From Stratiolaelaps scimitus (lineage: Eukaryota > Arthropoda > Arachnida > Mesostigmata > Laelapidae), in assembly GCA_019614645.1 (NCBI GenBank), contig JABWDB010000009.1:1550001-1614000 (forward strand): a DNA stretch of 64,000 nucleotides, given 5' to 3'. The position numbers and the translations under genes were made by a program. Every line of letters starts with the position of its first letter. The first letter of the stretch is position 1. The notes beneath the pieces are model-generated. The model ran no database searches, was not told the origin of the DNA, and was given only the letters and a program-made list of their open reading frames with translations. Positions 1 through 64,000 of this stretch are shown here, one piece after another.

Positions 1-3000
1 TAGGTAGTCATGAGCATTTTCCAGCATCATCCGCTGTGTTTCGAATTGGGCAGAGGGCGGGGGATTGAACTGTTGAACAAGTTACACAACTTCACAGGGT
101 CCCCCCTGTTCTCATTGAGCACATAACAAAAGTAACCGTGAAAGCTAAACGTTTTAATGCGACCACTCTCGTTCATCACGAAATGTGTTGCTAAATATGA
201 ACGGTAGTCCGAGCACCGAATGATAGCCTTTTGCGTTTCGCTAACGCATAATTTAGCGCGATATAGCACCGAGACAAAGACCCTCATCACGGCGGGGCTT
301 CCGGCCGGTCTGTACGCCTGATCCGCGCATGTGGTGGTGAAGGGCCACAAAAAACACCCACCACCCACCGCCCCCCGAAGGTGACACGAAATCGCGTGTT
401 GTCGCTATCGACATTCTCTCAGTCACTGCCGCTGGCCGTAGTCGGACCGGTGACGCTGTGAGCTGCCGGCTCTCCAAGAGGGGAGGGCCGGTTCAGCTCG
501 CCGCTCCGGTGGCTCGCATGAGATAATAGCTAGCCATAAACTAGAGACGACGGCCTTTTATTTTATGTTTATAGCTGCCGCCACGCATGTCGTTGGCGCC
601 CGCCATTAGCCTCCTGGCATAGGTGGCTAGTAGGCCACTTCGGGGGTACGGCCCGGCCCGGCCCGGCCCTGCGTACTCAAGCCGCGGCCACGGTTGGTGC
701 ACAGCGGCGCATCGTGCACAATGCGCGAAAGGCGTTAAAAAAAAATGTTTATCCTAGAAAGATGTATATGCGTATAGAAGAAGCAGTGGCAATGGGCACG
801 ATCACCAAAGATAGTTCAGCATTCGTAGCTCGCTCGAAAGCTTCGAAAGACGAGAACATTGTTGGCGTGTCGTTTTCGCCAACCGAACGCCCGGCAACCC
901 CTCCCCCCGCTCCTCTCTCCAGTCGTCGGTACTTGATGGTACACAATCATGATATCGGCAGTGATCGAAACAGCAGTTAGCCAATACGACTTGGTAGGAC
1001 TATGACGGTGATCACTGTCGACTGATGATTAATGCCACTGCTTCTATCCGAGTTACGCATCAAACTCAAGAGTTCGCCATACGCTGAGTTCAGATAAAGG
1101 GCATGAGTGTCCAATAGTTAACTTATGCTAGCAGGCACTCTGACTGTTCTTCGCGCTGGCGTTTTTACGTTGACCACTGCTGTGGTAACCTCCACCAGCA
1201 CTCCAGCTATTATTATTATTATATTAGCTAATACTGTTAATGGGAAGTTTTGCATCTCTCGCTGGAGCTTGCTAACATCGTACCGCTTCGTTCGCCGTAC
1301 TCAAGCTCTCTCTACATAGCAAATGCTATTTATCATATATAATAACTATGCAATACACAGATTTGTTGTTCGAATTCATTTCGTGGCGCATTCCTTCCCC
1401 GGTTATCCGGTTCGTTTGGACCCAACTCGATTAATTAAACATTTGGAAACTGCGCCAGCAAACACGTCTAGCACGGCGCCCAGTTTGCCCCGCCATATAT
1501 AATTATTTTCCAAGCTCAGGCACAAGGTCGACCTGACACCGATTGATTCGTTGCATCAATTCGACTCGAAGCGATCGCAACAATGGCTGTATGCTACAAA
1601 TATGATAGAGCTCGCCCTCCACCCCCGATGCCATTGACTGCCCAGATTATATTTGTAACGGCAACGTCAGTGTTCCCAACAATTGAAACAGCTTCTTGGT
1701 TCGTTTCTTTACCAGCTCTTATATCTACGTAGGGGACGCTGTGCGACCGTCAATCTACTGTGCCAGCTGTCCAGAGCACACCACCAGGGGATGCTACAGA
1801 TCCCCAACGCCACGAGGATAAAGGCATCACTTCGGCTGGGGCTGTGGTCTTTTTGACGACTGGCGGTTGGTCTCGCGAGACGCCGCTCAACGGCGTGCTC
1901 AAGAGGTGATCACAAAAGGATCGACGAATGGCGAGCCTGCAAATAGAAAAATCTGCTGGTTTCAACGGCGGTGGTAGGCAATGAGAGAACCGGTGATGAC
2001 CGGTGAATGGGTTGCCGGCGACATCGGGGCAGGCTATTGGTCTGATTCCATTAATTAAGGTGTAAATCATTTTCCTTCACACGAACAGAAGTTTATGCCA
2101 GTCACGAAATGATAATGGCAGCGAGGCAAAAGAGCGTCACCACTTATTATTGAACGGGGCTGACTTGGGGTGATGATCGCCACTCAGCGCAGATCTGCTT
2201 AGAAAGGCTCATAGCGTTGCGTGTGATAGCGGCGGCTTGGCTAGGCGATCGCTTTGTTGTGTAGTTGTAGTTAGTTAGTGATTCTTCTTAGATGTTTCAA
2301 CGGATCCTTGTGGGTTGCTGTGTATGACACCGTTACACCTCGTGACAGGGTGATAAGCAATAGGACCATGGTTGAATGTGGCATAAACTCAAGCGTTATA
2401 AAAAAAAACTGCAGTTTCGTTAGTTACTCAGTATGTTATATTGTGTTCTACCACAAACTCTGGCTAAGCGTAACGGTTCATATTTGAACTTTTGAAAAAT
2501 CTCAACACAGGGAGCGAGAGAGAGAGATTAGTTGAAAGGAAAGTTACATAGAACGAACGCTCTCAATATGTTCGCGTGCTGATTTGATCGATCATATACA
2601 ATATATACACATAGAACAATATATACTTATCAGATTTATCGAGCTGGTACGTCTGAGGTGCATGGTAATGTCTTCACATAATTCCTCTGTTGACAATTTA
2701 AGATTGTATCGATCTATCCTAGATTGGATGGTCGCATGGTGTTTACAATCTTCTCCGCTTCCATTACATATTGCTATGCGGGCCTGCTCACTAGACTATC
2801 GGTCGGCATCCTAAAGCACCGCCAAATCATCCCATAACGTACGGACGGGCAGCCTTGTGATATCTATCTAACCTGAATGCACATTGACAAATGAGCACAT
2901 TCACGTTCCCCAAAATTGGTAGCACACATATATATAAGATATATATATATATAACTGCAGGCTCACTGTGAAATAAATATCAATATGAGCGCAGGTCTTT

Positions 3001-5300
3001 TTTTCTGCCTGCCAATGTGACCACCGCTGCCTTTCCAGCTCGGTGTGGACTCACAGCATTGCGTGACACGAACATCGGCTAACGTCCAGCAACGTCCGAA
3101 CAGCGAAGCTATCAATAATATCGGCTTGCTCCATTTCCCCTTGTTGCCTATCTTTTTTGCCAGCTATGCCATCATCCCTCAGGGGGAACTAGATCCCTCA
3201 AGCTTTTCCCGCTGTTCTTGAGCTTCCCACCGCGGCCGTGGGCTGCGGTCGTTCGTACCGCTGCTCCCTGCTCTCCCCATTTGTGAGCTGGGGTTTGGTT
3301 GTTCTCCCGTCACCGCGCTACCAATGTATAGTGATTGTGTCTTTCTCTATCATCGAAAGCCTCGTTGTCTATTGGACGAGAGACCTAGTCCTCCACCCCT
3401 CGATTGTGGCCTCTCTACCCACTAATTACTACTACTACGTAATCGTCGGTAGCTCTGCAGTTAGCTGTTGTGAGTCGGTGTTGGTTGATGCTGGCGGTGT
3501 GCATCTGTGGTTAGTGTTTATCGCTATCTTTGATTCCCACCCCCTGTTGACGATGATCCTCCGCCTGTGCTCGACTGCTTCGGTTGCTTCGACGGTTTGG
3601 GATAATGTTCCGTTGAAGGCAGTCCGCCAAGCAAAACTTGGTTGTGGTAAATGCTATTCGCGTATCGAAGGAGTCCAGTCGATCACGCTTGTTCGCCCTG
3701 ATGATTAGGACTGCTTTTTTTTGTCCGTTGCTATAATCAAGTAGCTACGTAGCATACACGATGCCTTGTCAGTTCTGTTCGATAACATCTGCTGTTTTTT
3801 TTCTTCAACGTCGTGCGAATTTGATTAACGTCTAAATGCTAATGTGGATGATGTAATGTATGTCATAAGTAAGCGGTTGCCCACAATTAAAACAAGCACC
3901 CCTTCATAGCATCACCCACTATGTCAATATTAGCTATAGGGGTCAGTGAGTTCATGATATGCAAACTCCGAAATACATCCTTTCCTCTGTGCGTGAGGTC
4001 CCTATCTATCCATCGATGAAAATGGCAGAGGAACCCCATAGCGGCCGCTATCAGCGGGGGAAGCTCAGCAAAGGCGACTTGGTCCTTGGCTTGGGTGCCT
4101 ATTTATAATGTGTTTTTCCTGTTTCCACCATCGTCACGTCATTACAGCGGAACGTGACACGGTGACAAATGGTGGCAAGGAGCACGTTTACCATCAAACC
4201 TGACCAACGGACACCAACCAGACAGCGACGCAGTGCATCCAGACAGAAGAGACACTGAGAGAGGGAGAGAGAGAAAGTGCACTGCCCCCATCTATTGCTC
4301 TCTCTCTCTGCGTTCGATACCTTCAAACGGCGAAAAGGCACTCGGAAGGCCGAGATAGGCGAAGAAGGCCGCGGGCGTGGCCTGCTGCGGGGTGCTGGCC
4401 AGCCTGGCAACTATGTCGCTAGATCAGCATTTGGCTCGACGTAAATCTTCACAGCAGAATGCACTCGAAGGAAGAATGGGGGTAAAAGCAGACGACTGCT
4501 ATGAGCAAGGCGTTCCTTCCAATAGATCCTCTCAGCTTCTTGAACTGTGACCCGTAGCAAAGTGTAAGAATGATATGTATATATTCGTTTTTTATCTGAA
4601 GTTATCTGAAATTATGTTGCCGGCAGCTGATTGATAGAGCACCTTGCAAAGCGGCGGGATGCGCGACTGGGACCGCACCGATTTGCAGGTTCCCTGTGTG
4701 ATTCGAACCGGAGCCGATAGCTTCAAGTGCACGGCACTTACACCCTTCATACCGTATCGGTGGAACAATTACTAGAACTGGTCAAGTTCACATAATTAAA
4801 ATTGGCGTTCGTTTGCTTCTGGAAGGCCGCTAGACACTTCTTCCATGAGGCACCTCTCTGTACGCATCCGAATAATATTATTACTGAGAATGTCGAGAGG
4901 GCAATCCACGCCACGTATCCCCACGGAGGATAGATGAGAGCCTTATGTGCGTACCCGTTCCGTGTCGAGAGAAATCAAGTGTTTCCTCAAACTTCATTTA
5001 ATTGCATATAGCATGAGCACCATCGAGACTCCATTCGAACTTAGCGTTCGCATTTTGAAAATGCATACTTGATTAATGCCTCTACAGAGGGTGAAGTTGT
5101 CTAGAAGTTTGCGTACCGCGAATAATCAATGACAACAGAGATTGGCCAAGGGCGTTACTAACAATATTGAGTTGTTTTGTCGTGGCCACTGTGCGCCCAA
5201 GACGATTCGTAAAAAACATTAGCGGTGCGCTTCAGGTTGTGAAGGTGCAAAGAAATGGCGTACGGTGAATACTTATACAGTCATCACAGCACTGAAAAAC
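1..5300. other. No recognised gene; mostly unique sequence
   Basis: I see no recognisable gene, RNA or mobile element here. The longest open frame is 3238-3708 on the plus strand (156 codons). It has no domain I recognise and is Cys/Val/Ser-rich in the way of a chance frame. Small simple-sequence patches are present: a CCCGG-type run near 650-670, an ATT run near 1208-1222 and an interrupted TA run at 2927-2953. A minus-strand B-box-like string at about 4700-4712 lacks a matching T stem and an A box. Confidence 0.5.
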
Positions 5301-5320
5301 GTTATTTTACTATTCGATTC

Positions 5321-5796
5321 TATATATATATATCATTTAGCAATTGGAAAACATGTTGTATGTCTCACTCTTTAAGTTGTTAGACATGGTTCACATTATA
5401 TATATATATAATATTATACATATATATATTTTTTTTTTGTAATAACTTATTGATATATTTACAAGTGAGTATCGTACTAATTTGCGCGGGTTTTTTGCAG
5501 TAATATCGTCACTAATATATATATATACGTATGCATAACAGAACAAAGCCTTAAAATTCGCGTTATCCGACGGAGTGTTAGTATTGACGTACCTCCACCT
5601 TGCATCGACAGAACAAGGAACAAATAGTGTAAATGGCTAGGTTCCAATGGAAATGCAACCTCTCCTCCGCGAAGTCTCGTCCCCAAGAATGAATGGACTC
5701 CTAATGAGCACTCTCGCCAAGGTCAAGTTGACTATCAAAAAGGAAATAAAAGGGCCATATATATATACATATATATATATATATACATAGATATAT
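5321..5796. repeat. Cluster of AT-rich microsatellites
   Basis: Four short (TA)n or interrupted TA/CA runs lie within about 475 bp (near 5321-5333, 5397-5430, 5515-5527 and 5758-5796), with AT-rich sequence between them. The last run is interrupted by CA steps. Minus-strand open frames crossing the runs translate to Tyr/Ile/Val alternations and are artefacts of the microsatellite. Confidence 0.85.
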
Positions 5797-7162
5797 GTGG
5801 AACAGAAAACCAGACGAGACAAGGTCATCAGGTCGAGAAGACAGTTCATTTGAGGAGGCCATTTACGGCTCAGTTTGTAATTCATTCGTTCTCTTCCCGT
5901 TCTCAAAAGGTCTCCTAATGAGCAGCCAACCATATTAAGTAACATGTCTCGTGCTCGAGACATCGGCTGAATATCAATGGAAGCTGTCTAGTCGGTCATC
6001 AACCTCAATGCAAGCTAAACGACACACAAGTCCAGGTAGTAGCTGCGACATCCTACATATTGGGTATTATGTACAACGGATATGTTCGTTAAAGTGCTTG
6101 CACTCAACCCAAAACGTAGTACTGTTTCAGTCCGTCATGACCGCAAATGTGGCCACATCTAAACTGCCTCTGCATATTGTCTTGCGTGAATCGGTAGTAA
6201 ACCACAATACCGTTAAGAGAAAACGTGTCGGAAGGCCGCGTGCGCCTAGGATCCATAAGTAAATCACAATGGCAGAACAGCTCAATGTATGCAAGGTTGC
6301 GGACTACTCACGAGAGATCAAATGTTTACCTCCGGTGTCGGAAACCTTTGGTGGTTCGGGTCCACTTCCGTGGGACTTACCGCGAAAGATGGACTGCAAA
6401 CGAGTACTGGCGACAGAAGTAGATTGAGATAGACCCTTATAGACCCTTCGGTTCGCGCTATTTTTTGAATGCCGTCTACTTTCAGTTATAGCACATCACA
6501 GCTAATTGACGTCGCGTTGCACTGGGATCTGCAAAGAGAGGAATTCTCGAGCGAGTAAACCAGCAGGCAATTTATATGTAGCTGATTGCCTATAGTGATC
6601 TGTCGATAACATTTGGGCTCGAGCTTTGCTTGTATCAGCGAACCTTCTCTGTGCTCCCTCGCTTGCTTTCACCTTTTAACCTCGATATCAGCCTAAGGAC
6701 GATTTCATTCTATTTATATAACATTCTACGTATCTCACCATCTCTGTCTGTTGAAGTGAAGAAAAGTAAATACTACTAAGCTCACAGAACTAGGGACTAC
6801 ATCGACGGTGTCGGCGGATAAGGGAGCCCTCCCACCGCACCTATGTATATTCCTCTTTCAGCCTTTTGGAACTTGTCGAATACAGGGGCGGGGCTATTGG
6901 CATGCCGCATGGTCGGCTTCACACGCGTGGAGCACGCTCTAAGCGGAGCTTAGAGATGGGTCATAGATACGTATTCATCAGCCCCGAGCAAGCAATGCAA
7001 TGTCGTGCCGTATCAGCCGATCGCCATGCGACTTCGGTGCCATGCACGTATCTATCATGCATGGAAGTTCTCACACGGGAGAACTCTACTCTCGCGCACT
7101 TTCTGCGCCATATCGATCCCACCTCCGTCTATCTCTCTCACTCTCTTTGAGATCCATTACAA

Positions 7163-7453
7163 GTGCAACAAGCTGCAGTAGCCGAGGCACTCGAACTGCA
7201 ACAGCAACGGCAAGAGAACGTACAAGCGAGAACAGCAGCCGTAACATCGCGAACAGCAGCAGCTAGTGACAGCCGCATCATGACCATAAGGGAGCACCAT
7301 CCTGGCAATGTTGCATTGTTTGCAGCGGCACCCGTTATCGTTGCTGATAATGCCGATGTCGTTTCCTTGAACGCGCTAAAGGCTCGTCCTTCTCTCCACT
7401 ACACGAGCGGATTATCTTCTGCATTATATAATAATGTGCATTCATTCTGCTAA
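7163..7453 (+). CDS. Possible Q/A-rich coding exon, unknown product
   Basis: This open frame starts in a segment rich in Gln, Ala and Glu (residues 1-40, CAG/CAA-type codons) and continues into a less biased stretch with hydrophobic residues. A pyrimidine-rich tract precedes it at 7110-7148, followed by an AG at about 7160, so a splice acceptor is possible and the ATG need not be a true start. Q/A-rich tracts are common in arthropod regulatory proteins, but I see no DNA-binding domain or other recognisable motif. An overlapping frame is also open, and a chance ORF over a CAG-rich patch is equally possible. Confidence 0.2.
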   Translation: MQQAAVAEALELQQQRQENVQARTAAVTSRTAAASDSRIMTIREHHPGNVALFAAAPVIVADNADVVSLNALKARPSLHYTSGLSSALYNNVHSFC

Positions 7454-7984
7454 TTAGCACCGGGCCTGTGGCACATTAGCGACGTGTTAATTGACATGAA
7501 TCGAGCAACTGGGTTGGCGCATGCTATTGGCTATATCAACAGCTCACACAGATGCCATATCAACAGCTCATGCGAAACTGTGCGGTTTTGTTTCTGTACA
7601 TTGATTGCAGGGGCCAGTCAGACAGCCTTGTTATTTTCTACCGTAACCATGATATATGTCATCTTTAACAAAGGGGTCACACGGGTGAATGTTTTACACA
7701 CGAACGCACTCCAGCTCTGAATATGCGCTGACAGTATTATAACCCAGTTCCCTCATGGGCTTGTTATTATTTACCACACACGAAACGTTCATGACCACTT
7801 TGATATTGATTAGGGACTACTCTTTGTTCCACTACAATATCTGAATAATATCTATGTATCCAGTAAAGGTGAAGCTAATTAATCTCAATTTCATCATTAC
7901 ATACCAGTGGTTGTTGTGGTTGTCACAACACAGAGAATAACAAAGTGTGCAGGTGTATATTACATAATATCGTGTGAATAATTG

Positions 7985-7987
<3 letters not shown>

Positions 7988-8020
<33 letters not shown>
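7988..8020. repeat. (TA)n microsatellite
   Basis: Uninterrupted TA dinucleotide run of about 33 bp in an AT-rich surround. Confidence 0.95.
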
Positions 8021-8023
<3 letters not shown>

Positions 8024-8280
8024 ACATCCATTTATTAATAAACGTGTTCCTAAAATGAGCTTCTTGGGTCTGGCAAAATTCTATTAGAAAGCTACTTACA
8101 TGTTCAAATGTCTATCGACGGTCAATCCATAACACAGTCAGAAGGTCCGCAGTCGGAGGCTGGCTCAGCATTCCTAGCTTCTTCGTCGGTCGAGACCGAT
8201 TCAAACTGCGAGTCCCTTTCCCGTATTCGCAACTTTGGGAGATTCGTCCTCTCGTTACACAGCGGGGGGTCTCGGACCAG

Positions 8281-8299
8281 TCGCCAGAGCCTCTGGCGA
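8281..8299. repeat. Perfect short palindrome
   Basis: A 9-bp arm (TCGCCAGAG) is followed after one base by its exact reverse complement. It lies inside overlapping chance ORFs on both strands. A small hairpin of this kind could occur by chance and no function is implied. Confidence 0.7.
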
Positions 8300-8631
8300 T
8301 CCCTCCCGGAAAATGGTGCGACTGAGCCGGGCATGGATTATTTCGCGTTTGCACAAGGTGCAGTACTTTCGGAGGAAGTCGCTCATTAATTTCTCGATCT
8401 AGGATTTTTCAGAGTAAGCCTGCCGCTTCGAGTAGTGAAGGTAGGTAGCTGGAGCAGGCGTGCGTTCCTCACCAGAGCCCAACATCTGCAACAATCGACA
8501 TTCGGCATGAAGCTCGATGTATGCATGCTTGTGGTTGCGTCCAGCCATCTTCGCTTCGACGTGGATAGCTGCGACAGCTGACTGAATATCAGACCCTAGA
8601 GGATCTCTCATTTTTTTTGTTCAGCGAGACG

Positions 8632-8750
8632 GTGTTACGAGCGCTTGCGGTTCGTATTGTGGGACGTGCTCGTCCGTGCTAGTCGGCCCCAACCTGCGAG
8701 GTCCATGTCGACAGTTGAAGCGACCATTGACAGTCGGATGCTCGTAACAC
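8632..8750. repeat. 11-bp perfect inverted repeat, 97-bp spacer
   Basis: The arm GTGTTACGAGC at 8632-8642 has an exact reverse complement at 8740-8750. The enclosed 97 bp shows no coding signal. The arrangement resembles the ends of a tiny MITE, but no target-site duplication is visible next to the arms, so this is recorded as an inverted repeat only. Confidence 0.6.
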
Positions 8751-9028
8751 GTGCGTGTCAATTTGAGGAGTCCTGCTGACACCGCACTTGCTTGGTGCCA
8801 AAGGGACGTTTCGCCTCATTGATTATGCGCGTGTTTTATACGAGCTTACTTTATAGTTTGGCAATCAATATTGCCGAACGGTCAGATCCAGCTAGCGGTG
8901 CAGTGATAAGACATGATTGTTGTATAATAAACTGGACGAGCTGACAAACACAAAAGTGTTTCACAGGCCGATCAAACAAGCGTTTTTCAAGACTAAATAT
9001 ACTCGCCTATTTATACCCTATAGGTTAA

Positions 9029-9280
9029 CTATACCTCCCCGGATATAAACTGTATTCCCTTTATTCTTGCTTCCGAGATGTTTGGCTGTAAAGATACGAA
9101 ACTGATTATTTGTTCAGTCCGTTCATAATTCACCTTAATATTTGCCAGCCCAACAAAGGTCACCATCTTGACATTTACAAATTCATTATCATATCCGTCC
9201 GAAAAGTATGAGCGCATTTCTTTCAGGTTCCACGGGCCACGCTCGGGATTTCTTCTGGCGAAGTCTTTCATTGCGAGCAC
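9029..9280 (-). CDS. Protein-like ORF or exon, unknown product
   Basis: This 83-codon minus-strand frame has a more natural protein composition than its neighbours: a charged N-terminal third (Lys/Arg/Glu/Asn around residues 4-30), then alternating hydrophobic and polar segments, and no low-complexity stretch. I do not recognise a family. The ATG at 9280 is the first in the frame, but the segment could equally be an internal exon, because the sequence before the stop contains a GGTATAGT that could act as a donor. There is no signal peptide or membrane segment. It could be a fragment of a decayed gene or transposon, or chance. Confidence 0.25.
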   Translation of the reverse strand: MLAMKDFARRNPERGPWNLKEMRSYFSDGYDNEFVNVKMVTFVGLANIKVNYERTEQIISFVSLQPNISEARIKGIQFISGEV

Positions 9281-9427
9281 AGACTCAACGAGGTCACGTC
9301 ACCTCAAGCATGGTAGTCCTTCGGAAGAATGAGTCAGCCGATATCGGATCACGTTACCCTGAGATGTGTGGCTTGTAAAGGTTTGCCCATCCGATCTATG
9401 TACATATGTTCGGCTTGATTACGTCGA

Positions 9428-9490
9428 CAGAAAATCAGACCGTACGGGTATCTATAGTAGTAATAATAATGCAGTTACGGAGGTGCAGTG
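9428..9490 (+). repeat. 63-bp direct repeat, copy 1
   Basis: This segment is repeated at 9914-9976 with about four mismatches by eye. It contains a TAATAATAAT core. Similarity stops abruptly on both sides, and the two copies bracket 423 bp. Possible readings are a remnant of a local duplication or short terminal direct repeats of an unrecognised element. Confidence 0.85.
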
Positions 9491-9913
9491 CGCGAAGGGC
9501 CACTTGGCGGTGGTGTTGCGGCCGCTGCTTCTGCTGTACTCGATGCGACCCGCGGTTTCCGAGGCTCTAAATGGGCATTGTACATACGCCATCCCCATAG
9601 TGCAAATGTTACAATAGTCTGTAATAGCCTCGTATTTGGTCAAATGAAACATTATCCTGTGAAAATAAAACACGTATACGATACACAAACTGTCCAGGAG
9701 TGCTGTCTGGCTCTCATCCAGCCGGCGCCGATGCCACCGGTGTTGGCTGGACAAACGCCAAAAGTAGGTTTAGAGTTCGAACACGTGCTGGCTCCAGTTA
9801 TAAGCGAATTGATCTAGTTTTCACTGCGAACCTTTATATTCCTGACTATAGACACACGTATTGATCGGACTGTAATCCAAATGGTTCCACCCCAATCCCC
9901 GTTCTATTATAGT

Positions 9914-9976
9914 CAGAAAATCAGACCATACGGGTATCAATAGCAGTAATAATAATGCAGTTACGTAGGTGCAGTG
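9914..9976 (+). repeat. 63-bp direct repeat, copy 2
   Basis: Second copy of the 9428-9490 repeat, same orientation, start-to-start distance 486 bp. The differences are single-base substitutions. Flanking sequence is unrelated to that of copy 1. Confidence 0.85.
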
Positions 9977-12900
9977 TTATATTTATATTGCAGTCAATCT
10001 AGTGGAGTTGATTATTTGTTCATCCTTTGTCAAGCCCTATCAGACACTTTTGGTAATTTCCTTAAGATAAGTTCCCCCTTAATTTGCGTCAATTCCTTAA
10101 CACGACCCTGAGGGACTTCGTTGTTAAACCATATTGCTGTCGGACGGTTGTTGGCAGGGCGACGCCTCCCTCAGCTAAGTTTGTTTCTCTCATTTCATTA
10201 ATCGAGCACATTATGTGAAAGATACACGGAAGCAACTCGACTCAACGAACTCGACGCGAGAAGTCGATTTTGTTGTTGGTACAGAATATGCTTTGGTGTA
10301 TATTATTCGTCGCCATCACTTGAGCAGAGACCTTGTGTCTTCGCTATCTTACCGCTGCGATAGAGAGCGGGCGGTGGGGCAAAAACCTAGGACTCAGGAG
10401 CGACTCGAAGGAGAATGAGGACTCCCAGGGCTCCTGGGGAAATAAGAGCAGGGATGCTTTACGCTCATCATGGTGAGGTACAGCTATTTCTGACGACTCC
10501 GATCAGCCGGAACGCAAGCCCGACCCCGAGCAAGTATCCTGGATGAGCGTCCGAAGGTCATGCCTTTGCTGCTGCTTTCGCTGCAGCTACAGCCGTAACT
10601 GCCCTCTGGGGTCCTCGTCCCACTTCCAAGCAGACAACACCTGAAGGTATAATGACCGCATTCGACAACCGAGGGGACCGTGTCGCGTGGCCACTAAAAT
10701 CAACGCAAACAACTGGAAAACATCGGACGTTGTGGATACTGTGCTATGGCAGAGGATAGGACATGGCGAGTGACGCCGTATATGAGTTTCTGTCGGCTGT
10801 TCCCACAGGAAGCAAGCTGCTTGCGTAGAACGTAACGACCACGGCAGGTTTTGCAGCACGATGGTGGAACAGGTCCTGTCCCATCTGCCAAGTTTGCCCC
10901 CTGAGGTTCAGCAGCGGTGACGCGGCCGCTTGCCGTTCTGGTGGATCAGATTTGGCATATTGGCGTATTGACACCAATGGTGAAAGAACCAAAATAACCC
11001 TTAGACTCAGATAACCACGTTTACTTAAATACACTCAGCAGAACTTCGTCAGACTAAACCAAGTAAGTGTAAAACGGGCAACATAGGAGAGATTAGTCGC
11101 CCTACCTTCGATAACAGGAAAATATTATTCTACCCAAAATAGTCTTCTGATGATTGGTCTCATTCAGTGACCTCATTGCGTTGGTTCATTTTTAAGTTAC
11201 AAGGGGTCAAACCTCTCGACACTAAAATATCATAGCGCAGCCATCGAGTCTGTACGTGCTATGGTATTTGAAGATCTCGAAATGCCGAGGGGCATCGCTT
11301 TATCAACAAAAAATATCTAATTCGATTTATCTACTTCATTTCCACGTTCACCAAAACCTAGGGGCAAAATATTCGAAATCATTTCTATAAATTTTCTGTT
11401 AGTATATTTCACTTGTGCAATCTGCTGAATAGGAATTTCGCTTATGGTGTTCGCTTGTGTGTTGGGTCCAGTGCGGTTGTCACTCTGAGCCAAGCAGTAT
11501 AGCGTGAGGATGGCGCCGAGGTCTGGGAAGATCCTAGGTCGAAGGAGGAGTGCCCATACTGTCTGAAGTAACTCGCAAAGATTAGTCCAGAACCATGGCT
11601 CACCGAAGTAACATCTTCAGGGTCATATAAATATAAGCATCCATATTTAGTCCTGTTGGGACAGGAACACATGTTGATTAGCGACTCAACGACTCGGTCA
11701 CCGTGGACGACTCGGCGGATACGTAGCTGTCTCACACTCATAGTATGTACAAGTAAGTGAACATACACACATAGAGAAGCAGTCGCAGCCGAGCCTCTGT
11801 TGAACCACTCAACCAGCCACGCTCATCAATGGTTGGCTGTTTTCGAGTTCGTGAAGTGCTGCCTCTTCTAGCCGCTTACCGTTTTACACGGGACTAATTT
11901 TAGACAGAACAACAGCCACGATTCATTGGGTCTCGGAGGGCGTATAGGGCTAAGAACGGCGTTTTGAGCTGAAGCTAAATTCTCGAAGATAACGAGCGAC
12001 TAGGCAAGGGTGTCGACGAGTTGCGTCCGTCAAGAGACGATAGTAGCCCAACGGAAATCTTCACTTCTCCTTTCCATGTTTACAATATATCGTACGTATG
12101 GCATATCAAAACAACCCAAACGTCGAATATATGACATCGACTGAAACCGCTTAGAAAAAGCTATTCAGCGCAATTTCCATTAAGCGGGAACGAGCCAAGG
12201 ACAAAAAGGCGCACGTGCCTAAAGCAAGCAACGAATTCAATGCGGCCAAACAACTGTTTGTCGAATCACCGCAGCATCTTTGCGTGTTCACGACCATTTC
12301 AAGGCTTTTATTGACCCCCCCCCCGCCCCGTGCGCTGATTGAGTGCAGCGTGTGTTCAGCCCGCTCACTGGCCTCAACCATTTGCGATTCGGGATTCTCA
12401 CATCGTCTAGCGTCGTTGAAGACGATCTAACTCATGACGGTGTTACTGCAAGAACGGATGCGATCACAAGGCTAGTAATAATAATAATAATAATTAACAC
12501 TCTTTTATAATGCATCATCAATACAGCCGTTATGATAACGATCATTGATGCAAGAAACCTTGACGGACTTCCCACCGCTCGAGGCTGTAAAACTATTAGA
12601 ACGTCAAGCGATTTCTCTCGTTCAATTGGACTTGAAGTACCGTCGGCGTTGTATCATAACCGTGGCAGCGCGCTCAAACGAAATGCTCGTTGCTTATCAT
12701 TGCAGTTATCACCGTTAGCACTTGACGATTAAACGGTTGAGTCGATCAATTGTTGTAGTCTCTCTTACGAAAATGGGTTTCAAAAACCGTGCCCCGTAAA
12801 AAAAACGGTGCTCAACAAATTAATAGTCACTTGTCCAGGGGGCAATTACCTGAAGTGAATCGATTACCCCTCGAGATTACACTGCGGTCTGAAGTAAGAC

Positions 12901-14380
12901 TTGTGATTTCGAGTGAGAAGTTTTGAGCCCGAGGCTTCTACCTGCCATCCAGCTTTGCCCTGTTACGTCACACCGCTGACAATGGATGGTCCTGGACAGC
13001 GGTCCTGGACACGCCGTTCTGCGTTAACGATTGCGTCAGCATGTTGAAGTTGCATCCACAACCGTTGTTTGTTGAGATGCGGCACCACAACAGATTTCGT
13101 TATAACTCAGTGCGCACGTGTAGCACATAATTATGAGGATTTCTTTTCGAATTGGGTGGCCAGGTGTGAAGATATTGATTTGTGAGATCTCTGTGTTTAC
13201 ACTATACGCATTTCGAAGGCCGAATTAAGTGATGGGATGCTGTTATGTTTCATGTATTCTCTATGGGGGGGTACCAATCGAAAATGCAGTACAGGTCGAA
13301 CGTATGATCATCCCTCTGACGTAACTGCAGACGTAATCATCAACGGTGCGCGCCGGTGAGTCGGACGTCCGGACGCCAGCCTGGCAGTGAAATCATTTAT
13401 GATGAAAACAAAAAAGAGTTGTTTATCTGACATAAAATAATAATAGCTGGAGATTATAAATGTAAATCACAGTTTATTTCAAGCTGCTCTATGCATGGAT
13501 CAGCACATATTTGCCATGAGAATATATTTTCCCAATATATTCTCTCCTCTTCCAGCTTACTTGCCGTTACAGTCACCCATAGTTACGGCTATAGCTGCGA
13601 TCACTCGTTGACAGCAGGCCCCCACTTGAACTGTGTGCTTGTATGCCGCTGTCCGTAAAAGCAATGGAGAGAGGATACCCGTGGCTCGGTTGCGAAGAAA
13701 CTCCACCTTCATGTTTTAAGCCAGAGTTTCAATCAGTCCTTCTTCGAAACGAATAAGTCACTTGCTCTATGATAAACGCGCTATGAACACCAACAGTATC
13801 AGCGAGTGAACTCAAGTGAACTGAGCAGAAACCAAAATCACAGAGACAAAAGATGGTCAGCGTAGACGACGCGTGCTTGGACGTAACGAATGCGTGCGTG
13901 TGTGTGTTCCGCTTTATCTAATTGGCGTATAAAATAGAGACATATTCCTCTGGATGTTTGCGAAAACTGTTTGGGCGCACCACGCCTCATTTACACGATT
14001 ACCGCACCTAATGCATTGTTAGTAAGAGTCATTGCTGGGTACCGCGGAAATCATATTCATTGTGGAGCAAAATACATTAATTCTAGATCGCGTTTTTCGG
14101 GGGACGATGGGGCCGACGTTTCGTAATAGAATAGACAGTGAAAGCCTATAACAACACGGTAGAAAATGGTGCCGTCCATCATACACTCTCGCGATTTGCG
14201 TCGTCTATTTCTCTCGTGGACATGTTTCAAGGTCGGAAATCAACTCTCAGCATAAGACACTCCAGATTAAGGACATTATCGCGTACTGTGAATAAATGCA
14301 GAATGCACCTTGCCACTAGGGATGTGACAAACGGAGAGTTTGTCGAACATGTAAGATACGTGTATGTATTCGAATTTGGC
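9977..14380. other. No recognised gene
   Basis: Open frames here are 60-108 codons, overlap on both strands and carry no motif I recognise. A short (TAA)n run lies near 12475-12493. A stretch at 10085-10105 superficially resembles the universal small-subunit rRNA primer region, but nothing around it matches rRNA. Confidence 0.5.
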
Positions 14381-14383
14381 GCT

Positions 14384-14386
<3 letters not shown>

Positions 14387-14422
<36 letters not shown>
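14387..14422. repeat. (TA)n microsatellite
   Basis: About 36 bp of alternating A and T, followed by a short ATAATGT-type degenerate tail. Confidence 0.95.
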
Positions 14423-14425
<3 letters not shown>

Positions 14426-15286
14426 GTATAATGTATAATACCTAATTATAGGTACTACACACTTTATGCTGTACTATGAATAAAGTGGATTTGATTAGAT
14501 AGATTATCGTGACAGGTGGTGGCACCTATTGGGAACGGACTAAAGCATTCGACAGACAACCGTCAACAAGGTAGCAGTGATTTGCATTTCATTTAATTAG
14601 TCGGTCAGTCATTCAATCGATTGGTCCCCCATTTTACGGTCACCCTGTGGGATTCTCTACTGCTTTCTTTCTCCCTTACACCCGACTGTGTATCTAACTC
14701 TCCCACAGACAGTTAGCAAGTGTTTACCCCTTCGTCTTTGGTGTTTGTACTACGTTAGTTACATAAGTCACTGCGTGTTTGTAACAAGCTATCTTGGATT
14801 GGAATAGGCATGTTGCACTTACCTGACGCCGCGCTTCAGGATACATGTGAAACAGAAAGCTGTGTTATGCTACGTGTTTATAGGTGTGTTATGCTATCTG
14901 CTGTCACTAGCAATATGTACAAAGCTGCATACGTTCCTTTTAGACCACACGATAACTAGAGCAGAGACGTTTAGATAGGAACACCCCACACGGCGGGTAG
15001 TTATCAGGTGGATTGTTTTTTCTATGGCCACCTGAAGCTATCATATAGTAGCCTCATCATAGAGCATGGAATTGTGAGCATTCATAGTGAGTTACCCCTC
15101 GGTGATAGGAGAGCATCTTTGTGTCGATCAGCACAGTTGGCTCAATTGTTGCAATTTCCTCGCTTTCCGGTTATTTATTCATATTGTTTTTTCAAATAAC
15201 AAATAGCTAACGTCTACCTAACCTTCAATACGATTATTATATTGCTGTTTACACATTTCGTTCGATGAATAAAACATGTACAAAAC

Positions 15287-15312
15287 ATATATATATATAT
15301 ATATATATATAT
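15287..15312. repeat. (TA)n microsatellite
   Basis: About 26 bp of alternating A and T in AT-rich sequence. A further AT-rich patch follows at about 15370-15392. Confidence 0.95.
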
Positions 15313-15826
15313 GTGATGTTATGAAGTGTATGTATGCATGAAATACTGTGAAACATTTTATTCACACTTTATAATATAATATTATATATTTTAGATTACT
15401 GGAGCGCCATTATACTAGAGTCTGCAGCGTACGGTGAAAAGGGGTAATGTCGTAAAGATTTCCTTCCAAACACACTCAATTCTACCACAAAGAAGTTTGC
15501 GACCGTTGTCGGGGGGGATGTCCCGGATTGACGTAACGATTCAAAGACCGTTCTGCAGATTACGTCCGACTTTACATTAAATCCCGCATGGCGGACTGTT
15601 TCGAGACAAGACAGCGTCGTTCGCCCATGTATGGCGAAGGCAAACGAACGCAGAGTAGGAGTGATGTTTGTCAAGTTGATGAAATTTCCCGACCGCATCC
15701 GATCGTTGTTCGTTGTCGTCCGTCCACCGTTGTTCCTCTCGGCTATCTCTTCTTCCGCAATGTTGAGTCAACATTTTCCCAATGGACACTGAGACGAGAG
15801 GCGGCGAAGTAGAGATGGAGCCGAGA

Positions 15827-15970
15827 CCAAGAGAGAGAGAGAGAGAAAGATAAATAGCAAGAGATATACATACACAGATAGAGAGTTCTTCCTTATTTTT
15901 CGAAGAATACACTTACCCGATTCATTGGGTGCTACTCCCACAACTAACTCATATATATATATATATATAT
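15827..15970. repeat. (GA)n and (TA)n simple repeats
   Basis: A GA/AG run at about 15829-15847 is followed some 100 bp later by a pure TA run at 15951-15970. The minus-strand frame across the GA run encodes Ser/Leu alternation and is not a gene. Confidence 0.9.
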
Positions 15971-18170
15971 GTACGTGACCTACTTTGGGCTCTACGAAAA
16001 TAACCTATAACAGATAGATATATCCAATTTCAATGATATTATTGTTGGTTATGATCGTGCCATTTTGGATGACCATTATTGAAATAATAGAAATACTCGA
16101 ATTGGCGATCTAACATCGACCTAGACGTGTCTTCAGGCTGTTAACCTGTGTCAATAAGGAACAGGTTTTCTTTTTATATTAGCCATTGCGGAACATCGGG
16201 CATTCTCCTGCCCAGGCGACGGGACCACTTGCGAAATTAGTTAACTAGTAATGCATTTGTTAGGCGGGTACATATGCCACACTGAGCTGAAACAAACTAT
16301 GAATGCTGTTTGTACTTCGGACCTGAGATAAATAGCGTCCATGAAATAATTCCTAAGTACTGTATGTTTGAAGAAATAGTGTCCATGATTGCAAAAGGCT
16401 AGCTATAAGTCTAAAGCGGTTGTGAAGCGTTCGGTTCGCCGAGATGTGTTAAGGTGTGTTACCATTCTGCAAGACTACAAAGACGACTCGTGCAGTCGAC
16501 GGGGGTGTTCGTGTTAATGTAGATGTTAAGCTGACAACGCAACAGCCTCAGACAGCGTGGTGCAGCGAGTCATTCGGAGGGCTGTCAACGACATGAACTA
16601 CTTAATGCATACAAGCCCCGAGAAATAATAATATCATCTGCGAACAGAGGCGGATCCGGTGATTGCTTCAAGCGCATGCATACGACTTGAATAGGTCAAG
16701 AAATAACAGCGACGGGTGAGCGAGCACATTGGTGGCTGTTATTAAAATCCAGCATTAAAACCCAAACAGATGTTAAAATTAAAATCCAGCACAAAGAGAT
16801 GGAGAGTCATGTCATCGGGATCATCCCTAACTAGCTTATGTGGGCAGAGAGACTTCGCCTGTATACCTAATATTATAAGGGCTAACTACAGAGATACCCG
16901 TAGCAGGCGGCCTCATGAGCTTTCATTCGCGGCGTAGGTTGTATACCGGAGTCTGCCAGGAATACCTGGGTCCAAGTATATTAGCATATGTGTTTTATCA
17001 TAATAACATATATATGGTTTATCAAACAATTTACAAACAGTAGCCCATTAATGACATCTCTGAATGCCAGATACAATCCGGAGTCAATGCAGCGTTGACC
17101 GTCAGTCTCCCATTATACCAGACGGATGGGCGAAATGATGGGCAGTTAGCTTCTATGTGAAACCGTGCCAATGGCGTCGCCCCTCATTGTTTTGATTTTT
17201 TTCGCGAGAGTAGTTGTTACAGTGGACCGTGGAAGAGCTCGCACGCTGCGCTAGCCATTAAGTCGAGCTCTGAGAAACGATACCCCATACCTGCCCGGTA
17301 TTCTGTTCGGCTTTACCGCCTCGACTGCTTACCTCACTCATCGCGTCTCGAGACCAGCGATTCGAATTTCTGCAAGATTAGGTTGGACTACTAGTATGCT
17401 CGCCTCATCGTCTGAGCAATATAGGCGAACTCAAGCTTCCTCTGAAGGGGTTATATTGAAGATAACAAATTCACTGAGTTGCAATCAAATTTCTAACCAT
17501 TCCTCTTTTGAGGCGCTAAAACAACCTGTAGATGCCCAGTCAGATAGGTTCGATTTATAAAAAAAACCTTTGTTATACATAGATACAATTCATCTAGAGC
17601 AGCCTCGTCATTTGCTATTTTCCATCACCATGTCCCGCTATATTTCACACTTTACCAGAGATACATGTAGTGCGTGTAGGCTTTAGAACGAGTCCCAGCC
17701 AGCTGTATGTTATTTAAACTAAACTGACTAAACAGAGTAATTACTAAACAAGCAAAAAGGGATCCATAAAAAATCCATCCATCCGATACCGGCGAAGACT
17801 TAGCCTCCAAGTGCAGTTGATGTTGAAATCTGGACGCCAAATACGCTCTAGCCAGCATCAGCTCGAACCCTCACAGCGGCACAAAATGTAATTTTACCAA
17901 GGGATAATATTATTCAGTGTCTGGCAGAGCCTAAATCCTTTCCACGAAAGCTTAAGCTCGTATATGTGTGTTAGGTCGAGCAGCATACGCTAGCCGAAAA
18001 AAAGGTACGAAATTTATCTCTAAAAAGAGAGAGATTGGTTGAGGCGTGCGGGAGACAGGGGAGCGGAATATAAAGAATAAGGAAGTAAGCACCGAAGGTG
18101 AACGAAGCAATGGCCGGACTGGGAAATTCTGACTCGCACACTCTCGTTCTCTGGGTCACCGCCTCAAGGG
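15971..18170. other. No recognised gene
   Basis: I see no coding, RNA or mobile-element signal in this stretch. A 14-bp motif (ATTAAAATCCAGCA) occurs twice near 16740 and 16777, about 37 bp apart. Open frames are at most about 70 codons. Confidence 0.5.
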
Positions 18171-18299
18171 TTGCTTCACCTCACAGGCTCGCGCTCTCGG
18201 CGTCCGTTCGCCTGAACGAATAATGCCACGCCGCGAGGCGTGAAGATGTTTCGTACGCGACAGTGATATATGTTTCCTTCTAGGATGTTTGTCTTCTCT

Positions 18300-18560
18300 T
18301 TATACCCGTGAACTGTGGGGGCGGCGGCAGCAGCGGCCAGTTCGAACACGTCCTCGCGCGTAGCCTTCGCGTGAAGGCGTCCTACCGGCTCGGCCCGTGG
18401 CGCCTGCTGTCGAGTCGAGGCCTCTTTTCTCTCTTTCTCGATCTCTCTCTCTCTCGCTCTCTCGAAGTGGGACGTCGAATACGACGACACCGCTGGGAAA
18501 GCATCGGGGCGAGGCCGGCGGGCCCGAGGCAAGGCAAGGCGAGACAAAACAGGCAAAACG
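18300..18560. other. GC-rich, CpG-containing block with a CT tract
   Basis: This segment is clearly richer in G, C and CpG than its surroundings and contains a CT-rich run at about 18424-18464. Several frames stay open across it on both strands (up to 167 codons at 18308-18811 plus), the expected result of high GC and few stops. They encode Arg/Ser/Pro-rich strings without domains. It could be a promoter-proximal region or first exon of a gene outside recognition, but I see no TATA box, initiator or splice signals that decide this. Confidence 0.3.
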
Positions 18561-18811
18561 AAAAGATACGCTGCGACGACAGGCGGCAGGGGACTTGGCC
18601 CGTTTCTCCCTTATCCCAGTGGCCCCGCCTCCCCCGCAGTGGTCTGGATGTCCTGACCCGCTCTCGACATTCGAAGTCTTCACCGATCTGTCTGTTTTTG
18701 CCCTTCAACATTCAAGGATCAAGGAAGGGAGGAATGGATGGAGAGCGAGACGAGAACAGAAAAGAGCATATTTATGACTTCATTGTTACAGAACGACAGG
18801 ATTTTAAGTAG

Positions 18812-21040
18812 CAACCGACACGAAAGTATGGTGAACTCGGTCGACCTCGCCGGCTCGAGCGGCGGTTCCGCACACCGTTCAGTCCGCCACTGCCATCCTG
18901 GGCAAGAGTTGTAACTTGTGCATATTTAGTTCCACCTCTGGCCATGCGCATATTCCCGCTGTCTGTCGACCTCCCTTTGAAGTGGTGCAAATGCGGGACA
19001 ACAGCAGGATAAAGGCGCACGTGGCAGCGGAAGCATGACGAGGCGTTACTGCCCGGCCACTTTCGAGCACGTTACTACGGAAGGATACGTCGAGCACGCA
19101 AGCAGTTGGAAACATCCAGACGAAGCATCATAGATTTGTGCAACACAAGATGTCTTCTTATCCATCACGTTCACCCATTGATCAACGGTGCAGTCGTCAT
19201 CCGTGAAGAATTGGCGAGTATTTTTCATTTCGTTATGGTTTGCTAGTAACGATGTCCCTTGTTTTCATTTGCTTTCATTAATTTTCACTAAAAATCATTA
19301 TGATAATGGTAAGAATACTCGTAATGAAAGAACGAAACAAGCAAACGAAATATACTCCTCCGGTTTTTCTTCAACAGTCTCTGTGCGCGTGTGATTATGA
19401 GCGCCTTTAAGCATTCGAGTGTTCTCTATCTCTCTCTCTCTCTCTCTATCCCGATAATTGGATACAATTTTGAACCAGCCACCTTGAGCTGTTCCCAGCC
19501 TCCTTCGATGCGCACTATGAGATTATTCGAACGCTCGAGTGAAAAGGTCAAAGGGGCGCCACAAATGAGTGAGATGCGAATGATGTGGAATGGACAATCG
19601 AATTTAAGCATCCGAACACTTTACCGAGCGCCTTTTTTTTTCTGCTTCTTCATCTGTCCGTCGTTTGCCTTTGGGGGTTGTGCAGCTTTCTAAGAAGGGC
19701 GAAACACTAACGAGTCGCCTTTCACGGAAACACAAACCAATTTCAATGTCAATTTAAGGCTCACTTAACCAAAGAAGCAAGAACAAAGCGGAGCGTAGAA
19801 ACGAAGAAAATGGACGCCAAACCCGAGCAGATAGGTAATTGGCTGCAGCAAGCATAGGGCCGAAGCAGTCAACGTTCGCGTCCGCCGGCGTCGCTCTACG
19901 AGATGCCACGGCGTCAACAGCAAGGAACAACAATGGCAGCGACAATTTCAGCGTCTGCCTGCTTGCCATCGGTTGAAGCACACAGCCGGGGGTAAGCCAG
20001 AGGCAAGGCGCGTTATCCCAGTTATCTACGTTACGACGCACGCCCGCTAGCGCCCTGCCGTAGATAATGTGATTGCCTGGTGACGGCATCATTGGGGCTA
20101 GAGTTAGATTTGCCCGAAGCCGTTGGTGGTTTCTCGTCGGCATTCGTTCCGGATGAAATCGTTTCTAAAGGCAACGCGCGGATTGCTCGGAGCGAAAGAC
20201 GGTGGTCGGGCGGCGGGCGGTTTGATGGCGGGAAAATTGAAGCTTCTTCCCGGCTGACATCAGCGAAAGGCTGCGAGGACTCGGAAGAGAAGACAGGACA
20301 GCAGAGCTATCCGAAGGTATCTTCTCCACTGAACGCGGACAACTGCCCGGTCGGTTCCTGCGGCAAAATACGATCGACGGTGAATCCTTCGTTCAGTGTC
20401 TGCTTCGTTCACATACAATAGATTAGCCAGCATTTTCCCGAGTTCTCAAAGTGCTCTTGTCTAGAGGGTCGAACTCAGACAAAATGTGTATGGTACGTTA
20501 ATGAAACGGGACTTTCTTCACAATTTGATTTGGCATTTCCGATCGATGAGGCACCAGATTTCATTTGGGCATTTGGGATTACTAGTCGCCATTCGAACCC
20601 ACTCTCCCCCCAAGCCCCCAACAACAAAACAGAATTTTTCGAGGTTTACAGCGTCGCCCTGTACGACACCGTGTTCAGACTTGGACGCCAACGTATTCTC
20701 ACTCACCCCCTCTATGAGTATCGCATGCCCGATTCTCGTAACGCGTAACTACCCACTAAATAACTGGAAATAACAAGAACCACGCTTCTCCAAAGGAAAG
20801 CAACATTTTTCCGCACCTCAAACTTGAGTCAAGCATCAAAGAACGAGAGAGTGAGAGAAAGAGAGGAAGAGATTGAGAGGGACAAAAAAATCATCCCATT
20901 GCATCGAGTGCATGATGAGTGGTATGCTGGAATTCAACGTCCCGTGGAATCCATTTGGATTGTAATTACATGCCATTTTCAAGATAAAGTGTTGGATTCA
21001 ATCAATCGACATTCCATTGCATTGCCCGCCGCCAGCATCT
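18812..21040. other. No recognised gene
   Basis: Open frames of 60-129 codons are present, for example 19754-20143 minus and 20080-20421 plus, which overlap in opposite directions and show no family signature. A (CT)n run lies at about 19428-19448. The part at 19,850-20,300 is moderately GC-rich. Confidence 0.45.
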
Positions 21041-21049
21041 GATCACAAG

Positions 21050-21345
21050 ATCGCATGCACTTTCGGTGGCACGCTAGGCCCCGGCGCCGGCCCTTACGTC
21101 GAGTGGAGTGGCGCGTAGTGCCTTGTCATGGCCGGCGATGCAGGCGAGATACCACACTCTGGACGCGTTTCTTCTTTTCCACCAACCCCACTACACCCCG
21201 CGTTTGCCCGCGGTTTTTCATCCCCGGGCGGATTCTCGAGCCTGTGTCGCCGGTCATGGCGAGTCCGCGAGCGCGCGCGCGCTTTTGCGAACGTTTGCGA
21301 CCGGCGGAGAAAAAGAGGCGGAGGATGCGTTCCGAGTTAATCTGA
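21050..21345. other. GC/CpG-rich block
   Basis: A dense patch of CpG, including a GCGCGCGCGC run near 21272, is open in all plus frames. The translations are Arg/Pro-rich and unrelated to any family I know. In an invertebrate with unmethylated DNA, such a block can mark a promoter or exon, but neither is demonstrated. Confidence 0.3.
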
Positions 21346-21641
21346 TCGAGATCGCGTATAGTTCGAGTTTGAATTTAACTGGCTGTGTGCGATTTGTGGC
21401 TGCGGGCGGCAGATTGCGCTTGAGAATGAGAGAGAGGATGCGAATTGATGTGTTGGAGGGGGGGGGTCGTTGCCGATAGTATACGATGCATGACGGTGAC
21501 GCTGTTGTTGCTCGTTTTTAGTTTCAGGAACCCTGAAAATATTGATGAGAAGGCCTTCTCCATTGTTTTCGATGGGAGATCGCAATGAACGCAATGCGAT
21601 GGTAGCCCTCTGCAATGATTGGGTTCGCCCAACTCTATCTG

Positions 21642-21642
<1 letters not shown>

Positions 21643-21679
<37 letters not shown>

Positions 21680-21762
21680 GTATAGAGAGAAAGAGTCTTC
21701 CTCTTCATCTGCCGTGACATAGTCAAAAAAATATTAGAAAAATTATATATATATATATATAT
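21643..21762. repeat. Two (TA)n microsatellites
   Basis: TA runs at 21643-21677 and 21743-21762 are separated by about 65 bp of ordinary sequence. Confidence 0.95.
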
Positions 21763-22240
21763 TACGTGGAAACGAATGAGAGCAATTTCAATGTTTGCGT
21801 CTTGCTTGTATCTTGAATTCTACGCTTACAACATGAGCTATGATTCCTGTCGTTGTTGTTGTGGATTAATTGACCTCGTAGTATATAGGCGCGCACCTTG
21901 GTATCGGATCGTAAAAAAAAAGATATTTCATAACTAGCTTGGACTTGAAACTCCGCCTAAAATTTCGGGCGAATTCCCAACCATGTTTGCAGGTACATTT
22001 CTCTCTCGAACTGTCGACAGCATTTCAACACAATAGTCAGTGCCCCGAAAACCCCATTGCTCGTTGTATGTGACACCTTATAAATGGCACAAAGGACAGT
22101 GCCGCCTACCTAGACAGCATGCAACCACCAAGAAAATGGAATAACCTGAGACACGAAGACTTCAGCTTAAATCCGACCGAATGCTGTGTATGATGAGTTG
22201 CATCAATCTTGGTGCGCGTTGTAGGAGAATTATAAATAAA

Positions 22241-22345
22241 TATATTTTCCGGGCTGACCCACAGCCAACATTTAACGTCCAGGACACTGCTTTCGGCATT
22301 GCTTCATAAGACGGTCGGCTTTAAATATAAATGTGTAACGGTGGA
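22241..22345 (-). mobile_element. SINE family 2 fragment (5'-truncated)
   Basis: On the minus strand this segment matches the body and 3' end of the SINE-like repeat also seen at 42019-42211, 42553-42660 and 56604-56650. Shared landmarks, read on the plus strand, are a 3'-terminal TTTTCCGGGCTGACCCAC-like string, CAGCCAACATTTAACGTCC and TTCGGCATTGCTTCATAAGA. The tRNA-like head is missing: similarity stops just after the GTGTAACGGTGGAG segment near 22345. This is the pattern of incomplete reverse transcription of a retroposon. Its minus-strand 3' end is followed by an AT-rich stretch containing AATAAATA. Confidence 0.7.
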
Positions 22346-22353
22346 GTGGGCGG

Positions 22354-24825
22354 GGGATTACAACGATTTATTTAAGATTACATTATTAAGATTATATTTT
22401 AATTGTTTATGAAGAATGTTTATTACCATGCTTTAGACAGTGGAGAGTGTCTAGAGAGTCATCGGGACGAGTACAGGCGTTGCAGATATCGCACAAATGC
22501 TCCTCGGCACACGCAGTCGCGACGAAGCCGGTAATATGCACCATAACCATATGTATACGCACACCGAACATATACCATGGCCATGTATCGAGGCACATCT
22601 GTATACTAACTCGATATACGAGCAATGTGAGTAGGCATCAAGCAGTGAGAGCCTACGGGGCCATACGGAAGAGGCCTATGCAACGGTGGGCTAAGCTATA
22701 GCTCAGGCGGCGGCGGCGGCGGTGTCACGGATCAATGGCTGAGGTCATGAGGTACTAGATTGGAATTTCGCGCAGCTCCTCTATTGAAAATCACCTGAGC
22801 CTATCCTCGCCTGAACTCGTCTCCGACCTTCCCTCAAGCTCCCGCACTGGCTCTTCATCCTCTCTAACTATTTCAGCAGCGTGTCATCGGACGACCCGCG
22901 CCCTAACCTAATTAAGTAGGCGGAGGCTAGGTTTGCGTACGTCCCTTCGCGTTCCTTTGCTTGAATATTGACTTCAGATAATAGCGCGGAGTAACGCCTA
23001 GAGCGACGCGGCGAACTCGTCAGCTTGCAAGGCTGACGCGGCTGTGGGGTACGGCGTTAGAGGTGCCCTTCAGGCTGCTGTAGGAATTATTGCAGATGTG
23101 TCTTTGAATGTGTTATTGTGTGTGCGTGTCTATGTGCATGAAGCCTTGGAAGCATCTTTTCTCTTCAGTAGCCATGCAGTCGGGCTTAAATTCGCTTTCG
23201 GATACATATTGCACGAATTTTCCGCTACAAGGGAAAATCGGGCGAATTGTTGCCGTTTCGATTGGCCTCTCGCGGCCGCCACTGCTGGATGCGGATGACT
23301 TCATCCCTGTAGAATTCTTCAACAGCATTAGTAGGAGGCGTAGGGATATGACTGGGAGTCGGCATGCAGCGACAGGAAAGAGCAGAAATCTACTCGAAAT
23401 AACTACCCCAACCTTGTTTCAGCGACTGAACGTGGCCGACTGTGGCTCACTGTGTGAAATTTTCCATACGTGATGTTGAATATCAAAAATAAGTTATCAA
23501 TGATAATCGGCTGCGTTGAACAACGACTTTACGCTGGAGAACGACGTTCGTGCTGTTCTATGGCAGTGTTATTATGTTAGATTTCGCTATATCAATTAGT
23601 TGACAAGTGACAGTCAGTATATAATGTATTCATTTAGAAGGCATTCTGTTTGAGAGTTGACTTAACCTCCAATATGAATATTGTAATTCGATGAATTCGT
23701 AATCGTATCGGGAATGAAGAGTGCGTTCTGCACCCACTTCTCACCCTATGGAGAATGTTGGCGACCTACAAAGACGCAGCGGAAGCCGCCGCGATTAAGG
23801 GATTGTCAAGCAGATCGCTCCCCGACCCGTCCTCGTAGTAATACCTAAAGGTTCAGATCCGAGGCCTGTCACAGGGCAGGGGACCAGCTGAGAGTCAGCT
23901 GTCGAAAAATGTCAAGTAGGACGTTGGATCAGAAACCTAGTTATAGAATTAATTAAAAAATAAGCAAGCAAGATTGAAATCGAATCATCCAGCACTTGCC
24001 AGGAAGCCAACGCGGACTTGATGATTATGATGATGGCGATGACGATGATGACGCCATCTGATCTTTTGGCGTATGGACAATTATTAATTATTTGGTTGCG
24101 CAGCTGATAACGAGCGATGATGATGACCACCGAAGCCACTATGCACTGGCTGAATCGGCGAATTAGGAGGAACCGTACTCATAAATCACGATCTCAAGAT
24201 TAATTATTCAACACAACGGCATCCATTTCGACAATATATAGGTTTGCACGTATCGTCGAAAGCATTACTTCACGACGCCCTTCCAACTATTCTACAACAT
24301 TTTCAATTACACGGCAAACAACGGCACAGTGTAAAAGTTCGATCAAAGCTTAAGTCCTCGAAAGCTCGATGTAAAGCCAGACCACGCGATAATGAAAGTT
24401 CTCCAATTTTCATTCACCAAAATCGAGACATCGACCGTTGATCTCAGCTGATCATTGCGCTTCAAACGACACCCTTGTGTCATGGATTTGTAGTGACACG
24501 CTTTTTTTTTACTATTCACCGCCAGCTTAACCGCAACAATGCCAGCTCAAAGGCCACCGTCAAAATTTGCATCTTACGAAGGCATTTCACACAACGAGAG
24601 AACGTTTGGAGATTGGCGATTCCGGACGTAAAATTGAGTGGTCCGACGAAAGATTTGCCCAGGCCTCGAATAACGTATTGCGAATGAGCATTGTAGATAC
24701 GTGCAGCTTTACGTGTAGCTTTACCTGATCGAGATGACGTTTGTGAGAAGCGCCCTCTGCTGAACTGTCGTTGAATTGAGGTCTGAACTGTCGAACATCT
24801 AAATGTAAGATACAGTCATACTGAC
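22354..24825. other. No recognised gene
   Basis: A (GGC)n run of about five repeats lies near 22707-22723 and a GAT-rich stretch near 24018-24055. At 24590-24660 one plus frame contains a WSDE string reminiscent of the first catalytic Asp region of Tc1 transposases, but flanking similarity is too poor to call an element. Other frames show nothing recognisable. Confidence 0.45.
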
Positions 24826-25024
24826 GAATGTGTATTTTCATTATGAATTTTCTATCAGTTAATTGACCTCGTATCTGGTCGTCAAAAATGGCTCAGAATA
24901 TGGTCGAACTGATATATATATATATATATATATATATCCGCTCGATCATATTCTGGGTCATGTTTTGACGACCAGATACGAGGTTACCTAACTAATAGAA
25001 AATTCTTAATGAAAATACATATTC
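24826..25024. mobile_element. Foldback (long palindrome) with (TA)n loop
   Basis: The left arm (24826-24909) and right arm (24940-25024) are inverted copies of each other along about 84 bp with only scattered mismatches. Shared landmarks are GTATTTTCATTA, AATTTTCTAT and TCGTATCTGGTCGTCAAAA on the left and their reverse complements on the right. A (TA)n run at 24912-24937 forms the centre. Transcribed from either strand it would form a long, nearly perfect RNA hairpin, and as DNA it could extrude a cruciform. It resembles a foldback MITE. No target-site duplication is evident. An endogenous hairpin-siRNA source is an alternative. Confidence 0.8.
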
Positions 25025-26420
25025 TTTTACGAAACGCCTACGTATGCCAGCGACTTCAATAATTCACGATTATTGTTCGCATGTCGCTATTGCGTTGTCA
25101 CCGAAGTACGCCTCCGACCAATCCACTTCCGAGCGATCCGCCACCACCCACAACACACAAATACTTGTCGTCGAATCCAGCCCCGAAGCGTCCATCCTCC
25201 GTGATGTTGCTATGATCAATAGTATGGTGCACAGCTCGGCATCGTTCAATCAATTCCAGCAGAGAAACTCATAGTTAGGGCAACCCCCGTCATAGTTATA
25301 GTTACTGTCTGTATACAAAATCGGTGTACCGTTCCGAGTGGAATCAGATGGAGCGGAGGATGGTGTCACACTGTGTACACGTGTATAACACAGCACGTGA
25401 CGTCGACAAGCTGCATAATATAGTATTATATATATAACATACGCACTGCTCATCCGTGGTGCCGAGAACAGCCAGAAAGACGACGACGACAGGCATTTAT
25501 ACAGACGATTTAGAGAGGGCGCTATACCTGACCGGCCTATCCCTCCGTCATTTGCCGTGGATCGGGTTCCGTTTGTATTATATACCGGTGTTGTTCGTTG
25601 TCGGCAGAGTTTTGCGCGGAATAGTTGTTGGCCTAGCCTAACCTGGCCTACTCTACCGTGTGTGCCTTCCCGCACCGCGGGGCCGCTGTTCGGCGGCCAA
25701 TAAATCACTCAAAGCAGACAGCTAGACGAACCGCCAAGTATCGAACAACAGCGATCGTCGGCCTTCCCATTGATTCGATGACTGCATGCAATTGAGGAGC
25801 CCCATGCTAGCAGAACCCCATGCCACATCTGCACCCGACAGTGCTCGAGGGCCGTGGATCATGGAGCAACGAAGTATATATATAGACTGGGGGAGTAGTT
25901 TCTGCTCGATTCGGGTACTCTGCACTGTTGACTTGTCAGCTAGGCAAGCCGGGGGGGACCTGTTCGACAGAAATCCGATTGTCAACATCAACTCATTCAC
26001 TCAAAAGTTCGAAGTCAATGCGTAATGGCAAGACGGCGACGAGAACTGATGTCGCTTGATGTTGCTTGTTTCGATGGTAGCGAGCTAAGCTTGCTGCGAA
26101 GGTGGTCTTGCTCAGGCAGAGTACGCGTATGCATGCCCCTTGCTCAGCACTCTGCAACAATTCGTCGATGGGTGAAGCTGTTCGAGATGCTCGCGAGAAC
26201 ATTAGAGGTTCGTGACAACCTCAACGGCCGTTGCCGTTTCTACCGCGAAGTGACCGTCCGAGATGGTCAACCTACATGGGGTTCTATTGTGAGGTAAGGG
26301 GGCGTATCAGTGTTCGCGGCCGAACTGCTAGCTCGACGAAGCCATGTCTAGCTCAGTTCACTTTAGTCCGGAATTCGTTCACAGGCATAATAAGGGTTCT
26401 GTCCTCCAATAAATACATAT
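25025..26420. other. No recognised gene
   Basis: Frames up to 152 codons exist (25250-25708 minus), but they overlap opposite-strand frames and show no domain. Nothing else is recognisable before the composite repeat begins at 26422. Confidence 0.45.
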
Positions 26421-26421
26421 A

Positions 26422-26461
26422 CTAGAGTTGGCCTTGCCCTACGGGCAGCGGCCAACTCTAG
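26422..26461. repeat. GC-rich 40-bp terminal hairpin
   Basis: Arms CTAGAGTTGGCC (26422-26433) and its exact reverse complement (26450-26461) enclose an inner 5-bp stem TGCCC/GGGCA with a 3-base loop. It sits directly after an AATAAATACATA-like sequence and marks the left boundary of the composite element. It could form a stable terminator-like or recombination-end structure. Confidence 0.9.
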
Positions 26462-26530
26462 TCCCGCTCGCGATATATTATCATTACATGTTGGAGAAAT
26501 GGAAAAATTGAGATACGGGAGTTTCTGAGA

Positions 26531-26842
26531 CGCAGTTCTATGAGTGTCGGCAGGAGCCTGCGGCTCCTGGCCGACACCGGGACTCTCTTCTCTCTTTCGC
26601 AGTTGTATGAGCGGCGTCCAGGAGCCTTCGGCTCCTGTCCGACGGCGTCCCCCGCAGTTGTATGAGTGTCGGCAGGAGCCTGCGGCTCCTGGCCGACACC
26701 GGGACTCACTTCTTGCTTTCACAGTTGCATGAGCGACGTCCAGGAGCCGAAGGCTCCTGGCCGACGCATCTTCCACAGTTCTATGGTCGTCGTCCAGTCG
26801 CCTTCGGCTCCTGTCCGACGGCGTCCCCCGCAGTTGTATGAC
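26531..26842. repeat. Array of five hairpin-bearing tandem units
   Basis: Each unit opens with a C(G/A)CAGTTNTATGAG-like string, starting at 26531, 26598, 26653, 26720 and 26774, with a sixth partial start at 26829. Unit lengths are about 67, 55, 67, 54 and 55 bp. Every unit contains an inverted repeat with arm AGGAGCC and its complement GGCTCCT around a 3-base loop (TGC, TTC, TGC, GAA; the fifth arm is mutated), flanked by a further GTCGG/CCGAC stem. Two subtypes alternate: those ending in GGGACTC plus a CT-rich spacer and those ending in a shorter spacer. Open frames across the array on both strands are by-products of the periodic sequence. Confidence 0.92.
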
Positions 26843-27300
26843 TCAATGTGGCGGACACACGGACAGACAGACAATGCAGTGTTTTTGAGCATTCAAGCGC
26901 ATAATCGACATTATCTCGAAAACGGTCAACTTTAGGTATAGGAACACCTATTGTTGATTTGTTCAGCTTAGTCAGACGCATCAGCTAATGATATAATATG
27001 GACTCTCAGTGGTCTGTATAAGGAATAAATCGAACATTAAACTTAATAAAATGGAATTTTCAAATTAATAGAAAACCTGAGCGAAATCGACATATAGAAA
27101 AATACGTACACATGCCCCTTCTCAAGTGCAACAACTCCCCAATTGACATTGTTAAGAGAAAGTCAAAGGAAAGTATCAGAAAACGACGAAAACAGTGCAA
27201 TTTTTTGTGATAGGTTTTTGTTTTTCGCAATTAAAAAGATATTAACAAACGCGTGACATAATCGAAATTATTCAGAACATGGCCCTCCCGATGAGCTTTT

Positions 27301-27989
27301 ACCTCAAAGCAAAAAGAAACAAATTCAACAATGGGAAAGTAGTCAAATAAAATGAAAAGTGGCGAAAAATTGACCCCCTCGGGGTTTTTCGGCCTCCAAA
27401 ATGGTCAACTCGAAAACGGTCAACTTTAGGTATAGGAACACCTATTGCAAAAGTGTTCAGCTCGTCGAAATATGTCGATTAAGCGCAAGAAAGTGACCCC
27501 TTACATAGAGCACCATGTTGAGGTTTTTTGCTCTAATTCAAAAAGTATCCACTTTAGGTATATGTATACCTATTGCAAAAGTGTTCAGCTCGTCGAAACG
27601 CATCAGAAACACGCGAGAAAAGTACCCCTTACATAGATCACCATGTTAAACACCTTTTAGAAAAAGGCAAAAAAATGGTCGAAAATGCCAATTTAGCCTG
27701 ATGACAATATTTACAAAGTTGTTCAGGACTGTAAAATGCATCGATACATGCAGAGAAAACCACCCCTTACATAGACCTCATGTTAAAAAATCCCCCCCCA
27801 TTTTGACCCCCACCCCCCCAGCGACCCCCCACCCCCCTCAAGTTGTAGCCCTCGTCAATAGCTACACAATGATACCAAACATGACCATATTGAAAAAAGT
27901 TAAACCCCAAAAGTCATCCGCCGAAACGAAACGGAAGTCATTGTCAGACAGACGGACACCACGAGCCTTAATAAAGAATTTAGATTTTC
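27301..27989 (+). repeat. 689-bp tandem unit, copy 1
   Basis: Head-to-tail duplicate of 27990-28678. Within the unit, three diverged modules of about 100-140 bp each end in a conserved CCCCTTACATAGA plus CATGTT motif (near 27496, 27624 and 27761), two of them beginning with the TTTAGGTATA palindrome. A C-rich tract (27791-27838) follows the third module, then a GACAGACGGACACC string and AATAAA. Open frames inside are identical in both copies because the DNA is nearly identical, which is not evidence of coding. Confidence 0.93.
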
Positions 27990-28678
27990 ACCTCAAAGCA
28001 AAACGAAACAAATTAAACATAAGCAAAGTAGTCAAATAAAATGAAAAGTGGCGAAAAATTGACCCCCTCGGGGTTTTTCGGCCTCCAAAATGGTCAACTC
28101 GAAAACGGTCAACTTTAGGTATAGGAACACCTATTGCAAAAGTGTTCAGCTCGTCGAAATATGTCGATTAAGCGCAAGAAAGTGACCCCTTACATAGAGC
28201 ACCATGTTGAGGTTTTTTGCTCTAATTCAAAAAGTATCCACTTTAGGTATATGTATACCTATTGCAAAAGTGTTCAGCTCGTCGAAACGCATCAGAAACA
28301 CGCGAGAAAAGTACCCCTTACATAGATCACCATGTTAAACACCTTTTAGAAAAAGGCAAAAAAATGGTCGAAAATGCCAATTTCACCTGATGACAATATT
28401 TACAAAGTTGTTCAGGACATCAAAACAAATCGATACATGCAAAAAAAACCACCCCCTACATAGACCTCATGTTAAAAAATCCCCCCCCATTTTGACCCCC
28501 ACCCCCCCAGCGACCCCCCACCCCCCTAAAAACATAGCCCTCATCAATAGCTACACAATGATACCAAACATGACCATATTGAAAAAAGTTAAACCCCAAA
28601 AAAGTTCCGCCGAAACGATTTGCACCTCATTGTCAGACAGACAGACACCGTTGCTCTAATAAATACTATAGATATATA
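27990..28678 (+). repeat. 689-bp tandem unit, copy 2
   Basis: This unit is essentially identical to copy 1 over the segment matching about 27340-27690. It is visibly diverged over its last 290 bp, for example just after the C-rich tract and around the GACAGACAGACACC string. It ends in AATAAATACTATAGA and runs straight into a (TA)n tract. Confidence 0.93.
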
Positions 28679-28692
28679 TATATATATATATG
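28672..28692. repeat. (TA)n microsatellite at repeat-block boundary
   Basis: A short TA run directly abuts the right end of the composite repeat. Confidence 0.9.
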
Positions 28693-28699
28693 CCTAGCC

Positions 28700-30080
28700 A
28701 GATGTACATATGAACACAGCGGACCGCTTGGTCCGAAAGCAAGTAAAAAAAGAGGTTCAGCGAGTGGTCGGAAGGTCGTTCGCCTCTTCTCTGAGGATTC
28801 TGTCCCCGTGCGTTCTCCTCCTCTATGCAAAGTGTGTCACCGCAGGCTGACTGGCTGCATTCATTCATCGATTCGATCACACATACACCCATCCATTGCC
28901 TCGGTCACCAACTCCAAAGAGCTCCTCGGCAATGGGGGCCGTCCAGCGCCGCATTTGCTCATTTAAATCTACATTCAATTCGCCTGCGCTGTGGAGTGCA
29001 CTGGGAGAATGCCAGCAATCTCTTCTCTATAGCCGTAGTCTGTCGCAAATCGAGCAAAGGCCCTCGGCTGCTGCTACCATCACCGCTTCGAAGCTCCGGC
29101 CACCTTCAGGACAGCCGCCGGCCCCCGGCTAGTCGATCACTGCTGTGCTCAACCGACTGCTGACAAGTGTGCTTGGGTCCGCTCGCGCGCCCGAGGAGAG
29201 ACACTCCTCGCTGTGGCTGTCCGACCCCCGCCTCCTGCGAACGACTACGCTTGTCAGATAGAGAAACGTGGATGAGTCGCAGCGGTGAGTGGTCCGTAGA
29301 TAGGCCATGTGATCTTGCCCACTGCATGCATGAATCGGCTACTACTCGTTGAGGATAAAAGGCGTTCGTCGACTGGCTGGTCGACCTTACCCTCTCGGTG
29401 AATCGTGTCCCTTGGCCAGAAGAGGGGTCACGGGAGGCGGGTTGTTTCATTATCGACTGCGCAGACACATTGACATCGTGTTCAATTCACCCTTTTCCCG
29501 TAACGATGATGAAGAGGAGAAAAATTGAATGCGACAATGGACGGCGAACAGGCTGGCTAGCGTGTCTCTATTATTTGCACTACGTATGCAAATTGTATGC
29601 TGGTATAGTATCATTTGGGCAGCTGTTGACATGCCCTGTGAAGGGTGTCTGCGCCTGCGCGAGGTGAATTCAGCGGGAACATTTTACGCATTTTGTTTTG
29701 GTCGTGTTTAAACAGCTGGAGCAGAATAAAAAGCATAGCTATTCACCTGTCGGTATAGGGTTGGTACCTAGCTCGCTGGTGACTAAATGGAGTTCACAAG
29801 TCGGCCTACTCGTAAATAAAGCATGCTGTGCATGACCGTCACAGACCCGGATGTTAGTATTATTATTATTATACTTGCTTGACACTTCGGAATCATAAAT
29901 GCAAAGCAATGATTTCTTTATGATAGCTTTTCCAACTTGTTAGACACTTTCGATACAGTTAATTCAATGGTGCAGGCTGTTCAGAACGACTCATGAGCGT
30001 ACATGTCGTGCATTACTTCTAATTTTCAGGGGACATCCATTACGAGGCAGAGCCAAATGTCATATGATTATATATATGAC
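28700..30080. other. No recognised gene
   Basis: Several overlapping frames on both strands (up to 120 codons) lie in the moderately GC-rich part at 28800-29450, with no domain recognised. A short ATT run occurs near 29857. Confidence 0.45.
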
Positions 30081-30105
30081 ATATAGAAAAACATTGTATA
30101 TGTTT

Positions 30106-30141
<36 letters not shown>
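30081..30141. repeat. 14-bp hairpin merging into (TA)n tract
   Basis: The arm ATATAGAAAAACAT (30081-30094) and its exact reverse complement (30100-30113) flank a 5-base loop. The right arm merges into a TA run extending to 30141. Confidence 0.85.
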
Positions 30142-30144
<3 letters not shown>

Positions 30145-30410
30145 CAATTCCTAGATCCTGCTGCTGCGGCGACACCAAGAACAGCTACCCCTTCACGGCC
30201 TAGACAAAGTATGAGATAATAGTCACGTGTTGGCACAAGTGGGACTCGTATGTGCGAAAACGCCACTCGCTTTTCGATGAAAGACAAAATGCTCAGCTCC
30301 GACGCTTAGTACGGTGGGCGTGCAGCATGTACATGCGGAGAACTGAATCTATGTAAGGATATTGAGAAGTTGCACATCGCAAATATGTTGTTTTCCTGAG
30401 AGAAAGAGTG

Positions 30411-30563
30411 GAGGAAATTTTCACCAAGCGCACGGGCACCACCAGAGACATTCGGATCTCGATTGAAGTGGGCCGATCCAGTGCAGTGGGGTTGACGTGC
30501 GTGACAAAACGCCTCTGCCTGCTAAAAGCACCATCCTCTGCTGAGAGTCTATCTCTTCCCTAG
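30411..30563 (+). mobile_element. SINE family 1 copy (diverged)
   Basis: This segment aligns collinearly with 57716-57868 at an estimated 65-75% identity. Shared landmarks are GAGGAAA, GGGCCGATCC, GACGTG followed by GACAAA, and GAGAGTCT. Similarity ends together in both copies at a CTAG/GTAG string. The other copy keeps a tRNA-like A box and a B-box-like string; here both are eroded. The overlapping minus-strand open frame (30421-30687) is not supported as a gene. Confidence 0.65.
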
Positions 30564-30569
30564 AGTCGG

Positions 30570-33500
30570 CTTTACGCTTGGCATTACTTCGATCTCTAGG
30601 GAAGGTGTGTAACTGCTCCGGCTCGCGTTCTATAGCCGGGTGCTTTAGGCTCCAATGACTACGTTGGCTCCCGTAATGGGATCGCATATATGTTGTAAGT
30701 CAGAAAACGCTCATCTATGCATCTGCAGCTATCTCCGCACAAGCATTGATATGGTCAGGTGTCGTGAAGCAACATCAGAGTACGCAACTCTGTTATTTTG
30801 TTAGCCGTCAACTAACGATACTGGTCTTCCGTGTCGCTGACCAGCAGGGCTCATATTGACCGGAACCCGGAACCCGTTTGACGCTTAATTAACTAGAAAT
30901 CGTCGCTGTCTGTGAGAAGATGAGGGATACAACCCATACGTCAGAGAATACTGAAGAATGAATTCAACACAAGCCTGTGTATCTAGAGCACATTTGAGAG
31001 TGCCTGGCCACTGGTCGGCTCGGGCTTCGTAGTTGACGTGTGCGTTGTAGCATCGACGAGGGTGACTTGCTTGTCGATGTGAACAGCGTCGGGGGCTGGC
31101 TTCAGCAGTTAATGAATTAACTCGTTGTTAGCTGAAGAAAGTGAACTATTATAGTATAAATATATCTGATATGATTTGAAGCATTGTTTTGGTGGTAGTA
31201 GACCTTGATTTATAGGTGTGTTGTCATCAGGTACCTTCGACTGATATCTCTGGCTGACCGATTACTAACTGCGGTCCCGAGCTGGTAGTATTTTTCTAGA
31301 CAGACGTGCGAATTCCTGATCAACATTTTGATGTGAATGATGTTAAATCGGGCGTATTTATTTATTAAATTTGCGCGTTTATTTTTATTGAAAGATGCGC
31401 CAACATTATGTAAAACCCATGTCAGCTAACTAATACATTCTGCAATGAATGTATTTGAGTTCGCTTTCTAAGTAATTTGCACCACGTTGCACGACGTATA
31501 TCACTCAACTTTTCAGTAAAGCAGCCCCCAGCAAATTCCATAGCCAGACCGCTTGGAAAATTAACTCTGTACATATTCATTTGCATGGAGAAAGTCCATA
31601 AGCTGTGTTTTTATCCAGTCCACTAATTTTCCTAATGCTAATTTCGCTTTTTTTAATTGTCCTCTTTAAAATAGACACCCACCTGCGCTTACAGAAAATT
31701 CTTTCTTTTATATTCCACTGTTCACCTCTCTCGCAGCTGATAGGTTCGTCATCGAACGGGAGAGCGATTCCCATGGACGGGATTTCCATCGTCGAACCTC
31801 CGCCCCTGCTTCTCAATATAGTACTACGATACAAATATGGACTGTGAGTTTTCCAACGATTGTGTATTTTCCTGCCGGGGTCCGAGTAGTGGCGATCTTA
31901 CGTTCAACCGTTAGCAAAACTACACAGGCGACAAAAATTTTACCGAATACATCAGTGCTATCTTTTCGACCTCACCTTGAACCGTGCCGAGTCGCATTGG
32001 CCGAGTTCATTCACAGCAGCGAAGTCGAATTGCTTCGCTTGGCCACTCTAAACGCATCGGCATATTTCAAAGACGTTACTCGTTATTCGTTTTCTACGAA
32101 GTAAACTTTTACGGTCTATCAGAATAGAATGCCGTAGGCTAGCTCAAGGCTACGGAGGGAGGGGGACGACTCCGTTCTCGCTGTTGCCGCCTGTTGCTTC
32201 AAAGTGAGACGAGCATGCCCAAGCAATTTTGTTTCGCGAGCGACGTCGCAAATTGCATCGGTATCAATCACTGTTTCGTGCAGCGAAAAGGTAATGTTCG
32301 CGTAGCATATACGCTGCCCGGGCACTGGAACACATGGGCTCTGGCCTTGGGCTTGAATCGACGATTTGTAACAATTTGATTTACACAGAACAGTGCACTT
32401 CGGGCGGGCGTCAGTGATAGAGCGGATGTCTATTCGGCTCACATAATCGTGATAACAGTAATAAGACTAAGATCAATATATAACCCTTGGTAGTAGCAAT
32501 GTACTATAATATTTCCAATAAGCAGGGGCGTTGTTGAAATATTTATACCATATAAACATATGTGTATTATTCTGCCGAATTGTTTTATTCGACGTCGATA
32601 ATATTGATTATGATTGTGCGAATGTGTGTGTTTGTACCGAATGCATTCATATCTTCTTCCGAGTATCATTTCCACGAGATGCGCGCGTTTTAATTGAAAA
32701 GCACGTCGGTATACCGCCATTATAAATGACCCCGTATATCACAAACAAAAGCGATTCGATTGGTTGCTCGCTGGAGCCGCTTTCAATATAGCACTAACTA
32801 TTTACTAAAATATGTTATTGGTGCTGCCGTTCGAATTGCAACAATACTTTGAGCACGACATTCTCGCATCTTCCTTAACAGCATGGCCGAGTGTTGCGGG
32901 CGTTTTTGTTCTGCTAAACCGTTTTAAACGTATACAACAAATTCGTATGATTAAAGTTTTATGCATACAGATGAAGGTGCTGCTGTGGTTTCAGGATTTG
33001 AAAGCGGACTGCAAAATTATGGGAGGTGTAGCCGGCACAAGAGTGTGTTGGCTGGGCGCTTTCCATAATAAGGGAGATCGCTTCCCGGAAGAACACTGTC
33101 GTTACGGCAGCGCAGAGAGACCTTGCTCATCCGATTCCAGGCTGGTGGTGGCTGCGGTTCTGCCCAGGATCAGCACTAGCCTTCGAAAGAAAGGCTTCTT
33201 TTTCCTGGTCCGACAGAGGCATCGCTCGCCGAGAGGGTACAGCTACAGGCGTGGCGCGGCCTGGCTAGTCTACGTTCGCTGTAGCCGAGCTCGGCAGCCG
33301 TGGCAAGGAGCTGCATGGTGAATATTTTACAAGTCAAAACGAACTTCTTTATCCCATATGCATGCAGTGCCCGTGCCTGCTGAACACGAGCTGACTACGT
33401 ACATAAACACAGACACACACGCGGATACACACAGATCTAGTCAGAGAGCCTCAGATTCGTACAAACGAAAACCGCTGGCCGTGGACCCGACAGGAATTGT

Positions 33501-35240
33501 ACATGGTGCAGCAGGCTCAGAACAGAGGTTAGGCATGTGACCACGTACAACGCGGCCATGGTAGCCAACTAGAACGCGAGTCCAGTCGTCGGATAGCGCC
33601 CCTTTTTGGGGTAAGCTGTCACGTGATCCGAGTTAAACTCGGCTAATTAATTTCATATTTATTGAATGCAGGGACAAAATATACTAATCGAGTCAAAAAT
33701 GGATGGCTAAGTGAATGTGCGGGCACGCCGGTCTTCTAACTAGTGCTGTATAGCTGCGTCACTTCTATACGATCCGCGCGGCACTGGAGATAAATCGGCA
33801 ATGAGTCGGGCCGAACCTAATAGTATCTCCAAATTTAACATTAAGCTCCGTGGGAGCCATCGGAATCTTCCGGATTGGGACCCGGGATCGTGCTCGATTT
33901 GATGTAAGGTGTATTGAACTCGGGGGCTAATCAACTTTGATAAAGTTTCGTACCGTTATGAAGATCGCCGCCAGAGATCGCTTGTGGCTACTTCACGGTG
34001 TTCACCCGGCATTAACCAGATTTCTCCGCTCACAAAAAAAATTTCGCTGAAGCAAGTATTATAGTATCTTTTTGAACAGCGAATAGAGGAGGCTTGTAGA
34101 GAAGTGTATATTTTATATGGACTGAGTTTTCTTATTTTTAAATATTTTGAATCAAAATTGAATGTATAGGATGTATAGGAGCGAAGCACAAAATTGACCA
34201 GGATTTTCCTCGTATATTATTTTATACGAATCCCTCCAGGCTGTTCAAGGTTCTTCGAAACTCGAGGACTGAGTTCAAATGCATATAAACGTCAACCGTT
34301 TGTGCAAAGACCGTTGAAACAACATAGTTGTAGTTCTAACCCAATTATCGTACATAACCTAAACACGAGGGTACGTTGCGCGCATACAGCTTCTGGGACA
34401 TCTGAGTTGTGAACAATTGCAACTACAACAAGTGAAATGGTTATGAAGAGATTTCATGAACACCAATTTCGGCGAGATGAAGTCGATGTGTGATAGCCAT
34501 GCGCAGCCTGTGCCCAAACCACCGACTGTTTGCAGACGCAATGGTGATCTTGGAGAGTGGATTTCGCTCCGACCTTTATACATGTCAGCGTTAAAACAGG
34601 AAGGCTTTTCATATCGTCACGAGAAGCAGCACTATTTCTCACGCGTGTTCGATGGGACACACCGGTTTTTTTTTTCTTTTCTTAAATGTGCCTGCGATCG
34701 TGCATCACACGAGCGTCGCAGAACGCATCCATGTATCCCTGTGCATGCAAATTACACAAACGAATGTTATTCTGGCGTAGGTAGTAATGTCCCTTGTTCG
34801 GCCTGCTGATCCTGTTCATTTTGCCTCAACGTATGCTGTGTCCTAGAGATGGAACTGGAATTTGCCCTGGGGTAGGTTCCCACCACGCATAACAAAGCAC
34901 CGAGCATAATGGATAATCTGACTCTCTCCGAAGCTAACCCAAGTAAGCCCCCGGAGTCTCGGCCACCCGAAGCTCGGGGCGTCTGAAAGGTCCGCGGTGC
35001 TAGACCCACTCATCATACTACATTTTCACTTTTCTGATGAGCTCGAAGGACGAGTGCGAGTCGGGGAAAATACAATGTTTTCCCTAGCCGGGCTAGACGT
35101 AGCGACTGTAATTCTTGCTGACTGCTAGAAAATTACTGGAACAAGTGTCATCTCCGCGAAAATGAAAGATGAGCTCCGAGGGTATGTGTGTATGATAGTA
35201 GGCGCGGAGAACGTTTGTTGAAGAAAGAACCGCAAGAGTG
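30570..35240. other. No recognised gene
   Basis: The longest frame is 32812-33321 on the plus strand (169 codons): hydrophobic in the first third, Arg/Ser-rich at the end, with no recognised domain. Other frames are shorter and overlapping. No RNA gene or repeat family was recognised. Confidence 0.45.
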
Positions 35241-35247
35241 CAGAAAC

Positions 35248-35249
<2 letters not shown>

Positions 35250-35296
<47 letters not shown>

Positions 35297-35297
35297 T
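35250..35297. repeat. (TA)n microsatellite
   Basis: A TA run of about 37 bp followed by a GTATATATAT variant. Opposite frames across it give Tyr/Ile alternations. Confidence 0.95.
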
Positions 35298-35299
35298 TG

Positions 35300-37820
35300 T
35301 GCGGGCGTGTTTGCGTGTAGTAAATGGTCCTACAACTATATCGCTTTTGTCACATTTTACACGTGCGTATATATATGAACTAAGCAATGTTAACAGTTAT
35401 TATTATATGCTCCCCCTGCGATCTTCTGCTTGCCCTTTGTCCAAAGGGACAGCATACGATGTGGCGTTATGTATTGACAGTGGACACAGCACAGACAGGC
35501 AGATGCGGCAATGGTAACGGTCATGGTGGTGGTCGCGGTGGTGGTGCTGCCGCCGCCGGTGGCCGGGCCTGTACTCGTTCGTGATGGCCTAGCCAACGGA
35601 GTTGACGGAGAAGTAGCAGTTTCGCTGGCATCCACCATACACATACACACGCTCTTTCGCTGCTGCTATCGGTAGTGAGTACTGCGACTGCTCTAGCGAG
35701 TCGTGGGGTACGGCTTATGCTGGCTCAGCCAACCATGACCCTAATTAGGTGTCGATCAGGGAGTAGGTAGAGAGGAAAAAGGTTTGCGACGGACGGAGCA
35801 AAGAGGCAACGCCACGCGGAAGCGAATCCGCAGGAGGAGCGTGCAATGCTGGCGGGCTAGGCCGCCACCGCCGGGGCCCGGCGTTAGGGGAGTGGGAGGT
35901 CCTTAGCCAGGCCAAAATATGCGTGGCCTGGCGCCGTTTCGGCGACGGCAAAAGTATGACGTGCGTAAAATACCACAGCGAGCTGACTAGGCCAAACTGG
36001 CGCTCGCCAACATCTCGCTGCTGCTGCTGCTCCCGCTGCCGTCAACCGTTCGGCTCGCACCCGCCTACGCGTGCATATAGAGGCTACTGTGCAATGGTCA
36101 GACAGCGGTATTAATAAATAGGAGCGAGCAATTCGGTCAGAGGCGGCACTCTCTCTAACTCTGATCGGACTGCCATATCCGCTCTATCGTAATTACGTGG
36201 AGAAGGCAGGTGTGTGTTTGTGTGTACATACACATAAATGCGTCTTTATGGGTTGAGCCAAAAAAAGGATACACCTTCGGGGCCCGCTGAGTATATGTGG
36301 ATAGCGTGTCCATGGCATAATGCAATGGCGACATTCTGGACCGTTTTTTGAAAGCTTTTTGCGGTGTGAAATATTAGAGTACAGTGTTGAACGAGGTTGC
36401 CCCGCCAATGAATCGGAAACCCCAGATTCCTATGTGCGACCTCATGACACACATTTCCTTTAATCTCCGATGTTTGTGTTAAAAAGGCCTTGAATTAGGA
36501 TACATATACATATATAAATATATAATAAATCAAGCAGCGTAACGTTTATAGACATCCGGCAAAAATAACACAACAATGGTGAAGGCGAGTGTTACCAACA
36601 TATGCTGCTGGGGCTGTTCAACTAAAGATGTCTAACAGTTTTCTAAAGTAATATTTAAACACAAATTTCAGTAGCTGCTTCGTTACGAACAAACAATCAG
36701 ATTATCTCGACTAACTCATTCAGCCTTAGTACAGTTGAGATCTGAATAAAAAGGGCACGCAGTGTATATTTTTCTCTTTATATATATATATATATACATA
36801 TATATTATTTTGCTACTGGGTGGTTGGTCGTTGTTACATTTGTAAACCCTGTTACATTTCCGGAGCCTTCAAATCGAGGCCACACTGTACGTTCGGTTAT
36901 ATGACATGCTATATTGTTATATTATATTTTTATGGGAGGTTGAACTTTAGTCATCGGTCTCCTATTGAAATGAAGATAAAAGAAAGGGCAGTTATTATAT
37001 GAGCGCCGCTCGTTAACTCTGTCTCGAATAAAGTGCATTGTAGTACTTGCATTTAGCTAAGTTAGCTTAGGCAACCCCATGTTAAGGTTCCCCTTGTCGC
37101 ACCCAACTTCAACTCATGTCACTGTTTGACCAATTCACCATCAAAGTTCTACACTATTTTCCGCAGTGTGCTCACTCTGCGCAGATAGCAGGCAGCTACA
37201 TCACCGCTGTGCATTTTCCGAGGGCCTCCAGCATGAGTAGTTCGCTCTAATAGAAAAAGCACACCGCTCAATATTATCGAGAGGGACCGCATATCAGCTG
37301 CGAATATAGATGCGGAACGCCACAAGATTGTTACACTTCAATGTGCTAAAATCACGCTTTTATCATGCGGATCATTTGCACGCATAAAGGCAAAGCCTTC
37401 GCGATCTTTCGTTCCTAGAAATCTTTCCGGAAACACTGTTAGGAAGTGACTCGCATATCGGTGCCTCGTCGCCATACGCCATCGTGCCGTTGACCTGCCT
37501 GTCCTTCTGTCTGGTCTCTCTCTCTCTCTCTCCCCATCTCTCGAGTTTCGCCTTGGAAACAGCTGAACGCAGCGTACCGCTTCGCCGGTACATTTCCAGG
37601 GTCCTTCGGCAACTCGCACATGGCGTTTTGCCGCAAACTTTTCCCACCTAATTATCTTCGCCAGAGGACGCTTGACGCTCAATAGCATCTCAGCAAGTTC
37701 GCTACACAAACATTCTCCTGTGAGTCATTAACAAGCCGACAGACAGACTAAATGAGAACCGCAAGTCATACTGGCTAAAGCAGTGTGCTATTTTGCTTCC
37801 ATCGAAGTATCTAGTGAACA
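35300..37820. other. No recognised gene; GC-rich patches
   Basis: A GGT/GCC-rich stretch at 35513-35570 and a GC-rich stretch to about 36070 hold overlapping frames but no recognisable gene. At 36247-36276 a TTGAGCCAAAAAAAGGATAC string resembles the A-rich terminal sequence of some mariner-like elements, but no inverted partner was found. A TA run lies at 36779-36806 and a CT run at about 37517-37535. Confidence 0.4.
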
Positions 37821-37828
37821 CTCATGTA

Positions 37829-37861
37829 CATATATATATATATATATATAATATATATATA
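37829..37861. repeat. (TA)n microsatellite
   Basis: About 33 bp of alternating T and A with one phase slip. A (GT)n run follows at about 37897-37911. Confidence 0.95.
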
Positions 37862-37911
37862 CGTATAGGAATGTGCTCGTATACAGAGATTTATGTGCGT
37901 GTGTGTGTGTG

Positions 37912-40660
37912 TCACATGAGGACATCGACGAAATTCGATTGCCATTGACGGTAATAAAGCTTGCGGCAGCAGTAAAAGCCGACGTTGCTGCCGCTTTGTC
38001 AAAACACGCAAACGAAGTTGAATACCGAGGGGATGTTATGACTCTCGGACGATACTCGTCACGAAATGTCTGTCCAGACCGTCCCTGCCGTTGAACCCCT
38101 CATCTGGTATGGGCTTGCGTCTGATGTCGTCCTCAGTGCTTATCGTTGAGCAGATGGCTGATTGTAAATCCGTAACATGCTTCGTAAACCGCCTCATATC
38201 CGTTCGCTGTTCATTATTCCGCCATGCATTTCGCAGTATCCTTGTCATCAATATTTTTGCGCGCGTATAACGGGACAATTCAGGTAACAACAATAACAGC
38301 AGATACATGCAAACGAACGCACAACGGCGAATGTAATAGCTCAGCAGTCGTGTTTCCAATATATGTGTCTATCTATTTGTCTGATCGCTCACATGAGCTC
38401 GGCCAGAGGTATCCTCGGTCGGGAATCGTGTCCCCGGTCTGGGGACGGGGTTAGCGCCCTCTCGACGATAAACGCGTCCAGGTAATAAGATTAGCTGTTG
38501 GCACGAATCATTACGCTAAAAGTCACTGTCTCAGTCACGATGAGTGGTGGGACAGGCCCTCGTATATTGACGGTTTCAACACCAAGACAACATCAGGATC
38601 CCGGCTCGATACGAAGAAGAGACCCCAAGGAAGCCTTAGTTACAACTGTTTACTTCGGGGGTTATCCCCCAAAGCCGCTACATAGACGAATGGATGTTTT
38701 GTACACTTTGATACCGAGAGCTCGGTGAGATTGCCGGTGAACGCAGGTAACGCCGGCGGACGACCTCGTATGCAGCGACTATCAAACGAACGTGTTCGAA
38801 ACGATGCCAACTTGTCTAATTTATGCTGAGACAGGCTTAGGGAGGGGGCTCAAGTGTGAAGTCTGTCAGCTGAGTCGACGACTTCGGCGGCGCAGGAGAA
38901 CATTTTCATAGGGAGATAGTTAATCCAACTATTGTTCTTATTTTCGGAGAAAAGCAACAAGTGCCACTATGAGCTGACGACCTACATATCACGCAAGTGA
39001 GTAGCATTTAATAACTACGCTGTTCATGGTGTTCATTGATCAACCGATTGCGATACGTGGCATAATATCCAACGCATCGAGTAAATGAACTGTTGACGCC
39101 ATTCGTGTTGCTAACAATAAAGAAACCCCTACGGAAGAATGGCGATGACACTCGGTGATCCCTTGACGGGCGAGGCCGAACCGGGTGCGTATTGAAGGAA
39201 AAACAAGACTACGCTCCACTTTGGAGACATCTAGTTGGCCTGCCTCGCAGACACGTTCGACAATCTACACAACAAAGCTGAAAACTTCGGCCGGCTACGC
39301 ACGCCGCTATAATATCTGTCGGCAGCTGTTAAAATGTTGAACTCCTAGTCGTAGTTCTGCGTCCCAGGGCAGCCCTCACTGCGCGTTCGGGGGTTGTCGG
39401 CGCTGCTACCGCCGCTGGCAAATGAACAGCAGCAGCAGCAGCGTGGCTCTTTTGCCATGAAATTTCAACGGGACGGCTGATTTATAGCTTTCAAGGATGA
39501 ACAAGTCACATAGATGGCTACGCCTCGTTCTGCGTCCGGCTCAGAACGTAACTATGTCAACGAGACAGCTTGCTGTCTCTCGTACTCTCTCTCTCCCTCT
39601 GTTCGTCCTTCATTCTCCCACGTTTTCTTCAGCCTTGCCTCGGTGTGTTCGCCGTGCCGATTGACCCTCGAGGCATCGAGGGCGCCCCGTGTCCTTCACC
39701 AGGCTCAACTTGAATGAATTGGCAAGGTTTCGTTGGCCCCCACACGGCGACCTGATCCCTAGGGGTTATTCTTTTACCCTGCTCTCGATCGACTCCTCCG
39801 AAGGTAGAAATGACCAGCCACATCTTCGCCTTCGTGCTGCTTTTCTTCGAAAAAAAAAAGAAAGACCACTCCTGCTGCAAACTCTATCTTTCTACGTACT
39901 CTGTGACCCAAGAGAGCCCTGAGGAGCTCGATAGCATATAAAGTCCAGCTTTGCCGAGTCTTTCGGTCGAAGGGCCAACGCCTACAGGCCTGACAGAGGC
40001 GTTAAACATGAGAAAGAGTTAGTCTATCCAACATTGCAGGACTCGTTTTTCTTTTTTCAATAACATAGCCCACTGGTGGCTTACAATGAGGACTTCTTTG
40101 CGAATCTTAGATTGGTTTAGCTGGAATGTGATAAAATAAAAAAAACTACATCAAATTGGCCACACGCAGCATATTACGCCGAGGCTTACCTGTGTCCTAA
40201 TTCATTATTGATTCCCAGATGGGTGAATCGGATATATCTACGCATCATTTCGATTCGGGTACATTGACAGTGTAGATTCCAAAACTCAGCGATAAGAACA
40301 AAGTTTGACGGCGCCTTTTTCTGGATGGACTCAAATTCATCATTTTCGGTGATTCCTAATCGACAATTAGCCGAAAGCGAAACCGATGGACGTGTGGTGG
40401 GTATTTGTGTCGAGTTGAAAATATATTAACAATACTCATCTAGACGATTCTTACGAGTACCAGTTGAATAGCCTGAGTTACAGCCTCCAAAAGTGTTTTC
40501 TTTGATGGCCGACTGTTTAAGGTTGTCCGGCAACAAAACAAATGCTGTTGTCGCTGTCTTCCGTCACAGTGGCTGAACGCGTCATGCAGATTTTTATGTG
40601 TATTCATCTAATATCGTTATAATTGTATCACTGATACTTTGATCGGTACCTGCCTGAGTA
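37912..40660. other. No recognised gene
   Basis: Frames of 60-107 codons only, none with a recognisable domain. A CAG-type run lies near 39428-39442. Confidence 0.5.
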
Positions 40661-40661
40661 T

Positions 40662-40664
<3 letters not shown>

Positions 40665-40711
<47 letters not shown>
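40665..40711. repeat. (TA)n microsatellite
   Basis: About 47 bp of uninterrupted alternating A and T, among the longest simple repeats in the window. Confidence 0.95.
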
Positions 40712-40714
<3 letters not shown>

Positions 40715-40917
40715 CTGTGCCGATGTAGTTATTCCCAATTTGCCTTTGTTTGCCTGCTGCTAAATCATTATGATCCATAACTTCGTGTGCTGTTCCAAAA
40801 TCCAAGGTCTCTCAGACCTCGATCGTCCCCTCAGTCTCTCCGACGCTTTATGCTGCCAGTCGAGCAAAACCACTCCCTTGTGAATGCGCTGGCGCATCGT
40901 TGAGGTATTGTATCCGA

Positions 40918-40960
40918 ACCGATCTGATCTGATCCGACCCGATCTGATCCGGTCTTCCCG
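40918..40960. repeat. Short GATCTGATCC-type degenerate tandem
   Basis: Five- to ten-base repeats of GATCTGATCC and GATCCGACCC over about 40 bp. The minus-strand frame gives an Arg/Ser/Gly/Asp alternation as a by-product. Confidence 0.75.
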
Positions 40961-42018
40961 ACCCGAACGCCCCCCATGACGACTGAGGCACGTTCGACTC
41001 GTCGGTCGACCCCGTCGCGAACACCAGCTTAGATCTGCGGCAAGTGACGGCGATTGCGGTGGCTTCATTACTCGACGGGCACACGGCGCAGGTGTACGGA
41101 GGACGTTCATGAGCAGACAGAGAGAGAGAAAAAAAAACGCAACAGCAGTCTTTGGCAAAACTAAACGAAGCTGATCAAACGAAATCTGAGTGCGTAGACT
41201 ATCGGTTCAACAGGAATATAGCGGGAGATGAAACGCTGACAATGATTAGAATAACATTATCTGGAGATGACAGAGACTGTATACGCCGAGCTGTAGTTGA
41301 ACAGGAACAGAAACAATGCTGCCGAATGTGGGTGTGTTCGCGAAGCCACCAGTCAGATTGATTGAAAAAGTCAAACACATTTTTCTCGTTCGCTGCGAGT
41401 CTACGCTCGAACATGCTATCATGTTCTCTCGTTTATAATAGCTTGTAATCAAAACCAACGACTACCGATTGTCCGAGTCAGGATATCCTCGAATTTCACC
41501 TGCACATGGTAGTAATGACAAAATGACATCGTCTTTCAATTTGGCCATCCAAACGACATTCATAGCATAAAGTGATCATGAATTACAAGAGGTGTATTAG
41601 CAACACATGACAGAAGTGGGATTACATTTAAACATTGCAAATTAGTGCATATAAATTTTGCGTCGATTTTTTTCAAATTATTTGTCTGCGATGGTGACGC
41701 TGCACAGCAAACGTGTTGCTCGGAGACTTCGTGATCTGAAAGCTTCAGGGTCGAACCAACGCCAAATTGATTTGTAGGTTAATCTCATCTATAGAGTATG
41801 CATAGTTTTTCTTTACTTTATATGCGTATTTTATATGCTTTATTTTATACGCTGTGTTCAATAATAATTTGATGCTATATTAAAATCCCTCATAAGAGTA
41901 TTTTATACCAACTGTGGTTACCCGAAGTTTTGCGTTTGTATCCTAGAAAAAAGACGCAGTTACCACCGTTTGAATTCAGCTTTAAACCGTATTTAGTTTT
42001 GCACAGCCATGTCCTGTA

Positions 42019-42211
42019 AATTCTCCGAGTGAACTCACCGCCAACGTTTAATGCCTACGGTACAACTGCTTTCAGCATTGCCCCATAAGATTTCATACCC
42101 CTTTAAATGCAAATGTGCAACGGTGAGGATCGAACCCTTATGTGCACCTACGCGTATTCTTCGACTGCAAGGCACACGTGCACACGAATACACCACGCTA
42201 TCGGGGGCGAC
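42019..42211 (-). mobile_element. SINE family 2, copy with tRNA-like head
   Basis: Read on the minus strand, the copy begins with an RNA polymerase III A-box-like string GATAGCGTGGTG (complement of 42191-42202), followed by an anticodon-arm-like CTTGCAGTCGAAG and a B box GGTTCGATCC (complement of 42127-42136). The layout matches a tRNA of the Ala(TGC) or Cys class. The remaining 105 bp form a unique body ending in GTTGGCGGTGAGTTCACTCGG, shared with three other copies in the window. Total length of about 190 bp is typical of tRNA-derived SINEs. It is probably not a functional tRNA because the acceptor stem and T stem do not close. Confidence 0.75.
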
Positions 42212-42505
42212 GCACAACCGGTGCTGTTTACGCTGAACTTCACCCCGAAGGAGTTACTTAAGTTCAGTTCACGTCTTCTATGTAGAATATGGAAATTTAA
42301 GCATCACAATGAAAAGGTGGTGCTTTAATTTCTGTTATTTATTGATTTTTCCAGCCACTCGCGAGCATTGCCACGAGACGAGAGGTACAATTGTTAAACT
42401 GAGAATAACGGATGGTGCTCGTGCTGATGCAGGGGAAGGCGTTCATTATATAATATATAACACTACGGTATATATGGTATACGACTCTGTACCCAGCACG
42501 GATAA

Positions 42506-42552
<47 letters not shown>
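42506..42552. repeat. (CA)n-(TA)n compound microsatellite
   Basis: A CA run at 42506-42520 passes directly into a TA run to 42552 that abuts the 3' end of a SINE family 2 copy read on the minus strand. This suggests the microsatellite grew from the SINE's AT-rich tail. Confidence 0.9.
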
Positions 42553-42555
<3 letters not shown>

Positions 42556-42660
42556 CATTTTCCAGTCTGACTCACAGCCAATATTTAACGTCCACGGTAC
42601 TGCTTTCGGCATTGCTTCATAAGACGGACCCCTTTAAATATATTTATATATATGTGAACG
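42553..42660 (-). mobile_element. SINE family 2 fragment (5'-truncated)
   Basis: Minus-strand copy of the SINE body and 3' end. It shares TTTTCCAGTCTGACTCACAG, CCAATATTTAACGTCCACGG and CTTTCGGCATTGCTTCATAA with the 22241 copy. The tRNA-like head is absent; similarity fades at a TATATGTGAACG-like sequence. It lies only about 340 bp from a longer copy of the same family in the same orientation, and its 3' end runs into the (TA)n tract. Confidence 0.75.
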
Positions 42661-43411
42661 CGCAATATGGTCATGAAAACTTTAGGTTGGGTCTAAACAT
42701 GACTGGCAACGAAATCGAATTCGGAGCGCGTACGGATACTTCTAGAACGAACTGAAAAAGGGTCAGGGTAGGTAACGTTGAGCCAAAGTGCGGACGTTGA
42801 ACAAGAAGCGGATGTTGTTCGATGCTTCGGTCTATGCCTGTATTGCTGCAGCTCCTGGTGCTGTTCCAAAAACCGACTTTGCCCATGGAGGCGAAATGGA
42901 TACACTCGTTGGCTAGCGGGCCGCTGACAACGCGACCGGAAAGCCGTCTGCCGAAGGACGTCGGCTGTATTGACCCCGCCTGAGCCAGTGTCTTCCATGG
43001 GGAGAAATAGGGTTTTGTTCTTTCGACGAAACGGACGAGGTCATTTGGTTCGAGACAGGAGCTCATGTGAATATGTGACGTATTGAGACAGATGGAAGGG
43101 ACGCTGCCTGTTCGGCTAGCCGGCTGTGATTGCGAGGCAAACTCGAATTTGATATGGGTCGACGCCAGCAGACTGTTCGCATGTTGTCACGGTGGACACT
43201 TCTGATGACGTTGTCGCCACAAATGGAGATTGGCTGGAGATGTAGCCCGAATTTAGACTGACTTGGTGTGTTGTCGCAAGATCACCGGAGTCGAATGTAG
43301 CGTGAATCGAGCGATCGGCATACGCCGTTCGTGACCATCCCATTGATCGAGACGTCACCGTGTCGTCTAATACGATACTGTGCTAATGTCGTTTGCCCGT
43401 TTATGATATAT

Positions 43412-43414
43412 TAC

Positions 43415-43443
<29 letters not shown>
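43412..43443. repeat. (ATT)n microsatellite
   Basis: About ten ATT triplets in a row. Confidence 0.95.
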
Positions 43444-43448
<5 letters not shown>

Positions 43449-44645
43449 GTCTAGATATAAAATGTGAATGTCTTTAGTGCTGACCAGCGTCAGAGGTCCG
43501 CCTCTGATAGCTGAGGAGAACTAAGGAGAATTTATGATAAACAAGAGATTCTGTAGAACTTGACAGTCTTCCTCGCCGAGCAGGCTCAGCTCTAACTAGT
43601 ATTGATAGTCAGCTCGTGTGCAACGTGAGCGATCCTCAGGCAACGAGACAGACGTCGCGTCCGGACAATTACCGTTTGAATAACAAGCATGTAGCGGCCT
43701 TGGCAGGCCTCGAGTCTTCCAGAGTGAAATCGAACTCAAATTGCCGGCTGATGCAGTACTATGGAAGGTGCATATTCAGTGTGTCTGTGCGTGTGTGAGA
43801 GAGAGAGATGGGTGGCGTGCAAAATTGAGTTACGCTGTGTCTACGTGTAACTCCTTTGAGGGAATAATAATCATAATGTTCGACTTGATTTGCATATGTT
43901 CACTGGCGATGAGTCGATTCATAATCGATCCCTTGAGAGGATGATAGTAATTGTTTTAGCAGTTCCCAGAAGTGCGCTCCGAGCGCGCGGTCAGAATATC
44001 GGATCGGTTTCGAAGCCTCTTGAAGCCTATTCAGGTCTCCTCAGCGGTTTGAAAGGCTCTTTAGGACTATGGCACCATAAGGCTGGTACTACTCGTTCGT
44101 ATGGATAGCCCAAGCCATATCGCAGTAACGGCATTTCGGGGTAGCCTAGAAATATGTTCATAGTTGAAATCGGTCCGACGTTAACTGCAATCGTGCGATA
44201 TTCATAACTGGCGGGCGCTACACAATGTATATTATAACGGACTAGATCATATACATATAGTTATATATGTGCATGTGTCGTCGCTGGACACCTAGGCTAA
44301 GCATGACCTTTCCTGATGTGGCGCTCCAAAAATTAGTCGCCCACTACCAGCAACCTAGCTACCAAATTGGAATTTGATCTTGTTGATTACCGTTATTTTC
44401 TGTTAGATATCATTTAACTCTTGTGTACTAATCCCGTTAACCGTTTGTTCGTTCGCTTATTCATTAATTATCCAGTTAGTCCTAAGCATTGTTCAGTTAC
44501 CCCTGGTTGTCCCGATCGAATTATCTAATTGCAGTTTTTCCCGCTTTTTCCTTATTTCAATTAAGTAGCTGAATGATTCAAGTTGCTCTGTCATCTTGCC
44601 ACAGTTAAACTATACATTGATTCAGTTGTTGAAGAGCGCGTATAA

Positions 44646-44733
44646 CGTCGCATGCAGCCTGCTACAATGTGTCATATTTCGGTTGTGCAAAATGATGACG
44701 CATCTTCAGTTATCGAGTGTTTTTGCTGAATTA
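44646..44733 (+). repeat. Left subterminal inverted repeat of Tc1 element
   Basis: Inverted partner of 45747-45840, with scattered substitutions and a few small gaps by eye. It ends 35 bp before the transposase ATG. Its position shows that the repeats are internal and long, the long-TIR arrangement seen in some Tc1-family lineages. Confidence 0.85.
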
Positions 44734-44768
44734 ATCTAGTTTGTGTTGAGCATTCAAGCTGTACTGTA

Positions 44769-45726
44769 ATGAGGGGACCCGCTTCGAGCCTTACTGATGC
44801 ATTGAAAGCAGTTATTACTGCTTTACACCGATCAGGAAAGACCCAGGCTGCAATTGCCAGAGAAATTGGCAGAAGTCATTGCGTAGTGCGAAATTATTTA
44901 CGCAGTCAGTCGATATATGGTACTAATAAGTTTAAAGGACGTCCACGAAAGATCAGCCAGCGAACTGCCATGCACATCTGTCGATCGACCTCGAATTCGA
45001 GCATAAGTTGTGAAGCAATCAGGCATGAGTTAAAAGTTCAGGTTCATACATCAACAGTTTTTAGGACAATTAAGCTTTATCCGCATATCACACGAGCACA
45101 AATGAAAACAAGTCCACGTCTCCAACAACGCCACATGACGGCCCGACTAAACTTCGCCCGCAACAATATGGCCAGAGATTGAAATTGGTGAGTATTGCGG
45201 CAACGTTTTTTAAAGAATATCTTGTGGGTGCGCATCTATCAAAAAGGTACTGTGTTGTTTCAGTGACGAGAAGAAGTTCAATTTGGACGGGCCACATTGA
45301 TTTAACGGTTATTGGTATGATGTACGTAAAGAGCCGCAGTACTTCTCAAAGCGTAACTTCGGCGGCGGGACCGTTATGGTTTGGGGAGCTTTCACCTCTC
45401 TTGGCAGACTCCCACTCGCTTTCATCTCATCTCGAATGGATAGCGAGGACTATCAACAGATGTTGACCAACAACCTACTATCGTTTAGGAGCAGATTTCA
45501 TCGACTGCCAATTGTTTTCCAACAAGATAACGCTTCAATTCACGTCAGCGCTAGTACACGTCGAATATGCGTCGGATCTACAGTATACATCCGTGTAAGC
45601 ACTAAAAGAGGCGTTGTTAGAGGCCTGGGGAGGTGTAAGCGACCAGATCCTGCTAAATCTCGTTGATAGATGCCAAACCGAGTCTTTGACGTTATAATTA
45701 GCACGGGTGGGGCCACACCGTACTGA
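44769..45726 (+). pseudogene. Tc1-family transposase pseudogene
   Basis: The first 137 codons give a bipartite paired-type DNA-binding region: helix-turn-helix one around residues 8-45, a GRPRK AT-hook-like motif at about 58-62, and helix-turn-helix two around 75-105. A TGA at 45180-45182 stops the frame near an expected RDW. About 60 extra bases follow before the catalytic region resumes. The first Asp motif SDEKKFNLDG begins near 45262, with a second stop after GPH, then the WGAF motif near 45382, and the second Asp motif QQDNA near 45527. The segment with the third acidic residue is deleted near 45600; the frame then shifts to a LLEAWGGVSDQIL-like segment and again before MPNRVFDVI, ending at 45724-45726. 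Clearly dead. Confidence 0.9.
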
Positions 45727-45746
45727 TTTGCACAAGAAAACCAGAA

Positions 45747-45970
45747 TTTATTCGGCGAGAACCCTCGATAACTGAGGGTGCGTTATCATTTTGCATAACT
45801 GAAATATGACGCATTTTATTGTAGCAGGCTGAATGCGACGCGATATGTGCTGTTCTTTGTGATATTTGACACGCACATTAATCTGATACATAATAAATGC
45901 CTCAAATGTGTATTCTTTGTAACGATTTGTTGAAATATAGGGGTGCGTTAGGTTTATGCACACCACTGTG
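45747..45970. repeat. Right inverted repeat and terminus of Tc1 element
   Basis: The inner part (45747-45840) is the inverted partner of the left repeat. The outer part runs to the terminus complementary to CAGTGGTGTGCATAAACC. An open frame on the minus strand here (45748-45966) is only the translated repeat. A TA dinucleotide, the Tc1 target, follows. Confidence 0.85.
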
Positions 45971-48900
45971 TATATATATATACATCTATATGGATAATGG
46001 GGTGTAAGAAAAGGAGACTTCCTTGTATACCTTCTTTTCTATCGGCGTCCGTCTGTCTACCTGAGTGTCTGGTGTGTGTCTGTGGCGCGGCGCTTTAGCG
46101 CCCTTTCACAAACGAGTACGAGCAGCTGCCCGCGCCCTCACGCTTGAGTCCACCATCATCTGAAACCTTTTCCATGCCCAGCTGAAACCTGTACCGGTAG
46201 TGGCTGTCCACTCTGGTTGTGCCCGCTCTTGTCACCCACAGGAGCCAACGACGGTGAATGGCAGCTTGCCGAGTCAGACCGTTCGTTAGGTAGACAAGCA
46301 TGCAGGAAGGCAAGCCGACCCGCCATTGCGAGGACATGTGCGAACCTTCGCGCAAGTGTGTGCAAGCCAAGTGCGCAGGGCGGAAGCCGGCAATGTGAAC
46401 GAACAAAGGTAGCTAGTAGATACTGTCGTAGATGACCAAAGAGGGGCAACTTTTACCCGGTGGAAGTCGCCAGCGAGCGGAGGACGACGGCAGGGAAGAG
46501 TGAAGCCCTTTGTACCGTACTTAGCACGAGGTGCAGTTCGGCGAGGGCCACGGATCACGGGTGGTGCGACAACGGGCGAGGCCAGCCAGCCAGCCAGCAG
46601 CAAGTGGGCTACATTGCCGCCTAGCGAAAGGATGCCCGGGGTTGCCAGACTATGCCGACGAGCCGGCTGGCTCGGCCCTGCTTTTATTGTGTGGACGATT
46701 TCTGCCGCCTCTGTCAGCATTTGTGTCGCTGGCAAGCGAGGATAAGTTCTGCCGGGCTCACCTTGTGCCTCCGTATGCATGTGTTCGGCCTCACCGCCAC
46801 TGCCGCCAAACAAAAACTGAGAAATTACAGACCCCCCCTTCCGTGTTTCAACTTTGAACTAGTTTCCCGACCAGGCACAAGCGACACACGCGCGTTGGGG
46901 TGATGACGTCCATTGTTGTATAATACATTGCGCATATGTGGCCGAGAGACAGAAACTGTCAACAACGGCTCAACACAAAACAACAACAAGAAGCAGATGG
47001 AAAGACATCTGACTTGTCTCAGCACGGCATGTGGAATACGAACTCGATACAATTTCAATTTTTCGCCAACGAATGGATTTGGTGTATAAACGGGTGTCGC
47101 TTTAAAAATGTTCATAAGTCATCCGAAAGCGAAGTTACTACTACCGCCTGTCATCTATCAGGTGCAAGCAATCCAGCCGAACTTAGTCCGAGCCTCGTAG
47201 CTTCGATTTACCGCTCCCCATTGACTCGATACGAAAATCGGCCCTGAAGCACGGTCCCCTCGACGAGATATCAGCGGACGAGAGACGAGGCCACAGCAGA
47301 GGTAGATCAGTCCTACGGGGCTATTGCACTTGGTAACGTTTGCCTTAGGTTTACGGCCGTGTCCCCAGCTCTGTGTCTTGTCGTCTGTCGCCGCTTAGCT
47401 TTCGCCCTTGCTTTTACTCGCCTGCCTTATTTCTCTGCTGCACTTATCCGTGGGCTTCCAGCGCGGCAGTGGAGGCCGCCTTCGGGGACTAATCCCCTAA
47501 CGAAAGTAATCCTTGTGGGACCGCTTTCGGTAACCCGGCAAAGTGCTGTGCAAATGAGCACGACCTACGTGTGCATGTGTGTGCGCGTTAATCATACGTT
47601 AAGTGAGACGAGCACAGTACAAGGAAATCACCGATGATGTAATGTTTGAACAGGGTGCACGCTCGCGTACCTCTCAATTCGACCGGTTTCGAAAAACACG
47701 CTAAACGTTTCAACCATCTGGCTCATAGGCAAGGAACTGCTTTGTGGGAACGCACCAAGACTGGCCTCGTCGTTCACCAGCGACGAGATGCAGGTTTTTG
47801 GAAGGGGGGGAAATGTTTGACATGATTCGCAAGTCGAAAGGGTCTGTGTGTGTGGAAGGTCAGCTAGGAATTGCCGAAAAGTTATATATATATATAAATA
47901 TCTAAATATCCAGGTACGAATGGTCGCAGTCCTTCTCGAATTAGTCACTGGGGCAGTGAAAATGCGAAATTGGCGTTACCTCCCTCCATCATGCTACCAG
48001 AATCCTAAATCTGCACAGGGAAAAGTGCCAACCCTTGTTTTCGCTTATATCACTAGAAAGTCTTAACTTCAAAGTGCGCAGGCGGGCTAGCTCTGCTAAG
48101 TTTGAAACATTTGTCTTTCGCAAGCTGCTGGCGGCGCTGTTATGAAACGGTCGACGATGAACCTGTTCGTGGGAGACGTCATCTAAAACTTTTCCTCGGA
48201 TGGGGGTGCAATTCATAATTTTATAATTTTAAATGCGTTTAGTCAGCGTCACAACGTGTCAAGGTTGGTCGCACGTAAAAACATTAGTGCGTTCATACTT
48301 GAGACTCTAAACTTATACCTATTTTGCTTAGGTTTAATGGCGTATGGGATATTTTGTGCGTGATATGCAAAACAGCACAACAGAACAGCACAAATGCTGT
48401 TTTTGACGAAAGGTTATTATCTGAGATCTACATTGTTGAATACATCAAGTGAGGCATTGCCGCTTACAACGAATTCGTCTGTTCTAGTTATGAGTGTGCT
48501 ATCTGTGAAGTGTTCAGATTTCAATGGACAAATTCATCACGATGATTTCAAGCTACTGACAACTGCAGTCCAACCACTCGCTCAGCTCAGACGTAACCGA
48601 GAGGTTGGCTTCGAGGTTGTGACAGGGTCAGCTGTGTCAGTGAGATTTGTACCGAGCCACAGTACGGACGCAGGCAATAATAGCCCTATGATACAACTGG
48701 AAGCTTTGGCGGAACTTAACGCGATGTTTCTGTGTCCAGCCTGGGAACACTTGCAAACATGGCAATTGAAGCACGTACAGCTGGGACATCTGTAAATAGC
48801 TTCCAACGGCTACCTGGAACATTGTACAGTCCGGTACTGAGAAGGATGTCTAACTGAGATATAGCAATCTCTGAGTGATTGCGAATCATTCCTGGAGGTG

Positions 48901-51900
48901 GGTTCAGATCTTCTCTATGCCCTGATGTCATTCGTGTTTGGAGCTGCAACTTGCACTTGACGAATCCTGATATAACTTCCACCCCTTTTGTGATATACAA
49001 CTATATACATGACTATACATGAAATATCGATTTGCTTGTTCATACAGTTTGTGGGCTAATAATTGCCCAAAAGCATCCCTCCCCCCTCCACCTAAGGTTT
49101 TCAGCCGCAGTGGCCGAGTGGATCTAATCATTTTCCTTACTGTTTCTACACGTAAATATTTGTATGTCACGCCTATGCCTGTCACGCCTATGTTGACTTT
49201 TATACCTAGGTGCGCGACGTCCGTCCCACGCATTGCTTAACTGAGGATGTACTTTAAGAGGTCATTGAAGGTTCGAACTTTGAGAATAAATGCAGCAGTG
49301 GCGCATTTCCGTACGTCGTCACAAGTTGCCTCTCAGGCGTATAGTGCATTAGTCGACTCGGAGTGAGAATCCAGGACAAAAAGGGAAGCTAAAAAAAGCA
49401 GATTCTACACCCGATAAAGTAACAAAGGTCGACTCAATCAAGTGTAAATCAAATGAGCCGCCTGGGGTCTTATGTTGAAATGCTGTGTTTTGTCCGCTTT
49501 TCATGTAGTACTGCTTCACAAATGCAGTGAAACATGAAGTAGTCTACCTCCGCTTAACGCAAGTGCCGAGTTCTGAGGCTATCGCTGTTATGCGTTGTCG
49601 AACACAAAACACCTTTTCCACCTAAAAAAATCTTTGCGGGCAACTAAAATCGACCTCGTTCATGCCTAATGCGGCCTAAAACCAGCCTTGTTCACGCCTA
49701 ATGCGAGGCGAAACTGGCCTCCACTTCGACTCGGTGACACTGTGTCACCAGCAGAATTACCTCCGACCTGCCAAGACTCCGTTATGAACTTCTGTTGCCG
49801 ACGACCAAAGCGCCGCACACGCGATCCAGTGAGTTGGGCTGATTGCTCATTAACGGTATCGCTGACCTGTTCATTTATGAAGCCGCATTCAGCATACCCC
49901 TTCCTAGACGTGTACCTTTGTGTGGATACCTTCACGCACTTAGCTATGCAGTACTCCCCGGTTGTCTTATGCTTGGGCCCGCGTCAGGGAGGTGTGGATT
50001 CCCCTCCGAACATTTGCTCGTAGTAATGCAGCCTTGCGAATAAGTGTCGAGAGATGTCTGCTGATAGAAAAAACGGTTCGAGAGCCTATAACAGCAAACG
50101 CAAGTTATGCCGCAGCTGGCAAGATATTGCGAAACTGATAACCCACACATCAGGCCTTAGGGACGCGGCAATGATTTCGAGGTTCCAAGGTGTGTTTACT
50201 AACAAAAAAAACGAAATATGGACAGCTTGAGTACATAGCACGAGAATGTGCCACTTCCCAGTAGGATGGCGTTGATTCATATACTTGTGCGTTGCAGGCC
50301 AATATATTTAAGTTCGTATCCGATGCGAGATTAATGAATACGTTAGTGCTCTCTCATCTCGTTGACCGCATTGTCATCGTTGTCAGAAATTCTCATCAAT
50401 TAACGTCATTTTTGGTAACTATTTTCTGCATTTGCTAGCTGGTCTTTCTCCCGCTCGCTGGCATAACACTATCAAAAGCACGGCACTTCACACTAGAGCA
50501 GTGGTACCGTACCTCTTGCACCGCTAATATTCACTGCATCGACAAAATTCTGCTGTCTTAAAAATTCCTATAGCATCGAGGCCGCTTAAGGGTCCCGGCT
50601 TCGTTCACAAGGACGACTCGAGCTGCCGGGATGTACGGCCGGCGCCCTTCTCGCGAAGCTCGTTTCCACTCGTTCGCGATCGAAATCGAGCGGATGGCCG
50701 GCAGATCGTAGACGAACGCGGTTGAAGACTAGGCGAAGGGGGGTGGATTGTGGGGTAGTCGGGGCTGGCTGGAGCAGAAGTGGCTGGCTAGTACAATCTC
50801 TAGCTAGCTAGCTATCGAAACGATTGGGATAGCTGCGTTTGAGCGTCGTTTGCCCAGCCTCCATCTTCTCTCCGTCTTGGCATTTCCTTTCTCTCCGACT
50901 CGGACACAATTGTGTCCCAATTTCGACCCGTTCGCTCGCCGAGTTCTCTTCTTCTCCAATTTATCTTCGATGCGATAGCTAGCTCGTCGCGCCGCCGACT
51001 ACAGTGTTCAATAGTCGCCGCCGGCGGGGGCGGCGGCGACTGCCACGGCGTTCCCCAACTCTGGCAAGAGGCAAAGAGCCAGCGATATGAGAAGACGGCA
51101 GTCCAAAGCTGCTTTCAAAGAAACTCCCTCCTTCCCTCCCTCTCTCTCTCCCGCTGTCTCTCTTTGTCTCTACCCTCAGTTGGGCTATATTGCTACAGCG
51201 GAGACACACGGCGACAGACGAACACCAATATAGGATAGGGGCGGAGAGAGAGAGCTAAACACTTTATGGCTTAATCGGCTACAATCGATTGTAGTTCCGA
51301 TGATACTCACCAATTTCCACCTAGAACTCACCGAACAGCAACGCCAGTCAACACACTACTGCGGGATTACCGTGCTCTTATTCGAATCTATACAAGCGTG
51401 CAAATCACACGTGTTTTTTCACCTCTCGCCTGAATGCCGTTCTATACCGGCGGCGATTCTTTGTTCAGTCTTCGTCAGAGAAACGAGAGAAAAACACTAG
51501 CGAAAATACACACTCACAATCAGATTGTAAACAAAGGCAAACACCTACATTCATACGACAGCGTAGACTATGCAAATGTCTCCGACACGTGCGTGGCCAC
51601 CGTTGGGGAACAGCACACCGGGAACAAAGGCGACGTGGTATCCAGCCTTGCTCCGCGCAACGCGGTTAATATTCGGTACGTTTTGTATTCGACGGCCGTT
51701 TCGGCTCAAAATAGGCACACAAACAACAGCTAGATGTGCGAGCATATAGAACAGGAGAAGCGAAACACGGCTCGAGTTCGGATAATCCGCGCGGCCTTAA
51801 CCGGATGCCAACCTGACGGACGACACTATGAGCTGTTACCATTGCGAAGCTATCGCACCTCGCAGATAGGCAAAACAACACGACGCGGGTGGACACCTGT

Positions 51901-52390
51901 ACCGCGGACCTGTTTCTGCGACAGCGATTGTGTATCGCGTCACGCTTTGTCAGCTCGTGTCAGCGCGCCGGAGGCCGAATTCATAAAGAAAAAAAAAACG
52001 AGACAGCCTCGGCTATTACCGGCACATATACATATCTCATTATAGCCGGTGTGTGTTGCCATTGATAGTGCTCACTACAGCGTACGCCCGTGCCATCGAA
52101 GTTAAGTATGCGCATACTAGTGGACGCAATTGAGCAACGACCGTGTGGACAGATAGGTGGAGTATCGGTTCTAGTTCCATATACGTGCAGATGAGTTGTC
52201 TTGCATGTGGCACCTGGACATTTGCGCAATTGCAAAGCTGTGCGGGTGTACGCAACAAAAATATAGCCCAAAATGCTATCTGCAATGTATTACACGCAAG
52301 TTATGCAAGTGCCGATCAAATTGAGTTTGATGCCTGACGTTGAACCGCTTGTTACGTATGTTTGATTGTTCGATCCAGTTCCATTTGCGC
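45971..52390. other. No recognised gene; GC-rich patches
   Basis: The longest frame is 46286-46813 minus (175 codons) in GC-rich sequence at 46,100-46,850. It overlaps several opposite-strand frames and has no recognisable domain. Other frames (48394-48795 plus, 49688-50023 plus) are likewise unrecognised. A short TA run lies near 47882-47896 and CT runs at about 51133-51168. Confidence 0.4.
51014..51040. repeat. Perfect GC-only 10-bp hairpin
   Basis: The arm GTCGCCGCCG (51014-51023) and its exact complement (51031-51040) are separated by a G-rich 7-base loop, in a CpG-rich patch. Confidence 0.8.
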
Positions 52391-52392
52391 AC

Positions 52393-52403
52393 AATATATA
52401 TAT

Positions 52404-52440
<37 letters not shown>

Positions 52441-52444
52441 TATA
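52393..52444. repeat. (TA)n microsatellite
   Basis: An interrupted TA run of about 50 bp ends some 60 bp before the LTR element. Confidence 0.95.
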
Positions 52445-52506
52445 AATCGGGCATAAGACTAGAAGAGGTCTTTCCTTATAGTCACAAGAGAGAGGGAGAA
52501 TACTCT

Positions 52507-52676
52507 TGTAATACCGTCGAACGTCACTTGAGATTTTACCAAGCTTAACGAAATGAACACTCCGAACAGCTCGGTATGGAAGAGACGTTCGATTTGTTTA
52601 CAATTCCTTTTATACCTCCTATCGAGTACAGCGGCATTTTCTGCCCGAAGCGCCACTCTCTGTGGCACTCTCATTA
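52507..52676 (-). repeat. Downstream (3') LTR
   Basis: About 170 bp. On the minus strand it contains GGTATAAAAGG as a TATA-like box and ends in TATTACA. It begins TAATGAGAG, where the other LTR begins TGATGGGAG, so the terminal TG has probably mutated. An insertion of about 24 bp relative to the other LTR explains the longer length. Confidence 0.7.
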
Positions 52677-52720
52677 TTTGGTCGATCGTAACGACTCCCC
52701 CCCCCACCCCAAATGTTCTA

Positions 52721-53460
52721 TTAATCTGATATTCTAGCTTCTACATTCTCCCTTCCATTATTAACTGCTTCCAGGACCGTTAGTACATAATCACTCTCTA
52801 TATGTCTCCTAATTCTTGTTCGATTGTCTTGTCTCCTCGAAATCATTTTTCCGCCTGACTTCCACTGTAATTTCCTCACCATTCCGTCCGATTCCCTTTG
52901 TATCCAATTCTCATTGTTTTTATGATCCACGCTACCCACTTCTGGGGAGCTTTTCTTTTATACTTTCTTTCTTTTCTATTTTCTTCTCGTTAGCACTGTG
53001 TATTAGCACTCGTACTCTTAACTTATTCTCCGGGACCGTATTTTTGTATGACCGTATATTTGTGGACGGTGCCGATGTTCCTCTAATATTGGCTACTACT
53101 CCGTCACAAGGTTCAACCGGTGACCCCCAGGCCACAAGTCTCCGTACCATGTCTGCCATGTTATTGTCTGCCCCGGCATTGCAAATACCTGTGATGAGCA
53201 TCATTTGACGTAGCCGATGCATAGGCTGTTGGTCCCTCGTCATCCTTGTGGTGTTTTAATGGCATCCGTACATCCGATGCATGAGTTACTACTGTCGCTA
53301 GAAGTGTCTGGTCAAAAAATAGGTATTCGTGACGCTTCGGCTATCCGATTTTTGATTTTGGGAAAATCTTCTCCTTATTCTACATCCCCGGTGAACTTCG
53401 TCACTTCCTTTAAGCTCGGCTTCACGACGTCTGAGTATGTCTCGACGAACCATATATAGC
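52721..53460 (-). pseudogene. Degraded protein-coding remnant inside the LTR element
   Basis: Minus-strand frames 53243-52932 and 52939-52721, plus a readable stretch just upstream near 53460-53370, have an ordinary charged protein composition (Lys/Arg/Asn/Glu-rich) unlike the chance frames elsewhere. They lie in tandem in one direction but in different frames separated by stops. Position in an LTR element suggests a gag-like remnant. I see no zinc knuckle, DTG protease motif or YXDD polymerase motif, so the assignment is positional only. Confidence 0.3.
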
Positions 53461-53817
53461 TATCCTTGTTATTCCCACTACATAGATTTAATCTGCGGAT
53501 ACGCTTGCGGTCCTTGCATCTCCTTTGTTTGATCCTGCCCTTATCCCATCTATCCCAATCTCGAAGCCTATCAACTCGATTCCCCTCGTATCCCCCTTAT
53601 CTATTTGTACTGTACGTACTACTTCCGAATCTAACCGAGAATGCGTTGAATACAACGATCGTCTTCGGTTTGTTGCCGACCTGATTCGCTTCTGGGTTCC
53701 AGTAGTCGTCGTGCGAGGCTCCTAAAACGGTGACTGTCGTCCTTTGTTCCTTCGCAACAGCGAGCGAAATGTGCTGCTAAGCCTTACCTGAAGCATTGGC
53801 GCCCCTTCGCTGGACGC

Positions 53818-54030
53818 TCATTTGCCCCGCCACGTGACCTGGTGATCCATGTGCATTGTCTCACATATGCTGATTACTTCGTCGCGTCTGTACCGCACGC
53901 GACTCGGGATCCCGGTTCGTTCAGTATGTCGCTGGACCCCGTCCGCACTGATTCTAAGCGCATTCATGGTCACTTCGAAACCCGGTTTCACTTGGATCTT
54001 GTTCCACTCGATAGCACAGTGCCATTGCAC
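53818..54030 (-). pseudogene. Possible upstream remnant of the element's protein
   Basis: A 70-codon minus-strand frame with balanced composition lies upstream, in the element's orientation, of the 52721-53460 remnant. It is interrupted on both sides. It may be part of the same decayed gag-like gene; no motif is recognisable, and an overlapping plus-strand frame is also open. Confidence 0.2.
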
Positions 54031-54514
54031 TACTCACTGTGAGACGGTCCACCTTCTGGAACAGCCGCTCCTGGATCCTCGTACCCACCGTCAGCATCGA
54101 CACGAGTGCCTCGAGTGTCCGGGCTAAAGTTTACAATCTGCCATCGACTCGCCCTACTGCTTCGCCCGTCTGAAGAACTCATCTCGTGCCACCGCGAGAC
54201 CCTACCGAACCACGAACGGTTTCGTCAGCTTCGCACGTAGGCGGTCGTCCTCGCGTCGTTCTACATCGACCTCCTCATCTTCCCCTTCGAGAGCGCTCAA
54301 CTACGCTGCCCCCGCCTCCCCCCAGGCCAAGGCAGTATGTAAGTAACGCACATTTCATCGTGACACTCCGGCCGCCACCCAAGGCAACTAGAGAGATTCC
54401 GACCGCTCGTATACAGTTGCCCCACGGTGTTGCTGGGTCACCCGTTGGCAGGAACGGTGGTGGGGGAGAGATGTCGGTGAATACGCACGTGTTGCGTTTG
54501 TCGACTCCGCCAAT

Positions 54515-54660
54515 TGTAATATCGTCCAATGTCACGGGAGATCCTGCCAGGCCTAACGAAACGAACACTCCGAGTAGCTCGCTATGAAAGGGACTGTCTG
54601 TTTATTTGCAGTTCCCCTTATACCTATAGAGTACAGCGCCACCCTGTAGCACTCCCATCA
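54515..54660 (-). repeat. Upstream (5') LTR
   Basis: About 146 bp with intact TG...CA ends on either strand. In minus orientation: TATAAGG promoter-like box, AATAAA about 15 bp further on, end at ATATTACA. The primer-binding-site candidate follows at about 54496-54512. Confidence 0.7.
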
Positions 54661-56603
54661 TATCTACATATTCCTAGATATTTCAGGAGCGCAGTTGCAG
54701 TGACCTTGATCCTCTATGATTGGTTCCGTCATTTGAAATTGATCTTCATTCATTTCCTTCATTTTTCATAGATCGTAAGATCTTAGGTGTGATATGTACA
54801 TTTGATTTGGCACGATTTTCGTTTCGCGTTATCACAATACTATTAGTCTCAGCCGTTACGCAGATTGAGAGTCTACGCGAAACCGAAGACCATGCAAGTA
54901 CAATCAAATAATAAGATTTCCTTTACGCCCAGCCTATGGGATCTTAACACCTCATAAATATAAGGCTAACTATAACAAATAATCATATATCACGATAACT
55001 GGATGGATAGCTTATCTCGACGCAATGATTTGGTTGAGCTCGCATTGGCTGAACTAGAGCAGAATGTTCCGTCAAGCTCGCCCCCCCACTTGGTGACGCT
55101 CTGAAGAGAATTTCAGAATTCGGAACTCAAATTGTCACCTATTGACCGAACTGCAGTTTTCCTATCCGTAAAATACCCGTTAAAAAATATCAACGGATAT
55201 TCTTACATCATCTTATTGCTTGCTTTCTATAATCGACCATTTTTCTTCCAATCCATACTCAACGCATATTCGCTAGACAGTAACGACCTCCGGAAGGAAT
55301 CTGATTTCAAAGTGATCTGGGACTGTCTAAAGGAGAGAGAGAGAGAGAGGGGTGGCGACGCAAACTAGCACATAGTGCATGCGCCGTTTGAGCTAGTACA
55401 TTGTGTCTAGCTCGGGGGTAGCCGTGAGAAGGGAACCAGAAGCCTTGGTTGAATCGTCGTTCGCACAGAGTGACGACGCCGTAGCTGCAATGATGGACAG
55501 AGTGTAAGCTTTAACTGAAGGGGTCTCGGTCCGCCGCGACCGGCTTCTTTAGCGTGGAAGAAAGGCGGGACAAGGGGGTGAATTCATCGCGCAGCAAAAA
55601 ACATGGCCAGGCTCATTCAGCCACGAAAGCTCGTCGAGACCCTATCGTTGAAGACAAGACTTCGCGTCAGGAAGGCTGTCGCGACGTGCTGCCGGACATC
55701 ACTAGGTACCATTAGGCCATCATTAGCGATTTGATGTCGTGCTGGCGCACGAGCTGGCGACGCGAGCCAACGACGCAAGGCCCGACGAGATCGTCGACAT
55801 CCACCGACACAGCTGACCACTTTAACCTGCGGAATAGATCTCGAAGGCAGGCGGAACGGAGTGAATGTTAATATAGATGATGAAGAGGAAGGCTTCTGGC
55901 CCTCGAAGGCCGAAACCCTTGTCGGATTCCGAAGCTAATAGGTTCTGGCTCTCCAAGGTGACGGCAACTCCGTGGCCCCACTGCCCAGAGCACGTCTGTG
56001 TGGCTGTGGCACGTCGTTCATTTGATTCTGCTCGAAATAGTGAAGGGACCCTGGGAATATGAGGAAACTATACGCTCTCTAAATACGCTACGATGGCTCT
56101 CTAGAAATATATATATATGCACTTTAGAAATGTGATGTATAACTTCAGACTGTCGCTGCATTAACGCGGCGAACTAATGCCACTTTGCTAGAGTGTGAAC
56201 TTGGCGTTGTAGCTTCAAGAAGACTAAGCTGTTAATTGAACCAAAGACGCTATTAATATGCGAAAATGAATACTAGTTATTAATATTGACCAAAACGCTA
56301 TTAATGTGCAAAAAGCAATTACAATAACACGGTCCTGTTTCGATGTTTTTACAAAGTCACCTACTCGAGTAAACTGAAGTGCTAAAATGTAATCTCATAT
56401 GTTTTTGTTGACCATCAAATCATGCTTTATATAATACATAGGACAAATACATAGAAGACAAATGACATTTCCTTCCCATTTCATCTTCTAGCATTGTTAT
56501 TATCCAATCCCAACACAAATTTCCAGCAATTTTGAGCGCGGCATGACAACCATTACGCCAAAGGCCCTCTCTTACTCCTCCCTCTCTTTCTCTCGGTTTA
56601 GTA
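54661..56603. other. No recognised gene
   Basis: Frames here are short (60-80 codons) and unrecognised. A short GA run lies near 55334-55350 and a TA run near 56107-56118. Confidence 0.5.
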
Positions 56604-56650
56604 AAGTCTCCGGACTGACACACAGCCACCATTTGATGTCAACGATTTAG
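56604..56650 (-). mobile_element. SINE family 2, 3'-end fragment
   Basis: About 45 bp match the 3' end of SINE family 2 in minus orientation: a CTCCGGACTGACACACAG string followed by CCACCATTTGATGTC, compared with CCAACATTTAACGTCC in other copies. Similarity fades beyond 56650. It is a short, old fragment. Confidence 0.5.
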
Positions 56651-57684
56651 TGGAGTGTCATCTGCTCCTTGTCGATGCTTGCCTTCAAGGCAACAACCCC
56701 ATTCGTTACCTTCTGGATAGAATGCGAAATCGACAAATAGCATGATAGTTCAAATATTGAAATTAATATTAGGAGTTCACAGCTCTCTGATTCCTCCCGC
56801 AAAAGCCGAGGTCATCATCCAAGATGGCGTAAATAAAGCTGTTCCAACGAAACAGAAAACCTCTCGTTGTTTCTAACTCCCCGCAGTGCTTCGGATACTT
56901 GTGGCATCGAATTCGTGGCTGGTATGTTATCCCACAACACAGTGCGATACAGATATTCCCATATATAGCTATGTACGCCAAAATACGAGGGTGACAGCGC
57001 AGCTCAGGGACTCGAGATATGAGGCCTCGAGGGACAGTCCGAAGAAGGAGAAAGGCGAACAGGGGTTAGAGCTTTTCATTCATTTGATGGCACACGGATG
57101 CTGGTGGTCGGCAGATCAGCAAACCCAAGTTCCGAGCTCGTAGCTATGAAATAGTTTGCGAGGATAGCGAATGTTCGGGGCATCGCCCGAGGCTGTTTCA
57201 TTATCATTAGCGATAATTGATTCTGGGAGATTGTTCTTCCCAACTCGGACTCTTCGAGCCATTCGCTTTAGTAAGGCACTTCGAAAGAGATAGAGAGCGC
57301 TTTTCAACGGCCTTTACCGAGATTTGCCCAACCGACGCACATCGACGAACAAAAAGGAGGTCTCGAAGTCAAGACCATTTTTCAATTCGCTCATCGATAT
57401 TGTTCCGGATCAGCTGTGGCAGTAACAGCACACAAATAGTGATAATGATTTACATTATCGTACTGTGGTCGCCAAGATGAGTTAGCGCGATTCCAGCCCT
57501 TTGTCGTAATCGAAGATCATCTATATTCGCAAATCGTTCGCTTGTTGGCATCAGGATACATTGGTAGCCTTGAGGTAGACGGCATAGCCCGTCGCCGCCG
57601 CACGGAGCTGGGACACGCACACGCATATGGAAAACCGTAATTATCTTAATTGGTTATACTATAGAACATGTAACAGTTACATGC

Positions 57685-57868
57685 GATGCTGAGTGGTTCA
57701 GTGGTAATCACTTTTCACAGGAGGAAACTTTCTTCAAATACACGGACACGACTAGAGACGTTCCAATCTAAATGGAAAGCGGGCCGATCCCGTGCAAGTT
57801 TGACGTGGATGACAAAGCGTCTCTACCTGTTAAAACCATCTTCTTTTGAGAGTCTGTCTCTGCCGTAG
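57685..57868 (+). mobile_element. SINE family 1 copy with tRNA-like promoter
   Basis: The copy opens with GAGTGGTTCAGTGGTAA, close to a polymerase III A box of the tRNA-Gly/Glu type (TGGTTCAGTGG), and carries a GTTCCAATC B-box-like string at 57760-57768, about 70 bp downstream. The part from 57716 to 57868 aligns with 30411-30563 in the same orientation. Both end at a TAG-containing string with no poly(A). No tRNA secondary structure closes, so it is a derived repeat and not a tRNA gene. Confidence 0.6.
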
Positions 57869-57879
57869 TTTCTCAGTAG

Positions 57880-59004
57880 CAATCCCAGTTAGCCTGTACT
57901 AAGCTTTGGCTTACACTGGTTCGACTCCCCCGTGGCGCCTTTGCATTTAGGGGCCCGTCTTCTGAAGCAACGAATGTCAGTCGAAAAGCAGCCCTTGTTT
58001 TAATGCTCAGATATAGGCGTCTCAAAACCTAATCGTTGTCGTAACGATGTCACGTCATCATGAGATTTCTAGAAATGTAAGTTTCGGATAACGATTTTCC
58101 TATGATTTTGCCTTGACAGTACGGCTCGCAGACTCGACTTGATTTTATACAATCTTTACTACAGTAAGATGGGGCTGTAACTCAACTCGCTCACACTCGT
58201 CTCGCTCGCGTTCCAGCGCGGAGCAGGTTCTCTTCATCACCAGCTAAACTCTGGCGACTTCTACCTCTATCATTCTGACCACATGGTTATTAAAAGAGCA
58301 GGCTTTCGCATCTGCATCTAAATTGGTGAACTTCGCTAGCATGACGTCAGAATGGCCTCAAGGTGGCTGGTTGTGCTTTCAGAGGGTATGCGATTATCAG
58401 TCGCTGTCATCCAGCTATCCAAACCAACCAACCAAAAAGCTTTGTGGGTTGGAATCGTTTGCGAGTTTATTAGGACGCTCTGTTTCCTTGAAGGCTAGAC
58501 TTCCCGCGTGGATTCGTTCTTTTGACCTGCTGCTAAGATGCCACGTTGCCCTTCTCTCCGACAACTACTGCGAATGTTTTAGGTTACTTGCCTGCCCAAG
58601 GCCAACCGGCCAGGACGTCTCTAAAGAGCCTAGCTAGGGGGTACAGCTTCTGCTCAAGCAACCACGCTGACTGCGGAAGAGAGTCTCGCAAGCGCCACCG
58701 CCCTCCTAGCACTCCCCCGTAATGCCGGTAAACCCTTGATGTAATCCTTTGATCGGCCGCCAGGTCCGCCGCGGGTCCGCACCAGCGTCTCAATGGGCTT
58801 TCCGTTTCTTCACTCGTCGCAACTGTAAAGCCCTCAAGACAAACGGCGCCCCTCACACGAGGTGACCAGGGATGATTGGCCGGCGGATGCCGGACGAGGC
58901 TGGTCGGGGTTAGTGTCACTGGAGAATCAAGCGAACGCACTAGTTCTGAACGTGAACGCTGAGGCGACCGTCCTGAAAATCCAACTTAATCTTTCAAATT
59001 CAAC
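57880..59004. other. No recognised gene
   Basis: Frames at 58323-58637 plus and 58584-58940 minus overlap each other and carry no recognisable domain. A GGTTCGACTCC string at 57927-57937 matches a B box but has no closing T stem. Confidence 0.4.
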
Positions 59005-59382
59005 ATGGCCGGAGGCCGCCGGGACGGAGGGAGTTCAGCTGTTTCCGGAGACACGCTGTTTCCGTATCTCGCCGTAGTCTGTGCGTTATGCTCGAAGCAA
59101 GCGAAGGCGGGTAGCACCAGCAGAGCTGTTGGAGGACTCGATCGTCCCATTCAAAAGGAGCTAAGCGCCGTGTATGGGCTCGTAAGTGCGGAGCAGATCG
59201 CTGACGGGGTGCGGCCTTCGACTTACGAATGGAGGTTTGGTTTGGCCGCCAGTTCCCACGCACGCACTTCACATTGTGCTTGTGTGCATGAGTGGCACGG
59301 TGTGGCGTCTGTGTATGTTATCCTAATAAATGAACGAACGAACAAGCAAACAGACAAACGTGCATACGGATATCTGAATTGA
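59005..59382 (+). other. Possible 3' end of a LINE-type retroposon
   Basis: Just after 59320 the sequence reads AATAAATGAACGAACGAAC and continues in a CAAACAGACAAAC pattern. Such AATAAATGAACGAACGAA-type tails are common at the 3' ends of arthropod non-LTR retroposons. The upstream 125-codon frame runs through this tail, which is unlikely for a host gene, and shows no reverse transcriptase or endonuclease motif. If a LINE, only its extreme 3' end is present. Confidence 0.25.
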
Positions 59383-60291
59383 TCCAGATACTGTTTGCCT
59401 AGTGATCATAGCTGCGACACTTAGCTCATCCCGTTTGTGGCTACATCGTCTATAGATGACATTGGGTATAGATGATATTTACGAAGCATCAGCGGAACGA
59501 ACACTCAACAGGGTAAGGGACATGGCAATTGGATACTATTCTCCGCGAATCGACTCAGCTTTTCAGCCGCAATAGCCAATTTATATGGAGCTATAAGGGA
59601 ATCGGCTGCCTACCGAGCCCTGTTCAGGTGTGTTCCGCGTCTTGAGTCCGAAGTGAAAAGCCTAAAGGACCAAAACCGCTTTAATCATAATTCGTCAGAT
59701 GCTTAGATGAAATGGTGGTCCATTCCTAGACGACTATCAATAGCGCTAATTTTAATATTCAACTGCTGGGCTATAATCTTCACCTGCCATGATAACCTGC
59801 AGATTGTCCTATGGTGTGCAAATGTAAACGCCGTCGGGCATTCAAATAGTCATCGAACCTCTAGACAGGTCCTAGCAAAATATCGATCCAGTCTCGAAGC
59901 TCTAGTCGAAGAAGTACAGTAAGGAGATATATGATAAAAATACACCTTTTGTTCGGTGTTTTTTAGAGAGATAGCGAACCATAAAACCACCATTGGAGAT
60001 AGCGAACCCCTTTCGAGATCTGGGGATCCTCACGGCTGACCACCACAAAACCTGAGTCCGTTGGCAGGCTATTCGATTGCTGCGTTACGCCCATTTTAAA
60101 TTATGCATCACCGATATGCCATACGAGTAGAGTGAGAAACCGAAATCCTTAAGTCGACTGAAAAAACTTCAACCCTCACCATCCCTCTAGAAGCTTATGT
60201 GCTTCGAATCCACGAACTATTCTATAACAAAAGTACTGTTCTAGATACGTTCGATAAAGTTCGACCCTAAACTAAAAGACATTCAGTTACA

Positions 60292-60323
<32 letters not shown>

Positions 60324-63300
60324 TATATATATATTACATTACAATACAAAGTCTCTTTTGCAATAAGTGCCGATTGTAACAAGAAGCATGTCGAGTATCC
60401 AGACGTATTATAGAAAAGTCAATGATAAGAACCTAGGAAAGGCAAATCTAATAAGACATGTGTACACAATACCTTTGCCGGGAGAGCATCGCGTGCTGCT
60501 CGTATCGCAGTTTAAATATTGAACACGGAATAAAACACAGAAGGCCGATTTGTAATTCACTAAGGAGCTATTTCACATCAGACAGAGCAAGAAAAGCGTA
60601 ACTATTGTCTATGTGTACCTGGAGTGGCATAAATATACGCTTCTAGTCAGATTTCGAAGCAAAAGGCTGGCTTCACAGTTAAGCTTGAACTGACCGTGAA
60701 CTAGCTCTTGTTCCTTAGCTTCCAGCCGGAACCGTGTTTCCTTGCTACCACCAGACAACAGTAACGGGCTATTCCGCAATAAGTAGACATCCCTATCGCA
60801 AACTTCAACGTTCATCTAGCTTCAATTTGCCATTTGCGTCAAATTTGGTCCAGACGAATTTCGTCACATATTCGATATGTGACGTTAACAGTAATAGTTG
60901 CATCACTTTATTGATTCGCTACATACTTTCCTACATTAGTTTCGTCATTTGGCTTTCTTGAGTAGGACTCACACGAAGGTGGGGTACAGATAAGCCACAA
61001 GCGTTCGACGACCTCAGACGTGGTCACGCACACTCACAAGGCGAATCCGCGCCTCGTTTCGTTTCCGCGGTATGCCATTGTAAGCAATAGAGACGCCTTT
61101 TTTCCTGAACAAGCATACATATATCGAAATCTCCGAGTCGAGGCATGCCGAGCCGACGCATCGTTTCGACAGAAAGTTACTAATAGTTGGTTGGATCTTC
61201 AATCGATTGGCACACATGTTCTCCTTGCAGCTATAAATAGATACGCGCCAAAATAGAGGCTTATCTATCATTGGAACCGTGAGCTGCCTCATTACATCAC
61301 AGCGCCAAGGCAATTTACAGTTGCGACGGTACGAAACCCTGCCAGACGAGAGGCGGTGGTAAGCGGCTGTTTGAAGATTTGTCCATCCACTCGCTGCAAT
61401 GGGCTTCAAAATCGGAAGCTACCCTAACTGGCCCTGGCGTCGACGGATACTGCCGCCATCTCCTCGATCAAAAGGGGTACAGACGACTTCAACGGGCCGC
61501 TCTCAGCTGTTTCAACGGTCAACTAACGATGCGTTGCACTGTTGGTGCCGTTGGCATTGATAGCGGCGGTGACGCTGCTGCTGCTGATGATGAGGATGAC
61601 TTGATTGATCGATTCTATGGGTCGAGTTAGAAAACGAGCGGCACTATATTAATTGCAGCATTCTGATAGACGTTTCGCAGTTCGATAGAAATTCGATTAG
61701 ATACATGGTCCTTCCTTCTACAGAGGTTTTCCCCTCTCTATTGCCTTGACCGTACACCACCGTGTCCCCAACGGCGTCACTGATCTATAGCGAGTAGGAT
61801 ATTGCAGACACGTAATTTTATTCAATACAGTTGTATTGGGTACAAATAATACTTGAGTTTAGCGCTGGTTACCACTTCTCGATTTTTCTCGCTCTTGTTT
61901 TCCTTCAAATCTACTCCTCTCTATCTCTGTTCTGTTTTTATTAATCCACCGAAATTCTGCCTTGTTTGCCTCTCAGTTTCCGCAATGCACCTTTAGACGC
62001 GGCAGTGTCCAAACCTCAATGAAGAGGGGCTGACACGACTCACTCGGTAGGCAGCCACCTATCGAAGGGCAACAGTTGTGCTGTGGCGTTAAGGTAGCAC
62101 AATACCCAATGGCACAGTCGGACACGGCTCGCGGTCCCTGTGCGAACGTGTGTAAACTGAGAAGGATCCCGCTCCCCTGTTAACATTCGACCCGGCGTGC
62201 GGGTTCCTGCGGGTTGCGTCTTTCCACGAGTGCAACTGATGATAAAGGGGTTCATAAATGTTTTATTACTTTGGGCTGAGGTAACAGGCAGCAAGATGAG
62301 CACCGAGAGGACTACAAAGTCAATTGGGCGCTGTAAATGCTGCGAATAAGTGGCTACTGGGCGTATTCCTGTAAGAAAGAAACCTCTATCTGTGTCCGTT
62401 TGTTCTCGAGATTATGCTCATGTCTATCCGACTCTTCCATGATTATTCTTGATGCAGATTCATTCCGAGGTCTGTACCAGCGACGTCACGGGCTTCACTC
62501 CCGCGAGCCGAGTTTGACAAAATCGAGTTCTGATACTATTAGATGTCAAATAAATATAATCATCATGCAGCTCCTTCTCGTCGTTACCGCTTTGCAGACC
62601 GTCCAGATAGAAATTTACCCATTGTCATATACTGGAAGTACAAACAGTTGCCTGCATATATCATGCAAACACCCAGCCATGTTTGTTCAAGGTTCAGTAA
62701 CTGGGCGAGTTCGTTGAATCTCTGTCACTATTTGGACAAGATGGCCACCACCATCGCATCGGCACCTGTTGTCAGACATTTTCCTCGTATGATTCAAGTA
62801 TGCAGTAAATGCGTATATACTAGAATTTTCTACAGACGGTCGGACACTCGTCATTTGTATCAAGACGACTGGCAGGCTCGCAAGCTCTCGGCATTTGAGC
62901 ACAGGTCGCCTTGCTCGGCAGAGACCACGATACTATTCGTGGAAGTTAAATATTTGCAGTTTGTCAACGCCACAGCCGGCTGTCGCTGCTGGCACTGCGA
63001 GTAGCAGCGTTGTGGTAGCAACAACTATTGTATCGAGCTATATCATTTCCAAGGACGCAACCGACGACTGAGGGTTTGTGTGGTGCTATTGCCCCTATAG
63101 GGTATGCTCTCCATATGTACTGTGTCTTCTTCAAGCGTTCAATGTTTGTTGCCCGTATCATCTGCAACGGCGAATGGGACACAGCAGGGTCAACCTGTAT
63201 TGATATGAATCGGCTAAGCTCACCAATAGTAAGTTATCACATGAACAACTGCAATGGAACATGTATGTACCCTTTCAGTTATACGATGAACAGTCTGCAT

Positions 63301-64000
63301 TTTGAAAGAGCTAATTCTTGAATCAACTCGTCACTAGCATTGTGTGTGCCGCAGCTGAACGGAGCGACCACTGCCATGTTGGTACGACACAACTACGCCG
63401 GGCCAATAACTAACGTGACAGAACGAGAAGCGTGTGTGTACTTCATGATTGAATGCAGCACATGGACATGCCAGTCTTCTATTATTATTATTATCATTTA
63501 TATAATTGGAAATTATTATAATTTTGAAAAATACAGACGTCTCCAAAATGGACCTATCAACGCGCGTATGTTAGCATGTACCCATCACGCCGGTAACTCC
63601 AGTCACCACTAACCCGCCCGTGAGTAGCGCGTGTATGGCACGGAAATCTCACACGATACGCTTACCATGTGTTTTACTGTATAAGCGCTTATACTGTTAG
63701 ATCACTTGTCGTGACGAGCGATAGATGAGCCAGTTCGTGCACTTATGGTATCCCGGTTTCCTTTTAAGGGATTGGAAATTTTTCGTGGACCATTGTGGGC
63801 TTCGGGTGCCTTTGCACACTTTGGCTTCCGACAAGACCGTGAGGTACAGTATATCCCAAATGCAGCGAGGTAGCTGACATAACAGGCAGTATATGGAGCG
63901 GCGTTGAACGACTTATACACGAAATGTCACAGCATCGTCTTCGATGTATCAGGACGTTTTAGCGGATCCTGCTTTAGCGAACGAAGTCATCGGCACTCTG
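59383..64000. other. No recognised gene
   Basis: Frames up to 153 codons (62543-63004 plus) lack recognisable domains. The consecutive plus frames at 62337-62717, 62543-63004, 63028-63321 and 63340-63612 are the densest same-strand run at this end, but their composition (Cys/Ser/Tyr-rich, no motif) does not support a gene. A (GCT/GAT)-type triplet patch lies near 61573-61600. Confidence 0.4.
60291..60334. repeat. (TA)n microsatellite
   Basis: Two TA runs with one phase slip, flanked by ACAAT and ATTACATT, so the whole tract is nearly palindromic. Confidence 0.95.

Follow-up and report, generated by a model that had tools for sequence, protein, structure and literature searches.

Canonical Helitrons (TC...CTRR) have a 5' TC and a 3' CTRR, insert between A and T without target-site duplication, have RepHel-coding relatives and carry a hairpin that lies some 10-12 nt before the 3' end. 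As described in the relevant parts of PMC4778049, Helibat/Helraiser elements begin with 5'-TC, end with CTAG-3', insert at A/T without target duplication, have a 3' hairpin 11 nt upstream of CTAG and have non-autonomous partners. Helraiser requires its left end and is flexible at its right end. It also has an AT-rich stretch in its left end and an AT-rich target preference that is strongest on the 3'-flank side (PMC4778049). Sections of PMC4067079 describe a proto-Helentron of Phytophthora infestans, about 14 kb long and encoding a Helentron-like protein, which combines a 5' TT with a 3' CTAG and inserts at A/T. HINE/DINE-1 elements, including oyster Cg_HINE, are non-autonomous, contain internal tandem repeats, form dispersed satellite-like repeats and insert without target duplication at T-T or T-rich sites; they carry subterminal inverted repeats (parts of PMC4067079 and PMC7492417).

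Neighbouring Helitrons have been described in several of these systems. Bat insertions abutting another Helitron are reported in PMC4778049, and part of a Fusarium study describes a copy separated by 2 bp from the 5' end of its neighbour (PMC5148889). In maize, a CTAG|TC junction between unlike neighbours was attributed to consecutive insertion, and one model has the insertion occurring at the A/T made by a host A and the 5' T of the resident copy; the relevant part of that paper treats a single pair and mentions no extended target motif (PMC2267711). Bat and silkworm arrays have instead been attributed to missed termination (work cited in part of PMC4067079).

We identified a related block in a 64,000-nucleotide window of Stratiolaelaps scimitus (the window being the whole stretch of DNA analysed, C9:1550001-1614000 of one 426-Mb assembly in 145 contigs). 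The block is very probably a non-autonomous Helitron, presumably mobilised in trans by the predicted RepHel of a related Helitron and derived from a coding element by loss of the RepHel interior; further copies would be added at the 5' ends of resident ones. Its features are as follows.

26422-28672, minus strand (the element strand): predicted non-autonomous Helitron, 2251 bp, with ends set by comparison with 20 other loci.
26422-26462, minus strand: 3' terminal hairpin, flush with CTAG (plus-strand 26422-26425), from inverted-repeat listing, folding and 283 exact genome-wide matches to its 3' arm.
26463-26530, minus strand: spacer from the terminal hairpin to the hairpin array, from locus tiling; at other loci it is repeated within longer arrays.
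26531-26841, minus strand: array of GC-rich hairpin units, from TRF, tiling and folding; the number of units varies between copies.
26842-27296, minus strand: P segment, holding one TTTAGGTATA..CCTATT motif, from tiling of loci.
27297-27984, minus strand: C core of the full unit, with its 5' TC at plus-strand GA 27983-27984.
27985-28672, minus strand: second, 3'-truncated copy made of the C core only, with its 5' TC at plus-strand 28671-28672.
28673-28691, no strand: host (AT)n microsatellite at the insertion point, from the sequence; right flanks differ at other loci.

The element and its relatives share with canonical Helitrons the 5' TC, the 3' CTRR (as CTAG), A/T insertion without duplication and a RepHel-coding relative. 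The hairpin differs in position. As the original prediction had noticed, its arm includes CTAG and is flush with the end, rather than lying about 10 bp before it, and this also separates the element from Helibat/Helraiser (PMC4778049, in part). The family further differs from the bat elements, as portrayed in that part, in its extra hairpin array, some TT 5' ends, common arrays and a TTTATTA-like target beyond AT-richness; its loose right end resembles Helraiser with damaged right ends (PMC4778049). The likeness to the proto-Helentron is one of ends and insertion site, and the window element itself starts with TC. T-T insertion and subterminal inverted repeats, features of Helentrons and HINEs, are absent, and insertion is at A^T. 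The likeness to HINE/DINE elements, raised earlier, extends to non-autonomy, internal tandem repeats, a dispersed satellite-like distribution and the lack of target duplication, but the comparison fits less closely because of these two features, as given in parts of PMC4067079 and PMC7492417.

All three repeat types that had been recognised in the block are real, as judged by inverted-repeat, TRF, direct-repeat and folding analyses. The arms of the terminal hairpin (26421-26433 and 26450-26462) are 100% complementary, and the hairpin folds at -18.6 kcal/mol (z -5.4, single-stranded DNA). The hairpin-unit array (26531-26841) has a period of 122, 2.4 copies and 85% matches in TRF; five array pieces, folded singly, gave z values of -5.4, -2.8, -5.4, -5.1 and -1.7, the last not clearly above chance. 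Judging from its position and shape, this array may be a set of alternative 3' stops. The direct repeat of 689 bp (27297-27985 and 27986-28673, 93.6% identity) contains nested subrepeats about 128 bp apart. A palindromic motif, TTTAGGTATA...CCTATT, had been thought to be common to all three repeat types; its five copies are confined to the P and C parts, and the motif was dropped as a link between all parts because the hairpin parts lack it. Among the 18 repeat pairs listed, no inverted repeat joins the two ends of the element, and Rfam gave no match at gathering score in the window.

The block consists of a full unit (26422-27984) and a truncated second copy (27985-28672), and the join, which reads ...GGTGAAAA|TCTAAATTC, falls exactly at the 5' TC of the full unit. 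One unit at another locus (L009) matches the full unit at 99.3% identity across 1576 aligned columns; the unit that follows it there differs from the C-only fragment of the window. This fragment is probably a copy that arrived afterwards at the 5' boundary of the full unit and had ended prematurely.

Other elements lie elsewhere in the window. A Tc3-like mariner transposon (44631-45855) has inverted ends of about 120 bp that are 79% alike and a transposase fragment. A near-palindrome of MITE-like shape (24826-25024) has 62-bp arms, 90% complementary, with 75 bp between them. A dispersed repeat is present in two copies that are 87% alike (22231-22329 and 42543-42642), and pieces of it match the flanks of two loci of the Helitron family (both copies at L019, the second copy, 42543-42642, at L025).

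A search with the 689-bp core gave at least 82 matches on many contigs, at least 43 of them covering at least 660 bases, with 40 of 367 candidates scored. We fetched 20 regions picked from the best core matches, cut the block into four parts (H, the terminal hairpin and spacer; R, the hairpin array; P; and C) and tiled these on the 20 loci. The same general arrangement recurs head to tail: H first, then a variable R, then P and finally C; certain units lack some parts. Where the fetched stretch reached far enough, the H side and the C side are each bordered by host DNA. Pattern GGGCAAGGCCAACTCTA, which represents the 3' arm of the terminal hairpin, has 283 exact matches in the genome (129 forward, 154 reverse), compared with 0 genome-wide for a reversed control. 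Exact patterns from the element matched no stretch in viral_contigs, and blastn of the element against a phage collection returned no match. One contig, C14, starts inside an array of the family (L028, C14:1-9990).

On the minus strand the window element begins A|TCTATAG and ends CTAG|T, with the hairpin flush to that end; the flanking plus-strand host bases are A at 26421 and T at 28673. The left boundary had been placed exactly by the original prediction (26422), but the right boundary is 28672 rather than 28678, with host (AT)n from 28673. A 5' TC, earlier described as not evident, is present as plus-strand GA at 28671-28672, next to the host T at 28673. Other units of the family begin with TC or, in a subset, TT. 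The window and the 20 loci together hold 68 unit 5' ends, of which 15 face host DNA and 53 another unit. The preceding host base is A in 14 of the 15 host-facing cases, the exception being a G at L010.

In the first loci, 12 host-facing 3' ends retain AGAG from the hairpin arm; CTAG is present in 11 of them, and T follows the end in all 12. L019, outside this set, has the host-facing end GGCCAA|T. This alternative end, 6 nt short of CTAG, recurs (L019 at about position 107, L013, L014 and L020), and the copies that bear it may form a subfamily with a distinct right end. Further 3' ends were taken from 52 of 58 loci, 121 bases each, using the outermost end for clusters and excluding four loci from the earlier set and two whose pairs were inverted or mixed. 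Four of the 52 were dropped because their flank was classed as another unit (one, L064, may be host). In the remaining 48, all retrieved by a pattern that contains most of the 3' end, CTAG is present in 40, with T next in 37 of these. Six of the other eight end CTA|T. Counting the CTA|T ends, T lies directly 3' of the end in 43 of 48, and five 3' flanks start without T.

Within arrays, the 53 internal junctions comprise 18 CTAG|T, 15 CTA|T, 14 GGCCAA|T, 1 in the hairpin loop and 5 deeper. The left end is constant, the right end loose. An account in which the element is a Helitron, but its arrays arise by read-through past the 3' end or by multiple rolling-circle rounds and not by repeated insertion at resident 5' ends, predicts direct junctions, and these occur: among the 18 CTAG|T junctions, 12 read directly CTAG|TCTA and 3 CTAG|TTAA. 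The published explanation of the bat and silkworm arrays (cited in part of PMC4067079) is of the same kind. Concatemers, however, should start identical, and neighbouring units are no closer than unrelated ones. For 49 C units at 21 loci, mean identity is 0.9473 within loci (48 pairs) and 0.9472 between loci (1128 pairs; permutation p 0.48), and the nearest relative of a C unit lies in the same locus in 4 of 49 cases. Different 5' end types also stand side by side in arrays. Later joint movement of composite copies would blur the argument from neighbour similarity. We regard the read-through account as unlikely, though deserving of weight, and the equal identity within and between arrays favours repeated insertion over both concatemers and a homogenised satellite.

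A complex satellite, spread and kept alike by unequal crossing-over with the dispersed copies as fragments, is a very improbable reading. Many loci do contain head-to-tail arrays with a variable number of hairpins, and some multi-unit stretches are common to several loci, so that part of the original satellite alternative stands. The local homogenisation of tandem units that is seen in satellite DNA is absent from the 49 C units at 21 loci, and we dropped the satellite reading for this lack of local similarity. Constant ends at host junctions also count against it, as does dispersal: the 100 listed 3' arms (of 283) represent 58 loci with common boundaries, and 43 of the 58 have a single exact arm, with variant ends uncounted there.

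Comparing ten locus pairs at length, we found that L022 and L023 have a single 1.45-kb unit in common at 99.8%, which favours movement of single units and is a further point against a satellite. L012 and L016 have 2.7 kb in common at 98.4%, spanning more than one unit. Such loci indicate that composite movement or segmental duplication also happens, and this sharing counts against a purely single-unit mode of movement.

Two empty sites of other copies show that insertion occurs between A and T without target-site duplication, in agreement with the original prediction. For L018, the uninterrupted site lies in the left flank of L027 and reads ATTATAA^TTGTG, with no duplication and no loss; one T can be assigned to either side. 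For L021, 23 of 40 matches span the whole joined flank query at 97-99%. In the two matches fetched, the empty site reads CACGA^TCTCC, and 2 bp are missing from one side of the filled site. The L021 insertion sits in a repeat whose conceptual translation resembles, by eye, a reverse transcriptase. For the window copy, a genome search for an empty site found that the flanks match only their own two sequences.

We also identified coding relatives. The Helitron_like_N domain (Pfam accession PF14214) has 17 matches in the genome, some of which are pieces of one place. The longest open frame among them (1829 aa) lies on contig C45, in a copy about 11.6 kb long (C45:309752 down to 298186), all but 1.3 kb of which was read. 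This copy starts A|TCTATAG, with TCTATAGTATTTATTAGAG after the host A. Its first 1082 aligned nucleotides, on the 5' side, are 92% identical to the window unit, and the P segment from about 26904 upward is common to this side. Its right part has a hairpin array of the same kind, and it matches the final 276 nt of the window element at 93.5% as far as CTAG; another unit begins directly after.

A second coding copy, on contig C84, is a chimeric Helitron. Its ORF (1427 aa in the stretch read) encodes PF14214 and PIF1 (Pfam accession PF05970) domains and contains HAH and paired-tyrosine stretches, which we take to be the HUH and Y2 motifs. The RepHel frame continues straight into the non-coding element core and then a hairpin array (L032, L049 and L052; C84:724500-731324), and no endonuclease domain was found in this ORF with its non-coding extension. 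When residues 450-1380 of the frame served as a protein query, the listed proteins (best 120 of 1503) were mostly about 32-37% identical, and the named ones near the top of these 120 belong to a springtail, a hoverfly and a beetle. A GC-rich hairpin-unit array lies near the 3' end of both coding copies.

The RepHel-coding relative has in common with the window element its left 1.08 kb, its hairpin array and its CTAG-bearing terminal hairpin, so the window element looks like an internal-deletion derivative of a coding Helitron, the direction of change being deduced. Boundaries, empty sites and this relative together support the minus-strand, Helitron-like reading with a CTAG|T 3' end that was originally proposed. 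On the plus strand, the block could instead be taken for a retroelement of the non-LTR or Penelope-like kind, with AATAAA at its 3' end, a 5' end truncated to varying extents and an A/T tail left by target-primed reverse transcription. This would account for plus-strand ends that bear TAATAAA, often followed by A/T repeats, and for one constant and one variable end as in 5'-truncated retroelements. The reading is exceedingly improbable, and we dropped it given two empty sites without target-site duplication and both ends in common with the C45 RepHel copy. Also against it, the supposed 5' end is exact in 11 of the 12 and 40 of the 48 dispersed copies (the 48 found through a pattern including most of that end), and the AATAAA-like flank is the target motif on the opposite strand.

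Host DNA 3' of insertions tends to resemble the left end of the element, carrying near +9 a sequence similar to TTTATTA. This was first spotted by eye in the first 12 flanks, as a TTTATT-like word some nine bases past CTAG; the element's own 5' ends carry such a word at +9/+10. A motif matrix built from five element 5' ends scored a mean of 6.4 on these 12 flanks, compared with 1.4 after shuffling. With matrix and window kept unchanged, the 48 new flanks scored 5.04, compared with 0.87 for shuffles (highest of 5000, 2.83), and windows further out in the same flanks scored -2.7, -2.7 and -2.0. T is present at +9 to +11 in 33, 36 and 34 of the 48 flanks, respectively. TTTAT or TTATT occurs in the near window of 30 of 48 flanks and in equal-width distal windows of 3, 1 and 2 of 48. 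Because the target word is absent from 18 of 48 flanks, we describe it as a preference and not a rule. AT content over ten bases is 83% in the 48 3' flanks and 81% in 14 5' flanks (L012 left out). Given the similar AT content on the 5' side, we claim no asymmetry, and part of the motif signal comes from the AT-richness of targets. The AT-rich stretch in the Helraiser left end and that element's AT preference on the 3'-flank side are in agreement with these findings (PMC4778049).

These observations suggest a mechanism. Loss of the RepHel interior from a coding element would have kept the left ~1.08 kb, the right hairpin array and the terminal hairpin, and the RepHel of a related Helitron could then mobilise the derivative in trans, as the common ends suggest. 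By analogy with Helitron biochemistry, a Y2 HUH nuclease would nick at the 5' TC, and strand peeling would continue until it reached the 3' terminal hairpin or stopped earlier. The copy would then be joined between A and T, probably by way of a circle. If T-N7/8-TTTATTA is what the nuclease prefers in donor and target alike, a resident copy would offer a good target at its 5' end, and repeated insertions there would yield head-to-tail arrays. The 3'-truncated copy in the window was probably added to the 5' end of the full unit in this way. Several observations count against this explanation: the hairpin flush with CTAG, the TT starts of some units, the five of 48 3' flanks without T, the G at L010 and the 2-bp loss at L021.

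A stronger version of the proposal, which we hold to be evenly balanced, is that the transposase recognises A^T-N7/8-TTTATTA both as the left-end nick site and as the target. A resident copy would then be the best target, arrays would be a direct product of target recognition and not replication errors, and the hairpin array may provide alternative 3' stops. A literature search found no title or abstract describing such a target motif. Neighbouring Helitrons and AT-rich targets were already known; the present analysis adds the left-end-like target and the test of local similarity.

Head-to-tail Helitron arrays are often blamed on missed termination, and the sequence evidence from this one genome favours repeated insertion. 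A left-end-like target provides a simple, testable rule for array growth. With its coding and non-coding relatives, natural 3'-end variants and variable hairpin array, the family is useful for studying how the Helitron 3' end is defined.
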